A stretch of DNA of 52,716 bases from Halorubrum distributum JCM 10118. Its GTDB lineage: Archaea > Halobacteriota > Halobacteria > Halobacteriales > Haloferacaceae. The notes under the pieces were generated by a model that was given only the letters and a program-made list of their open reading frames with translations, ran no database searches and had not been told where the DNA came from. Positions 1 to 52,716 of this stretch are shown piece by piece (position 1 is the first letter of the stretch; each line of letters begins with the position of its first letter). The DNA lies in the NCBI RefSeq assembly GCF_000337335.1, contig NZ_AOJN01000053.1:1-52716 (forward strand). Reading direction: 5' to 3'. The position numbers and the translations under genes are program-made.

Positions 1-1
1 A

Positions 2-61
2 GAACTCTACCACAAACCCGGACGAAAAGCGCTCAAACACGCCGTCAAAGCCACTCTCTGA
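2..61 (+). CDS. C-terminal end of an unidentified protein (partial)
   Basis: An open frame enters from the left edge and stops at a TGA at 59-61. It encodes 19 residues beginning ELYHKPGRKALKHAV and ending in ATL. The lysine-rich, regular character suggests a true C-terminus rather than a chance frame, but the stretch is too short to assign a family. The next gene starts 27 nt downstream on the same strand. Confidence 0.4.
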   Translation, partial: ELYHKPGRKALKHAVKATL

Positions 62-88
62 AATCAACAATGTGCTACACAAGAGCGT

Positions 89-286
89 ATGAACGAAGAT
101 CTATTCGTCCGGGTGGTCGGCAGCGGCGTGACGATTGCGATTCTGCTCGTCGCGGGTACGGCGGGCGCGCTGCTGGGCGACGACCCGGACGCGATGTTCG
201 CTTGGGCGATGGTCTGTGCGGTCACCCTCTCGACGGGTTCGATCGCAGCCATCTATCGATTCGGGGACGGGCTGGATTCGATATAG
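89..286 (+). CDS. Small two-helix membrane protein, unknown function
   Basis: A 65-residue protein with two hydrophobic stretches: about residues 10-28 (GSGVTIAILLVAGTAGALL) and 36-56 (FAWAMVCAVTLSTGSIAAIY), joined by the short acidic turn GDDPDA. It should be a small integral membrane protein with a two-helix hairpin. The ATG at 89 is the first good start after the upstream gene's stop. No enzymatic motif is visible and I do not recognise the family. Its short distance from the partial gene at the left edge would allow co-transcription. Confidence is moderate because it is short, but the two-helix pattern is a typical haloarchaeal small-gene layout. Confidence 0.55.
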   Translation: MNEDLFVRVVGSGVTIAILLVAGTAGALLGDDPDAMFAWAMVCAVTLSTGSIAAIYRFGDGLDSI

Positions 287-552
287 TGGAGTGGCGTTCA
301 TCCGCTGCGAATTTTGACGCCGCATCCCGCGGTCATCCAGTTGGATTCGAATATTCCAGCGTACGTTTCCGATAACCCACGTCCGTTCTCTCGATACCGA
401 CCCCGTCGATCCCCCGTTTCGGTGGCGTTTTCCCGGTATTGGGCGGTCGAGAGCGGGGATCTGTTAGTATGGGATTCTCGACGGGGGCTCTGAGCCGACA
501 ATCTTGCGAAAACCGCAGTTGGTATGTCCGCCCATTGATTCCGTAGAGCCAA

Positions 553-1329
553 ATGACTCGAGTGAGCGTTATCGGCTGCGGCAACATGGGGGGTGCCCTT
601 CTCAGAGGGCTCTCCCGCGTTGAGGGGTACCACCTGACGGCGATCGACCTCGACCCCGAGGCGCTCGCCGCGATCGAAGACGCCGCCGACGAGACGACCG
701 AGGACGTGGCGGCGGCGCGCGACGCCGACATCGTCGTCCTCGCGGTGAAGCCCGACGTGGCGCCGGCGGTCCTCGACGACCTCGACCTCCGCGCCGACCA
801 GCAGCTGGTGACGCTGGCCGCGGGCCTCCCCCGCGAGTTCGTCGCCGAGCGGACCGAGGCGCCCGTCGTCCGGATCATGCCCAACCTCGCGGCGGAGACC
901 GGCGACATGGCCGCGGCCGCGACGAACGAGGGCCTCACCGACGAGGTCCGCGCGATGCTCGACGCGGTCGGCGAGTTCGTCGAGGTCGACGAGTCGCTGA
1001 TGCACGTCTCGACCGCGGTCAACGGCAGCGGCCCCGCCTTCGCGTTCTACCTGATCGACGCGATGAAGCAGGGCGGTATCGACAGCGGGCTCGACCCCGA
1101 GCAGGCGGAGACGCTGGCCGCCCAGACGTTCAAGGGGGCCGCCGAGACGGTGTTGCGCGACGACCGGAGCGTCGACGAGCTCATCGACGCGGTCTGCTCG
1201 CCCAACGGGACGACGATCGAGGGGATGGAAGTGCTGTGGGACAGCGAGGCCGACGCGGCGGTCGAAGACGCCGTCGCGGCCGCAGAGCGCCGGTCCCGCG
1301 AGCTCGCCGAGGCGTTCGACGATGCCTGA
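553..1329 (+). CDS. proC: Pyrroline-5-carboxylate reductase (ProC)
   Basis: Catalyses the last step of proline synthesis, NAD(P)H-dependent reduction of 1-pyrroline-5-carboxylate, in the cytoplasm. The 258 residues start with a Rossmann motif ([15 protein letters not shown]), and the C-terminal dimerisation half carries the P5CR signature ([15 protein letters not shown] near residue 157, then [13 protein letters not shown] near 216). Length is normal for the family. The end overlaps the next gene, proB, by 8 nt, so the three proline genes are probably translationally coupled. Gene order C-B-A on one strand supports the assignment. No dedicated regulator or leader is visible in the 266 nt upstream. 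Confidence 0.95.
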
Positions 1330-2197
1330 GGACGCGGGCCTCGAGCGGGTCGGCGCGACCGACGGCGAGCGGGTCGAAGCCGCGCGACGGGCGGCGGCCG
1401 CGGCCGACCGCGTGATCGTCAAGGCGGGGACGAACTCCCTGACCGACGAGGACTCCCGGCTCGACCGCGTGAAGCTCGACAAGCTCGTCGCCGACGTGAT
1501 GGACCTCCGCGAGCGCGGCACGGAAGTCGTGTTGGTCTCCTCGGGGGCGGTCGGCGCCGGCACGGGCCGGCTCGACGAGGGGCCTGAGTCGCGCGACGGC
1601 GTCGATTCGATCGTCGAGAATCAGGCGCTCTCGACGGTCGGCCAGGGCCTGTTGATGCGGCACTACACGCAGAGCTTCGAGCGGTTCGACCAGGACGTCG
1701 CGCAGATCCTCGTGACGGGGACGGACCTCGACGCGCCCGAGCGGTTCGACAACTTCACGAACACCGTCGAGACGCTGCTGTCGTGGGGGGTCGTCCCGGT
1801 CGTCAACGAGAACGACGCGGTGGCGACCGACGAGCTGCGGATCGGCGACAACGACATGCTGTCGGCGTCGATCGCGATCGGGCTCGACGCCGACCTCCTC
1901 GTGACGCTCACCGACGTCGACGGCGTCTACACCCGGAACCCGAAGCGGGACGACGACGCGGAGCTGATCGAGGCGGTCGACGACGGGTACGAGCGGCTGC
2001 GGGAGATCGTCGGCGACGGCACCGAGACGGACTTCGGCGGGATCCGCACGAAGGTGGAGGGCGCTCACGACGTGAGCCGCCACGGGATCCCCGCGATCAT
2101 CGCGGGCTCGGCCGAGCGCGACGTGCTGGAGCGGATCGCAGCGGGTAAGCCGACGGGCACGCTATTCGTGCCGAAGACTGGTGACGACGATGAGTGA
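1322..2197 (+). CDS. proB: Glutamate 5-kinase (ProB), without PUA domain
   Basis: Phosphorylates glutamate with ATP to gamma-glutamyl phosphate, the committed step of proline synthesis. The 291-residue protein is an amino-acid kinase fold: [10 protein letters not shown] near residue 36 (nucleotide binding), [13 protein letters not shown] near 72, NENDAV near 162, LTDVDGVYT near 198, and the IRTKVEGA segment near 241. It ends soon after, so the C-terminal PUA domain of the roughly 367-residue bacterial enzyme is absent, a known short form. It begins inside the end of proC, and its TGA lies within ATGAGTGA, which also holds the ATG of proA. Confidence 0.94.
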
Positions 2198-3545
2198 GAC
2201 AGACGCCGACACGGGAAGCGACGTTGAGGCCGACACGGACGAGCTGGCCCGCCGGGCCGAGCGCGCCGCCCTCCGCCTTGCGAACGCGGACGAGGCGACC
2301 CGAAACGAGGCGCTCCGGTCGATCGCCGACGCGATCCGCGACCGCGAGGCCGAGATCCTCGAGGCGAACGCGGTCGACGTCGAGGAGGCCGAGGCGATGC
2401 TCGCGGACGGCGAGTACACGCAGGCCCTGGTCGACCGGCTGAAGCTGGACGAGGCGAAGATCGAGGATATCGCGTCGATGGTCGAGGCGGTCGCCGAACA
2501 GGACGACCCGCTCGGCGAGACGCTGGCGGCGCGCGAGCTCGACGAGGACCTGGAGCTGTACCGGGTCGCGGTGCCGATCGGCGTCGTCGCGACGGTGTTC
2601 GAGTCGCGGCCCGACGCCCTGGTTCAGATCGCGGCGCTCGCGCTGAAGTCCGGCAACGCCGTCGTCCTCAAGGGCGGCAGCGAGGCGAGCGAGTCGAACC
2701 GGATCCTCCACGAGGCGATCGTCGAGGCGACCGCCGACCTCCCGGACGGGTGGGCCGCGCTCGTCGAGGCCCACGAGGAGGTCGACCGCCTGCTCGAGCT
2801 CGACGACCGGGTCGACCTGGTGATGCCGCGCGGCTCCTCGGAGTTCGTCTCCTACATCCAGGCGAACACCCAGATACCCGTGTTGGGCCACACCGAGGGG
2901 ATCTGCCACGTGTACGTCGACGCGGACGCCGACCTGTCGATGGCAGAGGACGTGGCCTTCGACGCGAAGGTCCAGTACCCGGCGGTGTGCAACGCGGTCG
3001 AGACGCTGCTCGTCCACGAGTCCGTCGCCGACGCCGTCCTCCCTGACCTCGTCGCGCGCTACGAGGCGGCGGGCGTCGAACTGCGCGGCGACGAGCGGAC
3101 GCGCGAGGTCGTCGACGTCGGCCCCGCGACCGACGACGACTGGGACACGGAGTACGGGGACCTCGAACTGTCGATCAAGGTCGTCGACGACGCCTACGAC
3201 GCGATCGAACACGTCAACGAGCACGGCTCGAAGCATACGGAGTCGATCCTCACCGAGGACGCCGAGACCGCCGAGGCGTTCATGACGGGCGTCGACGCCG
3301 CGAGCGTCTTCCACAACGCGTCGACGCGGTTCGCGGACGGCTACCGCTACGGGCTCGGCGCCGAGGTCGGCATCTCCACCGGGAAGATCCACGCCCGCGG
3401 TCCGGTGGGATTGGACGGGCTCACGACGTACAAGTACTACCTCGAAGGAGACGGCCACCTCGTCGCGAGCTACAGCGGCGAGGACGCGCTCCCCTTCACG
3501 CACCGCGACCTCGACGGCGCCGAGTGGACGCCGGGCGGGAGGTAG
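2190..3545 (+). CDS. proA: Gamma-glutamyl phosphate reductase (ProA)
   Basis: Reduces gamma-glutamyl phosphate to glutamate-5-semialdehyde with NADPH, following ProB. It is an aldehyde-dehydrogenase-fold protein of 451 residues. [10 protein letters not shown] near residue 138, the GGSEASESN segment, and the catalytic Cys in [12 protein letters not shown] (about residue 267) are clear, as is the C-terminal [14 protein letters not shown] segment. I chose ATG 2190 because it overlaps the proB stop; an in-frame GTG at 2181 would add only three residues. The N-terminal 30 residues are acidic, as expected for a halophile. Last gene of the operon; the convergent TrkA-like gene ends 30 nt beyond. Confidence 0.95.
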
Positions 3546-3574
3546 CCGGGGCCGACCCCCGGGCCCGACCGGCT

Positions 3575-4228
3575 TCAGCCCTGAAGGAGGTTTAGCACCT
3601 CGTCGGCGACGTCGGGCTCGACGGCGACGACGTAGCGCTCGCCCGGGGTCAGCGACGTGTCTGAGCCGGCGATCCGGTGGCCGTCGGCGTCGGAGACGAC
3701 CAGAGCTCCCGCCGGGAAGCGGACCTCGGCGAGCGACTTCCCCGCGGCCGGCGCCCCCTCTGCGACCCGAATGAGCATGATGTCGAGGTCCCCCGTCACG
3801 TCGGCCAGCGTCTGAACGTCGCTGCCGAGGACCTCGTTCGCCGCCACCCGGGCACCGGCCCGCTCGGGGAACAGCACGGCGTCGACGAACCGCGTGTACG
3901 CCTCGCCGGCGGCCCGGTCGATGCGCGCGACCGTCCGGATCTCCGGAGCCAACTCCGACGCGGCCAGACAGACGGCGAGGTTCAGTCCGGTCTCCCCCGT
4001 GAGCGCCGCGATCGCGTCCGCCCGATCGATCCCCGCCTGTTCGATGATGTCCGGGTTCGTCGCGTCGCCCCGTATCACCGTCGCGACGTACTCGTCGGCG
4101 ATTTCGGAGACGATCCGCTCGTCGCGCTCGATGATCGTCACCTCGTGGCCGCGCTCCGCGAGGATCTCCGCCGTCTGAAAGCCGACGCGTCCGCCGCCCG
4201 CGATCACGATGTTGAGTGCGCTTGGCAT
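3575..4228 (-). CDS. TrkA-N/RCK protein paired with APC permease
   Basis: A cytoplasmic nucleotide-binding regulatory protein of 217 residues. The N-terminal RCK_N Rossmann domain has IVIAGGGRVGFQTAEIL, an acidic strand end (IIERDE) and GDATNPDII; a TrkA-C-like domain fills the last 75 residues (PAAGKSLAEVRF, LTPGERYVVAVE). Such subunits gate or regulate K+ and other cation or amino acid transporters according to NAD(H) or cyclic dinucleotide state. The start at 4228 lies only 4 nt after the stop of the upstream APC permease gene, so the two form an operon and this protein is probably the permease's regulator. A paralogue (5897-6550) lies on the other side of the permease. A longer in-frame N-terminus is rejected because it is arginine-rich and overlaps the permease. 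Confidence 0.85.
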   Translation of the reverse strand: MPSALNIVIAGGGRVGFQTAEILAERGHEVTIIERDERIVSEIADEYVATVIRGDATNPDIIEQAGIDRADAIAALTGETGLNLAVCLAASELAPEIRTVARIDRAAGEAYTRFVDAVLFPERAGARVAANEVLGSDVQTLADVTGDLDIMLIRVAEGAPAAGKSLAEVRFPAGALVVSDADGHRIAGSDTSLTPGERYVVAVEPDVADEVLNLLQG

Positions 4229-4232
4229 TGGT

Positions 4233-5687
4233 TCAGTCCTCCGTCTCCGGGGTGATGTCGGTGTCGGCGACCGCCGGCCCCGCCTCCGGCTCCGCGCGAA
4301 TCCTGTTGAGCGTGAGGTACGCGACGACACCGAGCAGGATCCACCCGGCGCTGAGCGCCAACGCCAACGGGTCCGTCCGCAGCAGGTATTCGACGAGCAC
4401 CCCGGTCAGGACCAGGTTGAGCGCGATGCCGATCAGCGGCGGGGCCGGGTAGAACGGCATCTCGTAGGGACGGTGCATGTTGGGCCGCTCGCGGCGCAGC
4501 CTGATCGCGGCGACGTTGACGATGACGAACGACAGCAGGAAGAAGAGGCTCGACATGTTGCCGGCGCTCTGGGTCGGCAGCGCGACGGAACCGAGCATCA
4601 CCACCGCGCTGGCGAGGATCGCGACGAACGGCGTTCCGTACCGGTGGTGGATCTGGCCGAACGAGGGGAGCAGCTGTCCCTCGCGCCCCATTGAGAACGC
4701 GACCCGCGAGGAGGCGATCACGACCGCGTTCAGCGCGGTCAGCGTCGAGAACACCGCGCCGAAGACGACGAGCGCGCCGCCGTTCTGGATGATAGGGAGC
4801 CCGGTCGGCATGAAGGAGGTCGCCGCCGTGGCGATCCCCGCCTCTCCCGCGTCGGCAAGTCCCTCCGCCCCGAGCGTCCCGACCGCGACCGTCACGACGG
4901 CCAGGTAGACGACCACGGTCACCGCCAGGCTCGCGAAGATCGCCTTCGGGATGTTCTCGCGGGGGTTTTTCACCTCCTCCGTGACGGTGGTAATGAGGTC
5001 GTACCCCTCGAAGGCGATGAACGTGAGCCCCATCGCCGGCAGCACGGCGGCGGCGCCGCTCCCTTCGGGGAACAGCGGCTGGAACTCGGCGCCGGAGAAC
5101 ATCGGCGAGGCCAGTCCGAAGGCGACGAACACAACCAGAATTGTCACCTTGATTATCGTGAACACCGTCTCGGCTTTCCCGCTGGCGGCAGTGGAGACGG
5201 CGTTGAGCGCTACGAGCCCGAACACTGCGACGAACGCCAGCAGAAAGCCGGCCGAAAGCGTCGCGTCGACGACCGGTAAGGTAACAGCGCCGACCTCCTG
5301 CGGCGGGCGGACGAACCCGTACACGTGGAGCAGTTCGAGGAAGTTCGGGGCGAACCCGAGGGCGTACAGCGCGCCCGCGATCATGTAGGCGAACCAGAGC
5401 ATCCACCCCATGATGAACGACGAGAGGTCGTCGAATATCTCGCGGACGAACGCGTACCCGCCGCCGCTCTTCGGGATCGAACTGGCGAGTTCGGCGTACG
5501 AGAGCCCCGTGAACGCGGTGACGACGCCGTTCAGGGCGAAGACGATTATCGCCGCCGGACCGGCTATCTCGGCAGCCAACCCGGTCAACACGAAGATCCC
5601 CGCGCCGATCATCGCTCCCATGCCGATCATCGTCGCGTCGAGCAGCCCCAGTTCCGCCTCCGGGGACCGAGTTTGACTCCCGCTCAT
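4233..5687 (-). CDS. APC-superfamily amino acid/cation permease
   Basis: A 484-residue integral membrane protein of the amino acid-polyamine-organocation superfamily. The first helix carries the diagnostic glycine-rich stretch (DATMIGMGAMIGAGIFVLTG), followed by about eleven further hydrophobic segments with the conserved SYAELAS and GGGYAFVREIF turns, and a C-terminal region rich in Leu/Val/Ala ending in a charged tail. It probably imports an amino acid or another cationic solute by proton or sodium symport; the substrate cannot be read from sequence. I chose ATG 5687 (MSGSQTRS) over a start 45 nt upstream because the extra residues are basic and unlike the family. The TrkA-N gene follows 4 nt downstream and probably regulates it. 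Confidence 0.88.
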   Translation of the reverse strand: MSGSQTRSPEAELGLLDATMIGMGAMIGAGIFVLTGLAAEIAGPAAIIVFALNGVVTAFTGLSYAELASSIPKSGGGYAFVREIFDDLSSFIMGWMLWFAYMIAGALYALGFAPNFLELLHVYGFVRPPQEVGAVTLPVVDATLSAGFLLAFVAVFGLVALNAVSTAASGKAETVFTIIKVTILVVFVAFGLASPMFSGAEFQPLFPEGSGAAAVLPAMGLTFIAFEGYDLITTVTEEVKNPRENIPKAIFASLAVTVVVYLAVVTVAVGTLGAEGLADAGEAGIATAATSFMPTGLPIIQNGGALVVFGAVFSTLTALNAVVIASSRVAFSMGREGQLLPSFGQIHHRYGTPFVAILASAVVMLGSVALPTQSAGNMSSLFFLLSFVIVNVAAIRLRRERPNMHRPYEMPFYPAPPLIGIALNLVLTGVLVEYLLRTDPLALALSAGWILLGVVAYLTLNRIRAEPEAGPAVADTDITPETED

Positions 5688-5896
5688 CGGTTCGGTTCTG
5701 CGTGTCCCGCGTCGTCCATCGTACGCTCCCACCCATCTGATTTAATCACTTTATTTTCGGGGGGAATTTTCCAGACGTAGGAATCGTGACGGGTGCTGAT
5801 AACCCGCTGTTTGAGGATACCTTCTCCGAATCGACGTTCCGAACAGATAGGAACTCCGGGGCGGATTAAAGACGCCACGCGCCGAGGCGCGGCACG
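5688..5896. promoter_or_regulatory. Divergent promoter region, APC permease / second TrkA-N gene
   Basis: The 209-nt gap between the divergent starts is AT-richer than its surroundings. On the plus strand GATTAAAG (5864-5871) lies about 30 nt before ATG 5897, fitting a haloarchaeal TATA box with a leaderless or near-leaderless transcript. On the minus strand AAATAAAG-like and GATTAAATC-like stretches (5738-5757) lie 50-65 nt before ATG 5687. A short hairpin GCGCC-GA-GGCGC sits just before the plus-strand start. Boxes are judged by eye. Confidence 0.45.
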
Positions 5897-6550
5897 ATGA
5901 CCCAAACGAAGCGGTTCGTTATCGCCGGCGGGGGGCGAGTCGGACTACAGACCGCGGAGAACCTCACCGAACAGGGTCACGAGGTCTTGCTGATCGAGAG
6001 AGACGAGGACCGGGTCGAGGAGCTTTCCGACGCATATCTCGGCCCGGTGATCCACGGCGACGCCACGAGCCAGTCGATCCTCAGGCAGGCGGACTTACCC
6101 GACGCCGACGCCATCGCCGCGCTCACCGACAAGACAGAAACGAACACGGAGATCTGTATGACGGCTCACTACCTCGCGCCGTCGATCCGCACGCTGGCCA
6201 GGTCTGAGACCCGGACCGAGCAGGGACACGACGAGGTGGTCGATGCCACGCTCCTCCCGCAGTCGCTCAGTGGCGACCACGCGGCGGACATGCTCACGGG
6301 CGAGGAGATTCGAACGCTGGTGTTCCCCACCGCGGATCTCGACATCGTCGAGCTGACCGTCGCCGAGTCGGCTCCCGTGGCGGGCCACCGACTCGACGAG
6401 GTAGCGCTCCCGTCCGGCAGTCTCCTCATCTCCACGTCGGATCGGGAGGCCCTCGCCGGCCCCGAGACGATGCTGGAGCCGTCGGAGCAGTACATTCTCG
6501 CCGTCGAGTCGGACGTCGTCGACGAAGTGGTGAACCTCTTTCGCGGATGA
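5897..6550 (+). CDS. TrkA-N/RCK regulatory protein, second copy
   Basis: 217 residues, the same length and domain plan as the minus-strand protein at 3575-4228: a Rossmann motif (FVIAGGGRVGLQTAENL), IERDED, GDATSQSIL, then a TrkA-C-like half (LDEVALPSGSLLIS, LEPSEQYILAVE) and a nearly identical tail (DEVVNLFRG against DEVLNLLQG). The two are clear paralogues. It lies divergently from the APC permease and is not followed by its own transporter, so it may act on the same permease or on a K+ channel elsewhere. The TATA-like box 30 nt upstream suggests a leaderless mRNA. The transport-regulation role is from the family; the partner is inferred. Confidence 0.85.
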   Translation: MTQTKRFVIAGGGRVGLQTAENLTEQGHEVLLIERDEDRVEELSDAYLGPVIHGDATSQSILRQADLPDADAIAALTDKTETNTEICMTAHYLAPSIRTLARSETRTEQGHDEVVDATLLPQSLSGDHAADMLTGEEIRTLVFPTADLDIVELTVAESAPVAGHRLDEVALPSGSLLISTSDREALAGPETMLEPSEQYILAVESDVVDEVVNLFRG

Positions 6551-6635
6551 GTGTCGCCGAGGCCGCCACGGACGACCGAAGCGGCCTCACTCTGCGTCTC
6601 GTGGCTGTGCGTGATTTCGCACCGCTTGCCGTGAT

Positions 6636-6647
6636 AGTTGAGACTGG
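6636..6647 (+). repeat. Copy A of the AGTTGAGACTGG motif
   Basis: AGTTGAGACTGG followed by CACTCTCAATGTATA. The same 12-mer with a similar AT-rich tail recurs at 8863 and 11318, and a shorter inverted version at 13444. This copy lies in the 254-nt gap between the TrkA-N gene and the lipoprotein gene, at the point where gene style turns AT-richer. Confidence 0.5.
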
Positions 6648-6804
6648 CACTCTCAATGTATACGCTCTGGGCGACACAGTATTACCTTAAATTACTATCA
6701 CCTGTCAATATCGGGCGTTCTGTATGAACTGGAATGAATTTGTGCCTAACCTGTGGCCGATTTCGGCAATCAACTAAGTTAGATCCCCGGCCAGTACGAC
6801 CTGT

Positions 6805-7956
6805 ATGTTATCGGGTATCTCTCGGAAAGCGTTTCTTCGCGCAACTGGAGTCACACTTGCTGCGACTATCGCAGGGTGCAACAGCACAACAGACAACAGC
6901 GGACCGAACACCAATACACAGACCTCTCCGCAATCCGAACAACAGAATGACGACTCTCCGACGTTCGGTAACTTCTACGTCGGCAACGCAGACACAAGCA
7001 GTAGTACGGTCATCGACGGACGTGCTGAAGTCGTATATACACGGCCCGATACGGCCACCGACAAGTCACCCGTCGTAATGGTGCCTGGCCTTGGGTTGTC
7101 ACCGTATATTTACCGGACGACACCTGACGGTCGACGCGGCTGGGTGGAGTACTTTGCCGAAGCTGGCCACCCAGTGTATGTATTCAACCCGCCTCGAAAC
7201 GTCGATTCAGGTGGCTTAGACACTGCTGCCCTCCAGAGCTCTGACTCTGCGTCACTCTCTCGGTGGTCTATCGATCGAGCATGGCCGACGTGGGGGTTCG
7301 GACCTGAAGTCGGTGACCCATACGAGGACGTTCGATACCCGGTTGAGTCGGTCGACCAACTCGTTGCGTCATTCCCCGCATACGTTAGCACTGGTGGCGG
7401 AGGTGGCGGTAGGCAAGGTGGAAGCCAGACCGGCAGACGTGGCGGCAACCAGAACTCTACATCTGCGGATTCCACTGAGACCACAGATGGAACCCAGACT
7501 GGGTCGACTACCGGAGGTGGCGGTGGGAGTCAGTTCGCATCACCCCAAGAGACTGCCGCTCTAGAGGCGCTTCTCAATCGTGTTGGTCCGGCAGTACTGC
7601 TCGTTCACTCAGCGGGCGGTAGTTCCGGATTCACGGTTGCACAAGCTGTGCCAGACCTCGTTGAACGGATCATCGCAGTTGAGCCGGTCGGTGCGCCGAC
7701 TGACCCGCAAACTGTGGCGGAGATGGGTGGTGATGCACCGTTCATGGGTGTGTATGGCGATTATGTCGACGAGCGTGGGCAGACTGGTCGCAAGGAAGCG
7801 ACCCAGACAACTGCAGAGCTCGCAGGAGAGACAAGTCCCGCATCGACGCTGCTTAACCTTCCGGACGAAGGGATATCCGGAAATACACATCTCATGATGC
7901 AAGACGACAATAACGGTGAAATCGCTGATCGGATTATCTCCTGGATTAGTGACTAA
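6805..7956 (+). CDS. Secreted lipoprotein alpha/beta hydrolase with low-complexity insert
   Basis: 383 residues. The N-terminus is a lipoprotein signal: SRKAFLRATG (a twin-arginine-like motif with RK) then a hydrophobic run ending in the lipobox TIAGC, with Cys25 as the expected lipid-anchor site, followed by a Ser/Thr/Asn/Gln linker. The body looks like an alpha/beta hydrolase: VVMVPGLGLSPYIY (oxyanion strand) and VLLVHSAGGSSG with the putative nucleophile Ser269, then VEPVGAP and, near the end, SGNTHLMMQ, which could supply the catalytic His. Between them, about residues 195-244, is a Gly/Gln/Thr/Ser-rich stretch bounded by runs of glycine. It should act outside the cell as an esterase or lipase-like enzyme; the substrate is unknown. 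The gene is AT-richer than the core genes. Confidence 0.7.
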   Translation: MLSGISRKAFLRATGVTLAATIAGCNSTTDNSGPNTNTQTSPQSEQQNDDSPTFGNFYVGNADTSSSTVIDGRAEVVYTRPDTATDKSPVVMVPGLGLSPYIYRTTPDGRRGWVEYFAEAGHPVYVFNPPRNVDSGGLDTAALQSSDSASLSRWSIDRAWPTWGFGPEVGDPYEDVRYPVESVDQLVASFPAYVSTGGGGGGRQGGSQTGRRGGNQNSTSADSTETTDGTQTGSTTGGGGGSQFASPQETAALEALLNRVGPAVLLVHSAGGSSGFTVAQAVPDLVERIIAVEPVGAPTDPQTVAEMGGDAPFMGVYGDYVDERGQTGRKEATQTTAELAGETSPASTLLNLPDEGISGNTHLMMQDDNNGEIADRIISWISD

Positions 7957-8024
7957 TTCGGGGGTATAGTATCGTTCGGACCGAGACAGAATGTATTTGC
8001 CCCGACCAAATGAATACTCGATAG

Positions 8025-8315
8025 ATGCGGCAGTTGCTCTGGTGGCTCATTGGTGGGTCTCGTGGAGGCCGAAATCGGCTTCGTATCCTCCGCGCACTCA
8101 ACGACCAGCCACGAAACACCAATCAATTGTCGAATGACCTAGATTTGAACTACAAAACAGTGCAGCACCACCTCGAAGTCCTCCAAGAGAGCAATATCGT
8201 GACCACGGAGGGCGACAATTACGGGCAGATGTACTTCCTCTCAGACAGAATGATGAACAACCTCGATATCATGGAAGACGTGGCGGAACAGGCCGGAGTT
8301 GATGATGATGCGTAA
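8025..8315 (+). CDS. Winged-helix transcriptional regulator (ArsR-like fold)
   Basis: 96 residues with a compact winged helix: RNRLRILRALNDQPRNTNQL, then LDLNYKTVQHHLEVLQESNI as the recognition helix region and a wing (TTEGDNYGQMYFL). The pattern is that of haloarchaeal ArsR/MarR-type DNA-binding proteins; no metal-binding Cys motif is present, so it is not an arsenic sensor. The downstream membrane-protein gene overlaps its end. Such HTH plus small membrane protein pairs are common in Halobacteria; the membrane protein may modulate the regulator. The start is the ATG at 8025, about 70 nt after the hydrolase gene. Confidence 0.75.
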   Translation: MRQLLWWLIGGSRGGRNRLRILRALNDQPRNTNQLSNDLDLNYKTVQHHLEVLQESNIVTTEGDNYGQMYFLSDRMMNNLDIMEDVAEQAGVDDDA

Positions 8316-8730
8316 CTGGATCGAGAGTCCACTTGGAACGACAGTAGCGAGTGCGACCATCGCGAGTGGTATCGCACTCTTAGTCGCACTCTTCACATCA
8401 GTTCCGTCCCATGGCCCTCCGTCGAGGGCGCTGTCCTCACAGGTTGAACTGCTCATTCGGATGGAGGTTTTCTTTACAACCCTGAACCTCGTGTTGCTGG
8501 TGACACTCGCAGCTATCTACGTACAGCTTTATCGCGACCTTCCGAACAAGTACACAGCAAGCCTACTTGTGCTAAGTCTCGCGCTGCTCCTATACGCGGG
8601 TACGTCAAATCCAGTAGTACACAACGTCTTCGGCTTCCACCCTCGCCCAAATATCGGCGCGTTCGTGTTTCTCCCGGACTTCTTCATCGGACTTGCCATC
8701 CTGGTTCTTCTCTATCAGAGCCAGACCTGA
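8302..8730 (+). CDS. Four-helix membrane protein partnered with HTH regulator
   Basis: About 142 residues with four hydrophobic segments: near residues 12-32 (VASATIASGIALLVALFTSV), 52-74 (VFFTTLNLVLLVTLAAIYVQL), 86-102 (ASLLVLSLALLLYAG) and 120-138 (FVFLPDFFIGLAILVLLY). No catalytic motif is seen. Three tandem ATGs (8302, 8305, 8308) compete as start; all overlap the end of the upstream regulator gene, which implies coupled translation. It resembles haloarchaeal sensor-like membrane proteins encoded next to winged-helix regulators; I recall such pairs under the DUF7521 name but cannot verify this. Confidence 0.65.
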   Translation: MMMRNWIESPLGTTVASATIASGIALLVALFTSVPSHGPPSRALSSQVELLIRMEVFFTTLNLVLLVTLAAIYVQLYRDLPNKYTASLLVLSLALLLYAGTSNPVVHNVFGFHPRPNIGAFVFLPDFFIGLAILVLLYQSQT

Positions 8731-8831
8731 GTTCGGATCAATCTTTACATTTCTAATATGCCTTTCATAGAATGATTTAGCCGTGTTGAAACCCTTGCTG
8801 ACAAACACGCCAGTGAATATCTGGCTACTCT

Positions 8832-8854
8832 CCCGAAGTCACAACTTCTTCGGG
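8832..8854 (+). terminator. Hairpin, 7-bp perfect stem
   Basis: CCCGAAG (8832-8838) pairs perfectly with CTTCGGG (8848-8854) around a 9-nt loop, about 100 nt after the stop of the membrane-protein gene. It is followed not by a T-run but by a second inverted repeat, so a terminator role is only possible. Confidence 0.35.
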
Positions 8855-8871
8855 GTCTCAGAAGTTGAGAC
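8855..8871 (+). repeat. Inverted repeat GTCTCA-GAAGT-TGAGAC
   Basis: Six-base arms match perfectly around a 5-nt loop. The right arm lies inside motif copy B (AGTTGAGACTGG, 8863-8874), so here the repeated motif forms one side of a hairpin. The structure abuts the hairpin at 8832-8854. Confidence 0.45.
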
Positions 8872-8874
8872 TGG
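8863..8874 (+). repeat. Copy B of the AGTTGAGACTGG motif
   Basis: AGTTGAGACTGG followed by GGCTATTAATGCATA; the tail aligns with copy A (CACTCTCAATGTATA) at AATG.ATA. It lies between the membrane-protein gene and the next small membrane gene. Confidence 0.5.
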
Positions 8875-9064
8875 GGCTATTAATGCATAGCTGGTAGTGA
8901 GTGAACGAATCGGTTGTGTGAATACTGCCCTCTTCCGAGCGAAAGCGTAGCTACAACCACGTGACTGAGAAACCGGCACAACCGCTTAACTCGCGTCGTA
9001 TGACGACACCAAGAGTCTGATAATAACAGTACTTATCTCCTATCCCGGAAGATGTAGTATTGTG

Positions 9065-9448
9065 ATGAACGCACAAAATAGGTCCGCGGGTCGGATCGGA
9101 TCGCTCACCCAACTCCAGTGGCTAGCAGTTGCGTTAGTCGTGGTCACTGGCGTTCTCCACGTGTATGCTGGTATCGTCGAGGGACGGATTCCCGTTGCAC
9201 TCGCAGGTGTCGGCTACGCCGGTGCACTTGTGCTGTTCTTCTTCGACTATCGGCGGCGACTGCTCTACCTGACCGGGATTCCGTATACGGCCGTGCAATT
9301 CCCCCTCTGGATCGTAGCCAAGTCAGAATACGGAATGGTCGACTACGTTGACAAGGCGGTTCAGGTCGCCTTGATCCTTGTGTTGATCTACCTCTATCTG
9401 AACACGTCGTCCGATTCAGCCGGAAACACAGCAACGGCAGCGGACTGA
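9065..9448 (+). CDS. Small four-helix membrane protein, unknown function
   Basis: About 127 residues: a polar N-terminus, then four hydrophobic segments near residues 16-36 (LQWLAVALVVVTGVLHVYAG), 43-60 (PVALAGVGYAGALVLFFF), 66-84 and 94-114 (AVQVALILVLIYLYLNT), separated by the basic loop DYRRR. A His in the first helix (VLHVYAG) and the pattern VTGVLHVYAGI.EG recall haloarchaeal membrane proteins annotated only as DUFs. A GTG lies one codon before the chosen ATG. The NikR-like gene converges from the other strand with 30 nt between the ends. Confidence 0.65.
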   Translation: MNAQNRSAGRIGSLTQLQWLAVALVVVTGVLHVYAGIVEGRIPVALAGVGYAGALVLFFFDYRRRLLYLTGIPYTAVQFPLWIVAKSEYGMVDYVDKAVQVALILVLIYLYLNTSSDSAGNTATAAD

Positions 9449-9478
9449 GCGTGCGAATTCACGGGATGTCTATCTCGC

Positions 9479-9868
9479 TCAGTTATCTCGAATCACCATA
9501 ATTTTCACCCGATTCACGCCGTCGAAGTCACGAAGGCGGTAGGTCAGCTCCCGGACGCGTTCGCCGGCGCCCTGGCAGAACAAGGACTCGAGACACCACT
9601 CCCCCTGGTGGGTGTGACTCGTGTTGAGAATCACGTCCTGATAGTCGTGCTGGACACCGTGGAGTTCCCCGATCACCTCGTGATGGCGGTAGTCGAAGGC
9701 GACGAGCGCGATAATGTTCTCGCTGAGGTCTTCGAGTCGGGAATGAGTCTCAATGTACTCCTGCATCGCCTCACGAACCGCTCGTGACCGATTGTTGAGT
9801 CCCTCGTCTTGCCAGACTTGATCGAACTCTTCGACGACTGCATCTGGGATGTTGAAACTTGTCCGCAT
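9479..9868 (-). CDS. NikR-like ribbon-helix-helix metal-responsive regulator
   Basis: 129 residues. The N-terminal ribbon-helix-helix (MRTSFNIPDAVVEEFDQVW, then NNRSRAVREAMQEYI) matches CopG/NikR proteins. The C-terminal ACT-like metal-binding domain keeps the NikR ligand pattern: a His in the HHEVIGELHGVQHDY region, His-x-His in SHTHQGEWC and the Cys just after. NikR proteins bind Ni2+ and repress transport genes. The start ATG 9868 gives the normal NikR N-terminus; a longer frame upstream overlaps the MFS gene and is rejected. It follows the MFS gene by 70 nt on the same strand, so it may control that carrier. The metal could also be cobalt or another transition metal. Confidence 0.8.
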   Translation of the reverse strand: MRTSFNIPDAVVEEFDQVWQDEGLNNRSRAVREAMQEYIETHSRLEDLSENIIALVAFDYRHHEVIGELHGVQHDYQDVILNTSHTHQGEWCLESLFCQGAGERVRELTYRLRDFDGVNRVKIMVIRDN

Positions 9869-9938
9869 CAGGTGCGATTCGGACTGCTTGTACAAGAGTT
9901 CCGAGTATGCGCTCTCCGCGAGTCGGCAGTGATGGCCC

Positions 9939-11159
9939 TTATTCCTCGATAGGTGCCTCCCAGAGTAAGATTCCTGCCGAACTGACGACCAGCACAACCC
10001 CCGCTACGGCGAGCGCGAACAGCGGGGAAACGACATCGGAGATGACACCACTCCCAAGTTGGAACGGAACGACAGCGAGTCCGCTAACCATCGCCATGGC
10101 ACTGAGAATCGTCGCCCGTCCCATCGTCTCGATGCGGTCGTTGATGTACTGGCCAGCGAATGATCGGGTCACGTCGGAGAGTCCGCGGATTAGCAGGAAG
10201 GTCGGTAAGGCCAGAACGGGGACGAAATACATCCCCACTAGCGCGCCGCCGACGACGAAGGGCAGCCACAGAAACCACGTCCGAAGCCCCAGACGGGCAC
10301 GAATCGTCCCAGTATAGTAGCTCAGCCCGGCACCAAAGAGACTGTACGCCGCATAGAACCACCCGAGCAGTGATCTCACCTGCGACTGTGAGACACCGAA
10401 GTCGAGAACGATGGTCTCGAATATTGGTTGAAGGAACACGAAAACGAGATACGTCACTGCTGCGTAGAGGACGTAGTAATACAGCACGAACGCCCGTATG
10501 TTTCGCTCTGAGATCGTCCGCCGGATGATCGAGAGTGTGCGACGAAAGCTCAACGCCGTGGTGTCGGTTCGTTCGTAGGTCGCGGGCTCGTCTATCGTCA
10601 GGAGAACGAACACGCCGATTGCTGTCACTCCCGCAGCGACGAACCACGGATACGAGAGGTCAATGCTCCCAAGATACCCCCCGATGATTGCCGCTCCAGC
10701 GCCGATTGCCAGGGCGACGGATTCGCCGCGCCCACGGACGTGCGCGAACTGGTCTTCGGAGAGGTCGTCGGTGAGCGTATCGTACAGCCAGGCATCTTCG
10801 CTTCCCGACCGGAAGTTGTAGCCCATCGACCAGCAGACGTACAGAGTCGCGAGCGCCCAGAACGAACTAGATAGTCCGATGCCAATCAGTGTGAGCGAGA
10901 TGAGCGCGGTGCCGGTCAGGAGGCTGTTGCGCCGACCGACACGGTCACCGATGTAGCCCGTCGGAATTTCACCCAGCAACGTCGTCAGATTGTATATCGC
11001 TTCGAGGATGGCAATTTGCGTGAAATTGAGCCCTTGTGCGAGAAAGAAGAGGTACATAATCGGGCGGTAAAACTCGACAGCCTTCGTCGATTTGTAGAGG
11101 TAGTACTTCAGAACGCTCGCCGGAGGAAGATCAGACGAACGCCAGAATGGAACTGCCAT
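9939..11159 (-). CDS. Major facilitator superfamily transporter
   Basis: 406 residues with about twelve hydrophobic segments. The loop between helices 2 and 3 has the MFS signature (GYIGDRVGRRNSLL), and a related pattern appears in the second half (TIRARLGLRTWFL). The N-terminal part (AILEAIYNLTTLLGEIPTG) resembles the MFS groups of putative efflux carriers. It sits in the inner membrane as a secondary transporter; the substrate is unknown. The NikR-like regulator gene lies downstream on the same strand, which makes metal or metal-chelate transport a reasonable but unproven idea. ATG 11159 is the first start in frame, and the first helix begins about 30 residues in. Confidence 0.82.
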   Translation of the reverse strand: MAVPFWRSSDLPPASVLKYYLYKSTKAVEFYRPIMYLFFLAQGLNFTQIAILEAIYNLTTLLGEIPTGYIGDRVGRRNSLLTGTALISLTLIGIGLSSSFWALATLYVCWSMGYNFRSGSEDAWLYDTLTDDLSEDQFAHVRGRGESVALAIGAGAAIIGGYLGSIDLSYPWFVAAGVTAIGVFVLLTIDEPATYERTDTTALSFRRTLSIIRRTISERNIRAFVLYYYVLYAAVTYLVFVFLQPIFETIVLDFGVSQSQVRSLLGWFYAAYSLFGAGLSYYTGTIRARLGLRTWFLWLPFVVGGALVGMYFVPVLALPTFLLIRGLSDVTRSFAGQYINDRIETMGRATILSAMAMVSGLAVVPFQLGSGVISDVVSPLFALAVAGVVLVVSSAGILLWEAPIEE

Positions 11160-11317
11160 ATTGGCGATGGATATTCTGAAGAGATGGATGTTGTGTTATG
11201 ATCGATTTGGCATTTCGTAATACGGCTGCTCCGAGCAAGTAGAGCTATTATTCGGCATCCGCCTGTACCGTTTCTCGAAGTATCGCTGACCCCGAAGGTC
11301 GAGCAAGCCTCGGCAGA

Positions 11318-11329
11318 AGTTGAGACTGG
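11318..11329 (+). repeat. Copy C of the AGTTGAGACTGG motif
   Basis: AGTTGAGACTGG followed by GAACCTCCATACATATC, resembling the tails of copies A and B. It lies 272 nt before the transposase start. An inverted shorter copy (D) lies 178 nt after the transposase stop, so C and D together bracket the transposase gene. Confidence 0.5.
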
Positions 11330-11347
11330 GAACCTCCATACATATCG

Positions 11348-11557
11348 TTACTGGCCGACCGTGAGGCGATTTGGGTAAGTTTGTTCACCGAAACGAGGGC
11401 AGACGGCCGTGAGCACGAACGAGGTGTCTTTAGCCGCGGATTCGATAACGGGGTGGGCGATCACCCGGCGGCTGATAGCGACGGGGTTGCTGTCTGTGAG
11501 CGCCCCCGAAACTGAGAAGGCCTGAGTCCCACACGTGAGCATTGGGGAGAACGTCAT
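11348..11557 (-). pseudogene. Possible gene fragment, unknown
   Basis: A 69-residue frame starting MTFSPMLTC and ending NRLTVGQ, with fairly high GC at third positions. It could be a remnant of a gene cut off by the neighbouring insertion sequence. It has no recognisable domain and no promoter was seen. A non-coding interpretation is equally plausible. Confidence 0.2.
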
Positions 11558-11589
11558 ATCATTGGTCGAGAACGGCAGACGTGTCCCTG

Positions 11590-13266
11590 ATGGCACCGAC
11601 TGCCGTCTCTCGACGCGATGTCTTCCGTTCGATAGCGACAACACAGCATCTCGATTGGCCGGCCTACGACTCGACACCACTGTACGACCAGAGTTCACTG
11701 ACGGCGCTCACGGAGGATTTCCGGACTGTCTCGGGAATCTGGTTCGAGCACGACGCCCACGATTCGGTCGAGGGATTCGTCTGTCAGTATCCACTGTCCT
11801 ACGTGGATTTCAGTCCCCACGACCAGTACTCCGGTCTGACTCGATACGAGATGCCACAGCTCTTCAGGGCATTCCTGCTGAAAGAGATACATGGCTGGAG
11901 CCACGAAACGGCGCTTGTCGAGTATCTCCACCAGCGCTCAGGACCCCGTCGCTCGCTCGGGTTCGACTCCGTCCCCGATCAGTCGACACTCTGGCGCAGT
12001 TGGAACAAGCGCTTCAGTGCCGACCTCCGTGAGACAGTCGAGAGAACGGCTCAGACGATTCTCATCAACGCACAGAATGCCGGTGTTACGGTGCCTCGTG
12101 ACCCAGAACGGAAGCTCCAGTACCATAATGACGAGTCTGAGGCGACCGATCCGGACGACCAGACTGTTTTGGAAGAAGCAGCGAAGATAAGCAATCACGT
12201 CAGCCGTGTCGTCTTCCCGGCATTCTCCTTGGACCGTGGCGAGGGCTGTGAGATCCACGAGAACGCCTACTGGGGCCTGCAGACATATCTCGGACTTCGC
12301 GAGCGGCTGGCTGCGAACGAAGGTGCTCGTAGTTTCCTCTACGAGTCGACTCGGGATCGGACACCGCTGGGGCACGCCCATCGCGAGCAAGTTCGTGACC
12401 TCTCTATCGCGGAGATCAGGGAGATGTACCGGCAGGCCATCACTCGGCTCCTGAACGAAGTTGTGGAGACAGAGGAGTTCTTTCGAGCGGGGATCGTCGC
12501 CATCGATATTACCGAAGCTGACCCGTTCACGGGCGATAGAACGGGCTACGAAGACGAGATTATCGGCACGAAGGAGAAGACCGACGAATACGCCTACCAG
12601 TGGGCGACGGTGCAGTTGGTCGGGAATGCCGTCCCGATTGTGCTGGACGCGCGCCCCGTCCGGAAGGGGGAGACACGACTGGAAATCGTCGAGGATTTGC
12701 TTGATTCGGCTGAGGGCCTCGTTCACGTCGATAACGTCTTGATGGACCGGGAGTTCGATAGCCAGCACGTCCTGGAGATGCTCAGCCAGCGCGGGCTTTC
12801 CTATGTCGTTCCCAAGCGGATGCAGACCAGCGAGAAAGCCCAGGCCAAGCGGTTGCTCCAACGGGGTCAGGACCGCTACGAGACCGACCGGAAGCTCCAT
12901 CTCGGGAAGAACGAATGGCACGAGACGACGCTGATCTACCGTCGGAAAGAGGACTCCGAGCACGACGACTATCGACAGTATTCGGTGTTCATGACGAATG
13001 GCGGGAGTGGGCACCTCACGGAGTACGGGTATCGGTGGGAGATTGAGAGCGGCTACAGGTCGATAAAGCGATTCATGGCGGCGACGACATCCAAGGATTT
13101 CGGGCTACGGTTCTTCTACTTCGCATTCGCCTGCCTGTTGTACTCGATCTGGCGGGCTGTCGATCTGCTCGTGCAGGTTGAGTTGACTGGTGAGTACGAA
13201 CATTCACCGATCGTAACAGCCGACAACACGCTGACGCTGCTGAAGAAGGAGACTGGAATTGGGTAG
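11590..13266 (+). CDS. IS4-family-type DDE transposase
   Basis: 558 residues. The IS4 hallmark Y(2)R(3)E(6)K is perfect in YGYRWEIESGYRSIK (E about residue 486). The other two catalytic acids are likely in VAIDITEADP (about residue 305) and VLMDREFDS (about 386), giving a full DDE triad, so the enzyme looks intact. The C-terminus (LRFFYFAFACLLYSIWRAVDLL) matches the related transposase at 19426-21051, placing both in one haloarchaeal subgroup. It cuts and joins the ends of its own element. I chose ATG 11590 (MAPTAVSRR); GTG 11581 and TTG 11542 are in-frame alternatives. Element ends were not identified. Confidence 0.85.
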   Translation: MAPTAVSRRDVFRSIATTQHLDWPAYDSTPLYDQSSLTALTEDFRTVSGIWFEHDAHDSVEGFVCQYPLSYVDFSPHDQYSGLTRYEMPQLFRAFLLKEIHGWSHETALVEYLHQRSGPRRSLGFDSVPDQSTLWRSWNKRFSADLRETVERTAQTILINAQNAGVTVPRDPERKLQYHNDESEATDPDDQTVLEEAAKISNHVSRVVFPAFSLDRGEGCEIHENAYWGLQTYLGLRERLAANEGARSFLYESTRDRTPLGHAHREQVRDLSIAEIREMYRQAITRLLNEVVETEEFFRAGIVAIDITEADPFTGDRTGYEDEIIGTKEKTDEYAYQWATVQLVGNAVPIVLDARPVRKGETRLEIVEDLLDSAEGLVHVDNVLMDREFDSQHVLEMLSQRGLSYVVPKRMQTSEKAQAKRLLQRGQDRYETDRKLHLGKNEWHETTLIYRRKEDSEHDDYRQYSVFMTNGGSGHLTEYGYRWEIESGYRSIKRFMAATTSKDFGLRFFYFAFACLLYSIWRAVDLLVQVELTGEYEHSPIVTADNTLTLLKKETGIG

Positions 13267-13606
13267 AGAGACACTCAGCCCAGGTTAGCGCGCCGTCTGA
13301 GTGGCTACACTGTTGAAAGTCGCGATAATTCGTCCATACGATTGGAAGTCTGATAGGAATGGCCGCTTGGGGAGTGATTTGAGGTGGTCTGCGTTGACTG
13401 ACCCGGCCAAATTCACGCATCACAGCCCCGCTGAAACCGGTATAGTCTCAACTTCCCGCTTGCCGATTTCTATATAGCGATATGAGATACATAAGTTCGA
13501 ATCCAGACAGGGTTGCGTTGTAGAACAGACGACGTAATTCGGACTCGGCTCGAAAACGCGGGACCACTTCGGAATAATTACCCCCGCAGCTTCCGCATCG
13601 ACGCCC
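13267..13606. other. Intergenic region after transposase, with inverted motif copy D
   Basis: 340 nt without a credible gene. The first 175 nt are probably the right end of the insertion sequence. Then come the inverted motif and an AT-rich stretch with TCTATATAGCGATATGAG (near 13469-13486). This is about 120 nt before the next start, far for a TATA box in this organism; AATAATTA near 13573-13580 lies 30 nt before ATG 13607 and is a better promoter candidate. Confidence 0.4.
13444..13453 (-). repeat. Copy D, inverted and shorter
   Basis: AGTCTCAACT on the plus strand, i.e. AGTTGAGACT on the minus strand, in the context GGGAAGTTGAGACTATA. It shares the first ten bases of the motif and the preceding GA/AA, but not the GG or the AT-rich tail seen in copies A-C. 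Confidence 0.4.
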
Positions 13607-14440
13607 ATGGTCGACTCCGACTGGGGAGACTGGCTGCCGCGCGCGGTCGCGGACGCCAACCCCGACACCGTGGCGCTGTGGTACCTGGGCTGTAACGGAT
13701 TCGCGATCAAGGGGAGCGAGGGGACGGTCCTCTGGATCGACCCGTACGTCGGCACCGGCGACCCGCCGCGGACGATCCGCATGGTTCCGATCCCGTTCGA
13801 TCCCGCGGACGTCGAGGCCGCCGACGCCGTGCTGGCCACCCACGAGCACACGGACCACGTTCACGGTCCGTCGCAGGCGCCGATCTTAGAGAACACCGAC
13901 GCCGACCTCGTCGCACCCGACGACTCGCTCGCGGTCGCGCGCGATGAGGAGCGCTGGACCGAGGAGTACGCGGTGAGCGAAGCGGCCTTCACCGAGGTTC
14001 GGGAGGGCGACGAGCTGCGGATCGGCGAGTTCACCGTTCACGTGGTGGAGACGCGCGACGCCGACGCCACCCATCCCGTCGGCTACGTGATCGAACACGA
14101 CGCCGGCACGGTGTTCCACGCCGGCGACAGCAAGCCCTCGCCGTCCTTTACGGGCCTCGCAGATCGGTTCGACATCGACCTCGGCATCCTCGCGTTCGGC
14201 TCCGAGGGCACGGTTCCAGACAAGGCGACGGGCGAGCCGGTCCAGACGAAGTGGTACAGCGACGAAAACGAGATCGCGACGGCCGCGAACGACCTCGGGC
14301 TCGACCGGCTGGTGCCGACCCACTGGGACATGTGGAAGGGGCTGACCGCCGACCCGACCGCGCTCCACGACCACGTCCGGAGCTACGAGTCGCCGGAGCG
14401 GTTGGAGATAGTCGAGATCGGCGACCGGCTCGACCTGTAA
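13607..14440 (+). CDS. MBL-fold metal-dependent hydrolase, UlaG-like
   Basis: 277 residues of the metallo-beta-lactamase fold. The metal-binding HxHxDH motif is in LATHEHTDHVHG (about residues 85-94); further ligands are likely in HAGDSKPSPS (His and Asp near 174-176) and VPTHWDMWKG (His near 237). The pattern, including ALWYLGCNGFAIK at the N-terminus, resembles L-ascorbate-6-phosphate lactonase (UlaG) and related cytoplasmic hydrolases. The true substrate in haloarchaea is unknown. ATG 13607 lies 30 nt after an AT-rich box. It stands alone; the next gene starts 93 nt downstream on the same strand and is unrelated in function. Confidence 0.82.
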   Translation: MVDSDWGDWLPRAVADANPDTVALWYLGCNGFAIKGSEGTVLWIDPYVGTGDPPRTIRMVPIPFDPADVEAADAVLATHEHTDHVHGPSQAPILENTDADLVAPDDSLAVARDEERWTEEYAVSEAAFTEVREGDELRIGEFTVHVVETRDADATHPVGYVIEHDAGTVFHAGDSKPSPSFTGLADRFDIDLGILAFGSEGTVPDKATGEPVQTKWYSDENEIATAANDLGLDRLVPTHWDMWKGLTADPTALHDHVRSYESPERLEIVEIGDRLDL

Positions 14441-14533
14441 TCTGGAGCCGAGCGGGCGTTTTCGCGACGTTTCGGTTATCAACCACGAAACGCGGCCCGT
14501 GGAATTTAAGCCCCTGCTCCGGGACGTGCGGAT

Positions 14534-16303
14534 ATGAGCGAACGGACGGCGGAGGCGGCCACGACCGTCGACGAGGACGGGATCCGCGTCGAGAAATCCT
14601 TCACGGACGACGCGTTCCCCGTGCCCGCGGTGATGTACACCCTCTCTTCGCACCGCGAAGACCCGGTACGGGTACGTATCGTCGACCGGATCCCGGAGTC
14701 GTTCCCGATGGACCGGGTCGGGTTCCACCCGGAGTACGAGAGCGAGAACTGGACGGCGTACAAGGACCACCGCGTGGAGTTCGAGCGCGTGATCGATCCC
14801 GACGAGAGCGTGGAGACGGTGTTCGGAATCCGCGACGACGACCCCGACCTCGACGGGTTCCTCGGGACGCCGGTGATCGAACACGTCCCGGTCGGCGAGG
14901 AGATAGAGGACGTCCTCGGCGCCGGCGACACGGACGCGGTACGGGAGGTGCTCTCCGGCGACCGCGCGACGCTCCCCGGCATGGCGGAGGACGACGAGCT
15001 GCTGCCGGACGATCCGGTCGAAGAACCCGCCGAGCCGTCTGAAACCGAGAAGAGAGACGTTGAACCCGACGAATCAGCGGAAGCCGGAGACGAGCCGGAA
15101 GTCGACGCGGAATCCGACGACGGCGACGAGCCGGAGCCCGAGGCTCCAGAACCTCGTGCGGTCGACGAGGGAACGGCAGCCGTGACCGCGCACGAGGGAG
15201 GGCCGATCGGTACCGCGGCGACGGAGACCGACACCGAACCCGAACCGGCGGCCGACGAGGCGTCCGAGGAACCGGCTGAAGCCGACGAGACGGCCGTAGA
15301 AGAGGTTCTCGACGACGGAGCGGCGGACGAGGAACCAGCCGACGAGACCGACGAGCCCGCGACGCTGCCCGGCGAGGGCGGCCTCGCGGCGGCGCTGGCG
15401 GCCGAGATCAGGTCTGGGGCGGCCGACGAAGAGGATATCGAGACGATCGAAGGGGCGTTCGAGGGCGGCGTGCCGCGCAGCGTCGACGTGCGGATCGCCC
15501 GCCTCCAGTCGAGCGTGGCCGACATCGAGGCGTACGCCGACGCGCTCGCCGAATTCATCGACGGGGAGGGGACGGCGCGGGAGATCCTCGACGGGATCGA
15601 CGAACGCGTCGACGACGTCGAGTCCGAGGTCGACGCCCTCGACGACCGCCTCGACGCGGCTGCCGACGAGCGCGAGTCGATATCGTCGGACGTCGACCGC
15701 GTCGACTCCGCGGTCGACTCCGCCACCGAGGCGGTGGACGCGGTCGACGGGCGGGTGGACGCCGTCGAAGAGGACGTCGAGGCTGTCGAAGGCGACGTTC
15801 ACGGCGTTGAAGCGGACGTGCGGGCGGTCGAAGACGATGTCGCGTCCGTCGACGAGGCCGTCGAGTCGGTTCAGAGTGCCGTCTCGACCGTCGAGACCGA
15901 CGTCGACGACCTCGCCGCCGACGTCGATCGGGTCGAGGGGCAGGCCGACGCGGTCGAAGACGCGGTCGACGACCTGGGCGACGACGTCGAGACGCTGTAC
16001 GAGGAAGTCGACAGGGCGGCCGAGCGCGCCGAGAACGCCGAGGAACGGGCCGAAGGGGCCGAGGAGCGCGCCGCCGATGCGGCGGAGCGCGTCGACGACG
16101 TCGAGGCCGGGCTCGACCGCTTCGACGAGGAGTTCGACGACCTGTGGGACGACCTCGCGGAGGTCGACACGCGGCTCACCGACATCGAGGACCGCCTCGG
16201 CGAGGATCTCGACGACGTGGCGGCCGAGCTAGACGAGATCAACGACCACCTCGACGAGCTCGACGAGTTCCGCTCGCGCCTCAACGAGGCTTTCGGCCCC
16301 TAA
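14534..16303 (+). CDS. Long acidic coiled-coil protein with N-terminal beta domain
   Basis: 589 residues in three parts. Residues about 10-120 look like a conserved beta-rich domain (AVMYTLSSHREDPVRVRIVD, VGFHPEYESENWTAYKDHRV, VIEHVPVGEE). Residues about 155-290 are a disordered linker very rich in Glu, Asp, Ala and Pro. Residues about 320-580 form a long coiled coil built of near-perfect seven-residue repeats of the type VDAVEED or VEGDVHG, with an Ala/Glu/Arg-rich block near 495-520. The C-terminus (LDEFRSRLNEAFGP) continues the coil. It is probably cytoplasmic, since no membrane segment is visible, and could be a scaffold or structural protein. I do not recognise a named family. The HisG-like gene follows 107 nt downstream. 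Confidence 0.75.
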   Translation: MSERTAEAATTVDEDGIRVEKSFTDDAFPVPAVMYTLSSHREDPVRVRIVDRIPESFPMDRVGFHPEYESENWTAYKDHRVEFERVIDPDESVETVFGIRDDDPDLDGFLGTPVIEHVPVGEEIEDVLGAGDTDAVREVLSGDRATLPGMAEDDELLPDDPVEEPAEPSETEKRDVEPDESAEAGDEPEVDAESDDGDEPEPEAPEPRAVDEGTAAVTAHEGGPIGTAATETDTEPEPAADEASEEPAEADETAVEEVLDDGAADEEPADETDEPATLPGEGGLAAALAAEIRSGAADEEDIETIEGAFEGGVPRSVDVRIARLQSSVADIEAYADALAEFIDGEGTAREILDGIDERVDDVESEVDALDDRLDAAADERESISSDVDRVDSAVDSATEAVDAVDGRVDAVEEDVEAVEGDVHGVEADVRAVEDDVASVDEAVESVQSAVSTVETDVDDLAADVDRVEGQADAVEDAVDDLGDDVETLYEEVDRAAERAENAEERAEGAEERAADAAERVDDVEAGLDRFDEEFDDLWDDLAEVDTRLTDIEDRLGEDLDDVAAELDEINDHLDELDEFRSRLNEAFGP

Positions 16304-16410
16304 ATCGACGATTTTCGACGAGATACGGCCGACGTGAAACGGCGCCGTCGGCCTCGATCAAGCCGGTTCAAAACGCAACCCGTTTTACGCGCGCGGCCGC
16401 AGATTGGTCA

Positions 16411-17316
16411 ATGACTGATCCGGTTCCGGTCGCCGTCCCTCGCAAGGGTCGCCCGCTCGAAGCGGTCTTAGAGCGGATCGCGGCCGTCGCAAGCGACGAA
16501 CGTCTCGACCGGCTCGCGGACAGCGTGAGCAACACGCTCCGATACGAGAAGGCCGTCACGAAGGGGTCGGTCGACGCCGAGGCGGGCCCCTACGACCGGC
16601 TCGCCGAGTACTCGGACCCGACGACGACGGCAGAGCCGGAGTTCACGCTGATGCGCGACGACCGGAACGGGAAGCCGCGACGGATCGTCTTCGACGCCGC
16701 GACGGTCGATCTGGGCGACGTGACGGTCAAGCTCGTCGGTCGCGAGGAGCCGTTTCGCGCGCTTCGAACCCACGAGTTCGGGCTCGGATTCGACTCCGCC
16801 GACCTCGTCTTAGAAGAGGTGGTCGGGATTCGAGACACCGGGCTCGGCAACATCTCGGACATCAACGACCGGATCGACCCGGTCGACACCGACGTGCGCG
16901 TCGTGACCGGGCTCGGAGACACGGTGTACCACACCCTGATGGGCCGCGAGGACCGGCGGGCACCGAACACGACGTTCGACCGCGCGTACCTCGCCGACTA
17001 CGAGGGGCCGCTGTGTATTTCCCCGCGATACGAGCGGTTGGTCACCGCGGTGTTGGGTACCGACGCGCTCGACGGGGTCGAGTTCGTCTATCCCGCCGCG
17101 GACGAGGAGGAGGAGGCCGCGATCGCCCGGGTCGGCCTCGGCGTGTACCTCACGGTTACCGGCTCCACGGCGCGCGAGCACGGCCTCTCCGTCGGCGAAC
17201 ACCTCTTCCCCAGCGAGACGGTCCTGATGCGTAACGCGGCCGAGACGGACGATTCCGTCTCTCGCGTCCTCCGGGCGCTCGATCGCGAAACGACCGACTC
17301 CGAGATCCGCGTGTGA
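16411..17316 (+). CDS. HisG-like (ATP phosphoribosyltransferase-related) protein
   Basis: 301 residues. The N-terminus VAVPRKGRPLEAVLERI recalls the HisG start (a P-K/R-K-GRL-E-L pattern), and the C-terminal part aligns by eye with HisG: CISPRYERLV against the ATKYPRLTR region, and TVTGSTAREHGLSVGEHLFPS against the STGRTLRENGL..EEIFPS region that binds the phosphoribosyl group. Between them are GFDSADLVLEEVVGIRDTG and GDTVYHTLMG. This suggests a bilobal periplasmic-binding-like fold related to ATP phosphoribosyltransferase, but the spacing is divergent and histidine genes are not nearby. It may be a paralogue with another substrate. ATG 16411 matches the family N-terminus. Function uncertain; gene certain. 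Confidence 0.6.
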   Translation: MTDPVPVAVPRKGRPLEAVLERIAAVASDERLDRLADSVSNTLRYEKAVTKGSVDAEAGPYDRLAEYSDPTTTAEPEFTLMRDDRNGKPRRIVFDAATVDLGDVTVKLVGREEPFRALRTHEFGLGFDSADLVLEEVVGIRDTGLGNISDINDRIDPVDTDVRVVTGLGDTVYHTLMGREDRRAPNTTFDRAYLADYEGPLCISPRYERLVTAVLGTDALDGVEFVYPAADEEEEAAIARVGLGVYLTVTGSTAREHGLSVGEHLFPSETVLMRNAAETDDSVSRVLRALDRETTDSEIRV

Positions 17317-17733
17317 CTCCGCGTATCGTATAGCGGCATAGAATATACGTGTGCGAGTCAGGCCGAATTCTTCCCTCGATTCGGAGCCACAATACGACAC
17401 GAGTCGCGGTGCCCGACCGAGAGCCCCTCAAACGATCTGTTCCGAGTCGTCGTCGGACGACGAGAACAACCAGGGCCGTACTCCGGCCACAGGTGGTGGG
17501 CACCGGGCTTCGCGACGATCCAGCCGCGTCTCCCGGGAGGAATCTCGGCGGGCGATGGTTTCCTAAAATATATCCGGATATCTGTACCCTAAATCCACTG
17601 CGGATAGTGTTATAAATACGGATAAGTATTCCGCAGCGCGGAAAATAGAGTACCACTTACCGAGATAAGGTCACTTATCCGTAAATCTGGGATAGATTGA
17701 AGTCGCGGCCGTGAGAACCGTCGTCCGAGAGCT
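17317..17733. other. Intergenic region upstream of RHH/recombinase operon
   Basis: 417 nt with no credible gene. The right half is strikingly AT-rich and carries the GGATA-box cluster listed separately. The left half has mixed composition with CGTATAGCGGCATAGAATAT just after the HisG-like gene, and nothing else recognised. Confidence 0.4.
17570..17695. promoter_or_regulatory. GGATA-box cluster with nested inverted repeats
   Basis: Within 126 nt there are: a perfect palindrome ATATCCGGATAT (17570-17581); GGATAG (17602-17607); TATAAATA (17611-17618), a good TATA box; TACGGATAAGT (17617-17627) perfectly inverted at ACTTATCCGTA (17673-17683); TTCCGC-AGC-GCGGAA (17629-17643) nested between them; CTTACC and GATAAGG (17656-17670); and GGATAG (17690-17695). 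Seven GGATA-like boxes in both orientations suggest an iteron-like protein-binding array, as in an autoregulated operator, a recombination site or an origin. It precedes a ribbon-helix-helix protein and a tyrosine recombinase, either of which could bind it. Confidence 0.55.
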
Positions 17734-18114
17734 ATGGGAGGCGATCGACAGTCGGTGAAGACGTACGTGCCGACGGAACAGAAGGACGTCTGGCGCGACC
17801 ACGCCGACGAGCTCGACATGTCGTTGAGCGAGTTCGTCAGGACGATGGTACAGGCCGGACGCAGAGGCTTCGCGCCGGACGACACCGGCGACAGCGAGGA
17901 AGCCGCTTCCGAGGGCGCTGACCCCGGGGGTCACGACCTCGAAAGGGGCGTCCGGGCGGCTCTCGAATCGGGACCCCGTTCGTGGGACGAACTCGTCGAG
18001 GCCGTGGTCGGCGACGTGGAGGACGAACTGGAGGCGACGCTCGACGAGCTCCAGGAGCGCAACCGCGTTCGGTACAGCGGCCGGGAAGGAGGGTACGTGT
18101 TGACCGATGAGTAG
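17734..18114 (+). CDS. Ribbon-helix-helix DNA-binding protein upstream of recombinase
   Basis: 126 residues. The N-terminal third (KTYVPTEQKDVWRDHADELDM then SLSEFVRTMVQAGRRGF) has the strand-helix-helix pattern of RHH/CopG-like proteins. After an acidic linker, residues 75-126 (WDELVEAVVGDVEDEL, ATLDELQERNRVRY, GGYVLTDE) resemble a small winged helix. So it probably binds DNA with one or both domains. Its stop lies inside ATGAGTAG, which holds the ATG of the recombinase gene, so the two are co-translated. I recall this pair being frequent in Halobacteria with the first protein named DUF5805, which I cannot check here. It may bind the repeat cluster just upstream. Confidence 0.75.
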   Translation: MGGDRQSVKTYVPTEQKDVWRDHADELDMSLSEFVRTMVQAGRRGFAPDDTGDSEEAASEGADPGGHDLERGVRAALESGPRSWDELVEAVVGDVEDELEATLDELQERNRVRYSGREGGYVLTDE

Positions 18115-19138
18115 CGCGCGCGCCGACCCCGACCCCGACGACCCGGTCGGGTACTTCCTCGAGGACCTCACCTATCACGGGAAGACCGACCGGACCAGAG
18201 AGGCGTACGAACGCGTCCTCCGGCGGTTCGAGGAGTTCCTCGATGCTACGGACCCGAAGGCGGCGACGCACCGCGACTGTATGTCGTTCGTGCACTCGCT
18301 GCGGGGGGACGTCACCGACAGCACGGTCGCGACGTACGCGGCGTACCTCCACCGGTTCTACGGGTACATGACGGAGGTTGGCGCCTTCGACGGCAATCCG
18401 ATGACGCTGGTGATGGAGGAGATGGACGAGACCGTCGACAAGGACCCGGCGCGTCGCGACGTCTCGATCCCGGCGATGCGGTCGTTCGTCGCCGGGATCC
18501 GCCACCCGCTCCATCGCGCGGTCGTGGTCACCCTCCTGAAGACCGGAATGCGGGTCGGCGAGCTGTGTAACCTCGATCTACGAGACCTGGCGGTCACCGA
18601 TCCGGACCTCGAAGCGGCGTACTCGCTCGGGGGCCGGCCGGCGCTGTCCGAGCGGCCGGACTCGATATTCGTGACCGCCGAGGCGACCGTCGGCGAGGAG
18701 CTGAACGGGGAGGTTCGAACGGCCGCGAACAAGCGGAAGCGCGGGACCGTGATCCCGGTCGACGACGAGCTCCGTCGGACGCTGAAGGCGTGGCTCGCCG
18801 TTCGGCCGGATTCGCCGTCGCCCGCGGAGCCGCTGTTCGTCGGTACTGCGGAAGGGTGGGGCGAGCGGCTCCGACCAGAGGCTGTCAGACACGTCGTTGA
18901 GCGCCACGCCCGCGAGGAGGGGTGGTATCGGACCGGCGGCGGCGCCGACGAGAACGTCACGCCCCACTACTTCCGACACTTCTTCACGACGCACCTCCGG
19001 GACCGGACGGGCGACCGCGGCGTGGTGAAGTACCTCCGCGGCGACGTCGCCGACGACGTGATCGACACCTACACCCACAACTGGGGGGATCAGGTGCGAG
19101 AGGTTTACGAGGCGAACGTATACCGGCTTTTCCCGTGA
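18107..19138 (+). CDS. Tyrosine recombinase (XerC/D-like integrase)
   Basis: 343 residues. The N-terminal SAM-like core-binding domain spans about 15-100 (YFLEDLTYHGKTDRTREAYE). The catalytic domain has Arg149 (KTGMRVGEL), His287-x-x-Arg290 (PHYFRH) and the nucleophile Tyr322 in DTYTH. The usual LGH box reads LRG, so the conserved second His/Trp is missing at its normal place. The family cuts and rejoins DNA at paired inverted repeats, in phage integration or dimer resolution. Translation is coupled to the RHH gene. No tRNA, phage or plasmid genes lie nearby, which favours a resident chromosomal recombinase, but its target is unknown. Confidence 0.85.
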   Translation: MSSARADPDPDDPVGYFLEDLTYHGKTDRTREAYERVLRRFEEFLDATDPKAATHRDCMSFVHSLRGDVTDSTVATYAAYLHRFYGYMTEVGAFDGNPMTLVMEEMDETVDKDPARRDVSIPAMRSFVAGIRHPLHRAVVVTLLKTGMRVGELCNLDLRDLAVTDPDLEAAYSLGGRPALSERPDSIFVTAEATVGEELNGEVRTAANKRKRGTVIPVDDELRRTLKAWLAVRPDSPSPAEPLFVGTAEGWGERLRPEAVRHVVERHAREEGWYRTGGGADENVTPHYFRHFFTTHLRDRTGDRGVVKYLRGDVADDVIDTYTHNWGDQVREVYEANVYRLFP

Positions 19139-19344
19139 CGCAGTCGAACTCGGTCGATTAGACGGCGACTCATTCTGTTCGAGAGCGTGCGAGTAAACTG
19201 TATGTCGCTATATCGAAAGCCGCGGTCTTCCTCGTCCCACAGTTTCGGAGGATAGGCCAGTTTCAGGTCGAATTAGCATCAATTCGTGGTTCTTCTCACC
19301 GATCAGTCCTGATTTGGATCCCTATTGGTTGTATCTACTAGACG

Positions 19345-21130
19345 AGCGTTCAAAATTGCGTAGATTCTGGCGCTCCTGATTAGGGTTGTCACTCCCAAAC
19401 GGCGGACTCAGGGGGGATCAGCCGGTTAGTCATGTGGAATCAACGACGAGGCAACGAGTTCAACACACTCACCCGCAGTCAACACGGGTGCGTAGTCCAT
19501 CTCACCTCCCACGCCCGCTTTCAGCAAGAAGTCGGTGAGCCGCCAGATATTGTACAAAAGGACCGCGAATACGAAGTAGAACAATCGAACGCGGTAGTCT
19601 TTCGAGGAGGTCTTGGCGAGAAAGTCACCTTTGATCGATTTGTACTCACTCTCGATCTGCCACCGGCGGCTGTAGCGCTGACAGAACGACTCGGCCTCCT
19701 CGGGATCGACTCGGAGATTCGTCGCGAAGACCGCCGTACCATCGCCACTCGTTGAGGGAACATACAGGAGACGCATTGGATGCGATCCAGATTCCACATG
19801 GACAGAGGCCGACTCCACAGCGACTTCCTGGTCGTCTTTGTCCATTTGGTCAAGCACCTCCCGTTCGGAGCTGGAGACCCGCTTCGGAATGAGGTAGTTC
19901 ACATCGAGGTTTGAGAGCGTCTGGAACACTTGTATCGAGTCAAACTCTCGATCACACAGCACTGTCTCGATTGGAACGTGCTCTTTTGCTCGTCGAACGA
20001 GCCGTCGCACAGTACGATGGATCTGATTCGACGGGTTCTCATCCCACTCAGAGCTCTCTCGAACCGGTTCCACGGCGAGAACGAGCGGGATATTCTGTCC
20101 AATGATCGAGAGTGTTGCGAATTTGAACGCTCGACCGTCTCTGTCCTTGGTCCCGCTGACCATCGGCATCTCTTCGACCTCTCCGTAGTAGGGAATAGTC
20201 GTGATGTCGATCGCGGCTGTGACTGGACGCCGGAACGATGCTTTAGAGGCGATCACCGAGAGTAAGCGATCCGTCGTTTTGTTGAATCCCCTCACGAGTT
20301 CTTCGGGGCCAAATTGTTTGACTGCGCGGAGGTGGGTATCACCATGCGGTCCGTACTCTTTCCCGCGCCGATATTGGAAGCGAGTCGCTCCCTGCGAGGT
20401 GCCACAGCGGACCATCCCCATGAACGTCTGTAACTCGAAAAATTGCGTGTCCTCGTACGAGGCGTTCGACGCCCGACCAGAGTCGAAGTGTCCATAGGCG
20501 TGATCACGCGCGAGGCGCGTCGTCTGGATAATCTTCTCCTGTGAGAAGGATTCGTCTTCGACTGGATCTGTATCTTCTCGCGTGTCGTCGACGATCTCTG
20601 CCTTTGGCCGCACCTTCGGAGCTGAGATGTCGCGATCGTGGACTTCTTTAACAACGAAATGGGCAGCAGCGTGGACGTATTCGTGGGCTGCGTCGTCGAA
20701 TCGATTTCGCCACGCCCGCGAGAACGCTGATTCATCGGGTACTCGACTGAAGCCGAGGATAGTCGCTACTTCCGGTTGCCGGGTGAGTCGTCGAGAAAAC
20801 TCGGCGTACGAGTCACCCGTTATTTTCATGAACACAAATGAGAGGATTATCGCGCGAAAGGAGAGTGGCGCAGGATGCCACGCTGGATACCCGTCTTCGA
20901 TCGTGTCTATCGAGTGATCGAGGTTTTCGAACGCGGTGACGAGATCGGCTTTTTTGAGTTCGTTTCGGATAGTGATCCCCAGCTGGTACGCTTCGCACAG
21001 AGACTGCATGCGAGGACCATCTTTGAAAGGGGGGCTACCGGAACCACTCATTCAAGAAATGGTGGGGTCGATCGCAAAGTTACCACACCAACATGACTAC
21101 AAACATACTCTGTTCATCGTCAAAGGGATT
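19345..21130 (-). mobile_element. IS4-type insertion sequence, extent uncertain
   Basis: An insertion sequence is implied by the complete transposase. The limits given only allow for about 80 nt of flank on each side, in keeping with one-gene elements. I compared the two flanks by eye and saw no convincing terminal inverted repeat or target duplication. Confidence 0.3.
19426..21051 (-). CDS. IS4-family-type DDE transposase, second element
   Basis: 541 residues with the perfect Y(2)R(3)E(6)K signature of IS4 transposases (YSRRWQIESEYKSIK). The other acids are probably in AAIDITTIPYYG and VLCDREFDS. The triad is complete and the frame uninterrupted, so the enzyme may be active. Its C-terminus (VRLFYFVFAVLLYNIWRLTDFLLKAG) closely parallels that of the transposase at 11590-13266, while the N-termini differ: two divergent members of one group, not a recent duplication. 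An alternative start is ATG 21009 (MQSLCEAYQ). It lies between the recombinase and the arsenic cluster. Element ends were not found. Confidence 0.85.
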   Translation of the reverse strand: MSGSGSPPFKDGPRMQSLCEAYQLGITIRNELKKADLVTAFENLDHSIDTIEDGYPAWHPAPLSFRAIILSFVFMKITGDSYAEFSRRLTRQPEVATILGFSRVPDESAFSRAWRNRFDDAAHEYVHAAAHFVVKEVHDRDISAPKVRPKAEIVDDTREDTDPVEDESFSQEKIIQTTRLARDHAYGHFDSGRASNASYEDTQFFELQTFMGMVRCGTSQGATRFQYRRGKEYGPHGDTHLRAVKQFGPEELVRGFNKTTDRLLSVIASKASFRRPVTAAIDITTIPYYGEVEEMPMVSGTKDRDGRAFKFATLSIIGQNIPLVLAVEPVRESSEWDENPSNQIHRTVRRLVRRAKEHVPIETVLCDREFDSIQVFQTLSNLDVNYLIPKRVSSSEREVLDQMDKDDQEVAVESASVHVESGSHPMRLLYVPSTSGDGTAVFATNLRVDPEEAESFCQRYSRRWQIESEYKSIKGDFLAKTSSKDYRVRLFYFVFAVLLYNIWRLTDFLLKAGVGGEMDYAPVLTAGECVELVASSLIPHD

Positions 21131-21170
21131 GCTGCCGCCGCGTCTAGGTCTCCGAGTTGGCTCTCAACCT

Positions 21171-21425
21171 TCATGATGTCCACGAGGTACCCGGTACGGT
21201 TTCTAACATAAGTTCGAGCTGATCCAGACACATCTCGATCTGCTTGTCGATCGGCTCAGATCCCCGTACTGTCCGGTTGATATCCGGGAGGACACCTTGG
21301 AAGAAGACCACGTCCGACCCGCTGGCCTGCATGCCGAATGCGCCGGTGTCAATAACGTCGTCGCGCCGGCATTTACTCTCTTCACTCAGTGACTCACCAA
21401 TCAATATCCCGTTTTTGTGGTCCAT
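21171..21425 (-). CDS. Small unknown protein, second of a pair
   Basis: 84 residues starting MDHKNGILIGESL, with a single Cys (SKCRRDDV) and a C-terminal helix (IDKQIEMCLDQLELMLETV). No domain is recognised. The start overlaps the end of the upstream small gene by 25 nt, which suggests a two-gene operon. Base composition is AT-richer than the core genes. The insertion sequence lies just downstream and may have truncated or separated this pair from former neighbours. Confidence 0.45.
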   Translation of the reverse strand: MDHKNGILIGESLSEESKCRRDDVIDTGAFGMQASGSDVVFFQGVLPDINRTVRGSEPIDKQIEMCLDQLELMLETVPGTSWTS

Positions 21426-21625
21426 CTGGGGTCTCCAAGAGCCGCTACCTGATCCAACATATGATTTAGTTTATCTTCAAATATAAAAGAGTCTGCTTGT
21501 CCCGCCGTGTCGCGAATAAGGTGAACCACTCGGGCTGGGGTTGTAATCAGTGCTAAATTCTCATTAAAGGCTTTTAGAGCTTCTTTTTCCTGTTTACTGC
21601 GTATCGAATCGTTCCGTCGACTCAA
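21401..21625 (-). CDS. Small unknown helical protein, first of a pair
   Basis: 74 residues with the charged helix SKQEKEALKAFNENLALI, then TPARVVHLIRDTAGQADSF and KLNHMLDQVAALGDP. The only start is TTG at 21625. The frame stays open upstream to about 21718 with no ATG, GTG or TTG, so the gene could be a truncated 3' part of something longer. It overlaps the next small gene by 25 nt. No family recognised. Confidence 0.45.
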   Translation of the reverse strand: MSRRNDSIRSKQEKEALKAFNENLALITTPARVVHLIRDTAGQADSFIFEDKLNHMLDQVAALGDPRWTTKTGY

Positions 21626-21646
21626 TAAGAGAGTGCGCCGATACCG

Positions 21647-21710
21647 TTCATTTGAATGTGATGTCGGTCTGGGCGCGTTCGCGGGACACCTGAGCAGTAC
21701 ACCAAATGAA
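21647..21710. promoter_or_regulatory. Candidate ArsR operators upstream of the CC-protein/arsR operon
   Basis: TTCATTTGAAT (21647-21657), the exact inverse of TTCAAATGAAT found at the arsD promoter (24378-24388), and CAAATGAA (21703-21710). They lie about 30-90 nt before ATG 21740, the nearer one beside a TTAAG-type TATA candidate. Shared boxes at promoters of one resistance cluster are good operator candidates for its ArsR proteins. Confidence 0.45.
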
Positions 21711-21739
21711 TTAAGTCATATCGAGATATATCGATGTGT

Positions 21740-21877
21740 ATGTCGATACTCGACCGACTGCTCGGTGGCGAGTCGAATGATAATGAGAGCTGCTGTGATA
21801 TGCAGATAGAGGAGGTGGACTCGGACGAAAACGAGGCGGACGCGCCGGACGAGCGCGCCGACCGTACGGAGGACTGA
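21740..21877 (+). CDS. 45-residue acidic Cys-Cys protein of the ars cluster
   Basis: Reads MSILDRLLGGESNDNESCCD then MQIEEVDSDENEADAP and an acidic tail ending RTED. A short amphipathic N-terminus (ILDRLLGG) is followed by vicinal cysteines at 18-19 in an acidic surround. Vicinal Cys bind As(III), Sb(III) and soft metals well, so a metallochaperone or sensor role is plausible, but this is inference. The stop lies 6 nt before the ATG of the ArsR gene, which continues into the permease gene, so it leads a three-gene operon. It is easily overlooked because of its length. Codon use matches its neighbours. Confidence 0.65.
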   Translation: MSILDRLLGGESNDNESCCDMQIEEVDSDENEADAPDERADRTED

Positions 21878-21883
21878 TCGATA

Positions 21884-22282
21884 ATGTCGCAGGAACAGAA
21901 CGCGGCGGCTCAAGCGGGCTCCGAATCCGCGAGCGGGACGCTCCGACGGATGGAGGAGGGCGTCTGCTGTGACGGGCCGTTCCCGGAGACTCGACGGGCG
22001 GACGACGCGGTCGTCGAGGCGGAGCTGTCGGCGTTCAAGGCGCTGGCCAACGAGAAGCGACTCGCGGTCGTTCACGCGCTCCGAGAGGGCGAGCTCTGCG
22101 CCTGCGAGTTGGAGACCGTTCTCGACGCGCCCCAGTCGACGGTCGCGTCGCACCTCAGGAAGCTCCGTGACGCCGGCATCGTCGCCACGCGCAAGGAGGG
22201 GAAGTGGACGTACTACCGGATCGCGGACACGGCGAGTCTCCAGCTGCTCGATCTGGCCGCGGCGCTAGGTGAAGACCGATGA
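21884..22282 (+). CDS. arsR: ArsR/SmtB-family metalloregulator
   Basis: 132 residues. A winged helix (FKALANEKRLAVVHAL, then LDAPQSTVASHLRKLRDAGIV as recognition helix and TRKEGKWTYYRI as wing) carries the metal motif ELCACEL at the alpha-3 position, close to the ELCVCDL As(III)-binding motif of ArsR. A CCDGPF pair near residue 28 may add ligands. ArsR proteins repress their operon and release DNA on binding metalloid. The end overlaps the permease start (ATGA). It probably controls this operon through the TTCAAATG-type boxes upstream. Confidence 0.88.
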   Translation: MSQEQNAAAQAGSESASGTLRRMEEGVCCDGPFPETRRADDAVVEAELSAFKALANEKRLAVVHALREGELCACELETVLDAPQSTVASHLRKLRDAGIVATRKEGKWTYYRIADTASLQLLDLAAALGEDR

Positions 22283-23277
22283 TCCCGCCGGGGACCGAAG
22301 CGGCGCTGCTCGACTCGTGGGACTACTTCCTCCACCTCGCGATGGTCCTCACGCCGCTGTTCATCGGTGCGTCGTTCCTCGTCGGGCTCGCACAGGAGTA
22401 CCTCCCGCCCGAGCGCGTCGAAGAGATGCTTCGCGCACGCGACCACGGCAGCGGGAACGTCCTCGCGGCGGGCCTCGGCGCGGTGACGCCGTTCTGCTCG
22501 TGTTCGACCGTCCCGGTCTTGGCGGGCCTGTTGGGGGCCGGCGCCCCCACGGGCATGGCGTTCTCGTTTCTGCTCGCCTCCCCGATCGTCAACTGGATCG
22601 CCGTGTTCCTGCTGTTCGGGCTGTTCGGGACCGGCGTGACCGTCGCGTACGTGACGACGGCGCTGCTCGCGGCGATCGTCGCGGGACTCATCATCGGGAC
22701 GTTCGAACTCGACGGGTATATCAAGGACGTCCGGATCACCGCGGGCGGTCGTGAAATCGCGACCGACGGCGGAGCGACTCCCTCGGACACGTCGGGGGCA
22801 GCCGACGCTGGCGGATGTAGCGAGTGCGGGACGACGGCGACGAACAGAACCCACAAGGAACGCGTGACTGCCGCGGGGGAGGGCGCGCTCTCCTTCTTCC
22901 GCGACACACTCCCGTACATCGCGGTCGGGATCGCGATCGGCGCGCTGATCCACGGCGCCGTACCGGCGGAGCTCCTCCAGCGGATCGCCGGGCCGGGGAA
23001 CCCGCTCGCGACCCCGATCGCCGCACTCGCCGGTGCGCCGATCTACGTGAGCATCAGCGGAATGCTGCCGATCGCGCACTCGCTCACTGAGGCGGGGATC
23101 CCGATCGGAACGGTGATTGCGTTCGTCATCGGCGGGGCGGGGATCAGCATCCCGAACCTGATCCTCCTGAACAAGCTGTTCGAACGCCGGCTGCTCGCGA
23201 TCTACGCGACGACGGTCGTGACGATCGGGATCACCGTCGGTGTGCTGTTCAACACCGTCTTCGCCGGGCTACTCTGA
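22279..23277 (+). CDS. Permease of the ArsP/SO_0444 (PF03773) type
   Basis: 332 residues, about eight to ten membrane segments in two halves. The first half has the diagnostic GLGAVTPFCSCSTVPVLAGL with its CxC-like FCSCS, followed by SFLLASPIVNW; the second has AALAGAPIYVSISGMLPI and GGAGISIPNL. A cytoplasmic loop of about 50 residues between halves has GGCSECGT. Members export trivalent organoarsenicals (ArsP) or divalent metals (SO_0444). In this cluster it is the only visible efflux channel. The paired Cys in helix and loop suggest transfer of a soft metal or As(III). Substrate inferred from context. Confidence 0.85.
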   Translation: MIPPGTEAALLDSWDYFLHLAMVLTPLFIGASFLVGLAQEYLPPERVEEMLRARDHGSGNVLAAGLGAVTPFCSCSTVPVLAGLLGAGAPTGMAFSFLLASPIVNWIAVFLLFGLFGTGVTVAYVTTALLAAIVAGLIIGTFELDGYIKDVRITAGGREIATDGGATPSDTSGAADAGGCSECGTTATNRTHKERVTAAGEGALSFFRDTLPYIAVGIAIGALIHGAVPAELLQRIAGPGNPLATPIAALAGAPIYVSISGMLPIAHSLTEAGIPIGTVIAFVIGGAGISIPNLILLNKLFERRLLAIYATTVVTIGITVGVLFNTVFAGLL

Positions 23278-23290
23278 GCCGGGAACCTTC

Positions 23291-23686
23291 TTACAGCGAC
23301 CGCGACCCGTCGAGAGCGACGAGGACCGCGTTCGCACGCGGCGTGGCGCGATACATCCGCCACTTCCCTTCCTTCCGGCGCGTGACGAGGCCAGCATCAG
23401 TGAGCTGCGAGAGGGCGTGGCTGATTGCGCTGTCGCTCACGTCCAAGAGCGGCGAGAGCTCACACACGCATAGCTCCTCGTCATCAGCCGCGTGAAGCAT
23501 CCGAACGATCTTGTATCGGGTCTCGTTGCCGAGCGCCGACAGTAGCTCGATATCGGTCTCCAGGTCCGACCCGCCGACGCTCTCGTTCAGTTCTTCTAGC
23601 TCCGCTAACCGGTCGGCGAGATCTTCATCTGTACAGGAGCCACATTCGTCGGCGACGTACCGCTGTAAACGCTCGGTAGATGACAT
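23291..23686 (-). CDS. arsR: Second ArsR-family regulator
   Basis: 131 residues. The winged helix includes LLSALGNETRYKIVRML, ELCVCELSPLLDVSDSAISHAL (the ELCVCEL metal motif fused to the recognition helix) and TRRKEGKWRMYR. The N-terminal region has ADECGSCTDEDL, a CGSC pair that may form extra metal ligands. It converges with the permease gene (13 nt between the ends) and diverges from the cupin gene. A TTTAAT box 27 nt before the start (23708-23717, minus strand) suggests a leaderless mRNA, with TTCAATTG (23699-23692) over the expected start site, fitting autorepression. Confidence 0.88.
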   Translation of the reverse strand: MSSTERLQRYVADECGSCTDEDLADRLAELEELNESVGGSDLETDIELLSALGNETRYKIVRMLHAADDEELCVCELSPLLDVSDSAISHALSQLTDAGLVTRRKEGKWRMYRATPRANAVLVALDGSRSL

Positions 23687-23691
23687 ACAAA

Positions 23692-23717
23692 CAATTGAAC
23701 CAAGCTGGGATTAAACG
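23692..23717 (-). promoter_or_regulatory. Promoter and candidate operator of the second arsR
   Basis: On the minus strand CGTTTAATCC (23717-23708) is placed as a TATA box 27 nt before the start codon at 23686, and GTTCAATTG (23700-23692) lies between it and the start. TTCAATTG differs by one base from the TTCAAATG boxes of the other two ars promoters. Confidence 0.4.
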
Positions 23718-23868
23718 TTGCGGAGCGCCGTCTCAACTGATAGCTGGACAGCGAAAACAATATAGTAATCTCTCAAATATTGTCTCGTGTGAAAGAGACG
23801 AGACTTGTGGCAGGTGTCTGGCGGTCGACAACGACCATCTCGGCAGGCTCGAGCAACGATACGACCGA

Positions 23869-24288
23869 ATGCGCCGCTACAGGGTGTTCGCCGTGACCGG
23901 TTCCTACAAACGGGTCAATTACACCGACATCGAGACCACCTCGGGCGCGATGCGGCCGCTTACTGACTCGCTCGATAGCGAGCAGGTCGGCGTGTCAATC
24001 GCGCGCTGTGAACCCGGATGGCGGAATAAGTCGCATGACCACGCCGCGGAGGATCACGAGGAGATATACGTCCTCTTAGAGGGTGAAGCTACCGTCGTTA
24101 TCGACGACGAATCCGTCGAACTCGAAGCCGGCGACGCGGTTTGGATTCCGCCGACTGCGGCGCGGCAGATCCAGAACGGTGATGTCGAAAGTGCGCTCGT
24201 CCTCGTGAGTGCCCCGGCGTCGAAGTGTCGAACCACGACGTGTGTCGACGACCCAGGATCGTGGGCCACCAACGGATTTATCGGGTGA
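23869..24288 (+). CDS. Cupin-domain protein
   Basis: About 139 residues. The cupin core is clear: HDHAAEDHEEIYVLLEGEATVVID (motif 1 with His, His and Glu ligands), then ELEAGDAVWIPPTAARQIQNGD (motif 2, here without the usual His), and SALVLVSAP. The C-terminus has KCRTTTC and could bind metal through two Cys. It is a single-domain cytoplasmic beta-barrel of unknown reaction. I chose ATG 23869; the frame is open upstream to 23680, but those residues are Cys/Arg-rich and overlap the arsR promoter. It sits in the metal cluster between arsR and arsD, so a role in metal handling is possible. Confidence 0.7.
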   Translation: MRRYRVFAVTGSYKRVNYTDIETTSGAMRPLTDSLDSEQVGVSIARCEPGWRNKSHDHAAEDHEEIYVLLEGEATVVIDDESVELEAGDAVWIPPTAARQIQNGDVESALVLVSAPASKCRTTTCVDDPGSWATNGFIG

Positions 24289-24355
24289 TCGGGGGGTCTC
24301 GGCCGTTCAAGATGAAATGACTGTGCGACCGATGTGGAGATATCCGACCGAAGAG

Positions 24356-24388
24356 CTTATAATTGTATGAGAGTTTGTTCAAATGAAT
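24356..24388 (+). promoter_or_regulatory. arsDA promoter with ArsR-type operator at the start site
   Basis: CTTATAATT (24356-24364) is a good TATA box. TTCAAATGAAT (24378-24388) covers the position where transcription should begin, about 26 nt downstream. A repressor bound there would block initiation. The first good ATG (arsD, 24465) lies about 80 nt further, giving a leadered mRNA. Confidence 0.45.
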
Positions 24389-24464
24389 CGGCCACAGAGA
24401 GGACAAACAAACGTGTCCTGCTGTGAACGATACGTCAGACGTACGACCGCGATCCGACTCAATC

Positions 24465-24794
24465 ATGACCGAACTTACCCTGTACGAAGAAGCGATGTGT
24501 TGCTCCACCGGCGTCTGCGGTCCCGACCCCGACGACGAACTCGTTGAGGTCAGCGCGGCGCTTGACCAGCTCGAAGACGCGTTCGACGAGCTCGAAGTCA
24601 ACCGGGCGAACATGCAGCACAACATCGATCAGTTCCTCGAAACGCAGCGGATCTACGACCGCGTTCAGGAGGACGGACCGTCGATTCTCCCTATCACGGT
24701 CGTCAACGACGAGATCGTCGCCGAGGGCGAGTACCTCTCGTACGACGAACTGACCGCGGCCATCGACGGCAACGCCGCGCCACAGGAGGCCTAA
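24465..24794 (+). CDS. arsD: ArsD-type arsenic metallochaperone
   Basis: 109 residues with the ArsD fold and the characteristic Cys motif CCSTGVCGP near residues 12-20, matching the vicinal Cys12-Cys13 and Cys18 of bacterial ArsD that carry As(III) to ArsA. Later parts (RANMQHNIDQFLETQRIYD, LPITVVNDEIVAEGEYLSYDEL) follow the thioredoxin-like fold, including the cis-proline-like LPI. The further C-terminal Cys pairs of some bacterial ArsD are absent. ATG 24465 gives the family N-terminus (MTELTLYEEAMCC); an upstream GTG (24423) is less likely. arsA follows 3 nt downstream. Confidence 0.92.
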   Translation: MTELTLYEEAMCCSTGVCGPDPDDELVEVSAALDQLEDAFDELEVNRANMQHNIDQFLETQRIYDRVQEDGPSILPITVVNDEIVAEGEYLSYDELTAAIDGNAAPQEA

Positions 24795-24797
24795 TAA

Positions 24798-26738
24798 ATG
24801 GCACAATCACAGTCGACAGCGACGAGCGCGCGTGAGGTCGTCGAACCGAGTAGCGACGAAACCGAGTTCGTTTTCTTCAGCGGGAAGGGCGGCGTCGGCA
24901 AGAGCACGGTGAGCTGTGCGACCGCGACGTGGCTCGCCGACAACGACTACGAGACGCTGCTGGTGACCACCGACCCCGCCCCGAATCTCTCGGACATCTT
25001 CGGGCAGTCGATCGGCCATGAGGTCACCGCGATCGACGGGATCGAGAACCTCTCGGCGATCGAGATCGACCCGGACACCGCCGCCGAGGAGTACCGCCAG
25101 GAGACGATCGAGCCGATGCGCGAACTGCTCGGTGAAGAGGAGATCCAGACGGTCGAAGAGCAGCTCAACAGCCCCTGCGTCGAGGAGATCGCCGCCTTCG
25201 ACAACTTCGTCGACTTCATGGACAGCCCGGAGTACGACGTCGTCGTCTTCGACACCGCACCGACGGGCCACACCATCCGGCTGATGGAGCTCCCCTCCGA
25301 CTGGAACGCCGAACTCGAGAAGGGCGGCTCGACCTGTATCGGGCCGGCGGCCTCGATGGAGGACAAGAAACAGGATTACGAGCGCGCGATCGACACGCTC
25401 CAGGACGACGAGCGCACTTCCTTCGCCTTCGTCGGCAAGCCGGAGGACTCCTCGATCGACGAGATCGAACGCAGCGCGAGCGACCTCGGCGACCTCGGGA
25501 TCGAGTCGCAGCTGTTGATCCTCAACGGCTACCTCCCAGAGTCGGTGTGCGAGGACCCCTTCTTCGAGGGGAAACGCGCGGACGAGCAGGCCGTTATCGA
25601 GCGCGCCCGCGAGGAGTTCGACGCGGACGCGACGGCGACATACCCGCTCCAGCCCGGCGAGATAGCCGGGCTCGACCTGCTCGCTGACGTGGGCGGTGTC
25701 CTCTACGACGGCACGGAGGCGACCGTCGACGTCGGGACCGCGACCGACGTGGACGCTGACGGTGCGGTCGAGTTCGATTCGATGGCGGACGCCGACGCGG
25801 TTGTCGACCAGCTCACGCCGGGCGAGGAGACGGAGTACCTCTTTTTCACCGGGAAGGGCGGCGTCGGCAAGAGCACGGTCGCCTCGACGGCAGCGACGAA
25901 ACTCGCTGAGGCGGGCCACGAGACGCTTGTCGTCACGACCGATCCGGCCGCGCACTTAGAGGACATCTTCGGTGAGCCCGTGGGCCACGAACCCACCTCG
26001 GTCGGCCAGGAGAACCTCGACGCGGCGCGAATCGACCAAGAAAAAGCGCTTGCGGAGTACCGCGAGCAAGTCCTCGACCATGTCACCGAGATGTACGAGG
26101 ACAAAGAGGACACGCAGATCGACGTCGACGCCGCGATCGCGAACGTCGAAGAGGAATTGGAATCGCCCTGTGCCGAGGAGATGGCCGCGCTCGAAAAGTT
26201 CGTGAGCTACTTCGACGAGGACGGCTACGACGTGGTCGTCTTCGACACGGCGCCGACAGGCCACACCCTTCGCTTGCTCGAACTTCCCTCCGACTGGAAG
26301 GGGTTCATGGACCTCGGCTCGCTGACGAAGGGGGCTGCCCCCGCCAAAGGCGACCAGTACGACGAGGTCATCGAGACGATGAAAGACCCCGAACGGAGCA
26401 CGTTCGCGTTCGTGATGTACCCCGAGTACACGCCTATGATGGAAGCCTACCGGGCCGCCGCCGACCTCAAAGATCAGGTCGGCATCGAGACCTCGCTGGT
26501 CGTCGCCAACTACCTCCTCCCCGAGGAGTACGGCGACAACGCCTTCTTCGCGAATCGGCGCGCTCAGCAGGCGCAGTATCTCGACGAGATCCGTGACCGG
26601 TTCGACGCGCCGTTGATGTTGGCGCCGCTCCGGCAGGACGAACCGATTGGGCTCGACGAACTCAGCGCCTTCGGTGAGGAGATTACCGGACTCGCAGACG
26701 TTGTCGAAGCGGACGCACCGGAGGTGACGCCCTCGTGA
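24798..26738 (+). CDS. arsA: Arsenite efflux ATPase ArsA, two-domain
   Basis: 646 residues, two homologous ATPase halves. P-loops are GKGGVGKST at about 29-37 and 352-360; DTAPTGHT signal motifs are near 152 and 483. The three As(III)/Sb(III) cysteines are kept in context: SPCVEE (Cys127), STCIGPA (Cys180) and SPCAEE (Cys458). ArsA hydrolyses ATP to drive arsenite through a membrane partner, normally ArsB, after loading by ArsD. No ArsB or Acr3 gene is seen in this window; the PF03773-type permease upstream is the only membrane protein of the cluster. Its TGA overlaps the GTG of the next gene. Confidence 0.93.
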   Translation: MAQSQSTATSAREVVEPSSDETEFVFFSGKGGVGKSTVSCATATWLADNDYETLLVTTDPAPNLSDIFGQSIGHEVTAIDGIENLSAIEIDPDTAAEEYRQETIEPMRELLGEEEIQTVEEQLNSPCVEEIAAFDNFVDFMDSPEYDVVVFDTAPTGHTIRLMELPSDWNAELEKGGSTCIGPAASMEDKKQDYERAIDTLQDDERTSFAFVGKPEDSSIDEIERSASDLGDLGIESQLLILNGYLPESVCEDPFFEGKRADEQAVIERAREEFDADATATYPLQPGEIAGLDLLADVGGVLYDGTEATVDVGTATDVDADGAVEFDSMADADAVVDQLTPGEETEYLFFTGKGGVGKSTVASTAATKLAEAGHETLVVTTDPAAHLEDIFGEPVGHEPTSVGQENLDAARIDQEKALAEYREQVLDHVTEMYEDKEDTQIDVDAAIANVEEELESPCAEEMAALEKFVSYFDEDGYDVVVFDTAPTGHTLRLLELPSDWKGFMDLGSLTKGAAPAKGDQYDEVIETMKDPERSTFAFVMYPEYTPMMEAYRAAADLKDQVGIETSLVVANYLLPEEYGDNAFFANRRAQQAQYLDEIRDRFDAPLMLAPLRQDEPIGLDELSAFGEEITGLADVVEADAPEVTPS

Positions 26739-27151
26739 GCGACGCACAGGACGTGGAAGGTGCGGCCGAGGACAGCGTGGGCGTGTCTACTGAGGAAGAC
26801 GTAGAAGCCAACATTGAGGCGGCGCTCCACGAGTTCCTCGACACGCTCGACGAGTCTGAGACGTATCAGCGGTTCGTCGCGGCCGACGAGGCGTTACAGG
26901 ACGATGACGACGCGATGGCGCTGCTCCGCGAGTACCAGCGAAAGCAACAGCAGATGCAACGCGGCGGTTTCGACGAGTCGGTGATGGCCGAGCTGAAGCA
27001 GCTCCAGACCGAAATGTCGAACAACGAGACGATCCAGCGTCAGCAGGCCGCACAGGCCGATCTGATAGAACTGCTCAAGCGAACGAACGACGCCATCAGC
27101 GACGAGATCGGCGAGGAGTTCGCGCGGTCCACCGGAGGTGGGTGCTGTTGA
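26735..27151 (+). CDS. YlbF/YmcA-like helical protein with C-terminal CC (HcsL-like)
   Basis: 138 residues. After an acidic N-terminus, residues 28-125 are helical and resemble the YlbF/YmcA family (ALHEFLDTLDESETYQRFVAADEAL, ALLREYQRKQQQMQRGG, EMSNNETIQRQQAAQADLIELL). The chain ends GGGCC-stop. I recall a haloarchaeal family called halo-CC-star protein HcsL with this plan, found near arsenic genes; the name is from memory. The terminal vicinal Cys could bind As(III). The start is GTG 26735, overlapping the arsA stop (GTGA), and its own end overlaps the next CC protein gene, so arsD-arsA-this gene-next gene is one operon. Confidence 0.75.
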   Translation: MSDAQDVEGAAEDSVGVSTEEDVEANIEAALHEFLDTLDESETYQRFVAADEALQDDDDAMALLREYQRKQQQMQRGGFDESVMAELKQLQTEMSNNETIQRQQAAQADLIELLKRTNDAISDEIGEEFARSTGGGCC

Positions 27152-27366
27152 GCGCTTCCGGTCAGGACGCCAGCGAGTCCGAAGTGACAGACGAAGAGGT
27201 CGTCGCGGCCGCCGAGGCGCTCGGCGAAGAGCTTGCGGCGGCGAAAGAGTCCTCCTCGGAGTTCGCGTTCACCACGATGGTGATGCAGTGTAACGAAGCG
27301 ATCGGCGACGAGACCGGTGTCGACTACGGGAGCGTCTGCGGCGCCGACGACGACGGCTGCTGTTAG
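27142..27366 (+). CDS. Small acidic protein with C-terminal CC (HcsS-like)
   Basis: 74 residues: an acidic helix (DEEVVAAAEALGEELAAAKE), the stretch FAFTTMVMQCNEAIGDETG with a Cys, then YGSVCGADDDGCC-stop. Four Cys in the last half, two vicinal at the terminus, suggest metalloid binding. It resembles what I recall as the halo-CC-star small protein HcsS, encoded next to HcsL. The start is GTG 27142 or TTG 27148, both overlapping the end of the upstream gene. A partner role, carrying As(III) with the larger CC protein, is inference only. Confidence 0.7.
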   Translation: MLLSASGQDASESEVTDEEVVAAAEALGEELAAAKESSSEFAFTTMVMQCNEAIGDETGVDYGSVCGADDDGCC

Positions 27367-27410
27367 CGGAGGTCGACAGGGGTCATTCCGGCTGACGACC
27401 CTGCCAATTG

Positions 27411-27911
27411 TCACTCCGCGGACGGAGTTTGCGACAGGAGTTCGTCGAACAGCGAGACGACACGTTCTTCGATCTCGTCACGGATCTCCCGAACCTGCTC
27501 GATCGGGCGCTCGTGGGGATCGTCGAGCCCCCAATCGCGATTCTCGCCGTTCCACGTTGCCGGGCATACATCCGATGCCGAACACCCCATCGTGACGACG
27601 ATATCGACCGCCTGTAGCTCGTCTGGCGTCACCTCTCGCGGCGTTCGGTCGCTGAGATCGATGTCTCGCTCTCTCATTGCTTCGACGACGATCTCGTGGA
27701 CGTGGTTCGCAGGCTGTGTGCCACCGGTAACGATCGTAAGCTGATCGCCCACACCGCGACGGTCGCGCTCGCGCTCAGCGAACGCCGCCGCCATTTGGCT
27801 CCGTCCTGCGTTTTGGACGCACACGAACGCGATCTGGTGGTCCGTCCGCTCATCGGATTCAGTCACACCTCCACAAGCGAGTGGGATCGGTATAGCTGTT
27901 ACTTCAGGCAT
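27411..27911 (-). CDS. arsC: Arsenate reductase, LMW protein-tyrosine-phosphatase type
   Basis: 166 residues. The P-loop CVQNAGRSQMA (C-x5-R pattern) near residue 30 gives the nucleophilic Cys and Arg. MGCSASDVCPATW near 110 holds the second and third Cys of the relay of thioredoxin-linked ArsC, and the aspartate loop DWGLDDP follows. It reduces As(V) to As(III), feeding the efflux genes. ATG 27911 (MPEVTAIP) is preferred over TTG 27929. The gene converges on the ars operon. Its promoter region holds a hairpin at the expected start site (27930-27948). An LMW phosphatase of other function is less likely because of the three-Cys pattern. Confidence 0.85.
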   Translation of the reverse strand: MPEVTAIPIPLACGGVTESDERTDHQIAFVCVQNAGRSQMAAAFAERERDRRGVGDQLTIVTGGTQPANHVHEIVVEAMRERDIDLSDRTPREVTPDELQAVDIVVTMGCSASDVCPATWNGENRDWGLDDPHERPIEQVREIRDEIEERVVSLFDELLSQTPSAE

Positions 27912-27929
27912 AGCGGTCTTGGTAGGCAA

Positions 27930-27948
27930 TCTGAGAAGTACTCTCAGA
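27930..27948 (-). promoter_or_regulatory. Perfect inverted repeat at the arsC transcription start
   Basis: TCTGAGA-AGTAC-TCTCAGA, 7-bp arms around 5 nt. On the minus strand a TATA box TGTATATACG lies at about 27979-27970, so transcription should begin near 27947, inside this repeat. That placement fits an operator for a repressor. It does not resemble the TTCAAWTG boxes of the other ars promoters, so another regulator may act here. Confidence 0.45.
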
Positions 27949-28081
27949 CCCGTGTTGAGCTATTGAGACGTATATACATCACATATAAGTTCTCAAGTCG
28001 ACGGGACGCTCGCTCGCCGATTACGTATCGGTCAATACCACTCATAGCAGCCGTTAATTACCACGATCTCGTTATCAGCCT

Positions 28082-29179
28082 ATGGATCGCTTTGATCGGT
28101 TAGCGTGTCCAGCGTGTGGGGTCTCGTCTGGATCTCGCTGCGAGGAGATTGAAGAAGGCGTCGCCGCCGGGGCCGACGTGAGGAGCGTCGACGGGGACGC
28201 CTGCCCGGATGCCAGCTCCCACCGTCGTCGAGCAGTATTAGTCGGGACCGCGGGCGCGGCGGGGATCGGCGGCCTCGCCGTCGCGCGTGGCGCACGTCGA
28301 CTGACCGACGGCGGGACCAATGAGGACACCCAAACTGTGACCGACGACCCACCTCCCTCGCCAACGGACAACCTGACGCTCGTCGCGCATCGGGGTTTTG
28401 CGGGAGAAAACCCCGAGAACACGCTTACAGCGGCGCGGGCGGCAACGCGTGAGGACGGCCCCGGCGGCCGCGCCGATTTCGTCGAGTTCGATGTCGTCGC
28501 CACCAGTGAGGGCGATGTCGTGGTGTTCCACGACGACGAGCTCGCGGGTCGCGACGGGGACGAGCCGGGGGTTACGGACGTCGACGGCGTCGTGTGGGAG
28601 ACGGATACGGAGACGGTCACGAGCGCAGAGGTGCTCGGAAGCGGAGAGACAGTGCCCCGGCTCGATGAGATGCTCGCTGCGATCCCGACGGATGTCGGCG
28701 TCAACGTCGAGTTGAAGAACCCGGGCAGCGGGTCGCTCCGGTTCGGGGAGAAGCTCTCTGAGAGGGATCTCGAAGCGCGGAAATCGATCTGGGGCCCATT
28801 CGTCGACCGAGTTCTCGCAGCACTGGACGCGACCGATCACGAGGTCCTCCTCTCGTCATTCTACGAAGCGGCGGTCGCGGTCGCAGCCGAGCGGTCGACG
28901 TACCCGGTCGCGCCGATCCTGTGGGACTCGGTTGAGGACGGGATCTCCATCGCCGAGCGGTACGACGCCGCGGCGGTTCACCCGCCTGCGGAGATGGTCC
29001 GACGGACTCCCTTCTTCGACGACTCGCGGTTCGGCGGCACCGACATCGTCGAAGCCGCTCGGACAGACGGCCGCGCGGTCAACGTTTGGACGGTCGAGAC
29101 GTGGTATCAGGCGGAACGCCTCGTCGAGGCCGGCGTCGACGGGCTCATCGCCGACTACTCGACGCTGCTGTCGGAGTGA
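28082..29179 (+). CDS. Secreted glycerophosphodiester phosphodiesterase
   Basis: 365 residues. The GDPD domain starts with VAHRGFAGENPENT (His103, Arg104, Glu109), then VEFDVVATSEGDVVVFHDDEL (Glu, Asp and His ligands) and VNVELKNPG, and ends with WTVETWYQAERLVEAGVDGLIAD, the family C-terminus. It splits glycerophosphodiesters into glycerol-3-phosphate and an alcohol. Residues 47-70 are a twin-arginine-like signal (SHRRRAVLVGTAGAAG), so it should act outside the membrane. Oddly, 46 residues with CPAC and a third Cys precede the signal; a later start was not found. The Ugp-type importer genes follow on the same strand and would take up the product. Confidence 0.85.
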   Translation: MDRFDRLACPACGVSSGSRCEEIEEGVAAGADVRSVDGDACPDASSHRRRAVLVGTAGAAGIGGLAVARGARRLTDGGTNEDTQTVTDDPPPSPTDNLTLVAHRGFAGENPENTLTAARAATREDGPGGRADFVEFDVVATSEGDVVVFHDDELAGRDGDEPGVTDVDGVVWETDTETVTSAEVLGSGETVPRLDEMLAAIPTDVGVNVELKNPGSGSLRFGEKLSERDLEARKSIWGPFVDRVLAALDATDHEVLLSSFYEAAVAVAAERSTYPVAPILWDSVEDGISIAERYDAAAVHPPAEMVRRTPFFDDSRFGGTDIVEAARTDGRAVNVWTVETWYQAERLVEAGVDGLIADYSTLLSE

Positions 29180-29224
29180 GCTTCGGCCGCCGAACCGTCG
29201 GCTATGTTCCGGAGCGATACGTGG

Positions 29225-29260
29225 AGGTATGTATACCTATTGACTAGTGTATGTTAACAT
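29225..29260. promoter_or_regulatory. Two palindromes upstream of the Ugp operon
   Basis: AGGTAT-GT-ATACCT (29225-29238) and the perfect palindrome ATGTTAACAT (29251-29260) lie 70-105 nt before the binding-protein start. A CTATTATC-like TATA candidate follows near 29290, about 40 nt before ATG 29331. They are candidate regulator sites, for instance for phosphate control. Confidence 0.4.
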
Positions 29261-29330
29261 GGATTGAACCGTGCCGCTCGGGAGAACTATTATCAACGGT
29301 TATGAACTTCGTTCGGAATGGTTGGCGTGT

Positions 29331-30689
29331 ATGGCTCCAACTCGCGGGAGTTCAAATGGTATCTCACGGCGGAACACCCTCACGACCACTGGCGCCGCGC
29401 TCGCCGCGGCGACAGGTCTTGCCGGTTGTCTCGGAGGCAGCAGCGGCAGCGGCGGAGCGGAGTTCTCTCCGATCGCCGAGGAACTCACCGTCTGGCACGC
29501 TATGGGCGGGACGAACGGGGAGACGCTCGACCAGATCGGGTCTGACTTCGAAGACGAGACGGGGAAACCAGTTAACATGGAGTTCCAAGACAGCTACGAG
29601 AACGTCCTGACGAACACCCTGTCCGCGTTCGACTCCGGGAACGTCTCGGACATGCTCCAAGTTGACAGCCTGTTCGCACAGCAGGTGCTCGACACGGACC
29701 AAGTCCGACCCGTCGAGGAGATCCTCCCCGACAACTTCGATTCGGGCGTCTTCCTCGACAACGTCGCTGAGTTCTTCACCGTTGACGGTGAGCTCGCCTC
29801 GCTCCCGTTCAACAACTCCAACGCGATCATGTACATCAACCGGGACGCTTTCGAGGAGGCCGGGCTCGACCCCGACGACCCGCCGCAGACGCTGGCCGAG
29901 GTCAGGAGCGCATCGGAGCAACTCGTCGACCAAGACGTGACGCAGTTCGGGATCACCTGGCCGAACCACGTGTGGTTCGTTGAGACGTGGTACGGGTTCG
30001 AAGGCGAGCTGATGACGGACGCCGAGAACGGCCACGCCGGCGAGCCCTCCGAGTTCCGAACGCCGGACGCGGCCTACGACATGTTCGAGTGGTGGAGGGG
30101 GATGGCCGAAGACGACCTCTACACGAATCCGGGGATTGAGGCGTGGGGCGAAGCCACGTCGCTCTTCACCGAACAGGAGTCGGCGATGCTGCTGACAAGC
30201 ACCGCGTCAGTCGCCGGACTCATTGCAGACTCAGACGGTTTCGAGGTCGGCGCCGCCCCGTATCCGAGCATCAGCGACACGCGCGTCGGTCCTGTGATCG
30301 GTGGCGCCTCGTTTTACGTACCTGACGGGCTCCCCGAGTCGCGGTACGAGGACATCGGCCAGCTCTTACAGTACATGTCCGAACCGGAGGTCCAGACGCA
30401 GTGGCACAAGGGGTCGGGGTACTACCCGATCACGCAGCCGTCGGTCGACTCGCTTCGTGAGGAGGGCTGGTTCGAAGAGAACCCGATGTACGGCGTCGCT
30501 CTCGATCAGCTCCAGAGCGGGGATGCGAGCGACCCGGCAACGAAGCGCGCGCTCCTCGGGCCGGCGCGGAACGTTCAGACGGTGATCCAGGACAAGTCCG
30601 TCGACATCCTGAACGCCGACGACATGGACGCCGAGGTTGAAGCGCTCAAAACGGAGGTCGAAGACGTGCTGGACGGCTACTACAACTGA
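29331..30689 (+). CDS. ugpB: ABC transporter substrate-binding lipoprotein, UgpB-like
   Basis: 452 residues. The N-terminus is a Tat-type lipoprotein signal: SRRNTL at 12-17, a hydrophobic stretch, and lipobox LAGC with Cys33, followed by a Gly/Ser linker. The mature part is an extracellular solute-binding protein of the sugar/glycerol-phosphate cluster (COG1653): LTVWHAMGGTNGETLDQI, VDGELASLPFNNSNAIMYINRD, and WHKGSGYYPITQPSV, the last typical of UgpB proteins. It captures the substrate outside and passes it to the two permeases. I infer sn-glycerol-3-phosphate because of the GDPD gene upstream. The start chosen (MAPTRGSS) leaves 151 nt of promoter space. Confidence 0.85.
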   Translation: MAPTRGSSNGISRRNTLTTTGAALAAATGLAGCLGGSSGSGGAEFSPIAEELTVWHAMGGTNGETLDQIGSDFEDETGKPVNMEFQDSYENVLTNTLSAFDSGNVSDMLQVDSLFAQQVLDTDQVRPVEEILPDNFDSGVFLDNVAEFFTVDGELASLPFNNSNAIMYINRDAFEEAGLDPDDPPQTLAEVRSASEQLVDQDVTQFGITWPNHVWFVETWYGFEGELMTDAENGHAGEPSEFRTPDAAYDMFEWWRGMAEDDLYTNPGIEAWGEATSLFTEQESAMLLTSTASVAGLIADSDGFEVGAAPYPSISDTRVGPVIGGASFYVPDGLPESRYEDIGQLLQYMSEPEVQTQWHKGSGYYPITQPSVDSLREEGWFEENPMYGVALDQLQSGDASDPATKRALLGPARNVQTVIQDKSVDILNADDMDAEVEALKTEVEDVLDGYYN

Positions 30690-30768
30690 CGAGGCCGACC
30701 GACGCACGCCAGCTCTAAACAATTCGAACCCACGCCCCATCCAACCCACACAACGTCATCTCACACGA

Positions 30769-31653
30769 ATGTCCACACGCGAAATATTCGACAGTCGGAT
30801 CGAGTCGGGGTTGCTGTTGCTGCCGACGCTCCTCGTCACGGTGGTGTTCCTCTATTACCCGACGGCGCTGGCGTTTCGGACCAGCTTCTTCGACTCAAGC
30901 TTCGGACGGGCCGAGGTGTTCGTCGGGCTCGAGAACTACGTCGAGCTGTTGACCAGTTCGGGGTACCATCAGAGCATTATCATCTCGGTGGTCTTCGCGG
31001 CCGTCGTCGTCGTCGGCGTCGTCGTCGTGTCGCTGTATCTGACCTTCCTCATCCACGAGGTCGACACGGGTCAGGGGCTCTACCTGATTTCCGTGATCTG
31101 GCCATACGCGCTTCCGCCGGCGGTCGGCGCGCTCGTGTTCCTCTTTATTACTCACCCAACACTCGGCGTGCTGACGGGGCCCATCGAGTCGCTCGGCGTC
31201 GAAGTCGACTGGTTCAACAACGGGTCGCAGGCGTTCGTCGTCGTGGCGTTGGCGGCCATCTGGAAACAGATCGGCTACAATGTGATATTCATGATCGCCG
31301 CGATGAACAACGTGCCGGACACGCTCACGGAGACCGCCGAACTGGACGGAGTCGGCGGGCTGCGCCGGCTCGTGTCTGTGTACATCCCGATCATGACGCC
31401 GACGATATTCTTCCTCGTCATCATCAACACGATCTACGCCTTCTTCGGCACGTTCGCGTTCGTCGACCTCCTCACGAGCGGCGGGCCGTCGAACGCGACG
31501 AACATCCTGATATTCAACCTGTACCAAGAAGGATTTTCCTTTTTCAACTTCGGCATCGCCTCCGCGAAGTCGGTCGTGTTGTTCGTCATCGTTGGCGTGC
31601 TGATGTTCGTCCAGTTCCAGATTACGGACAAATACTCATATTACGGTGGCTAA
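30769..31653 (+). CDS. ugpA: ABC transporter permease, UgpA-like
   Basis: 294 residues, six membrane segments. The first is LLLLPTLLVTVVFLYYPTAL, typical of MalF/UgpA-type permeases. The cytoplasmic EAA loop (TETAELDGVGGLRRLVSVYIPIMTP) near residues 185-209 contacts the ATPase. It forms the channel with the next gene's product. ATG 30769 is favoured over longer in-frame options that would overlap the binding-protein gene. It lies 79 nt after that gene and ends as the next permease begins. The substrate, glycerol-3-phosphate or a glycerophosphodiester, is inferred from neighbours. Confidence 0.88.
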   Translation: MSTREIFDSRIESGLLLLPTLLVTVVFLYYPTALAFRTSFFDSSFGRAEVFVGLENYVELLTSSGYHQSIIISVVFAAVVVVGVVVVSLYLTFLIHEVDTGQGLYLISVIWPYALPPAVGALVFLFITHPTLGVLTGPIESLGVEVDWFNNGSQAFVVVALAAIWKQIGYNVIFMIAAMNNVPDTLTETAELDGVGGLRRLVSVYIPIMTPTIFFLVIINTIYAFFGTFAFVDLLTSGGPSNATNILIFNLYQEGFSFFNFGIASAKSVVLFVIVGVLMFVQFQITDKYSYYGG

Positions 31654-31654
31654 G

Positions 31655-32539
31655 ATGGTTGGAGTACTCCAATACGCGAAACAGCGGGTCGACGCGCTGA
31701 GAGGCAACTACGAGACGCAGCGGATCCACGAAGACGATCTCGGGACCCACTTCCAGCTCCTGCTCCTCGTCGTGGCGGTGGTGTTCCCGATCGCCGTCGC
31801 GCTGGCCGTCAGCACGAAACAGTCCGGGGTCGTCACCAGCGTCGTCGACCTCCTCCCCGGGGGTTACGCCGTTGAGAACTACCGCGAAGTGCTCGTGGAC
31901 TATCAGTTCGGCCGCTTCATGTGGAACTCGTTGGCGATGTCGGTCGTGATCGTCGTCGGGAAGCTCATCATCTCGGTGTTCGCAGCGATGGCGATCGTCT
32001 ACTACCGGGTCCCGTACAAGGACCTCGTGTTCCTGTTTATTTTGTTCACACTGCTTCTGCCGGTTCCCGTCCGGTTCATCCCACTGTTCCAGCTGATGAA
32101 CGACCTCGGGTGGAGCAACACGATCCTCGCAATCACGGTCCCATACCTCGCGAGCGCGACGACGGTGTTCATCCTCCGCCAGCACTTCCTGTCGATCCCG
32201 ACGTCCATCGTCGAGACGGCGAAGCTGGACGGCGTCGGCCCGCTGAAGTTCATGCTGTTCGTGCTGCTTCCGATGTCGAAGGGGGTCCTCGTCGGCGTCT
32301 CGATCATCATGTTCGTCTACGCGTGGAACCAGTATCTCTGGCCGCTGATCATCATCGACTCCGAGGCGAACCAGGTCGCGCAGGTCGGCCTCCAGCTGTT
32401 ACAGGGCGACGTACAGGGCGGACAGCTCTCGTGGTCGCTCGTGATGGCCGGCTCCACGCTGACGCTTTTACCCCCGCTGCTCCTGATGATCGTGTTCCGA
32501 AAGCCGCTGTTAGAGACGTTCAGTATCCAACAGAAGTGA
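31655..32539 (+). CDS. ugpE: ABC transporter permease, UgpE-like
   Basis: About 294 residues, six membrane segments: the first LLLLVVAVVFPIAVALAV, and the EAA loop VETAKLDGVGPLKFMLFVLLPMSKG near residue 190. The periplasmic side before the third helix (YRVPYKDLVFLFILFTLLLPVPVRFIP) is typical of MalG/UgpE proteins. It pairs with the UgpA-like permease. The start is ATG 31655, one base after the previous stop, or GTG 31646 overlapping it. The ATPase gene begins 2 nt downstream, so translation is tightly linked. Confidence 0.88.
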   Translation: MVGVLQYAKQRVDALRGNYETQRIHEDDLGTHFQLLLLVVAVVFPIAVALAVSTKQSGVVTSVVDLLPGGYAVENYREVLVDYQFGRFMWNSLAMSVVIVVGKLIISVFAAMAIVYYRVPYKDLVFLFILFTLLLPVPVRFIPLFQLMNDLGWSNTILAITVPYLASATTVFILRQHFLSIPTSIVETAKLDGVGPLKFMLFVLLPMSKGVLVGVSIIMFVYAWNQYLWPLIIIDSEANQVAQVGLQLLQGDVQGGQLSWSLVMAGSTLTLLPPLLLMIVFRKPLLETFSIQQK

Positions 32540-32541
32540 CA

Positions 32542-33711
32542 ATGACAACCGTAACACTACACAACCTCCGGAAGGAGTTCGACGACGTCGTCGCAGTCAA
32601 CGGGATCGACCTCGAGATCGTCGACGGGGAGTTCCTCGTCATCGTTGGCCCGAGCGGCTGCGGCAAGAGCACGACGCTCCGGCTGCTCGCCGGCCTCGAA
32701 GACGCGACCGACGGCGAGATCGTCATGGACGGTCGAGACGTCACCGCCGTCGAACCGAAGGACCGGAACGTCGCGATGGTGTTCCAAAACTACGCGCTGT
32801 ACCCGCACATGACCGGGCGGCGAAATATCACCTTCGGCATGAAATCGAGCGGCGACTTCACTGACGAGGAGATCGACCGGCGCGTCGAGGAGGCCGCGGA
32901 GACGCTCGATATCGCCGACCTGCTCGACCGGAAGCCGCAGGCGATGTCTGGCGGGGAGCGCCAGCGAGTGGCCCTCGGGAGGGCCATCGTTCGCGATCCC
33001 GACGCGTTCCTGATGGACGAGCCGCTCTCGAACCTCGACGCGAAGCTCCGCATCCAGATGCGCGCAGAGCTCGCACAGCTACACACCTCACTCGGGACAA
33101 CAACCGTGTACGTGACCCACGACCAGACGGAGGCGATGACACTCGGCGAGCGCGTCGTCGTGATGAACGACGGGCGGATCATGCAGGTCGACGAGCCTCA
33201 GACGTTGTACGATTTCCCGGCAAACCGGTTCGTCGCCGAGTTTATTGGCGACCCGGCGATGAACATGCTCCCTGTTGACATCGAGAACGGGACCGCCGTT
33301 CACGACGCGTTTACGATCCAGCTTCCGAACGCCGACGGGGGTGTTCGGAACGGCGCGAAGGAGAGCGGAGATGCGTCGATTCGCGACGGACAGCGGGCCG
33401 TACTCGGCGTGCGTCCGGAGGATTTGTACATGGCGACCGACCGGCCCAACACGGGCGACGAGACGCTCAACGCGACCGTGAACGTGACCGAGCCGCTCGG
33501 TGATAGCCTGCTGTTACACTGCTCGATCGGGGAGACACCCTGTAAGATCCAGGCGAAGGCACGGTCCGAGATCCGCCCCGACGACACGGTTTCGATCGCG
33601 TACGACCCAGCTCGGCTACACCTGTTCGATCCAGAGTCCGGTGACGCGCTCTATCACTCCGAGTCGTACGCTTCGAGCGAGAGCGCGGCCGCAGCGGCGG
33701 ATCACGGATGA
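32542..33711 (+). CDS. ugpC: ABC transporter ATPase, UgpC/MalK-like
   Basis: 389 residues. The nucleotide-binding domain has Walker A GPSGCGKST (about 37-45), Q-loop VFQNYALYPHMT, signature MSGGERQRVALGRA, Walker B AFLMDEPLSNLDAKLR and the switch VYVTHDQTEAM. The C-terminal 130 residues form a TOBE/MalK-type regulatory domain (VLGVRPEDLYMA, NVTEPLGDSLLLHCSI). It powers import by the two permeases on the cytoplasmic side. The MalK-type tail can be a site of control by carbon or phosphate status. It is the last gene of the operon. Confidence 0.9.
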   Translation: MTTVTLHNLRKEFDDVVAVNGIDLEIVDGEFLVIVGPSGCGKSTTLRLLAGLEDATDGEIVMDGRDVTAVEPKDRNVAMVFQNYALYPHMTGRRNITFGMKSSGDFTDEEIDRRVEEAAETLDIADLLDRKPQAMSGGERQRVALGRAIVRDPDAFLMDEPLSNLDAKLRIQMRAELAQLHTSLGTTTVYVTHDQTEAMTLGERVVVMNDGRIMQVDEPQTLYDFPANRFVAEFIGDPAMNMLPVDIENGTAVHDAFTIQLPNADGGVRNGAKESGDASIRDGQRAVLGVRPEDLYMATDRPNTGDETLNATVNVTEPLGDSLLLHCSIGETPCKIQAKARSEIRPDDTVSIAYDPARLHLFDPESGDALYHSESYASSESAAAAADHG

Positions 33712-33716
33712 CAGTC

Positions 33717-33862
33717 TTAGTAGACGACCCGTCGCGGTAGGCGGCCTCAAGCTCTTACCTCGATGTTAGAGCCGCAGAATAAACGCAATAGAACAGTCGA
33801 GAAAGGGTCAGTCAACCCGCACACTTCGCCATCGAGAACTACATAGCAGTATAGTCTACTAA
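33717..33862. repeat. 146-bp intergenic element bounded by a 9-bp inverted repeat
   Basis: TTAGTAGAC (33717-33725) and its exact inverse GTCTACTAA (33854-33862) bracket a stretch that also holds overlapping stems: GCGGC/GCCGC (33741-33745 with 33771-33775) and GCTCT/AGAGC (33751-33755 with 33768-33772). It lies between ugpC and the phosphatase gene with no coding potential. It may be a tiny transposon remnant or a terminator region for the Ugp operon. Confidence 0.3.
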
Positions 33863-33945
33863 TACAAACTGATTAATTCGGGAGCGTAATACCTCTATTT
33901 GAGTCCGATCCTCAGACGAACTGTTTCGGCTCTGGACCCACCCAC

Positions 33946-34629
33946 ATGAACACGAAACCACAGTTCGGTAACGGTGTTGAAGCACAACATGAACGGTTCA
34001 AAATCGACAGCTACGGGAAGATCTACATCGTCGGAGATGTCCACGGGAGCCGAAAGATTCTCGAACGGCTCCTCACCGACCTCGAATTAGCGGGCGACGA
34101 TCTTGTCGTCTTCGTCGGTGACCTCGTCAGAAAAGGGCCGGACAGTCCTGGTGTTATCGATCTCGTTCGTGAGGATTCGCGTCTCGTCAGTGTCCGTGGA
34201 AACAATGAGCAGAAGATTGTGCGCGGCGACAAGAACCCGGACTGGCTCCGCGAGAGTGACCGCGAGTATTTCCAATCACTTCCGGTTGCCATCTCATTCG
34301 ACGAAGTGCTCGTCGTCCACGGTGGCATCGATCCTCAACGGTCGCTGGCTGACCACACCGTCGAAGAGCTGCTGACGATGCGTTCCCCGCATGGTGATGG
34401 GTACGACGGACCGTTTTGGTATGATGATTATGAGGGGCCCTATCGCGTCTTCTTCGGCCACACTGTTCATGACCACCCGGTGGAGCGAGAACATGCCGTC
34501 GGCCTTGATACCGGCTGCGTCTACGGCGGAACGCTCACCGCGTACGACTACCGGAATGACGAATTCCACACCGTAGAGGCGAAGACGCATCAAGAACGCG
34601 CCAACTCGAAAATTGTCGATCCGGCCTGA
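33946..34629 (+). CDS. PPP-type serine/threonine phosphatase-like metallophosphoesterase
   Basis: 227 residues of the PPP/diadenosine-tetraphosphatase fold. Metal motifs in order: GDVHG (about 31-35), GDLVRKGPDS (about 58-67), RGNNE (about 85-89), HGGIDPQR (about 124-131) and GHTVHD near 172. The third motif is usually GNHE; here the catalytic His is replaced by Asn. It would be cytoplasmic, acting on phosphoproteins or dinucleotides. The gene stands alone between the Ugp operon and a divergent region, with AT-rich promoter space upstream (TTAATTCGGG near 33875). Whether it still has full activity is uncertain because of the Asn. Confidence 0.8.
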   Translation: MNTKPQFGNGVEAQHERFKIDSYGKIYIVGDVHGSRKILERLLTDLELAGDDLVVFVGDLVRKGPDSPGVIDLVREDSRLVSVRGNNEQKIVRGDKNPDWLRESDREYFQSLPVAISFDEVLVVHGGIDPQRSLADHTVEELLTMRSPHGDGYDGPFWYDDYEGPYRVFFGHTVHDHPVEREHAVGLDTGCVYGGTLTAYDYRNDEFHTVEAKTHQERANSKIVDPA

Positions 34630-34731
34630 GCGGCTCTATTTATTCGATCCTCGATAGAAGAGAGATATTTCCCAAACTAGTTCTTTTGTGACCCTCTTAG
34701 CCACTATCCGAAGTGGAACGATAGCGGGCGA

Positions 34732-35163
34732 TTAACGAAACACTCGGCCTAGTGTCCATGCGATTCCGTTCGCCACGGAACAGAACAGAAGGAGGCCGGT
34801 GAAAAGAGAAGCCGGTCCCGAGTCGTAATACCCGATACCGAGAGCAACAGTCACCAATGAGCCGAGACAGATTCCCACAACTGGAGCCAGTCCCAACAGA
34901 ACGCTGATCAAGATGCTCACACGCTCGCAACCGAGCACTCCAGCGATCAGGGCCCCACCGAGGACGCTACCGGACAGAACGACATTCGAAGCGAAATTGT
35001 AGGCCCCGGCGCTGATTCCGTCACCAGCGTAGCCGATTCGAAGGACAGCGTACGCTACTACGGTTGCCGCACAAAGAACGAGTACACCGGTAGCGACACT
35101 GAGACCTTCATCGATCAAGGATCGATCGGAGAGTATCTGACTCTCAAATAGCGAACTCCTCAT
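34732..35163 (-). CDS. Four-helix membrane protein downstream of ppk
   Basis: 143 residues from ATG 35163 (GTG 35175 is possible). Hydrophobic stretches are near 25-45 (LSVATGVLVLCAATVVAYAV), 58-78 (FASNVVLSGSVLGGALIAGV), 83-107 (VSILISVLLGLAPVVGICLGSL) and 118-136 (GPASLFTGLLLFCSVANGIA). No known motif. It lies 122 nt after the polyphosphate kinase gene on the same strand and may be co-transcribed. Codons are AT-richer than average, and its Cys content is unusual for a halophile. Unknown function. Confidence 0.6.
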   Translation of the reverse strand: MRSSLFESQILSDRSLIDEGLSVATGVLVLCAATVVAYAVLRIGYAGDGISAGAYNFASNVVLSGSVLGGALIAGVLGCERVSILISVLLGLAPVVGICLGSLVTVALGIGYYDSGPASLFTGLLLFCSVANGIAWTLGRVFR

Positions 35164-35285
35164 GAACGTAGTCACTTGTACTCAGTCTGAAGACGGTTCC
35201 GTGCTCCGTCGCGCGTTTTGAAGTATCGTCGGTCGCCCTCCGCCGTCCGAACAGCCCAGTCGTACGTCTCGCTATCAGGACGGTA

Positions 35286-37553
35286 TCAGTGATCGGAGTA
35301 TACGTCGAACACGGACACGTCTCCCCCATCCGAGTGAGTTTGTTTTTCATCGGTATCGAGATCGGCTTCGTCCGACACCTCGGATCTCGCGTCCGTCTCG
35401 ATCTCCGTGACATCTTCAACGAGAAGCGCTTCCTCGATTAGATCCGTATCGACAATCATCCCCGGTCCGTAGCCGTGATCGAGTGCTGCTTCCGTAGCTG
35501 CCATCAGTATCTCTTGGATGTCTCGAACCGGGTCGTCGTCCGAAGAGACCGCTTCGTAGGTTCCGTCGCTCTGCATCACCCACCGACGGCGATTGTCTGT
35601 TAATGACGCCTCCAAAATGAATCGGAGCTGTTCGCGCAGTTGCGTGTCTTCGACCGGCGTGACCGCTTCTACTCGATAATCGAGATTCCGGGTCATCCAA
35701 TCGGCGGAGCCGATGTACCACTCGGGACTGCCTCCGTTCTCGAAGTAAAATATCCGAGCGTGTTCGAGGAATCGGCCGACGATCGAGTGGACGGTGATAT
35801 TCTCGCTTAGTCCTTCAATACTGGGACGAAGCCGGCAGATATCTCGAACGATCAAATCGATTTCGACGCCGGCCATCGAAGCACGATAGAGTTCCTCGAC
35901 CATCGACGGGTCTTCAAGCCCGTTTATTTTGACCACGATCCGTGCCCGCTGACCAGCACGAGCATGCTCGGCCTCTCGTCTGACCATCTCCGTGAACCGC
36001 TCACGCATCGTTACGGGTGCAATCAAGAGTTTTCGGAAGCGGTCGTCGAGCGTCGGTCCGGTGAAGAAATTGAACACCTTCGTGAGATCGAACCCAATGT
36101 CTCGATCAGCGGTCAACAACCCCAGGTCGGAGTACCCTTTCGCAGTTCCTGAATGGTAGTTTCCGGTGCCGATGTGCGAGTAGAGCTGAACGCCATCGTC
36201 CTCTCGACGCACGACGAGCGCCGTCTTCGTGTGCGTCTTCAACCCTACAGTCCCGTACGCGACGTGGATGCCCTCCTCTTCGAGTTGCCGAACCCATTCG
36301 AGGTTGTTTTTCTCGTCGAACCGAGCCTTCAGTTCGACCATCACCGCGACCTGCTTGCCGTTGTCGGCGGCATTTATAAGGCTCTGAATTACCTTCGAGT
36401 CGCTCGCGGTTCGATAGATCGCCGCCTTCACCGCGAGCACGTCGGGATCGGTCGCGGCCGCGTTGAGAAATCGCTGAACCGTCCCCTCGAACGAGTGATA
36501 CGGGTGGTGCGCGAGAATGTCCCCGTGTTTAACTTCGTCAAAGATACTCTTCGTCTCGTCTCTAGTATCACTCGCCAGTGAGCCTAATCGGGGATGAGGC
36601 TTTGGTGACCACGCCGGCGGCTTGAGATCGGGGCGATCGAGATCGATGAGCTCGAAGAAGTCCTCGAAGTCGATCGGTCCCTCACGGTGGAACACTTCTC
36701 GGTCGTCGACCCCGAGCTGATCTTTGAGAATCGTCAGTGACTCATCGGGCATATCGGCGTCAACCTCCAGCCGAACCACCGTCGCGAAGCGTCGCTGTTC
36801 GATGACCTCCTCAACCATATCGACGAGGTCTTCGGCGACCTCTTCGTTCCGCCGCACCTCGGCGTTTCGCGTCACCTTGAATTTCGATACGTCACGGATA
36901 TCGAGATCAGGGAGCAACAGGTCAAGGTTACGTTCGATGAGGTCTTCGATGAGAACGTACCTGTCAGCCTCGCCAGAAACGCTGATGAGGCGGGGTTGAT
37001 TCGGCGGAATCTTGATCCGGGTGAATGTCGGCTCTTCGCCCCCGTTCGACGAGAGCACAGCGAGCGAAAGCGAGAGGTTAGAGATGAACGGGAACGGGTG
37101 AGCGGGATCGAATGCGAGCGGCGTCAGTGTCGGCAGAATAGACTCCTCGAAGTGCGTCCGCAGCTGTTCTTGATCTCCTTCGGGTAACTCGTCAGGGGTA
37201 CAGATCTCGATCCCTTCGTCGGCGAGCGTCGGTTTGAGAACAGACTGCCAGTATTCCGACTGCTGCGCAAAGAGCGGGCGTGCGGTGTCGAGTACTTCGA
37301 CCCACTGCTCTTTCGGTGTCCGTCCATCGGGCGTCGTCTTCGTCACGCCGGCGTCGATCTGCTGTTTGAGTCCGCCGACGCGCTTCATGAAGAACTCGTC
37401 CGTGTTTTTTGTGAAGAACGCGAGAAATCGGAGCCGTTCGAGCGGCAGATTCCGATCGTCCATTCCCTCTCGAAGAACTCGCTCCTGAAACGCCAGTTCG
37501 GAGAGTTCTCTGTTGAGGTAGTACTCTGGGTCTGTGAGGTCTCTGTCGGTCAC
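35286..37553 (-). CDS. ppk1: Polyphosphate kinase 1
   Basis: 755 residues, close to bacterial Ppk1 (about 690). The N domain opens with YYLNRELSELAFQERVL and FFMKRVGGLKQQID. The head domain holds DFEDFFEL. The C domains have HPYHSFEGTVQRFL, VMVELKARFDEKNN, VGLKTHTKTALV with the phospho-acceptor His, YSHIGTGNYH with the second catalytic His, and YSDLGLLTADRDIG. It makes polyphosphate from ATP reversibly and is cytoplasmic. The C-terminus has an acidic haloarchaeal extension of about 40 residues. It stands alone on this strand with a possible partner membrane protein. Ppk1 is not universal in archaea, so the gene may have come by transfer from bacteria. Confidence 0.95.
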   Translation of the reverse strand: MTDRDLTDPEYYLNRELSELAFQERVLREGMDDRNLPLERLRFLAFFTKNTDEFFMKRVGGLKQQIDAGVTKTTPDGRTPKEQWVEVLDTARPLFAQQSEYWQSVLKPTLADEGIEICTPDELPEGDQEQLRTHFEESILPTLTPLAFDPAHPFPFISNLSLSLAVLSSNGGEEPTFTRIKIPPNQPRLISVSGEADRYVLIEDLIERNLDLLLPDLDIRDVSKFKVTRNAEVRRNEEVAEDLVDMVEEVIEQRRFATVVRLEVDADMPDESLTILKDQLGVDDREVFHREGPIDFEDFFELIDLDRPDLKPPAWSPKPHPRLGSLASDTRDETKSIFDEVKHGDILAHHPYHSFEGTVQRFLNAAATDPDVLAVKAAIYRTASDSKVIQSLINAADNGKQVAVMVELKARFDEKNNLEWVRQLEEEGIHVAYGTVGLKTHTKTALVVRREDDGVQLYSHIGTGNYHSGTAKGYSDLGLLTADRDIGFDLTKVFNFFTGPTLDDRFRKLLIAPVTMRERFTEMVRREAEHARAGQRARIVVKINGLEDPSMVEELYRASMAGVEIDLIVRDICRLRPSIEGLSENITVHSIVGRFLEHARIFYFENGGSPEWYIGSADWMTRNLDYRVEAVTPVEDTQLREQLRFILEASLTDNRRRWVMQSDGTYEAVSSDDDPVRDIQEILMAATEAALDHGYGPGMIVDTDLIEEALLVEDVTEIETDARSEVSDEADLDTDEKQTHSDGGDVSVFDVYSDH

Positions 37554-37655
37554 AGAATCACCCGCAAGGAGAACGTGGATACCGTGACGCGGCTCCTGTA
37601 TCTGTCAAACTAAAAGATTCCTATCATTTTTGAGTCAGCGGAAACGACACCTTAC

Positions 37656-37678
37656 AAATGAGAGAGTAGCACTCATTT
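37656..37678. terminator. Hairpin between ppk and the CPxC gene
   Basis: AAATGAG (37656-37662) pairs with CTCATTT (37672-37678) around a 9-nt loop, followed on the plus strand by more T. It lies just after the end (37722) of the minus-strand gene above, so it could terminate that transcript, or act in the ppk leader region. Confidence 0.35.
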
Positions 37679-37721
37679 TTCGGGTTCACCTGACTGGGAT
37701 CGGTTATCTTTCGACATCGGA

Positions 37722-38039
37722 CTAGCGGGATGAGATCTCGACTGACGGTTCGGGTGCTGACAGAGACCCTTCGCCACCGGACAGGGCACCATCGGGAAGC
37801 CATGTGTCGTCGCGTTCCATCCACTCTCCGATCGGAAGTCGCTGAGTAGTCTCTGAGGGGATGACAATTTCAGTAGCGTTAGAAATGATCCCGTACTTTC
37901 GAATCGCCATTTTGGGCTCGTTGAGATCGTGTCTACCTAGATGTGGCTTCACGCGAGCGTACAGATCCTGTTTCGAATACTCGCTTCGTCGCCCTTCGAG
38001 CGCGCGAACGGCGTTACAAACTGGACAGCTAAGGACCAT
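37722..38039 (-). CDS. Small CPxC protein, unknown
   Basis: 105 residues starting MVLSCPVCNAVRALEGRRSE, with a CPVC pair at the N-terminus, then YSKQDLYARVKPHLGRHDLN and a middle part KYGIISNATEIVIPSETTQRL, and a disordered tail (GEGSLSAPEPS). One CPxC knuckle may join with His residues (KPHLGRH) to bind zinc. The start could be four codons earlier (38051). No family name is known to me. It is isolated, on the same strand as ppk but 168 nt upstream. Confidence 0.55.
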   Translation of the reverse strand: MVLSCPVCNAVRALEGRRSEYSKQDLYARVKPHLGRHDLNEPKMAIRKYGIISNATEIVIPSETTQRLPIGEWMERDDTWLPDGALSGGEGSLSAPEPSVEISSR

Positions 38040-38163
38040 AGCCGATTCCATGACTTACAGATGCTACGCTAACTACAAGAAGCCCGATCAATAGTTGTAT
38101 ATACTAATATATAATATTTGAAACCGTCCGTATCGAGGCTAAGCTCACGGATAACATCCTCCC

Positions 38164-38202
38164 CCACCGAGCGAAGTCGGTAGACTGAGCGAAGTAAGGT
38201 GG
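38164..38202 (-). repeat. Nested hairpins, possibly an IS200/IS605-type end
   Basis: ACCGA-GCGAAG-TCGGT (38166-38181) is a tight hairpin. It sits within the longer pairing CCACC (38164-38168) with GGTGG (38198-38202). The minus-strand reading ends GGTGGGGGAGGATGT, reminiscent of ends of haloarchaeal IS605/TnpB elements, but no TnpB gene is present. At best it is a remnant. Confidence 0.25.
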
Positions 38203-38226
38203 AGTTGTTGACCACGGTTGCTCCGG

Positions 38227-39306
38227 TCAGTGGGGGCGCTTCGCCGACGCGTCAGCAATCGTCTGAAACTGCGTCGGGTCTCGGAGGAACTCCTCACCCG
38301 TGTCGGTGATCGCCGACTGGTCGATGTATTCGACGCCGTCGCCGTACACCGCTAGCACGGGCTCGTCTTTGAACTCACCAATCGGGCGAGACGTGGTGCA
38401 CTCTATTGCGACGTACGTCCCTCCCGGGAGGGTGGGCGCGTCCGCGTACACCGCCGGGAGGTCGTCCCTGTGAACGCCGACCAGCATGTGACCGGGAAGG
38501 ATCACCATCGCGGTCCGGTAGCCGATCGCCGGCTGCGAAAGCATCCCGACAAGCAGATACGTGAGGTCCTCGCAGTCACCGCAGCCATCGACAAGCGTCT
38601 CCTCGACGGTTCGGATATAGTCCGGCGCTCCCATCGATTCCGCATCCGTCGCGTATTCGAGCGAGTGTACAAGTCCGATCGCTCCGTCGAGAAGGACCGA
38701 CTCAGGGAGCGACCGTCGAGCACTCTCGCCCATCGCGCTCGCGTTGACGAGCGTCTCCGTGAGCCGCTCGGCATGAGCGCTCGCCTTCGCCGCTTCGAAG
38801 CCACTCAGATATCCGTGCGTCTCGTCGGCCGCTTCTCTGTACGCGGACCGTTCGATCGGAAACTCCAGACGCCACTCACGCCCGGACCGGTCCGTCCACT
38901 CGTACGTCATGGCGTAGCCGTCCGCGGTCCGTTCCCGAGCGACCGAATCTTTCCCGTCGATGGGTGTCGGCCGCGTCGGCTCGCTCGCAGAAAGAGACAG
39001 CGCCACAGACCACAGATCGGACAGTTCGAGGACCGAGGAAGCGACGACCCCGAGCGCGACTCGGTCCAGCGTTTTGTTGAGGAGTTCCCGTCGTTTCATG
39101 CCCACCGACGGATCACCTCGGATTCGTCCGTCACCGGTAGAGGCGTCCGAATCGGTGGCGGGCGAAAGATCCGAGTCCGCGTCGATCGGGGCTTCGGATT
39201 CGACGGGGACCGGCAGCGTCGGGCTTCGCGACCGTCTCGCCCGCCGCAGTCGCGGTACATCCGGGGGGTTATCGGAAGCATTCGGGCTTGACGACGGAGT
39301 CGACAT
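38227..39306 (-). CDS. Transglutaminase-like domain protein
   Basis: 359 residues. The core has a catalytic-type Cys in VDGCGDCEDLTYLLVGML (about residue 242), His in ILPGHMLVGVH (about 274), and an acidic residue in TYVAIECTTS, where Glu stands in place of the usual Asp. Transglutaminase-like proteins act as peptidases or ligases. A signal-like stretch at 69-95 (MKRRELLNKTLDRVALGVV) suggests an alternative start at 39102 with export or membrane anchoring; the 68 preceding residues are acidic and low in complexity. The longer form overlaps the DUF7511-like gene by 38 nt, so the two are linked. Confidence 0.72.
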   Translation of the reverse strand: MSTPSSSPNASDNPPDVPRLRRARRSRSPTLPVPVESEAPIDADSDLSPATDSDASTGDGRIRGDPSVGMKRRELLNKTLDRVALGVVASSVLELSDLWSVALSLSASEPTRPTPIDGKDSVARERTADGYAMTYEWTDRSGREWRLEFPIERSAYREAADETHGYLSGFEAAKASAHAERLTETLVNASAMGESARRSLPESVLLDGAIGLVHSLEYATDAESMGAPDYIRTVEETLVDGCGDCEDLTYLLVGMLSQPAIGYRTAMVILPGHMLVGVHRDDLPAVYADAPTLPGGTYVAIECTTSRPIGEFKDEPVLAVYGDGVEYIDQSAITDTGEEFLRDPTQFQTIADASAKRPH

Positions 39307-39487
39307 CCACCGTCACCCACGTCGACAGCCGCTCGTCATCGGTCGCCTCAGCCGGGAACACCGTGACCCGATCGGGACCCGACGACCGCCTGTCGACTTG
39401 GTGTACCAGACCGGTGAACGCGGGACTCACCGATTTCCGCCCGGTCGTCTCGTCGTTCTTCGACCTCCGGTTGGTATCTGTTGTCAT
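39269..39487 (-). CDS. DUF7511-like small haloarchaeal protein
   Basis: 72 residues; the core (PDRVTVFPAEATDDERLSTWVTVD) matches what I recall as the haloarchaeal DUF7511 pattern, a beta-rich unit with a conserved E-R-L-x-x-W. The ends are polar. Function is unknown; such genes are frequent in Halobacteria. A TATA box (TTATAATA, 39530-39537 on the opposite strand) lies about 45 nt before the start, and the downstream transglutaminase-like gene overlaps its end. Confidence 0.65.
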   Translation of the reverse strand: MTTDTNRRSKNDETTGRKSVSPAFTGLVHQVDRRSSGPDRVTVFPAEATDDERLSTWVTVDVDSVVKPECFR

Positions 39488-39846
39488 CTGTTACTCGTTC
39501 GAGTTATTCGGCAGCCTGTGCTTGAACCCTTATAATAGGCGAACGGACGCGTCAGAAGCCGACCGGTGGGATATATACTCGTCGTGACCGGTCCTTGGTG
39601 CCCGTTCTCGCTCGACGAAGACGAGTCCACTCCGACATTTAGATCACGGTTTTTCAGATTGAAATGATCCGGCTATGGCGTGGATCCGGATGGAACTCCG
39701 GAGATTGGCGATCATGTCGTAGTCGGTTTGATACAAATTCGATTCTCTCTTGATCAGAGAACGCCCGTTCGGCCGCTGATTTCGTACGGAGCGATATATA
39801 TCACTCATAGCAACGAAAACCGTGCCTCGGTGAAATCCCCAGGTGT
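39488..39846. promoter_or_regulatory. Divergent intergenic region before the histidine kinase
   Basis: 359 nt without a credible gene. On the minus side TATTATAA (39537-39530) serves the DUF7511-like gene. On the plus side GATATATATC (39793-39802) lies about 50 nt before ATG 39847. A further AT-rich box GATATATACTC lies near 39570, orientation unknown. Confidence 0.45.
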
Positions 39847-40905
39847 ATGTCCTCGCCCGAATGCGGGACGCTATCCCCGGTACTCGATACGCTCCACACC
39901 GGTGTGGCGATCTATGACGCCGCCTCCGGGGCTGTTATCGACGCGAATGCGCGACTGGAGGAAATCCTCGGTTACAGTTCGGACCAACTGCGTGAGCTCT
40001 CCGTGGCCGAATACACGGCAAACACGTACCCACACACCGAGTCTGAGTTCCACAATCGACTCTCTAGGGCCGCCAACGGAAGCCCGCAGCAGTTCGTGTG
40101 GCGAGCCAAACGAGCGGACGGCGAACTCATCTGGATTCAGGTGTTTACTTCTCGACAGCGTCCGACGGCGGACCGCTGTGTCCACGTCGAGGTACGGGAC
40201 ATTACGCGTCACTACGACACCCACCATCGAGCGGAGCTGTTCTGGCGGGTCCTTCGGCACAACCTCCGGAACGAGGCCGCGATTATCATCGGATGTGCGG
40301 AGCAGTTGATGAACGGCTCTGAGAGCGAACCGCCCAAAGAAGTGGTCTCAACCATTCTTTCCAGAGGAGAGAAGCTCGGGAACATTGCGACGTCCGTGAA
40401 ACAAATCGAACACGCGGTGACCGACTCGCAGACGAGCGTCGCCCGGGTTTCCGCCGCGGGCGCCGTGCGGGACATCGCGAATCGGATAGGCGCCGAACAC
40501 CCCGACGCGGACATCCGAGTCAGCGAACGGAAACGGATGTGGATAGACGTCAACGATGCGTTCGAGTACGCGCTCGCACACGCCGTTGAGAACGCGATTG
40601 TCCACAGCAACGACGAGGCGCCGGCAGTCGAGATAACGGTCGGCCCGTCGCCCAACACCGGTCGCGCGGAGATCCGCATCGAAGACACGAATCCGCCGAT
40701 CCCACCCGAGGAGATCGCCGCGCTGTTTTCGCCGACCGTCACTACGAGCACGTCCCATGGCTCCGGGATCGGCCTGTTCGTGATGAAGTGGTGCGTCGAA
40801 TCGCTCGGCGGAGAGGTGTTGTTCGAATCGCGGAATTCCGGGGGAAACGCCGTCTGCTTGCTCCTGCCGCCTAAGCAACTCCCGGATTCGATGACGACCG
40901 ATTGA
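39847..40905 (+). CDS. PAS-domain sensor histidine kinase
   Basis: 352 residues, soluble. A PAS domain spans about 8-125 (LDTLHTGVAIYDAASGAVIDAN, then DITRHYD at its end). The dimerisation/phospho-acceptor box is LFWRVLRHNLRNEAAII with His about 138. The ATPase domain has the N-box YALAHAVENAIVHS, G1 IRIEDTNPPIP, and G2 GSGIGLFVMKWCVESLGG. There is no receiver domain, so it should pass phosphate to a separate regulator not seen nearby. The cue sensed by the PAS domain, such as redox, light or a metabolite, cannot be read. Such orphan kinases are common in haloarchaea. ATG 39847 gives the normal start. Confidence 0.88.
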   Translation: MSSPECGTLSPVLDTLHTGVAIYDAASGAVIDANARLEEILGYSSDQLRELSVAEYTANTYPHTESEFHNRLSRAANGSPQQFVWRAKRADGELIWIQVFTSRQRPTADRCVHVEVRDITRHYDTHHRAELFWRVLRHNLRNEAAIIIGCAEQLMNGSESEPPKEVVSTILSRGEKLGNIATSVKQIEHAVTDSQTSVARVSAAGAVRDIANRIGAEHPDADIRVSERKRMWIDVNDAFEYALAHAVENAIVHSNDEAPAVEITVGPSPNTGRAEIRIEDTNPPIPPEEIAALFSPTVTTSTSHGSGIGLFVMKWCVESLGGEVLFESRNSGGNAVCLLLPPKQLPDSMTTD

Positions 40906-41221
40906 GTTCGCTGTTCGCGACGCCGCGTACGTCTCAATGGGAGTTACCCTCCATCAGTCAGCATGAATCGGTCTCCAATTCGCTCCATTCAATATCGATC
41001 CGAGCTCTGTCGGCAGCGATATGTCCAGAGGCGAAACGGGAGGGTTCACGAAGACAATCGAGGCGACCGCACCTGTGAGTCACCTTGATAATCGCAAGCG
41101 GCTCTGTTGGAATCCTCAAACGATGATTTGTTTTCGGCGGCATACTAAATATATCGCGCGAGTCGGTTAGGTGAGTGGCAAACGTGCCCGCGGACACCGG
41201 CCCGCTCACGAGTCAACACAG
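40906..41221. other. Intergenic region after the histidine kinase
   Basis: 316 nt. A minus-strand frame (40958-41209) exists but lacks codon bias. AT-rich ACTAAATATATCGCG (near 41144-41158) could be a promoter, but no convincing gene starts at the proper distance on either strand. Nothing else recognised. Confidence 0.3.
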
Positions 41222-41746
41222 TCAGTGCCCACTGAACCGACGGCGACGCTGAGAGGCCCACCCTGTGACCGCTCCGAGGGGAACGAGCAGGGCACCGACC
41301 AGCGGACTCCACGCAGTAGCGACGGTTCGAATAACATCGACAGCAGTCCACAGCGGTTCCGGATAGAGCTGTATTGCGTAGTGTAACCCCTGCCCGGTAA
41401 CGATACTGAAGAGGAGTGGAAACAGTAGTACGTACACTCCTGCCAGTATTGGGACGAGTGCCACGATTCCGAGGGCCATCGCGCTACCCACGAAGGCCCC
41501 CTGTTCCGGAGTAGATACCCGAGACATGACCCGTCGCCAGACGATTGCGCCCAGCACAAATCCCGCGACAAACGCGAACTGTGGCGCGTGTCCGACCCAG
41601 TACTGCGCGTCTGGCGACAGCCGTAACGGGACAACCATCGCCACGAGCAAATAAAGGAGGGAGGCGGCGAGTGCCGCCGCCGCCGTGACGACCCCGGCAC
41701 CCATATCCCACCACCACGTCACCGAGCGTTGCTGCCACGTGACCAT
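41222..41746 (-). CDS. Membrane protein, four to five helices, unknown
   Basis: 174 residues from ATG 41746 (MVTWQQRSVTWW). Hydrophobic segments lie near 15-37 (GAGVVTAAAALAASLLYLLVAM), 52-69 (FAFVAGFVLGAIVWRR), 80-117 (GAFVGSAMALGIVALVPILAGVY and beyond) and 147-165 (SPLVGALLVPLGAVTGW). No enzymatic motif. A longer start is possible 39 nt upstream. It stands alone and diverges from the PAP2-like gene. Unknown function; the prediction of a membrane location is solid. Confidence 0.65.
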   Translation of the reverse strand: MVTWQQRSVTWWWDMGAGVVTAAAALAASLLYLLVAMVVPLRLSPDAQYWVGHAPQFAFVAGFVLGAIVWRRVMSRVSTPEQGAFVGSAMALGIVALVPILAGVYVLLFPLLFSIVTGQGLHYAIQLYPEPLWTAVDVIRTVATAWSPLVGALLVPLGAVTGWASQRRRRFSGH

Positions 41747-42109
41747 ACGGCCTTGAACGCTGCGTGGGAATATAACTGAGCGCAACCGGTCGGTGACAGT
41801 TGTATCCTCTGTATTCAGCAGCTGGTTACTGTCAGCATCTGAGGATTACAACAGATGCTAATATACCAGCTCTCCTTTCGATTCTGCCAGACTGACGTGA
41901 ATAGAAGGCACGCATCGAATCCATCCTCCGAGGTTGTGCCTCGTCACGCCGGGGCCATCGCACACAGCAGTGGTGAGATCTCTCCGCCACAGCCGAAGGT
42001 GCGGGAATCAGCGGCTCGGTCGGCCGCTCGCGCTGATCTTGAGCGAATTGGACGGGTGTACTCGAACATCGTGTCACTCATGTGTCGCGAAGACGATGAG
42101 GAAACGACG
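41747..42109. other. Divergent region between membrane-protein genes
   Basis: 363 nt. GAATATAACTG near 41770 may be the minus-strand promoter. A perfect 8-bp inverted repeat lies at 41834-41859 and is followed by CTAATATACC, a TATA candidate for a plus-strand transcript starting near 41890. The frame of the PAP2-like gene stays open upstream to 41855, but those residues look non-coding. Confidence 0.35.
41834..41859. promoter_or_regulatory. Perfect inverted repeat AGCATCTG/CAGATGCT
   Basis: AGCATCTG (41834-41841) and CAGATGCT (41852-41859) are exact inverses separated by 10 nt, directly before a TATA-like CTAATATACC. Full-turn spacing between half-sites (18 nt centre to centre) suits a dimeric regulator or an activator site. 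Confidence 0.35.
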
Positions 42110-42982
42110 ATGGCGCTCCTCAGAGTGACCGCCCTCACCGGCCTCTCGGTAGCCGTCGGGACGGCGGTCACAGCCCTCCTCTGTGTCGGGCCTCGACAGC
42201 TGTCTCGCGCGACGAACGACCTCGGCGGCCGCGCTCGCGAGGTCGCCCCGTACCTCGCGGCGGCGCTGGGGTTATTAGCGGTCAAACAGCTCACCCAGGG
42301 GTACCGCATTCGGCTCTCCCGCGCGCTCGACTGGCGCATCACCGGCGAGCTGTACGCGATCGAGGGAGAGTTCGTGGCCGCGCTTCAGCGCGCGACGCCG
42401 GATGCGACGCTCGAACCCTTCTCGGTGGCGTACATGCTCGGGTTCGCGGTCCTCCTCGTCGCCGGGCCGACGGTGTACTTCCTCGCCGGAGCGGGCGGAC
42501 GGCGACACCTGAAGGAACTGCTCGTCGCCTACATGCTGAACTACGCGGTCGGAACCCTCTGTTACACGCTGTTCATCGGGTACGGGCCGCGCAAGTACCT
42601 CGACTCGGTCGACGGGCTGATGTACCAGTTCTACCCGGAGACGCAGGAGCTCACCGCCGCGGTCGCGTCGAACACGAACGTCTTCCCGTCGCTCCACGCC
42701 TCGCTCTCGGTGGCGGTGGCCGCCGTCGCGTGGCGCTCCCGGCGCCGGTTCCCGCGGTGGGCCGGGATTTCCGGCACCCTCGCCGCCGCCGTCGTCTACT
42801 CGACGATGTTCCTCGGGATCCACTGGGCGACTGACGTCGTCGTCGGCGCCGTCCTCGGCGCGGGTTCGGCGACGGTCGGGGCGCGGATTGTGACCCGCGT
42901 CGAGCGGCGGTCGACCGACGGAGATCCCGAACCCCTCGACGGCCCGTCGGCGGATCGAAAGCCGAAGGCGGGCGACGACTGA
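42110..42982 (+). CDS. PAP2-superfamily membrane phosphatase
   Basis: 290 residues, about six to seven membrane segments. The phosphatase motif is in the C half: TNVFPSLHASLS (the PSxxxH motif with catalytic-type His) and GIHWATDVVVGAVLG (the second His region). The first PAP2 motif, K-x6-R-P, is not clear; GYGPRKYLDS near residue 160 may take its place. The plan resembles InsP-ceramide-synthase/AUR1-like PAP2 proteins of haloarchaea, perhaps acting on lipid phosphates. The tail is acidic and hydrophilic. I chose ATG 42110 (MALLRVTAL), just before the first helix; ATG 42080 is possible. Confidence 0.75.
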   Translation: MALLRVTALTGLSVAVGTAVTALLCVGPRQLSRATNDLGGRAREVAPYLAAALGLLAVKQLTQGYRIRLSRALDWRITGELYAIEGEFVAALQRATPDATLEPFSVAYMLGFAVLLVAGPTVYFLAGAGGRRHLKELLVAYMLNYAVGTLCYTLFIGYGPRKYLDSVDGLMYQFYPETQELTAAVASNTNVFPSLHASLSVAVAAVAWRSRRRFPRWAGISGTLAAAVVYSTMFLGIHWATDVVVGAVLGAGSATVGARIVTRVERRSTDGDPEPLDGPSADRKPKAGDD

Positions 42983-43080
42983 TCGAAGCGACGAATCGGT
43001 CCGGTCGACCGTTGACCGATCGGGCCGCTGTGCGCCCCCAGAGCCGCCGCTCGCGAGCCGGGGAGAGCGAAGAAGCCGGT

Positions 43081-43100
43081 CGCTCGGGGGCGACCGAGCG
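43081..43100 (-). terminator. Hairpin after ftsY
   Basis: CGCTCGG (43081-43087) and CCGAGCG (43094-43100) pair perfectly around 6 nt, starting right after the ftsY stop codon (43101-43103). Its position at the 3' end of a six-gene strand suggests a transcript end, though no T-run follows. Confidence 0.4.
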
Positions 43101-44210
43101 CTACTCCTCGTCGAGCAGGCTCTCGACGAGGTCTTCCGGGTCGAACAGCGTGATGTCGTCGTACCCCTGTCCGGTGCCGAGGAAGAGGATCGGCTTCCCG
43201 GTGACGTACGCGACCGAGATGGCCGCGCCGCCCGAGGAGTCGGCGTCCGCCTTCGTCAATATCGCGCCGTCGATCGCGGCGGCGTCGTCGAACTCCTTCG
43301 CGCGGTTGACCGCGTCCTGGCCCGCGACCGCCTCGTCGACGAACAGCGTCATGTCCGGGTCGACGACGCGGTCGATCTTCTCCAGCTGGGCCATCAGATC
43401 GTCGCTCGTGTGGAGGCGGCCCGCCGTGTCGCCGAGAACGACGTCGATGTCGTTCGCCTCCGCGTACTCGACGCCGTCGTAGATGACGGCCGCCGGGTCG
43501 CCGCCCTGGTCGTGGCTGATCAGGTCGCGGCCGAGCCGGTCGGCGTGCTCGCGGATCTGCTCGTTGGCCCCCGCGCGGTAGGTGTCGCCGTTCGCGAGGA
43601 CGGAGGAGTAGCCGCGGTCGGCGAGCCACTCCGAGAGCTTCGCGATGCTCGTCGTCTTTCCGACGCCGTTGACGCCGGTGAAGACGATGGTGACCGGCTT
43701 GTCGGCCTCCGAGATCCGCTGTTCGAAGTCGAACTGGCCGACCGCGATCACGTCGAGGAGTGCGTCGTGAAGCGCCGACTCGACGAGCTCGCCCGTCGTC
43801 TCGACCTGCTTTCGCGACTCGCCGAGCATGCTCTCGCGGACGCTGTCCAGGATCTGCTCGGCGACGCTCATCTCCACGTCGCTCTCGAGCAACGCCATCT
43901 CGAGGTTCCACAGCGGTTCCTCGAGGTCCTCTTCCTCGATGATGATCCGGCCGGTCGCGAACGCCTTCGCGCGCTGGAAGGTGCTCGGCTCGTCGTCGTT
44001 CGACGACGAGTCGCCGTCCGCGGTCGGCTCGTCGGAACCGGTCTCGACCGCGGCGGCGTCGCTGTCTTCTCCGACGGGGTCGGTCGAGGCGTCGGTCTCG
44101 TCGCTCTCGGCGGCCGCCTCGTCGTCTGGCGCCGCTTCGTCCTCACCCTCGGTCGACTCCTCGACGTCCTCGCGGAAGCCGGAGAGCTTGTCTTTCAGTC
44201 CGTCGAACAC
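43101..44210 (-). CDS. ftsY: Signal recognition particle receptor FtsY
   Basis: 369 residues. A long acidic N-terminal region (about 1-85) precedes the NG domain: FTGVNGVGKTTSIAKLSEWL (G1, near 180), DTYRAGANEQI, LGDTAGRLHT (G3, near 262), TKADADSSGGAAIS (G4 region, near 320) and the closing DDITLFDPEDLVESLL. It docks SRP and ribosomes to the membrane by GTP hydrolysis with SRP54. It lies 15 nt after prefoldin alpha on the same strand, as in most archaea. Length and acid-rich N-terminus are typical for Halobacteria. Confidence 0.96.
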   Translation of the reverse strand: MFDGLKDKLSGFREDVEESTEGEDEAAPDDEAAAESDETDASTDPVGEDSDAAAVETGSDEPTADGDSSSNDDEPSTFQRAKAFATGRIIIEEEDLEEPLWNLEMALLESDVEMSVAEQILDSVRESMLGESRKQVETTGELVESALHDALLDVIAVGQFDFEQRISEADKPVTIVFTGVNGVGKTTSIAKLSEWLADRGYSSVLANGDTYRAGANEQIREHADRLGRDLISHDQGGDPAAVIYDGVEYAEANDIDVVLGDTAGRLHTSDDLMAQLEKIDRVVDPDMTLFVDEAVAGQDAVNRAKEFDDAAAIDGAILTKADADSSGGAAISVAYVTGKPILFLGTGQGYDDITLFDPEDLVESLLDEE

Positions 44211-44225
44211 GGTATAGTCTCCGTC

Positions 44226-44687
44226 TTACTCCCCGTCGCCTTCCTCGGCCTGCTGCATCTGCTGCATCTGCTGTTGCTGCATCTGCTGTTGCATCTGCTG
44301 GGCCTGCTGTTCGAGCTCGTCGCTCTCGGACTCGAGCTCCTCGACCTCCTCCTCGGTCTCCTCGATGCGGTCGTCGAGCGCCTCCTGCTTGCGCCGGAGG
44401 ACGTCGATGGCGTCGTCCTGCTCCTGCTCCGCGGAGTAGTTACCGCCGAGCGAGACGATGACCTCGTCGATGTCCTGGACCTCCGCGCGGAGGTAGGCGC
44501 CGCCGCCGAGCGGGACCTGAACGGTCGCGCCCGTGTCGAGCGTCTGGATGGCCTCGATCGCGTCGTCGATGTCGGCCTTCTCCTCGCGGTAGTCCGCGAT
44601 CTCGGCTTCGAGCGCCTCGATCTCCTCGTCGAGTTCCTGAAGTTCCTGCGAGAGCTGCTGGAGCTGCTGTTGTCCGCCACCCATCAT
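44226..44687 (-). CDS. pfdA: Prefoldin alpha subunit
   Basis: 153 residues: helix 1 (QQQLQQLSQELQELDEEIEALEAEI), a beta-hairpin (TLDTGATVQVPLGGGAYLRAEV, VIVSLGGNYSAEQ), and helix 2 (RRKQEALDDRIEETEEEVEELE), followed by a Gln/Met-rich tail. This is the standard prefoldin coiled-coil plan. Two alpha and four beta subunits form a chaperone hexamer that captures unfolded proteins. The start ATG overlaps the stop of the L18Ae gene (ATGA). ftsY follows by 15 nt. Confidence 0.95.
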   Translation of the reverse strand: MMGGGQQQLQQLSQELQELDEEIEALEAEIADYREEKADIDDAIEAIQTLDTGATVQVPLGGGAYLRAEVQDIDEVIVSLGGNYSAEQEQDDAIDVLRRKQEALDDRIEETEEEVEELESESDELEQQAQQMQQQMQQQQMQQMQQAEEGDGE

Positions 44688-44860
44688 GCCTCGGACACCT
44701 CCTCGATGTCGATCTGGGTACGCTTGCGGTTGTGCTGACTCCCGACCGTGGTGTAGATCCGCTCGCGGGCGAGGTCCTCGTTTTCCGCCTCAACGTCCTT
44801 CGTGAACGGCTGGTCGCCGTCTCGGCTCTGGAACCGTCCACTCACCGTGTAGGTACTCAT
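44684..44860 (-). CDS. rpl18a: Ribosomal protein L18Ae (L20e, LX)
   Basis: 58 residues: MSTYTVSGRFQSRDGDQPF, then RERIYTTVGSQHNRKRTQI and an acidic end (DIEEVSEA). It matches the archaeal L18Ae/LX protein of the large subunit in length and pattern (the V.GRF start, Y...GS.H..KR..I). It is translated just before prefoldin alpha with a 4-nt overlap. A TTTTTAGG box at 44904-44897 (minus strand) lies about 40 nt before the start and is a plausible promoter. Confidence 0.92.
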   Translation of the reverse strand: MSTYTVSGRFQSRDGDQPFTKDVEAENEDLARERIYTTVGSQHNRKRTQIDIEEVSEA

Positions 44861-44979
44861 GTTCCCCGATCCGGCAGGGACAGGGAAGTATCTTCCTAAA
44901 AAGGGACAGGCGGCGAGGCGTCCGGGGTCGGAACGGATCGGCCTCGAACGACGGCGGAGCGGTCTCGGTGCGCGGCCTT

Positions 44980-45795
44980 TTACCCCGAGAGATCCGCGCG
45001 GCGGAACCGAACGACGGCGAGGGCGACGAGGACGGTCGTCGCCGCGAGCAGGACCGCCGCGCCCGTGACGTCGTACTCGCCCAACACGAGGACCCCGGAG
45101 GGGTCGTAATGCGCCGTCGGGCTGAGGTCTCCCGCCTCGGCGTAGTCGGTGCTCGCGACGACGGACTCGAACATGAACAGCGCGAACAGCGCGCCGAGCG
45201 CGACCCGCTGGGCGATCCCCGGCCGCGAGGCGAGCGTCGACACGGCGATCCCGACCGCGACGCAGGTCAGGTGGTACGGGACCGCCAGCGCGTGGACCGC
45301 GACGAGCCGTTCGACCGCGATCGTCTCCCCGACCGCGAGGACGCCGACGTACGCGACGACGGGGAGCACGACGTTCAACAGGAGGACGAGCGGGACCAGT
45401 CCGAGGAACCGTCCGATCACCACGTCGCGGCGCGCGACCGGCGCCGACAGCGTGAGGTCCATCCGGCCGGAGGCGACGTCACCGGCGATCGTCCCCCCGG
45501 CGAGGTACGCGAGGTAGAGGCCGACCAAGAGCAGCCACGCGAACTGGTAGAACTCCACCGCGAGGAACCCCTCGATGGAGGAGATGGCGATGATCCCGAA
45601 CGCCTCTCGAAACGCCGGCGGGAACGCGTCGACGTACGCGTCGAGGTCGATTCCCGCGGTCGACAACGAGGGGAAGAAGGCTAAGAAGAGCAACAGGAAC
45701 GCGGAGAGCAGCCCCGTCACCACGAGCGACCCGCGGGCTCGACCGGTGGCGTCGTACCGCGCGATCGCGAGCCACGGAGCCGGACGATCGCTCAT
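44980..45795 (-). CDS. ABC-2 type exporter permease
   Basis: 271 residues, six membrane segments. The N-terminal GSLVVTGLLSAFLLLFLAFFP begins the ABC2_membrane-type fold. Further segments include FAWLLLVGLYLAYLAGGTIAG, then DLTLSAPVARRDVVIGRFL, the canonical ABC-2 cytoplasmic turn, and VLLLNVVLPVVAYVGVL. It forms the membrane part of an exporter with the ATPase encoded upstream (a 4-nt GTGA/ATGA-type overlap). The substrate is unknown; such pairs handle drugs, lipids or nothing known. It interrupts the ribosomal and SRP gene order. Confidence 0.88.
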   Translation of the reverse strand: MSDRPAPWLAIARYDATGRARGSLVVTGLLSAFLLLFLAFFPSLSTAGIDLDAYVDAFPPAFREAFGIIAISSIEGFLAVEFYQFAWLLLVGLYLAYLAGGTIAGDVASGRMDLTLSAPVARRDVVIGRFLGLVPLVLLLNVVLPVVAYVGVLAVGETIAVERLVAVHALAVPYHLTCVAVGIAVSTLASRPGIAQRVALGALFALFMFESVVASTDYAEAGDLSPTAHYDPSGVLVLGEYDVTGAAVLLAATTVLVALAVVRFRRADLSG

Positions 45796-46757
45796 CGGCC
45801 CTCACCTCCGGAGCCGACCGCCCCACTTCCCGCCGCGTCGGAACCTGAGCTCTCGCCGCCCCCGCTCCCCGTCGGGCCCGGCACGTCGCCGTCGTAGAAC
45901 GTCATGAACGCCTCTTCGAGGGGCGCGTCGACGACGTCGAGGTCGAGCACGGTGTAGCCGGAGAGCAGGTCGATCAGGTCGTCGTATTCGCCGGTCCACG
46001 TGAACGAGACCGTCTCGCCGACGCGGAGGTTCATGATGCCCCGGACCTCGAAGTCGTCCCGGTCGACGCCCTCCGCGACGCGGACGCGGACCTGTTTTCC
46101 GCCGCGCGACCGGAGGTCCGAGACGGACTCGACCGCGACGAGGTGCCCCTCCCGGAGGACGCCCACGCGGTCACAGAGCGCGGCCACCTCGCCGAGGACG
46201 TGCGACGAGAGGAGGACGCTCGCCCCGTCGTCCACGCGTTCGCGCACGAGGGCGGCGAACTCCTCTTGAAGCAGCGGGTCGAGCCCGGAAGTGGGCTCGT
46301 CGAGCAGCAGCAGGTCGGGGTCGTGCATGAACGCGGCGACCAGCGCCACCTTCTGTCTGTTCCCCCGCGAGAGCTCGGCGATCCGGCGCGACTCGTCGAG
46401 CCCGAACCGGTCGACGAGGTCCTCGCGGCTCGACGCGCCCCGGAGCGCCGCTTGATGGTCGAGAAAGGCCTTCGCTGTGCGGTCGCGGTCGAGTCCGGGG
46501 TCGCCGGGGAGGTACCCGGTCCGCTCGCGGGCGCGGCGGGACTCGACGGGGTCCGCCGCGTCGTTCCCGAGCAGGGTCGCGCCGCCGCTCGTCGGCGAGA
46601 GGAACCCCAGCAGGGTGCGAATCGCGGTCGTCTTTCCCGCGCCGTTCGGGCCGAGGAAGCCGAACACCTCGCCGTTCTGGACGGCGAAGGAGACGTCCTC
46701 AATTCCCCGGACGTCCCCGTAGTACTTGGAGAGGTTGCGACACTCGATAGCGGACAT
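45792..46757 (-). CDS. ABC exporter ATPase
   Basis: 321 residues. Walker A is GPNGAGKTT near 35-43; the signature is LSRGNRQKVALVAAF (a modified LSGGQ), Walker B DLLLLDEPTSGLDPL, and the switch VLLSSHVLGEV. The last 100 residues form the C-terminal domain common in DRA/CcmA-type exporter ATPases (GETVSFTWTGEYDDLIDLL), then a Gly/Ser-rich tail. It drives the ABC-2 permease downstream. The exporter is of the multidrug/Na+-type class. Start ATG 46757. Confidence 0.9.
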   Translation of the reverse strand: MSAIECRNLSKYYGDVRGIEDVSFAVQNGEVFGFLGPNGAGKTTAIRTLLGFLSPTSGGATLLGNDAADPVESRRARERTGYLPGDPGLDRDRTAKAFLDHQAALRGASSREDLVDRFGLDESRRIAELSRGNRQKVALVAAFMHDPDLLLLDEPTSGLDPLLQEEFAALVRERVDDGASVLLSSHVLGEVAALCDRVGVLREGHLVAVESVSDLRSRGGKQVRVRVAEGVDRDDFEVRGIMNLRVGETVSFTWTGEYDDLIDLLSGYTVLDLDVVDAPLEEAFMTFYDGDVPGPTGSGGGESSGSDAAGSGAVGSGGEGR

Positions 46758-46832
46758 ACCGTCTCCAACTCCGCTGCGACTCTTAAATGTGGGAGGAGGC
46801 GACGGGGAGAAGACGGGCCGCGAGCGGACGGG

Positions 46833-47498
46833 CTACTCGATGAAGCCGAGCGTCTCCTCGATCCGGCCGAGTTCGGGGCCGGTCGTGTCCTCGCCGACGA
46901 CGTACCCCTCGTCGGTAGCGACGAGGCCGGAGCCGACGAGCGGCGCGCCGTAGTTGACCGTGCCGAGGTCGGCGCGGACGTCGAGCGCCTCCTCGACCGC
47001 CTGAAGTTCCGACTCGGTCGACTGCGGGTGACAGAGCACGCCCGCGTTGTTGGCGACCGCCGCCGTGCCGACCGTCCGGACGTCGCCGAGGTCGCCCCGG
47101 GTCACGGGGACCTCGAGGACCTCTTTGATCGTCCGGACCGACTCGCGCGAGAGGTCCGGGTGGACGTACGCGCCGTAGTCGTTCGCGAGGACGACGTTGC
47201 CGGCGGCGTTGATCTCGCCCGGCAGTTCGCGCACCGGGGCGCCGGCGGCGTCGGCGATTCGGTCCTTCTCGCGCTCGGTCGCGCGCGAGGAGACGAGCAC
47301 GCCGTGCTCGTTACCCGTCGCGAGCGCACCGACCGTGTTGGACCTCCCGACCGTCGTCAGCAGCGGCTCCGCGCCGAGTTCCGCCCCGAGGCCCTCGGCG
47401 AGTTCCTCGTCGACGTCCGGCCGGACCAGCAGGATGTCGTCGACGGCGCGGGCGAACACGCCCACGTACGACGAGCCGGTGAAGGTCGCCCGTAACAC
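46833..47498 (-). CDS. eif6: Translation initiation factor aIF6
   Basis: 221 residues with the five-fold pseudo-repeat of the IF6 propeller: [63 protein letters not shown] and [14 protein letters not shown], each with the N/D-x-x-G-x-x-V signature. It binds the large ribosomal subunit and prevents early joining. It begins 1 nt after the L31e gene end, the normal archaeal order. Next on the strand comes the ABC exporter rather than L18Ae, as discussed in the findings. Confidence 0.96.
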
Positions 47499-47499
47499 G

Positions 47500-47778
47500 T
47501 TACTCGGCGTGTTCGGCCTCGACGACCGGTTCGCCGTCCTCGACGAACCGAGCCGCGCGGACCCGCACCGTGCTGGGCGGGTTCTGTCGCCCGTTCTCCC
47601 AGACGGCCTCGTTGACGGAGCCGTCGATGATCACGTCGCCCTCGTCGACGGAGAAGTGCTTGGCGAGGTGCTGTCGCGTGATCTTCATGGCGTAGTCGGC
47701 GCGCTGCTGGACGGGCTTCTCTTTGGCGTCGCGGAGCGGGACGGTGACGACGCGCTCCTCGAAGTCGTTCGTCGACAT
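47500..47778 (-). CDS. rpl31e: Ribosomal protein L31e
   Basis: 92 residues: [56 protein letters not shown], then RVRAARF. This is the L31e pattern, a large-subunit protein at the exit-tunnel rim. The start codon directly follows the L39e stop, and aIF6 begins 1 nt after its end. The C-terminus is slightly extended and acidic, as usual in halophiles. Confidence 0.95.
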
Positions 47779-47931
47779 TTACTCGTCCAGGTCGTTCCGG
47801 CGCCAGTTGCGCCGCTTGGGGTTTCGCGTCACGTTCATGTCCGTCTTCATCATGACCCACGCGGGGACGCGGGTGTTCTGGCGCTCCGCCTTCGCCAGAC
47901 GCTTCTTTTGAGCCTTCGACTTGTCTCCCAT
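47779..47931 (-). CDS. rpl39e: Ribosomal protein L39e
   Basis: 50 residues: [19 protein letters not shown], then [20 protein letters not shown] and NWRRNDLDE. It is nearly invariant in archaea and reaches into the exit tunnel. ATG 47931 is right; a 14-residue upstream extension is not part of the family. A TTTTATG box 29 nt upstream (minus strand, about 47965-47957) suggests a leaderless transcript for L39e-L31e-aIF6. Confidence 0.95.
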
Positions 47932-48048
47932 AGTGGCGCACACTTTCCGCGGAGCGCATAAAACCCCTTCCATACGGGGTCGCGCGAGGCGGCCGCGAAC
48001 CGTCGCTCGACCGCCGCGCCGCGCGCGCGGGACCCCCGGTTCCGACTG

Positions 48049-49167
48049 CTACAGTTCCCGCTCGGCGATCCCGGTATAAATCCGGTAACAGCGGTCGAGG
48101 ACGTCCAGACTCGCGCTCTCGGTGTCGGTGTGCGCCTCCCCCGGCTCCGAGGCGCCACAGACGAGGCAGTCGGTGCCCGCTTGCGCGAGCCACCCCGCGT
48201 CGGTCGCGTGCGGCTTGGTGACGTGTTCGGGCGCGTCGAGGCCGCGCTGGTCGTGGACCGAGCTGGCAACGTCGAGCGCGGCGTCGGCGAACGCCGCGTC
48301 GTCGCAGGCCATCGGCGGGAGGTCTTGGTCGACGACGAGCTCGACGCCGGGCGTCGCGCCGGCGACGCCAGCGAGGTCGGCACGGCCGCCGGGGACCGTG
48401 CGCTCGTCGACCGTCGCCTCGCAACGCTCCGGGATGACGTTCCACGTCTCGCCGCCGTCGACGATCGTGACCGCGAGCGACCCCGACACGTCGTTGCCGA
48501 GGACCGTCGCGTCGGGCACGTCGAGGTCGCGGACCGCGTCGATGGCGTCGCAGGCGCGGTAGATGGCGTTCACGCCCGCCTCCGGCTCCGAGGCGTGCGC
48601 GGCCTCCCCGCGGGCGACGAGCCGCGATCCGCGGCGTCCGCGGTGGGCGACGACGACGTCCGTGACGCCGGGCTTCGAGTAGTTCGTCGACCCCTCCGCG
48701 ACGACGGCTCGGTCCGGCGCGAACCCGGCGTCGATGGCGTGGCGCGCGCCCTCGCCGCCGACCTCCTCGCCGACGAACGAGGCGAAGACCAGCTCCCGGT
48801 CCTCCGGCGGCGTCGCGTCCCGGAAGGCGCACATTGCGGCCGCGACCGACCCCTTCATGTCTGCCGTCCCGCGGCCGTAGATCCGGCCGTTGCGGCGCTC
48901 GACGACGTAGTCGCCGTCGAGTCCGTCTCCGGTCGTCTGCTCGGGCGCCGGCGGTACCACGTCGTGGTGGCCGACGAAGGCGAGCGAGTCGGCATCCGGG
49001 TCGTCGGTCGCGCCCGCGAACGCGAGTACGTTTCCGGCGTCGTCGCGCTCGACGGTCGCGTCCGTCTCCGCGCGCAGCCACTCCTCGACGGCGTCGCCCG
49101 CGGCCGTCTCGTCCTCGTGGGAGGGGATCGAGACGAGCCGCTCGGTCAGGTCCGCGAGTTCGTCCAT
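48049..49167 (-). CDS. M20-family metallopeptidase (ArgE/DapE-like)
   Basis: 372 residues. The M20 metal motifs are VGHHDVVPP (His and Asp near 73-77), GRGTADMKG (about 104-112), FVGEEVGGEG with the catalytic Glu pair near 135, and a late His in PHATDAGWLAQAG near 331. A dimerisation domain is inserted near 175-285. Members remove acyl or aminoacyl groups, in arginine, lysine or peptide metabolism; the closest resemblance is to succinyl-diaminopimelate desuccinylase/ArgE, but the substrate is uncertain. I chose ATG 49167 (MDELADLTERL). Confidence 0.85.
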   Translation of the reverse strand: MDELADLTERLVSIPSHEDETAAGDAVEEWLRAETDATVERDDAGNVLAFAGATDDPDADSLAFVGHHDVVPPAPEQTTGDGLDGDYVVERRNGRIYGRGTADMKGSVAAAMCAFRDATPPEDRELVFASFVGEEVGGEGARHAIDAGFAPDRAVVAEGSTNYSKPGVTDVVVAHRGRRGSRLVARGEAAHASEPEAGVNAIYRACDAIDAVRDLDVPDATVLGNDVSGSLAVTIVDGGETWNVIPERCEATVDERTVPGGRADLAGVAGATPGVELVVDQDLPPMACDDAAFADAALDVASSVHDQRGLDAPEHVTKPHATDAGWLAQAGTDCLVCGASEPGEAHTDTESASLDVLDRCYRIYTGIAEREL

Positions 49168-49246
49168 GCCACCAGTGGCGGGCGTCACCGCTTAAGCGCG
49201 TCCCTCGGGGCCGCTCGCGACGGTGGGGAGAACCCGGGTCGCTATC

Positions 49247-49531
49247 TCACGTGGTGAACAACTCGGTGTCGTCGGGCACCGCGAACAGCCCGAGGCGCAC
49301 GCCGGCGTCGAGCCAGCCGTAGCCGTACGAGTAGGACGCGAGCGCGTTCACCGGGTCGCCGGCCTCGCGGAAGTGGCGCCCGTCGTCGAGGTACGACTCG
49401 GCCATCTCGGTCACGTCCGCGGCGGCCTCGCCCAGCGGCGTGTCGGCCGGAGGGCGGGGCTCCGCGACCGCCAACGCGTCCGCGAGCATCCGCTCGTAGC
49501 GGTCGGTCTTCTCCTCTAAGTCGGCGGCCAT
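49247..49531 (-). CDS. DUF357 protein
   Basis: 94 residues, helical: LEEKTDRYERMLADALAVAEP, a DTPLGEAAADVTEMAESYLDDG helix, FREAGDPVNALASYSYGYGWLDAG and a short hydrophobic end (VRLGLFAVP). This is the DUF357 pattern, a small archaeal helical-bundle protein of unknown function. ATG 49531 gives the family length; a longer frame upstream is basic and not expected. It is divergent from the DUF6498-like gene (79 nt apart). Confidence 0.85.
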   Translation of the reverse strand: MAADLEEKTDRYERMLADALAVAEPRPPADTPLGEAAADVTEMAESYLDDGRHFREAGDPVNALASYSYGYGWLDAGVRLGLFAVPDDTELFTT

Positions 49532-49610
49532 ACGCGAGTGTCCCGGCGGGCGGACAAAAAGGGCGGCGGGGTGGCGAGATTTATGTTCGGCGCGAACCGG
49601 AGACGACACG

Positions 49611-50474
49611 ATGCCCTCCGACGGATCGCCGAGGCCCGACCGCGGCCCGTCGCGCCCGCTCGCCCCCACGAGCCGCGGGGCGCTCGCGCTCGTCGTCGCG
49701 ACGAACCTCCTCCCCCTCGCCGGCGTCGTCGCGTTCGGCTGGCGCGTCGGCGAACTGCTCGCGGTGTACTGGATCGAGGTTGCCGCCCTCGTCCTCGCTC
49801 ACGCCGCCGCCGCGATGTTCGCGGAGCGACCGATCGTCTTGGAGGACCGCTCGTTCTACATCACCGGCTACGACGAGGACGCGGAGCGCGACGAGGTGTG
49901 GGAAAGCGACCCGACTCCGATTCGCCTCGTCTCGTGGCTCCCGCCGATCTACCGGCGGAACTTCCGCGTCGTCCGTCGGTCGCTGGGCGTGTTCGCGTTT
50001 CTGCTGTTCCCGCTGGTCCCGGTGGGGTGGGACGCGCTGTCGTATCTCACGCCCACGGTCGGACTCGCGGCGCTCGGCGTCTGCGGCGCGCAGGTCGCGG
50101 AGGTCCGCCGGGAGTTCTTCGCCGAGCGGGCGTACGAGGAGCGGTCGCCGTACATGGTCGTCGAGGCGGCCCAGCGCGTCGTCTTCTTCTACTTCGTCAT
50201 CGGAATGCTCACCGTCGTCCCGGTCACCGTCGGCGTCTTCGTCGTCGAGGCGGCCCTCGCTCCCGGGCTGCTCGACCGCGTCGCCGACGCGTTCGGCGTC
50301 GGGGCCGTCCTCCTCCCGTACCTCCTCCCGATCACGCTGGCGAAGGCGGTCGTCGAGTGGGGCCGGCGTCGGGCCGCCCGCGAGGACGACCCGGACGAGA
50401 TCGCGACGTGGTTCACCGGCGAGGACCCGCGCCGCGAGTGGAAGAAGGCGGAGGAGTCCGCCCGCGAGGGGTGA
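49611..50474 (+). CDS. DUF6498-like membrane protein
   Basis: 287 residues, about six hydrophobic segments (near 24-43, 47-70, 126-150, 158-175, 195-225, 235-255). The stretch GWRVGELLAVYWIEV between the first two helices is what I recall as the core of DUF6498. A soluble loop (about 75-125) has EDRSFYITGYDEDAERDEVW. Function unknown. It lies 61 nt before the RNase P gene on the same strand, within the region of housekeeping genes but not known to work with them. Confidence 0.75.
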   Translation: MPSDGSPRPDRGPSRPLAPTSRGALALVVATNLLPLAGVVAFGWRVGELLAVYWIEVAALVLAHAAAAMFAERPIVLEDRSFYITGYDEDAERDEVWESDPTPIRLVSWLPPIYRRNFRVVRRSLGVFAFLLFPLVPVGWDALSYLTPTVGLAALGVCGAQVAEVRREFFAERAYEERSPYMVVEAAQRVVFFYFVIGMLTVVPVTVGVFVVEAALAPGLLDRVADAFGVGAVLLPYLLPITLAKAVVEWGRRRAAREDDPDEIATWFTGEDPRREWKKAEESAREG

Positions 50475-50535
50475 CCCGCGGATCGGGAGCGCCGAAAGCG
50501 CAACGCCGATACGCTCGGCCGCGAAACGGGCCCTC

Positions 50536-51306
50536 ATGTACGAGGCCGTTCACGCCTACCCCGACGGGGAGGCGACCGTCGCGCGCCACGCCGCGACCGC
50601 CGCCCGGCACGGCTACGACGGGATCGTGGTGCGGACGCGCGACGCGCTGGATCCGGCCGTCGACGGAGAAAATTCGGCCGGTGACGGCGGATCGGCCGCC
50701 GCCGACACTGACGAGAGTCCCGTCCGCGACCCGCAGGCCCTCCGCGAGGAGTACGGGATCGACGTCGTCGACGCGGTCGAGATCGACGCCGACGACCCCA
50801 CGAGCGCCTCCGGCGCGGTCGGGAACTACCGCTCCGACCGGACCGCGGTCTGCGTCGTCGGGGGCGACGACGCCCTGAACCGGTTCGCGGTCGAGCAGGC
50901 TCGCGTCGACGCCCTCGTCCGCCCGATGGCGGGAGGCGGCGACTTCAACCACGTCCTCGCGAAGGCGGCGCGCGACAACGGGGTCCGCGTCGAGTTCGAC
51001 TTCGGCCCGGCGCTGCGCGCGACCGGCGGGAAGCGCGTCCGGGCGCTGGCGGACCTCCGGAAGCTCCGCGAGATCGTCTCCCACTACGACGCGCCGTACG
51101 TCGTGAGCGCGAACGCGCGCTCGCACCTCGAACTCCGGGCGCCCCGCGAACTGGTCGCGGTCGGCGAGGCGGTCGGGTTCGACGCCGAGTTCGTCCGCGA
51201 GGGGCTCCGTGCGTGGGGCGACCTCGTCGAGCGTAACCGCGACCGCCGCTCCGAGGGCTTCATAGAGCCGGGGGTCCGACGTGGCAGGTATGAAGAAGAC
51301 GGTTGA
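50536..51306 (+). CDS. rnp3: RNase P protein component 3 (Rpp30)
   Basis: 256 residues with the Rpp30 TIM-barrel-like pattern: MYEAVHAYPDGEATV, GYDGIVVRTRDAL, IDVVDAVEIDADDP, VCVVGGDDALNRFAVEQARVDALVRP, HVLAKAARDNGVRVEFDFGPAL, and PYVVSANARSHLELRAPREL. It binds the catalytic RNase P RNA and helps cut tRNA 5' leaders. An acidic insert lies near residues 43-63. ATG 50536 gives the family start. The methyltransferase gene overlaps its end by 17 nt, beginning the RNase P/proteasome operon. Confidence 0.92.
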   Translation: MYEAVHAYPDGEATVARHAATAARHGYDGIVVRTRDALDPAVDGENSAGDGGSAAADTDESPVRDPQALREEYGIDVVDAVEIDADDPTSASGAVGNYRSDRTAVCVVGGDDALNRFAVEQARVDALVRPMAGGGDFNHVLAKAARDNGVRVEFDFGPALRATGGKRVRALADLRKLREIVSHYDAPYVVSANARSHLELRAPRELVAVGEAVGFDAEFVREGLRAWGDLVERNRDRRSEGFIEPGVRRGRYEEDG

Positions 51307-51913
51307 GGAACACGCCGAGCGGTTCTCCGAGAAGGCGGCGGCGTACGACGACTCGAAGAGCGAGGAGTACCACGCCTGCGCGAGCCTCGTGATCGACCAC
51401 GCGGCGCCCGAGGTCGACGACGTGGTCCTCGACCTGGGCGCCGGCACCGGCGCCATCGCGCTCCCGGTCGCCGAGGACGCCGAGCGCGTCCTCGCGCGCG
51501 ACATCAGCGAGGGGATGATGGAGGAGGGGCGTCGGAAGGCCGAAGAGCGCGGGCACGACAACGTCGAGTTCGCGTACGGCGAGTTCCGCGACCCCGGCCT
51601 CGACCCGGACCAGCGCGTCGACGTCGTCACCTCGAACTTCGCGCTCCACCACCTCGCGGACGACGAGAAGCGCGAGGCGATCGGCGTGATGGCCGACACG
51701 GGAACGCGCCGGATCGTCCTCGGCGACGTCGCCTTCTTCGAGGAGCCGGACCCGGAGGCGCCGTTCTACAGCCCCCAGGTCGACGACCCCGCGACGGTCG
51801 GGACGCTGGTCGAGGCGTTCACCGACGAGGGGTTCGCGGTGACCGCGGTCGAGCGCGTCCACGACCAGGTGGCGGTGATCGTCGCGGAGCGGATCCGGGA
51901 GCTCCCGGCGTGA
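51290..51913 (+). CDS. SAM-dependent methyltransferase
   Basis: 207 residues with a class I methyltransferase domain: VVLDLGAGTGAIALPVAE (motif I, near residue 45), VLARDISEGMMEEG (motif II), VDVVTSNFALHHL (motif IV, near 110), and RRIVLGDVAFFEEP. It transfers methyl from S-adenosylmethionine to an unknown acceptor. It is encoded between the Rpp30 and Pop5 genes, so RNA or RNase P-linked modification is an attractive guess only. ATG 51290 overlaps the Rpp30 end; GTG 51281 is an alternative. Confidence 0.85.
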   Translation: MKKTVEEHAERFSEKAAAYDDSKSEEYHACASLVIDHAAPEVDDVVLDLGAGTGAIALPVAEDAERVLARDISEGMMEEGRRKAEERGHDNVEFAYGEFRDPGLDPDQRVDVVTSNFALHHLADDEKREAIGVMADTGTRRIVLGDVAFFEEPDPEAPFYSPQVDDPATVGTLVEAFTDEGFAVTAVERVHDQVAVIVAERIRELPA

Positions 51914-51920
51914 TCGCCCC

Positions 51921-52400
51921 GTGAAACACCTCCCGAAGCACCTCCGGCCGCGGTGGCGCTACCTCGCGGTCGGGATCGAGTCGCGGGCGGAGGCATCGAT
52001 CCGGCGGCGGGCGTTCCAGCGCGCGCTGTGGTACAGCGCCGGCAACCTCCTCGGGGACGCGGGCAGCGCCGACGCCGACCTCACGCTCCTGTCGTTCGCC
52101 CACGCAGACGGGACCGGGGAGGCCGTCGTCCGCGTCAGACACGGGCACGTCGACGACGCGCGCGCCGCGATCGCCTGCGTGAGCGAGGTCGACGACGAGC
52201 CGGTCGGAATCCTCGTCAGGGGGATTTCGGGGACGGTGCGTGCCTGTGAGGAAAGATATATGGGTCGCGCGACCCCCAGTTCGACACAGCGAGACGTCGC
52301 GTTCGAGGGCGCCGAGCGGCCCGCGGTCGTGCGCGGAGACGCGTGCGACGTGCGGGTCGAGTCGGGCCGCGTCGGCGCGACGACGTTCGATACCGAGTGA
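51921..52400 (+). CDS. rnp2: RNase P protein component 2 (Pop5)
   Basis: 159 residues: [79 protein letters not shown]. The Pop5/Rpp14 pattern is clear (RYL.V.I, a.W....L.G, V.R..G.VR). It binds RNase P RNA with Rpp30. The last 40 residues are an acidic extension. The start codon is GTG. The proteasome alpha gene starts 4 nt after its stop, the usual haloarchaeal order. Confidence 0.92.
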
Positions 52401-52404
52401 TATC

Positions 52405-52716
52405 ATGCAGGGCCAATCCCAACAACAGGCGTACGACCGCGGCATCACAATCTTCTCTCCGGACGGCCGACTCTACCAGGTCGAGTACGCCCGGGAGGCG
52501 GTGAAACGAGGGACGGCGAGCGTCGGGATCCGCGCCGAGGACGGCGTCGTCCTCGCGGCCGACAAGCGCGCCCGCTCTCCCCTCATGGAGCCCGAGAGCA
52601 TCGAGAAGCTCCACAAGGCCGACGACCACGTCGGCGTCGCGAGCGCGGGCCACGTCGCCGACGCCCGCCAGCTCATCGACTTCGCGCGCCGCCAGGCACA
52701 GGTGAACCAGCTCCGC
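52405..52716 (+). CDS. psmA: Proteasome alpha subunit (partial, cut by the window end)
   Basis: The first 104 residues of the alpha subunit: [20 protein letters not shown], then [20 protein letters not shown] and [22 protein letters not shown], and [19 protein letters not shown]. The N-terminal gate segment ([20 protein letters not shown]) is nearly invariant. Alpha subunits form the outer rings of the 20S proteasome. It follows the Pop5 gene by 4 nt. The frame is open at 52716. Confidence 0.95.

Follow-up and report, generated by a model that had tools for sequence, protein, structure and literature searches.

A four-unit array before a ribbon-helix-helix/recombinase operon as the probable site of recombination and control in an Xer system common to the class Halobacteria

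Introduction

What is the function of a dense array of GGATA-like boxes which stands directly before an operon for a ribbon-helix-helix (RHH) protein and a tyrosine recombinase in a haloarchaeal chromosome? The array lies at 17570-17695 of the window analysed here, a stretch of 52,716 nucleotides from Halorubrum distributum JCM 10118. A preliminary description had called it iteron-like and had offered three roles for it, namely the operator of the gene pair, the site at which the recombinase acts, or a replication or partition site. Haloarchaea are model archaea and possess several replication origins. It has been stated to be unknown which of their many xer-like genes is responsible for resolving chromosome dimers and at what place dif lies, and in Haloferax volcanii 4 of 12 xerC/D-like genes, which may or may not include the orthologue described here, were deleted with viability kept (PMC7776575). 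Archaea are, furthermore, without FtsK (PMC8371274, PMC2958812), and a control internal to the recombination system would thus fill a known gap.

Results

Composition of the array

All of the elements of the GGATA array that had been listed beforehand were confirmed in the window. The interval contains six exact GGATA/TATCC pentamers (17571, 17576, 17602, 17620, 17676 and 17690), against 44 across the whole 52.7 kb, and as every other 126-nt stretch of the window has two at most, the cluster is far beyond chance and box density is therefore no general feature of AT-rich gaps. The boxes were also found to be conserved near homologous RHH-recombinase pairs, the comparison on which the original proposal could have failed. 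The 12-bp palindrome ATATCCGGATAT (17570-17581) coincides with the conserved unit A described below, and the perfect 11-bp inverted repeat (17617-17627 and 17673-17683, 45 nt apart) represents the arms of units B and D; the 6-3-6 hairpin TTCCGC-AGC-GCGGAA, which sits inside that repeat and had been marked together with these two elements, was not kept in relatives and was rejected as a functional element. The tightest and most conserved element, a dyad at 17664-17679, had been missed, as had a conserved GGGATAGATTGAAG downstream of it (17689-17702).

A dif-like dyad at the core

The core dyad reads GATAA-GGTCAC-TTATC, two arms flanking an unpaired 6-bp spacer, and can also be read as GATAAG-GTCA-CTTATC. 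It was found upstream of the RHH-recombinase operon in nearly all genomes checked, and in the upstream sequences of about 200 loci an ATAA-N6-TTAT dyad stands shortly 5' of the RHH start and is followed by GGGATA..TTGAAG. The central spacer GGTCAC (17669-17674, with no strand assigned) is the proposed strand-exchange region. Across 179 sites, pairing at spacer positions 1-3 was 0.21, 0.21 and 0.45, that is, at chance or little above it, and pairing at the four positions outside the spacer was 1.00, 0.99, 0.95 and 0.84, values whose inner spacing is biased by selection since the dyad pattern was partly used in finding the sites, the longer arms of family f7 being less affected. In that family the core arms (CACAAATAA / TTATTTGTG) reach 9-10 bp, as in ATCACAAATAA-ATACCC-TTATTTGTGAA. 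Two inverted arms of about 11 bp around a centre of 6-8 bp characterize Xer/dif sites, and, judged from sequence, the pairing pattern of the core with its 6-bp centre is that of the dif plan.

The spacer varies freely, with 82 different spacers among the 179 sites. In Halorubrum it occurs in both orientations (GTGACC 20 times, GGTCAC 12 times) between unchanged flanks in close relatives; this was set aside as proof of recombination, since template switching at a palindrome yields the same result. An exact search of 113 genomes placed the dyad at the operon, with the remaining matches at about background number and with unrelated spacers, so that, as in Xer/dif systems, there is one site per chromosome. 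Where a genome had an exact GATAAN6TTATCC near the operon, no second copy with that spacer was found elsewhere in it, and second replicons mostly lacked the site. Loci that appeared to be site-less (in genera g85 and g8, among others) mostly had their site 200-300 bp further upstream or had been misread by the scan, and no clear site was found near the RHH start at locus L128 and in the f9 genomes. Neither a recombination product nor an insertion flanked by dif was observed.

Four units in a fixed geometry

The array consists of four copies of a unit of about 21 bp, each a recombinase arm plus a TAGTACTA-like RHH box, in the order A> B< C< D>, and alignment of all four places gave one shared unit, TTATCC.gaatt.TAG.acTa. 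Unit A, the outermost accessory unit (17570-17591, plus strand), has the arm ATATCCGGA at 17570-17578 and the RHH-type box TGTACCCTA at 17583-17591. In accessory unit B (17605-17625, minus strand) the arm TTATCCGTA runs leftwards from 17625, with GGATAA at 17620-17625, and the RHH-type box TATAACACTA occupies 17605-17614. Unit C, the left half of the core (17646-17668, minus strand), has the arm TTATCTCGG leftwards from 17668 and the RHH-type box TGGTACTCTA at 17646-17655. The right half, unit D (17675-17696, plus strand), has the arm TTATCCGTA at 17675-17683, matching the arm of unit B at nine of nine positions, and then TGGGATAGA in the box position at 17688-17696. Unit C is kept in all families, and its G..CTACA box, which lies 7-15 nt beyond the arm, is highly informative both in Halorubrum and in other genera; unit D is the most conserved stretch 5' of the operon among 124 well-scored sites. 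Directly after it, TTGAAG (17697-17702, plus strand) is conserved in position across genera and is possibly a transcription start region, with TTATCC serving as a TATA-like box.

An own-arm test was used to analyse the accessory units, in which the 9-bp arms of each genome were matched to its own upstream sequence and the arms of other genomes, in 40 permutations, served as controls. Own arms recurred upstream with a mean match of 7.12, compared with 6.69 for permuted arms (SD 0.054). Right-oriented copies peaked at -104 to -101 from the core centre (54 copies, against about 3 in most other bins), the modal exact offset of unit A being -102, while left-oriented copies peaked at -56 to -53 (60, against about 2 per bin), the modal offset of unit B being -55 in Halorubrum, in other genera and in f7 alike. 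Right-oriented bins at -128 and -60 held 22 copies each, largely from lineages with another spacing; unit A lies about 25 bp further out in a clade of 12 genomes (clade 1), and part of f7 is arranged otherwise.

The arm sequence itself changes between lineages. In most of the 10 f7 beta-type genomes, copies of TTATTTGTG form unit A at -103/-102 and unit B at -55, with 7-9 of 9 positions matching, and in genus g11, where the arm is TAAGATTG, most of the 5 genomes have AGATTG in both accessory units at equivalent offsets. When the arms change from TTATCC to TTATTTGTG or TAAGATTG, units A and B thus shift along with C and D and the offsets stay unchanged, and three unrelated arm sequences in one geometry argue for a single protein binding all four arms.

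Assignment of arms and boxes to the two proteins

On the recombinase tree, arms of the TCTTA/TAAGA type had two origins, one in genus g11 and one in the 12-genome clade. All 14 genomes with TAAGA/TAGGA arms, and none of the 155 others, have Glu at residue 33 of the recombinase (169 genomes in all). This Glu was gained in both arm-change lineages and nowhere else on the tree, a coupling that rests on two evolutionary events, and residue 33 was the sole residue of either protein to pass the convergence filter. It lies in helix 28-44, the second helix of the core-binding domain. We thus have a strong indication, from covariation, that the recombinase reads and binds the arms.

The boxes point to the other protein. 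AGTACTA was the top de novo 7-mer upstream in two disjoint sets, Halorubrum (20 occurrences, 1.05 expected) and the other genera (12, 0.85 expected), and the RHH-type boxes are conserved in the region of the gene's own probable promoter and vary with the RHH beta-strand. In g11, with changed arms, the RHH strand VKTYV is unchanged and a box-like sequence is retained, while in the 12-genome clade the strand reads VTARV, VTTRV or VRVxL and box-like sequence is at chance level. The box position of that clade reads TTGCATCA-like, which is a weaker point, as this motif was picked out visually from those very data. It is thus strongly suggested that the RHH protein reads and binds the boxes. A reading of the dyad by the RHH protein alone, which beta-strand changes in some genera had suggested, was rejected because g11 and the f7 beta-type changed their arms with the VKTYV strand unchanged, and because residue 33 fits one of the arm changes without exception.

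The RHH protein and the recombinase

The RHH gene (17734-18114, plus strand) and the recombinase gene (18107-19138, plus strand) share 8 nt. The former encodes 126 aa with a C-terminal winged-helix-like DUF5805 domain (PF19121, E=1.4e-27). Its structural model predicts an N-terminal stretch at 7-12, the expected RHH strand, helices at 14-26 and 31-44, and then two helices and a beta-hairpin; Foldseek gave weak matches, among them the RHH proteins VapB, Arc, CdbA and NikA, none under E 0.001. Among 197 genomes sampled from the phylum, only Halobacteria had DUF5805 above its cut-off, and the RHH gene stands immediately 5' of the recombinase gene at nearly all loci read.

The recombinase is an Xer-like tyrosine recombinase of 343 aa (PF00589) with SAM-like and catalytic domains. 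The catalytic residues R149, K209, H287, R290 and Y322 are invariant in 169 of 169 sequences, and the protein departs from the set R-K-H-R-[H/W]-Y at the H/W position only, where Asp313, also invariant in all 169, replaces the His or Trp of other family members; because of this replacement catalysis is not assured. The LGH box was indeed missing, as had been reported, and reads L-R-G-D throughout the family, class-wide. The nearest folds are those of the archaeal XerA proteins 4a8e and 5hxy (Pyrococcus and Thermoplasma). The recombinase scored 109.6 bits against the XerA equivalog NF040815, whose curated cut-off is 220, and is thus not a member; XerA above the NCBIfam cut-off was found in none of 59 Halobacteria. 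Of 116 relatives, 106 had an orthologue, among them all 92 good genomes; for the class Halobacteria the figures were 387 of 391 genomes, 376 of 377 good ones and 86 of 86 genera, almost always with one copy. As a near-universal and near-single-copy gene it is a core gene of Halobacteria and, as expected of Xer/dif, a chromosomal one. Taken on sequence grounds, the system most likely represents a variant form of Xer/dif that falls outside the XerA family.

Discussion

We consider it reasonably probable that the array serves for recombination and control in a haloarchaeal Xer system found throughout the class, in which a dif site and an accessory complex provide FtsK-free dimer resolution and autoregulation. 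Recombinase monomers would bind the four arms A, B, C and D, with RHH dimers occupying the box beside each arm. Units C and D, placed back to back with 6 bp between them, would form the dif-like core at which strands are exchanged, while the accessory half-sites A and B together with the RHH protein would wrap the DNA into a synaptic complex. Such a complex would allow two sites carried by a single dimeric chromosome to be resolved, substituting for control by FtsK. It may also repress its own operon, given that the core and the probable promoter overlap, and autorepression is likely; recombination at the core, dimer resolution and topological control are what the layout would imply. Strand exchange at the core is the simplest view because the catalytic residues are invariant and the arm pair has a freely varying 6-bp spacer. 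As the dif-like core and the half-sites both carry RHH boxes, a single structure probably serves as operator and as recombination site, so that two of the three roles proposed at the outset, operator and recombinase site, can be merged. A broader proposal we put forward tentatively, as somewhat short of an even chance: in all Halobacteria a self-contained module, a four-unit recombinase-RHH complex that senses two sites on one circle, might have replaced XerA and FtsK control, using a recombinase that has Asp where the catalytic His would stand.

The position of the array at a promoter is equally expected of a mere operator, and this counts against the combined recombination-and-control site. 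Also against it are the absence of recombination products from the results, the second replicons that mostly lack the site, Asp313, the viable Haloferax volcanii deletions should they include this orthologue, the two events behind the Glu33 coupling and the variable spacing of the units. Both proteins could autoregulate the operon through the four units while the recombinase acts elsewhere or has become a transcription factor; RHH proteins are often autoregulators, the core overlaps the probable promoter, and the array was found at that promoter and nowhere else. However, binding alone needs neither the exact 6-bp dif spacing kept by C and D nor a freely varying spacer, the catalytic residues are invariant across the class, and no other repeated candidate site with this arm was found, so we regard a purely regulatory array as rather unlikely. 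It is very unlikely that the array is the attachment site of an integrase or of a family of integrative mobile elements, with no part in housekeeping resolution. Contig C68 of this genome holds a distant RHH-recombinase pair that is preceded by a similar inverted repeat; this pair, two related copies on megaplasmids and the two modules side by side in some f7 genomes would fit such an origin, but the presence of the pair in essentially every halobacterial genome largely refutes it. There were, moreover, no matches in 50,697 phage records, and five IMG/VR pattern matches, considered as possible viral carriers of the site, were all in unrelated sequence and were judged to be chance; a prophage or mobile-element integrase or a phage relic was thus rejected.

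With its clustered repeats beside an RHH gene, the array resembles plasmid partition sites to which RHH proteins bind, and an iteron-bearing replication origin or centromere-like partition site was accordingly weighed. The term iteron-like could not be upheld, however. The units are not directly repeated but run > < < >, each with a recombinase arm whose sequence tracks the recombinase, no Orc/Cdc6, Rep or ParA gene or other initiator is encoded by the neighbouring ORFs, and the dyad occurs elsewhere only as background matches. We thus regard the third of the original roles, in replication or partition, as exceedingly improbable.

Among known systems, the proposed recombination-and-control site shares with TnpI/IRS of Tn4430 a tyrosine recombinase core with adjacent extra recombinase-binding motifs, which there restrict the reaction to resolution; TnpI, in contrast, resolves transposon cointegrates and lacks RHH boxes. 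Like archaeal XerA/dif of Pyrococcus abyssi and Thermoplasma acidophilum, it comprises a single chromosomal Xer-like recombinase, inverted arms and a 6-bp centre and has no FtsK (PMC2958812, PMC5357621), but it differs in the Asp in place of His/Trp, the RHH partner, the accessory half-sites and the location of the site at the system's own promoter. XerS/difSL of streptococci and lactococci also combines one recombinase with a site directly beside its gene, although difSL has an 11-bp centre, depends on FtsK and is without an RHH partner (PMC5357621). In cer/psi, an Xer core is joined to adjacent accessory DNA on which the host regulators ArgR or ArcA, with PepA, give directionality, and these accessory sequences restrict the reaction to resolution (PMC5357621). 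Extra sequences at a fixed distance from the core, as in cer/psi and IRS-type sites, are seen here in the fixed offsets of A and B and the phased boxes; unlike cer/psi, the haloarchaeal accessory DNA holds recombinase arms, the RHH partner is dedicated and the site is chromosomal. CdrS/CdrL, the haloarchaeal RHH regulators of ftsZ2, are likewise conserved RHH proteins, tied to the cell cycle, but are other proteins at another locus, and a recombinase is unmentioned there (PMC7439475).

One candidate gene pair and an exact site of about 130 bp can thus be named across Halobacteria, which makes the open question of dimer resolution directly testable. DUF5805 gains a likely role, and the system offers a possible answer to how the direction of Xer recombination is controlled in archaea that lack FtsK.

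Module evolution and neighbourhood

In some f7 genomes two modules stand side by side in divergent orientation, the older one with a cut RHH gene and a lost site. Two divergent recombinase copies at one locus were read at G168:C1:2260324-2263186, G338:C2:2155016-2157889 and G249:C1:1781735-1784598 (L259, L260 and L268), in all of which the older RHH gene is truncated at a shared GACCCTGGGGGTAAC motif; in G146 and G333 just fragments of the older recombinase are left. These arrangements imply that a whole module, together with its own arm sequence, can be replaced within one locus. A copy of the module, with its own site, is also present on two megaplasmids. The second pair of the present genome (G000:C68:6820-8183, minus strand; L002) consists of a distant RHH protein, with DUF5805 below its cut-off, and a recombinase of 38% identity. 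It is preceded by its own inverted repeat, ACCACTTCA..TGAAGTGGT, together with further GAAGTGG half-sites, and may be a mobile relative that shares the layout. In genus g85 (L097, L104, L090 and L092) about 200 bp of extra sequence lies between the site and the RHH gene; it holds a CCCTGGGGTTCGACC motif resembling one inside the RHH gene and may be a partial gene duplication.

Before the array, a 328-aa protein (window 16330-17316) had no Pfam or NCBIfam match, and its N-terminus presumably recalls HisG-like proteins. Two different IS4-type transposases (window 11542-13266 and 19426-21051, the second ISH3-like) border the GC-rich segment in which the operon lies.
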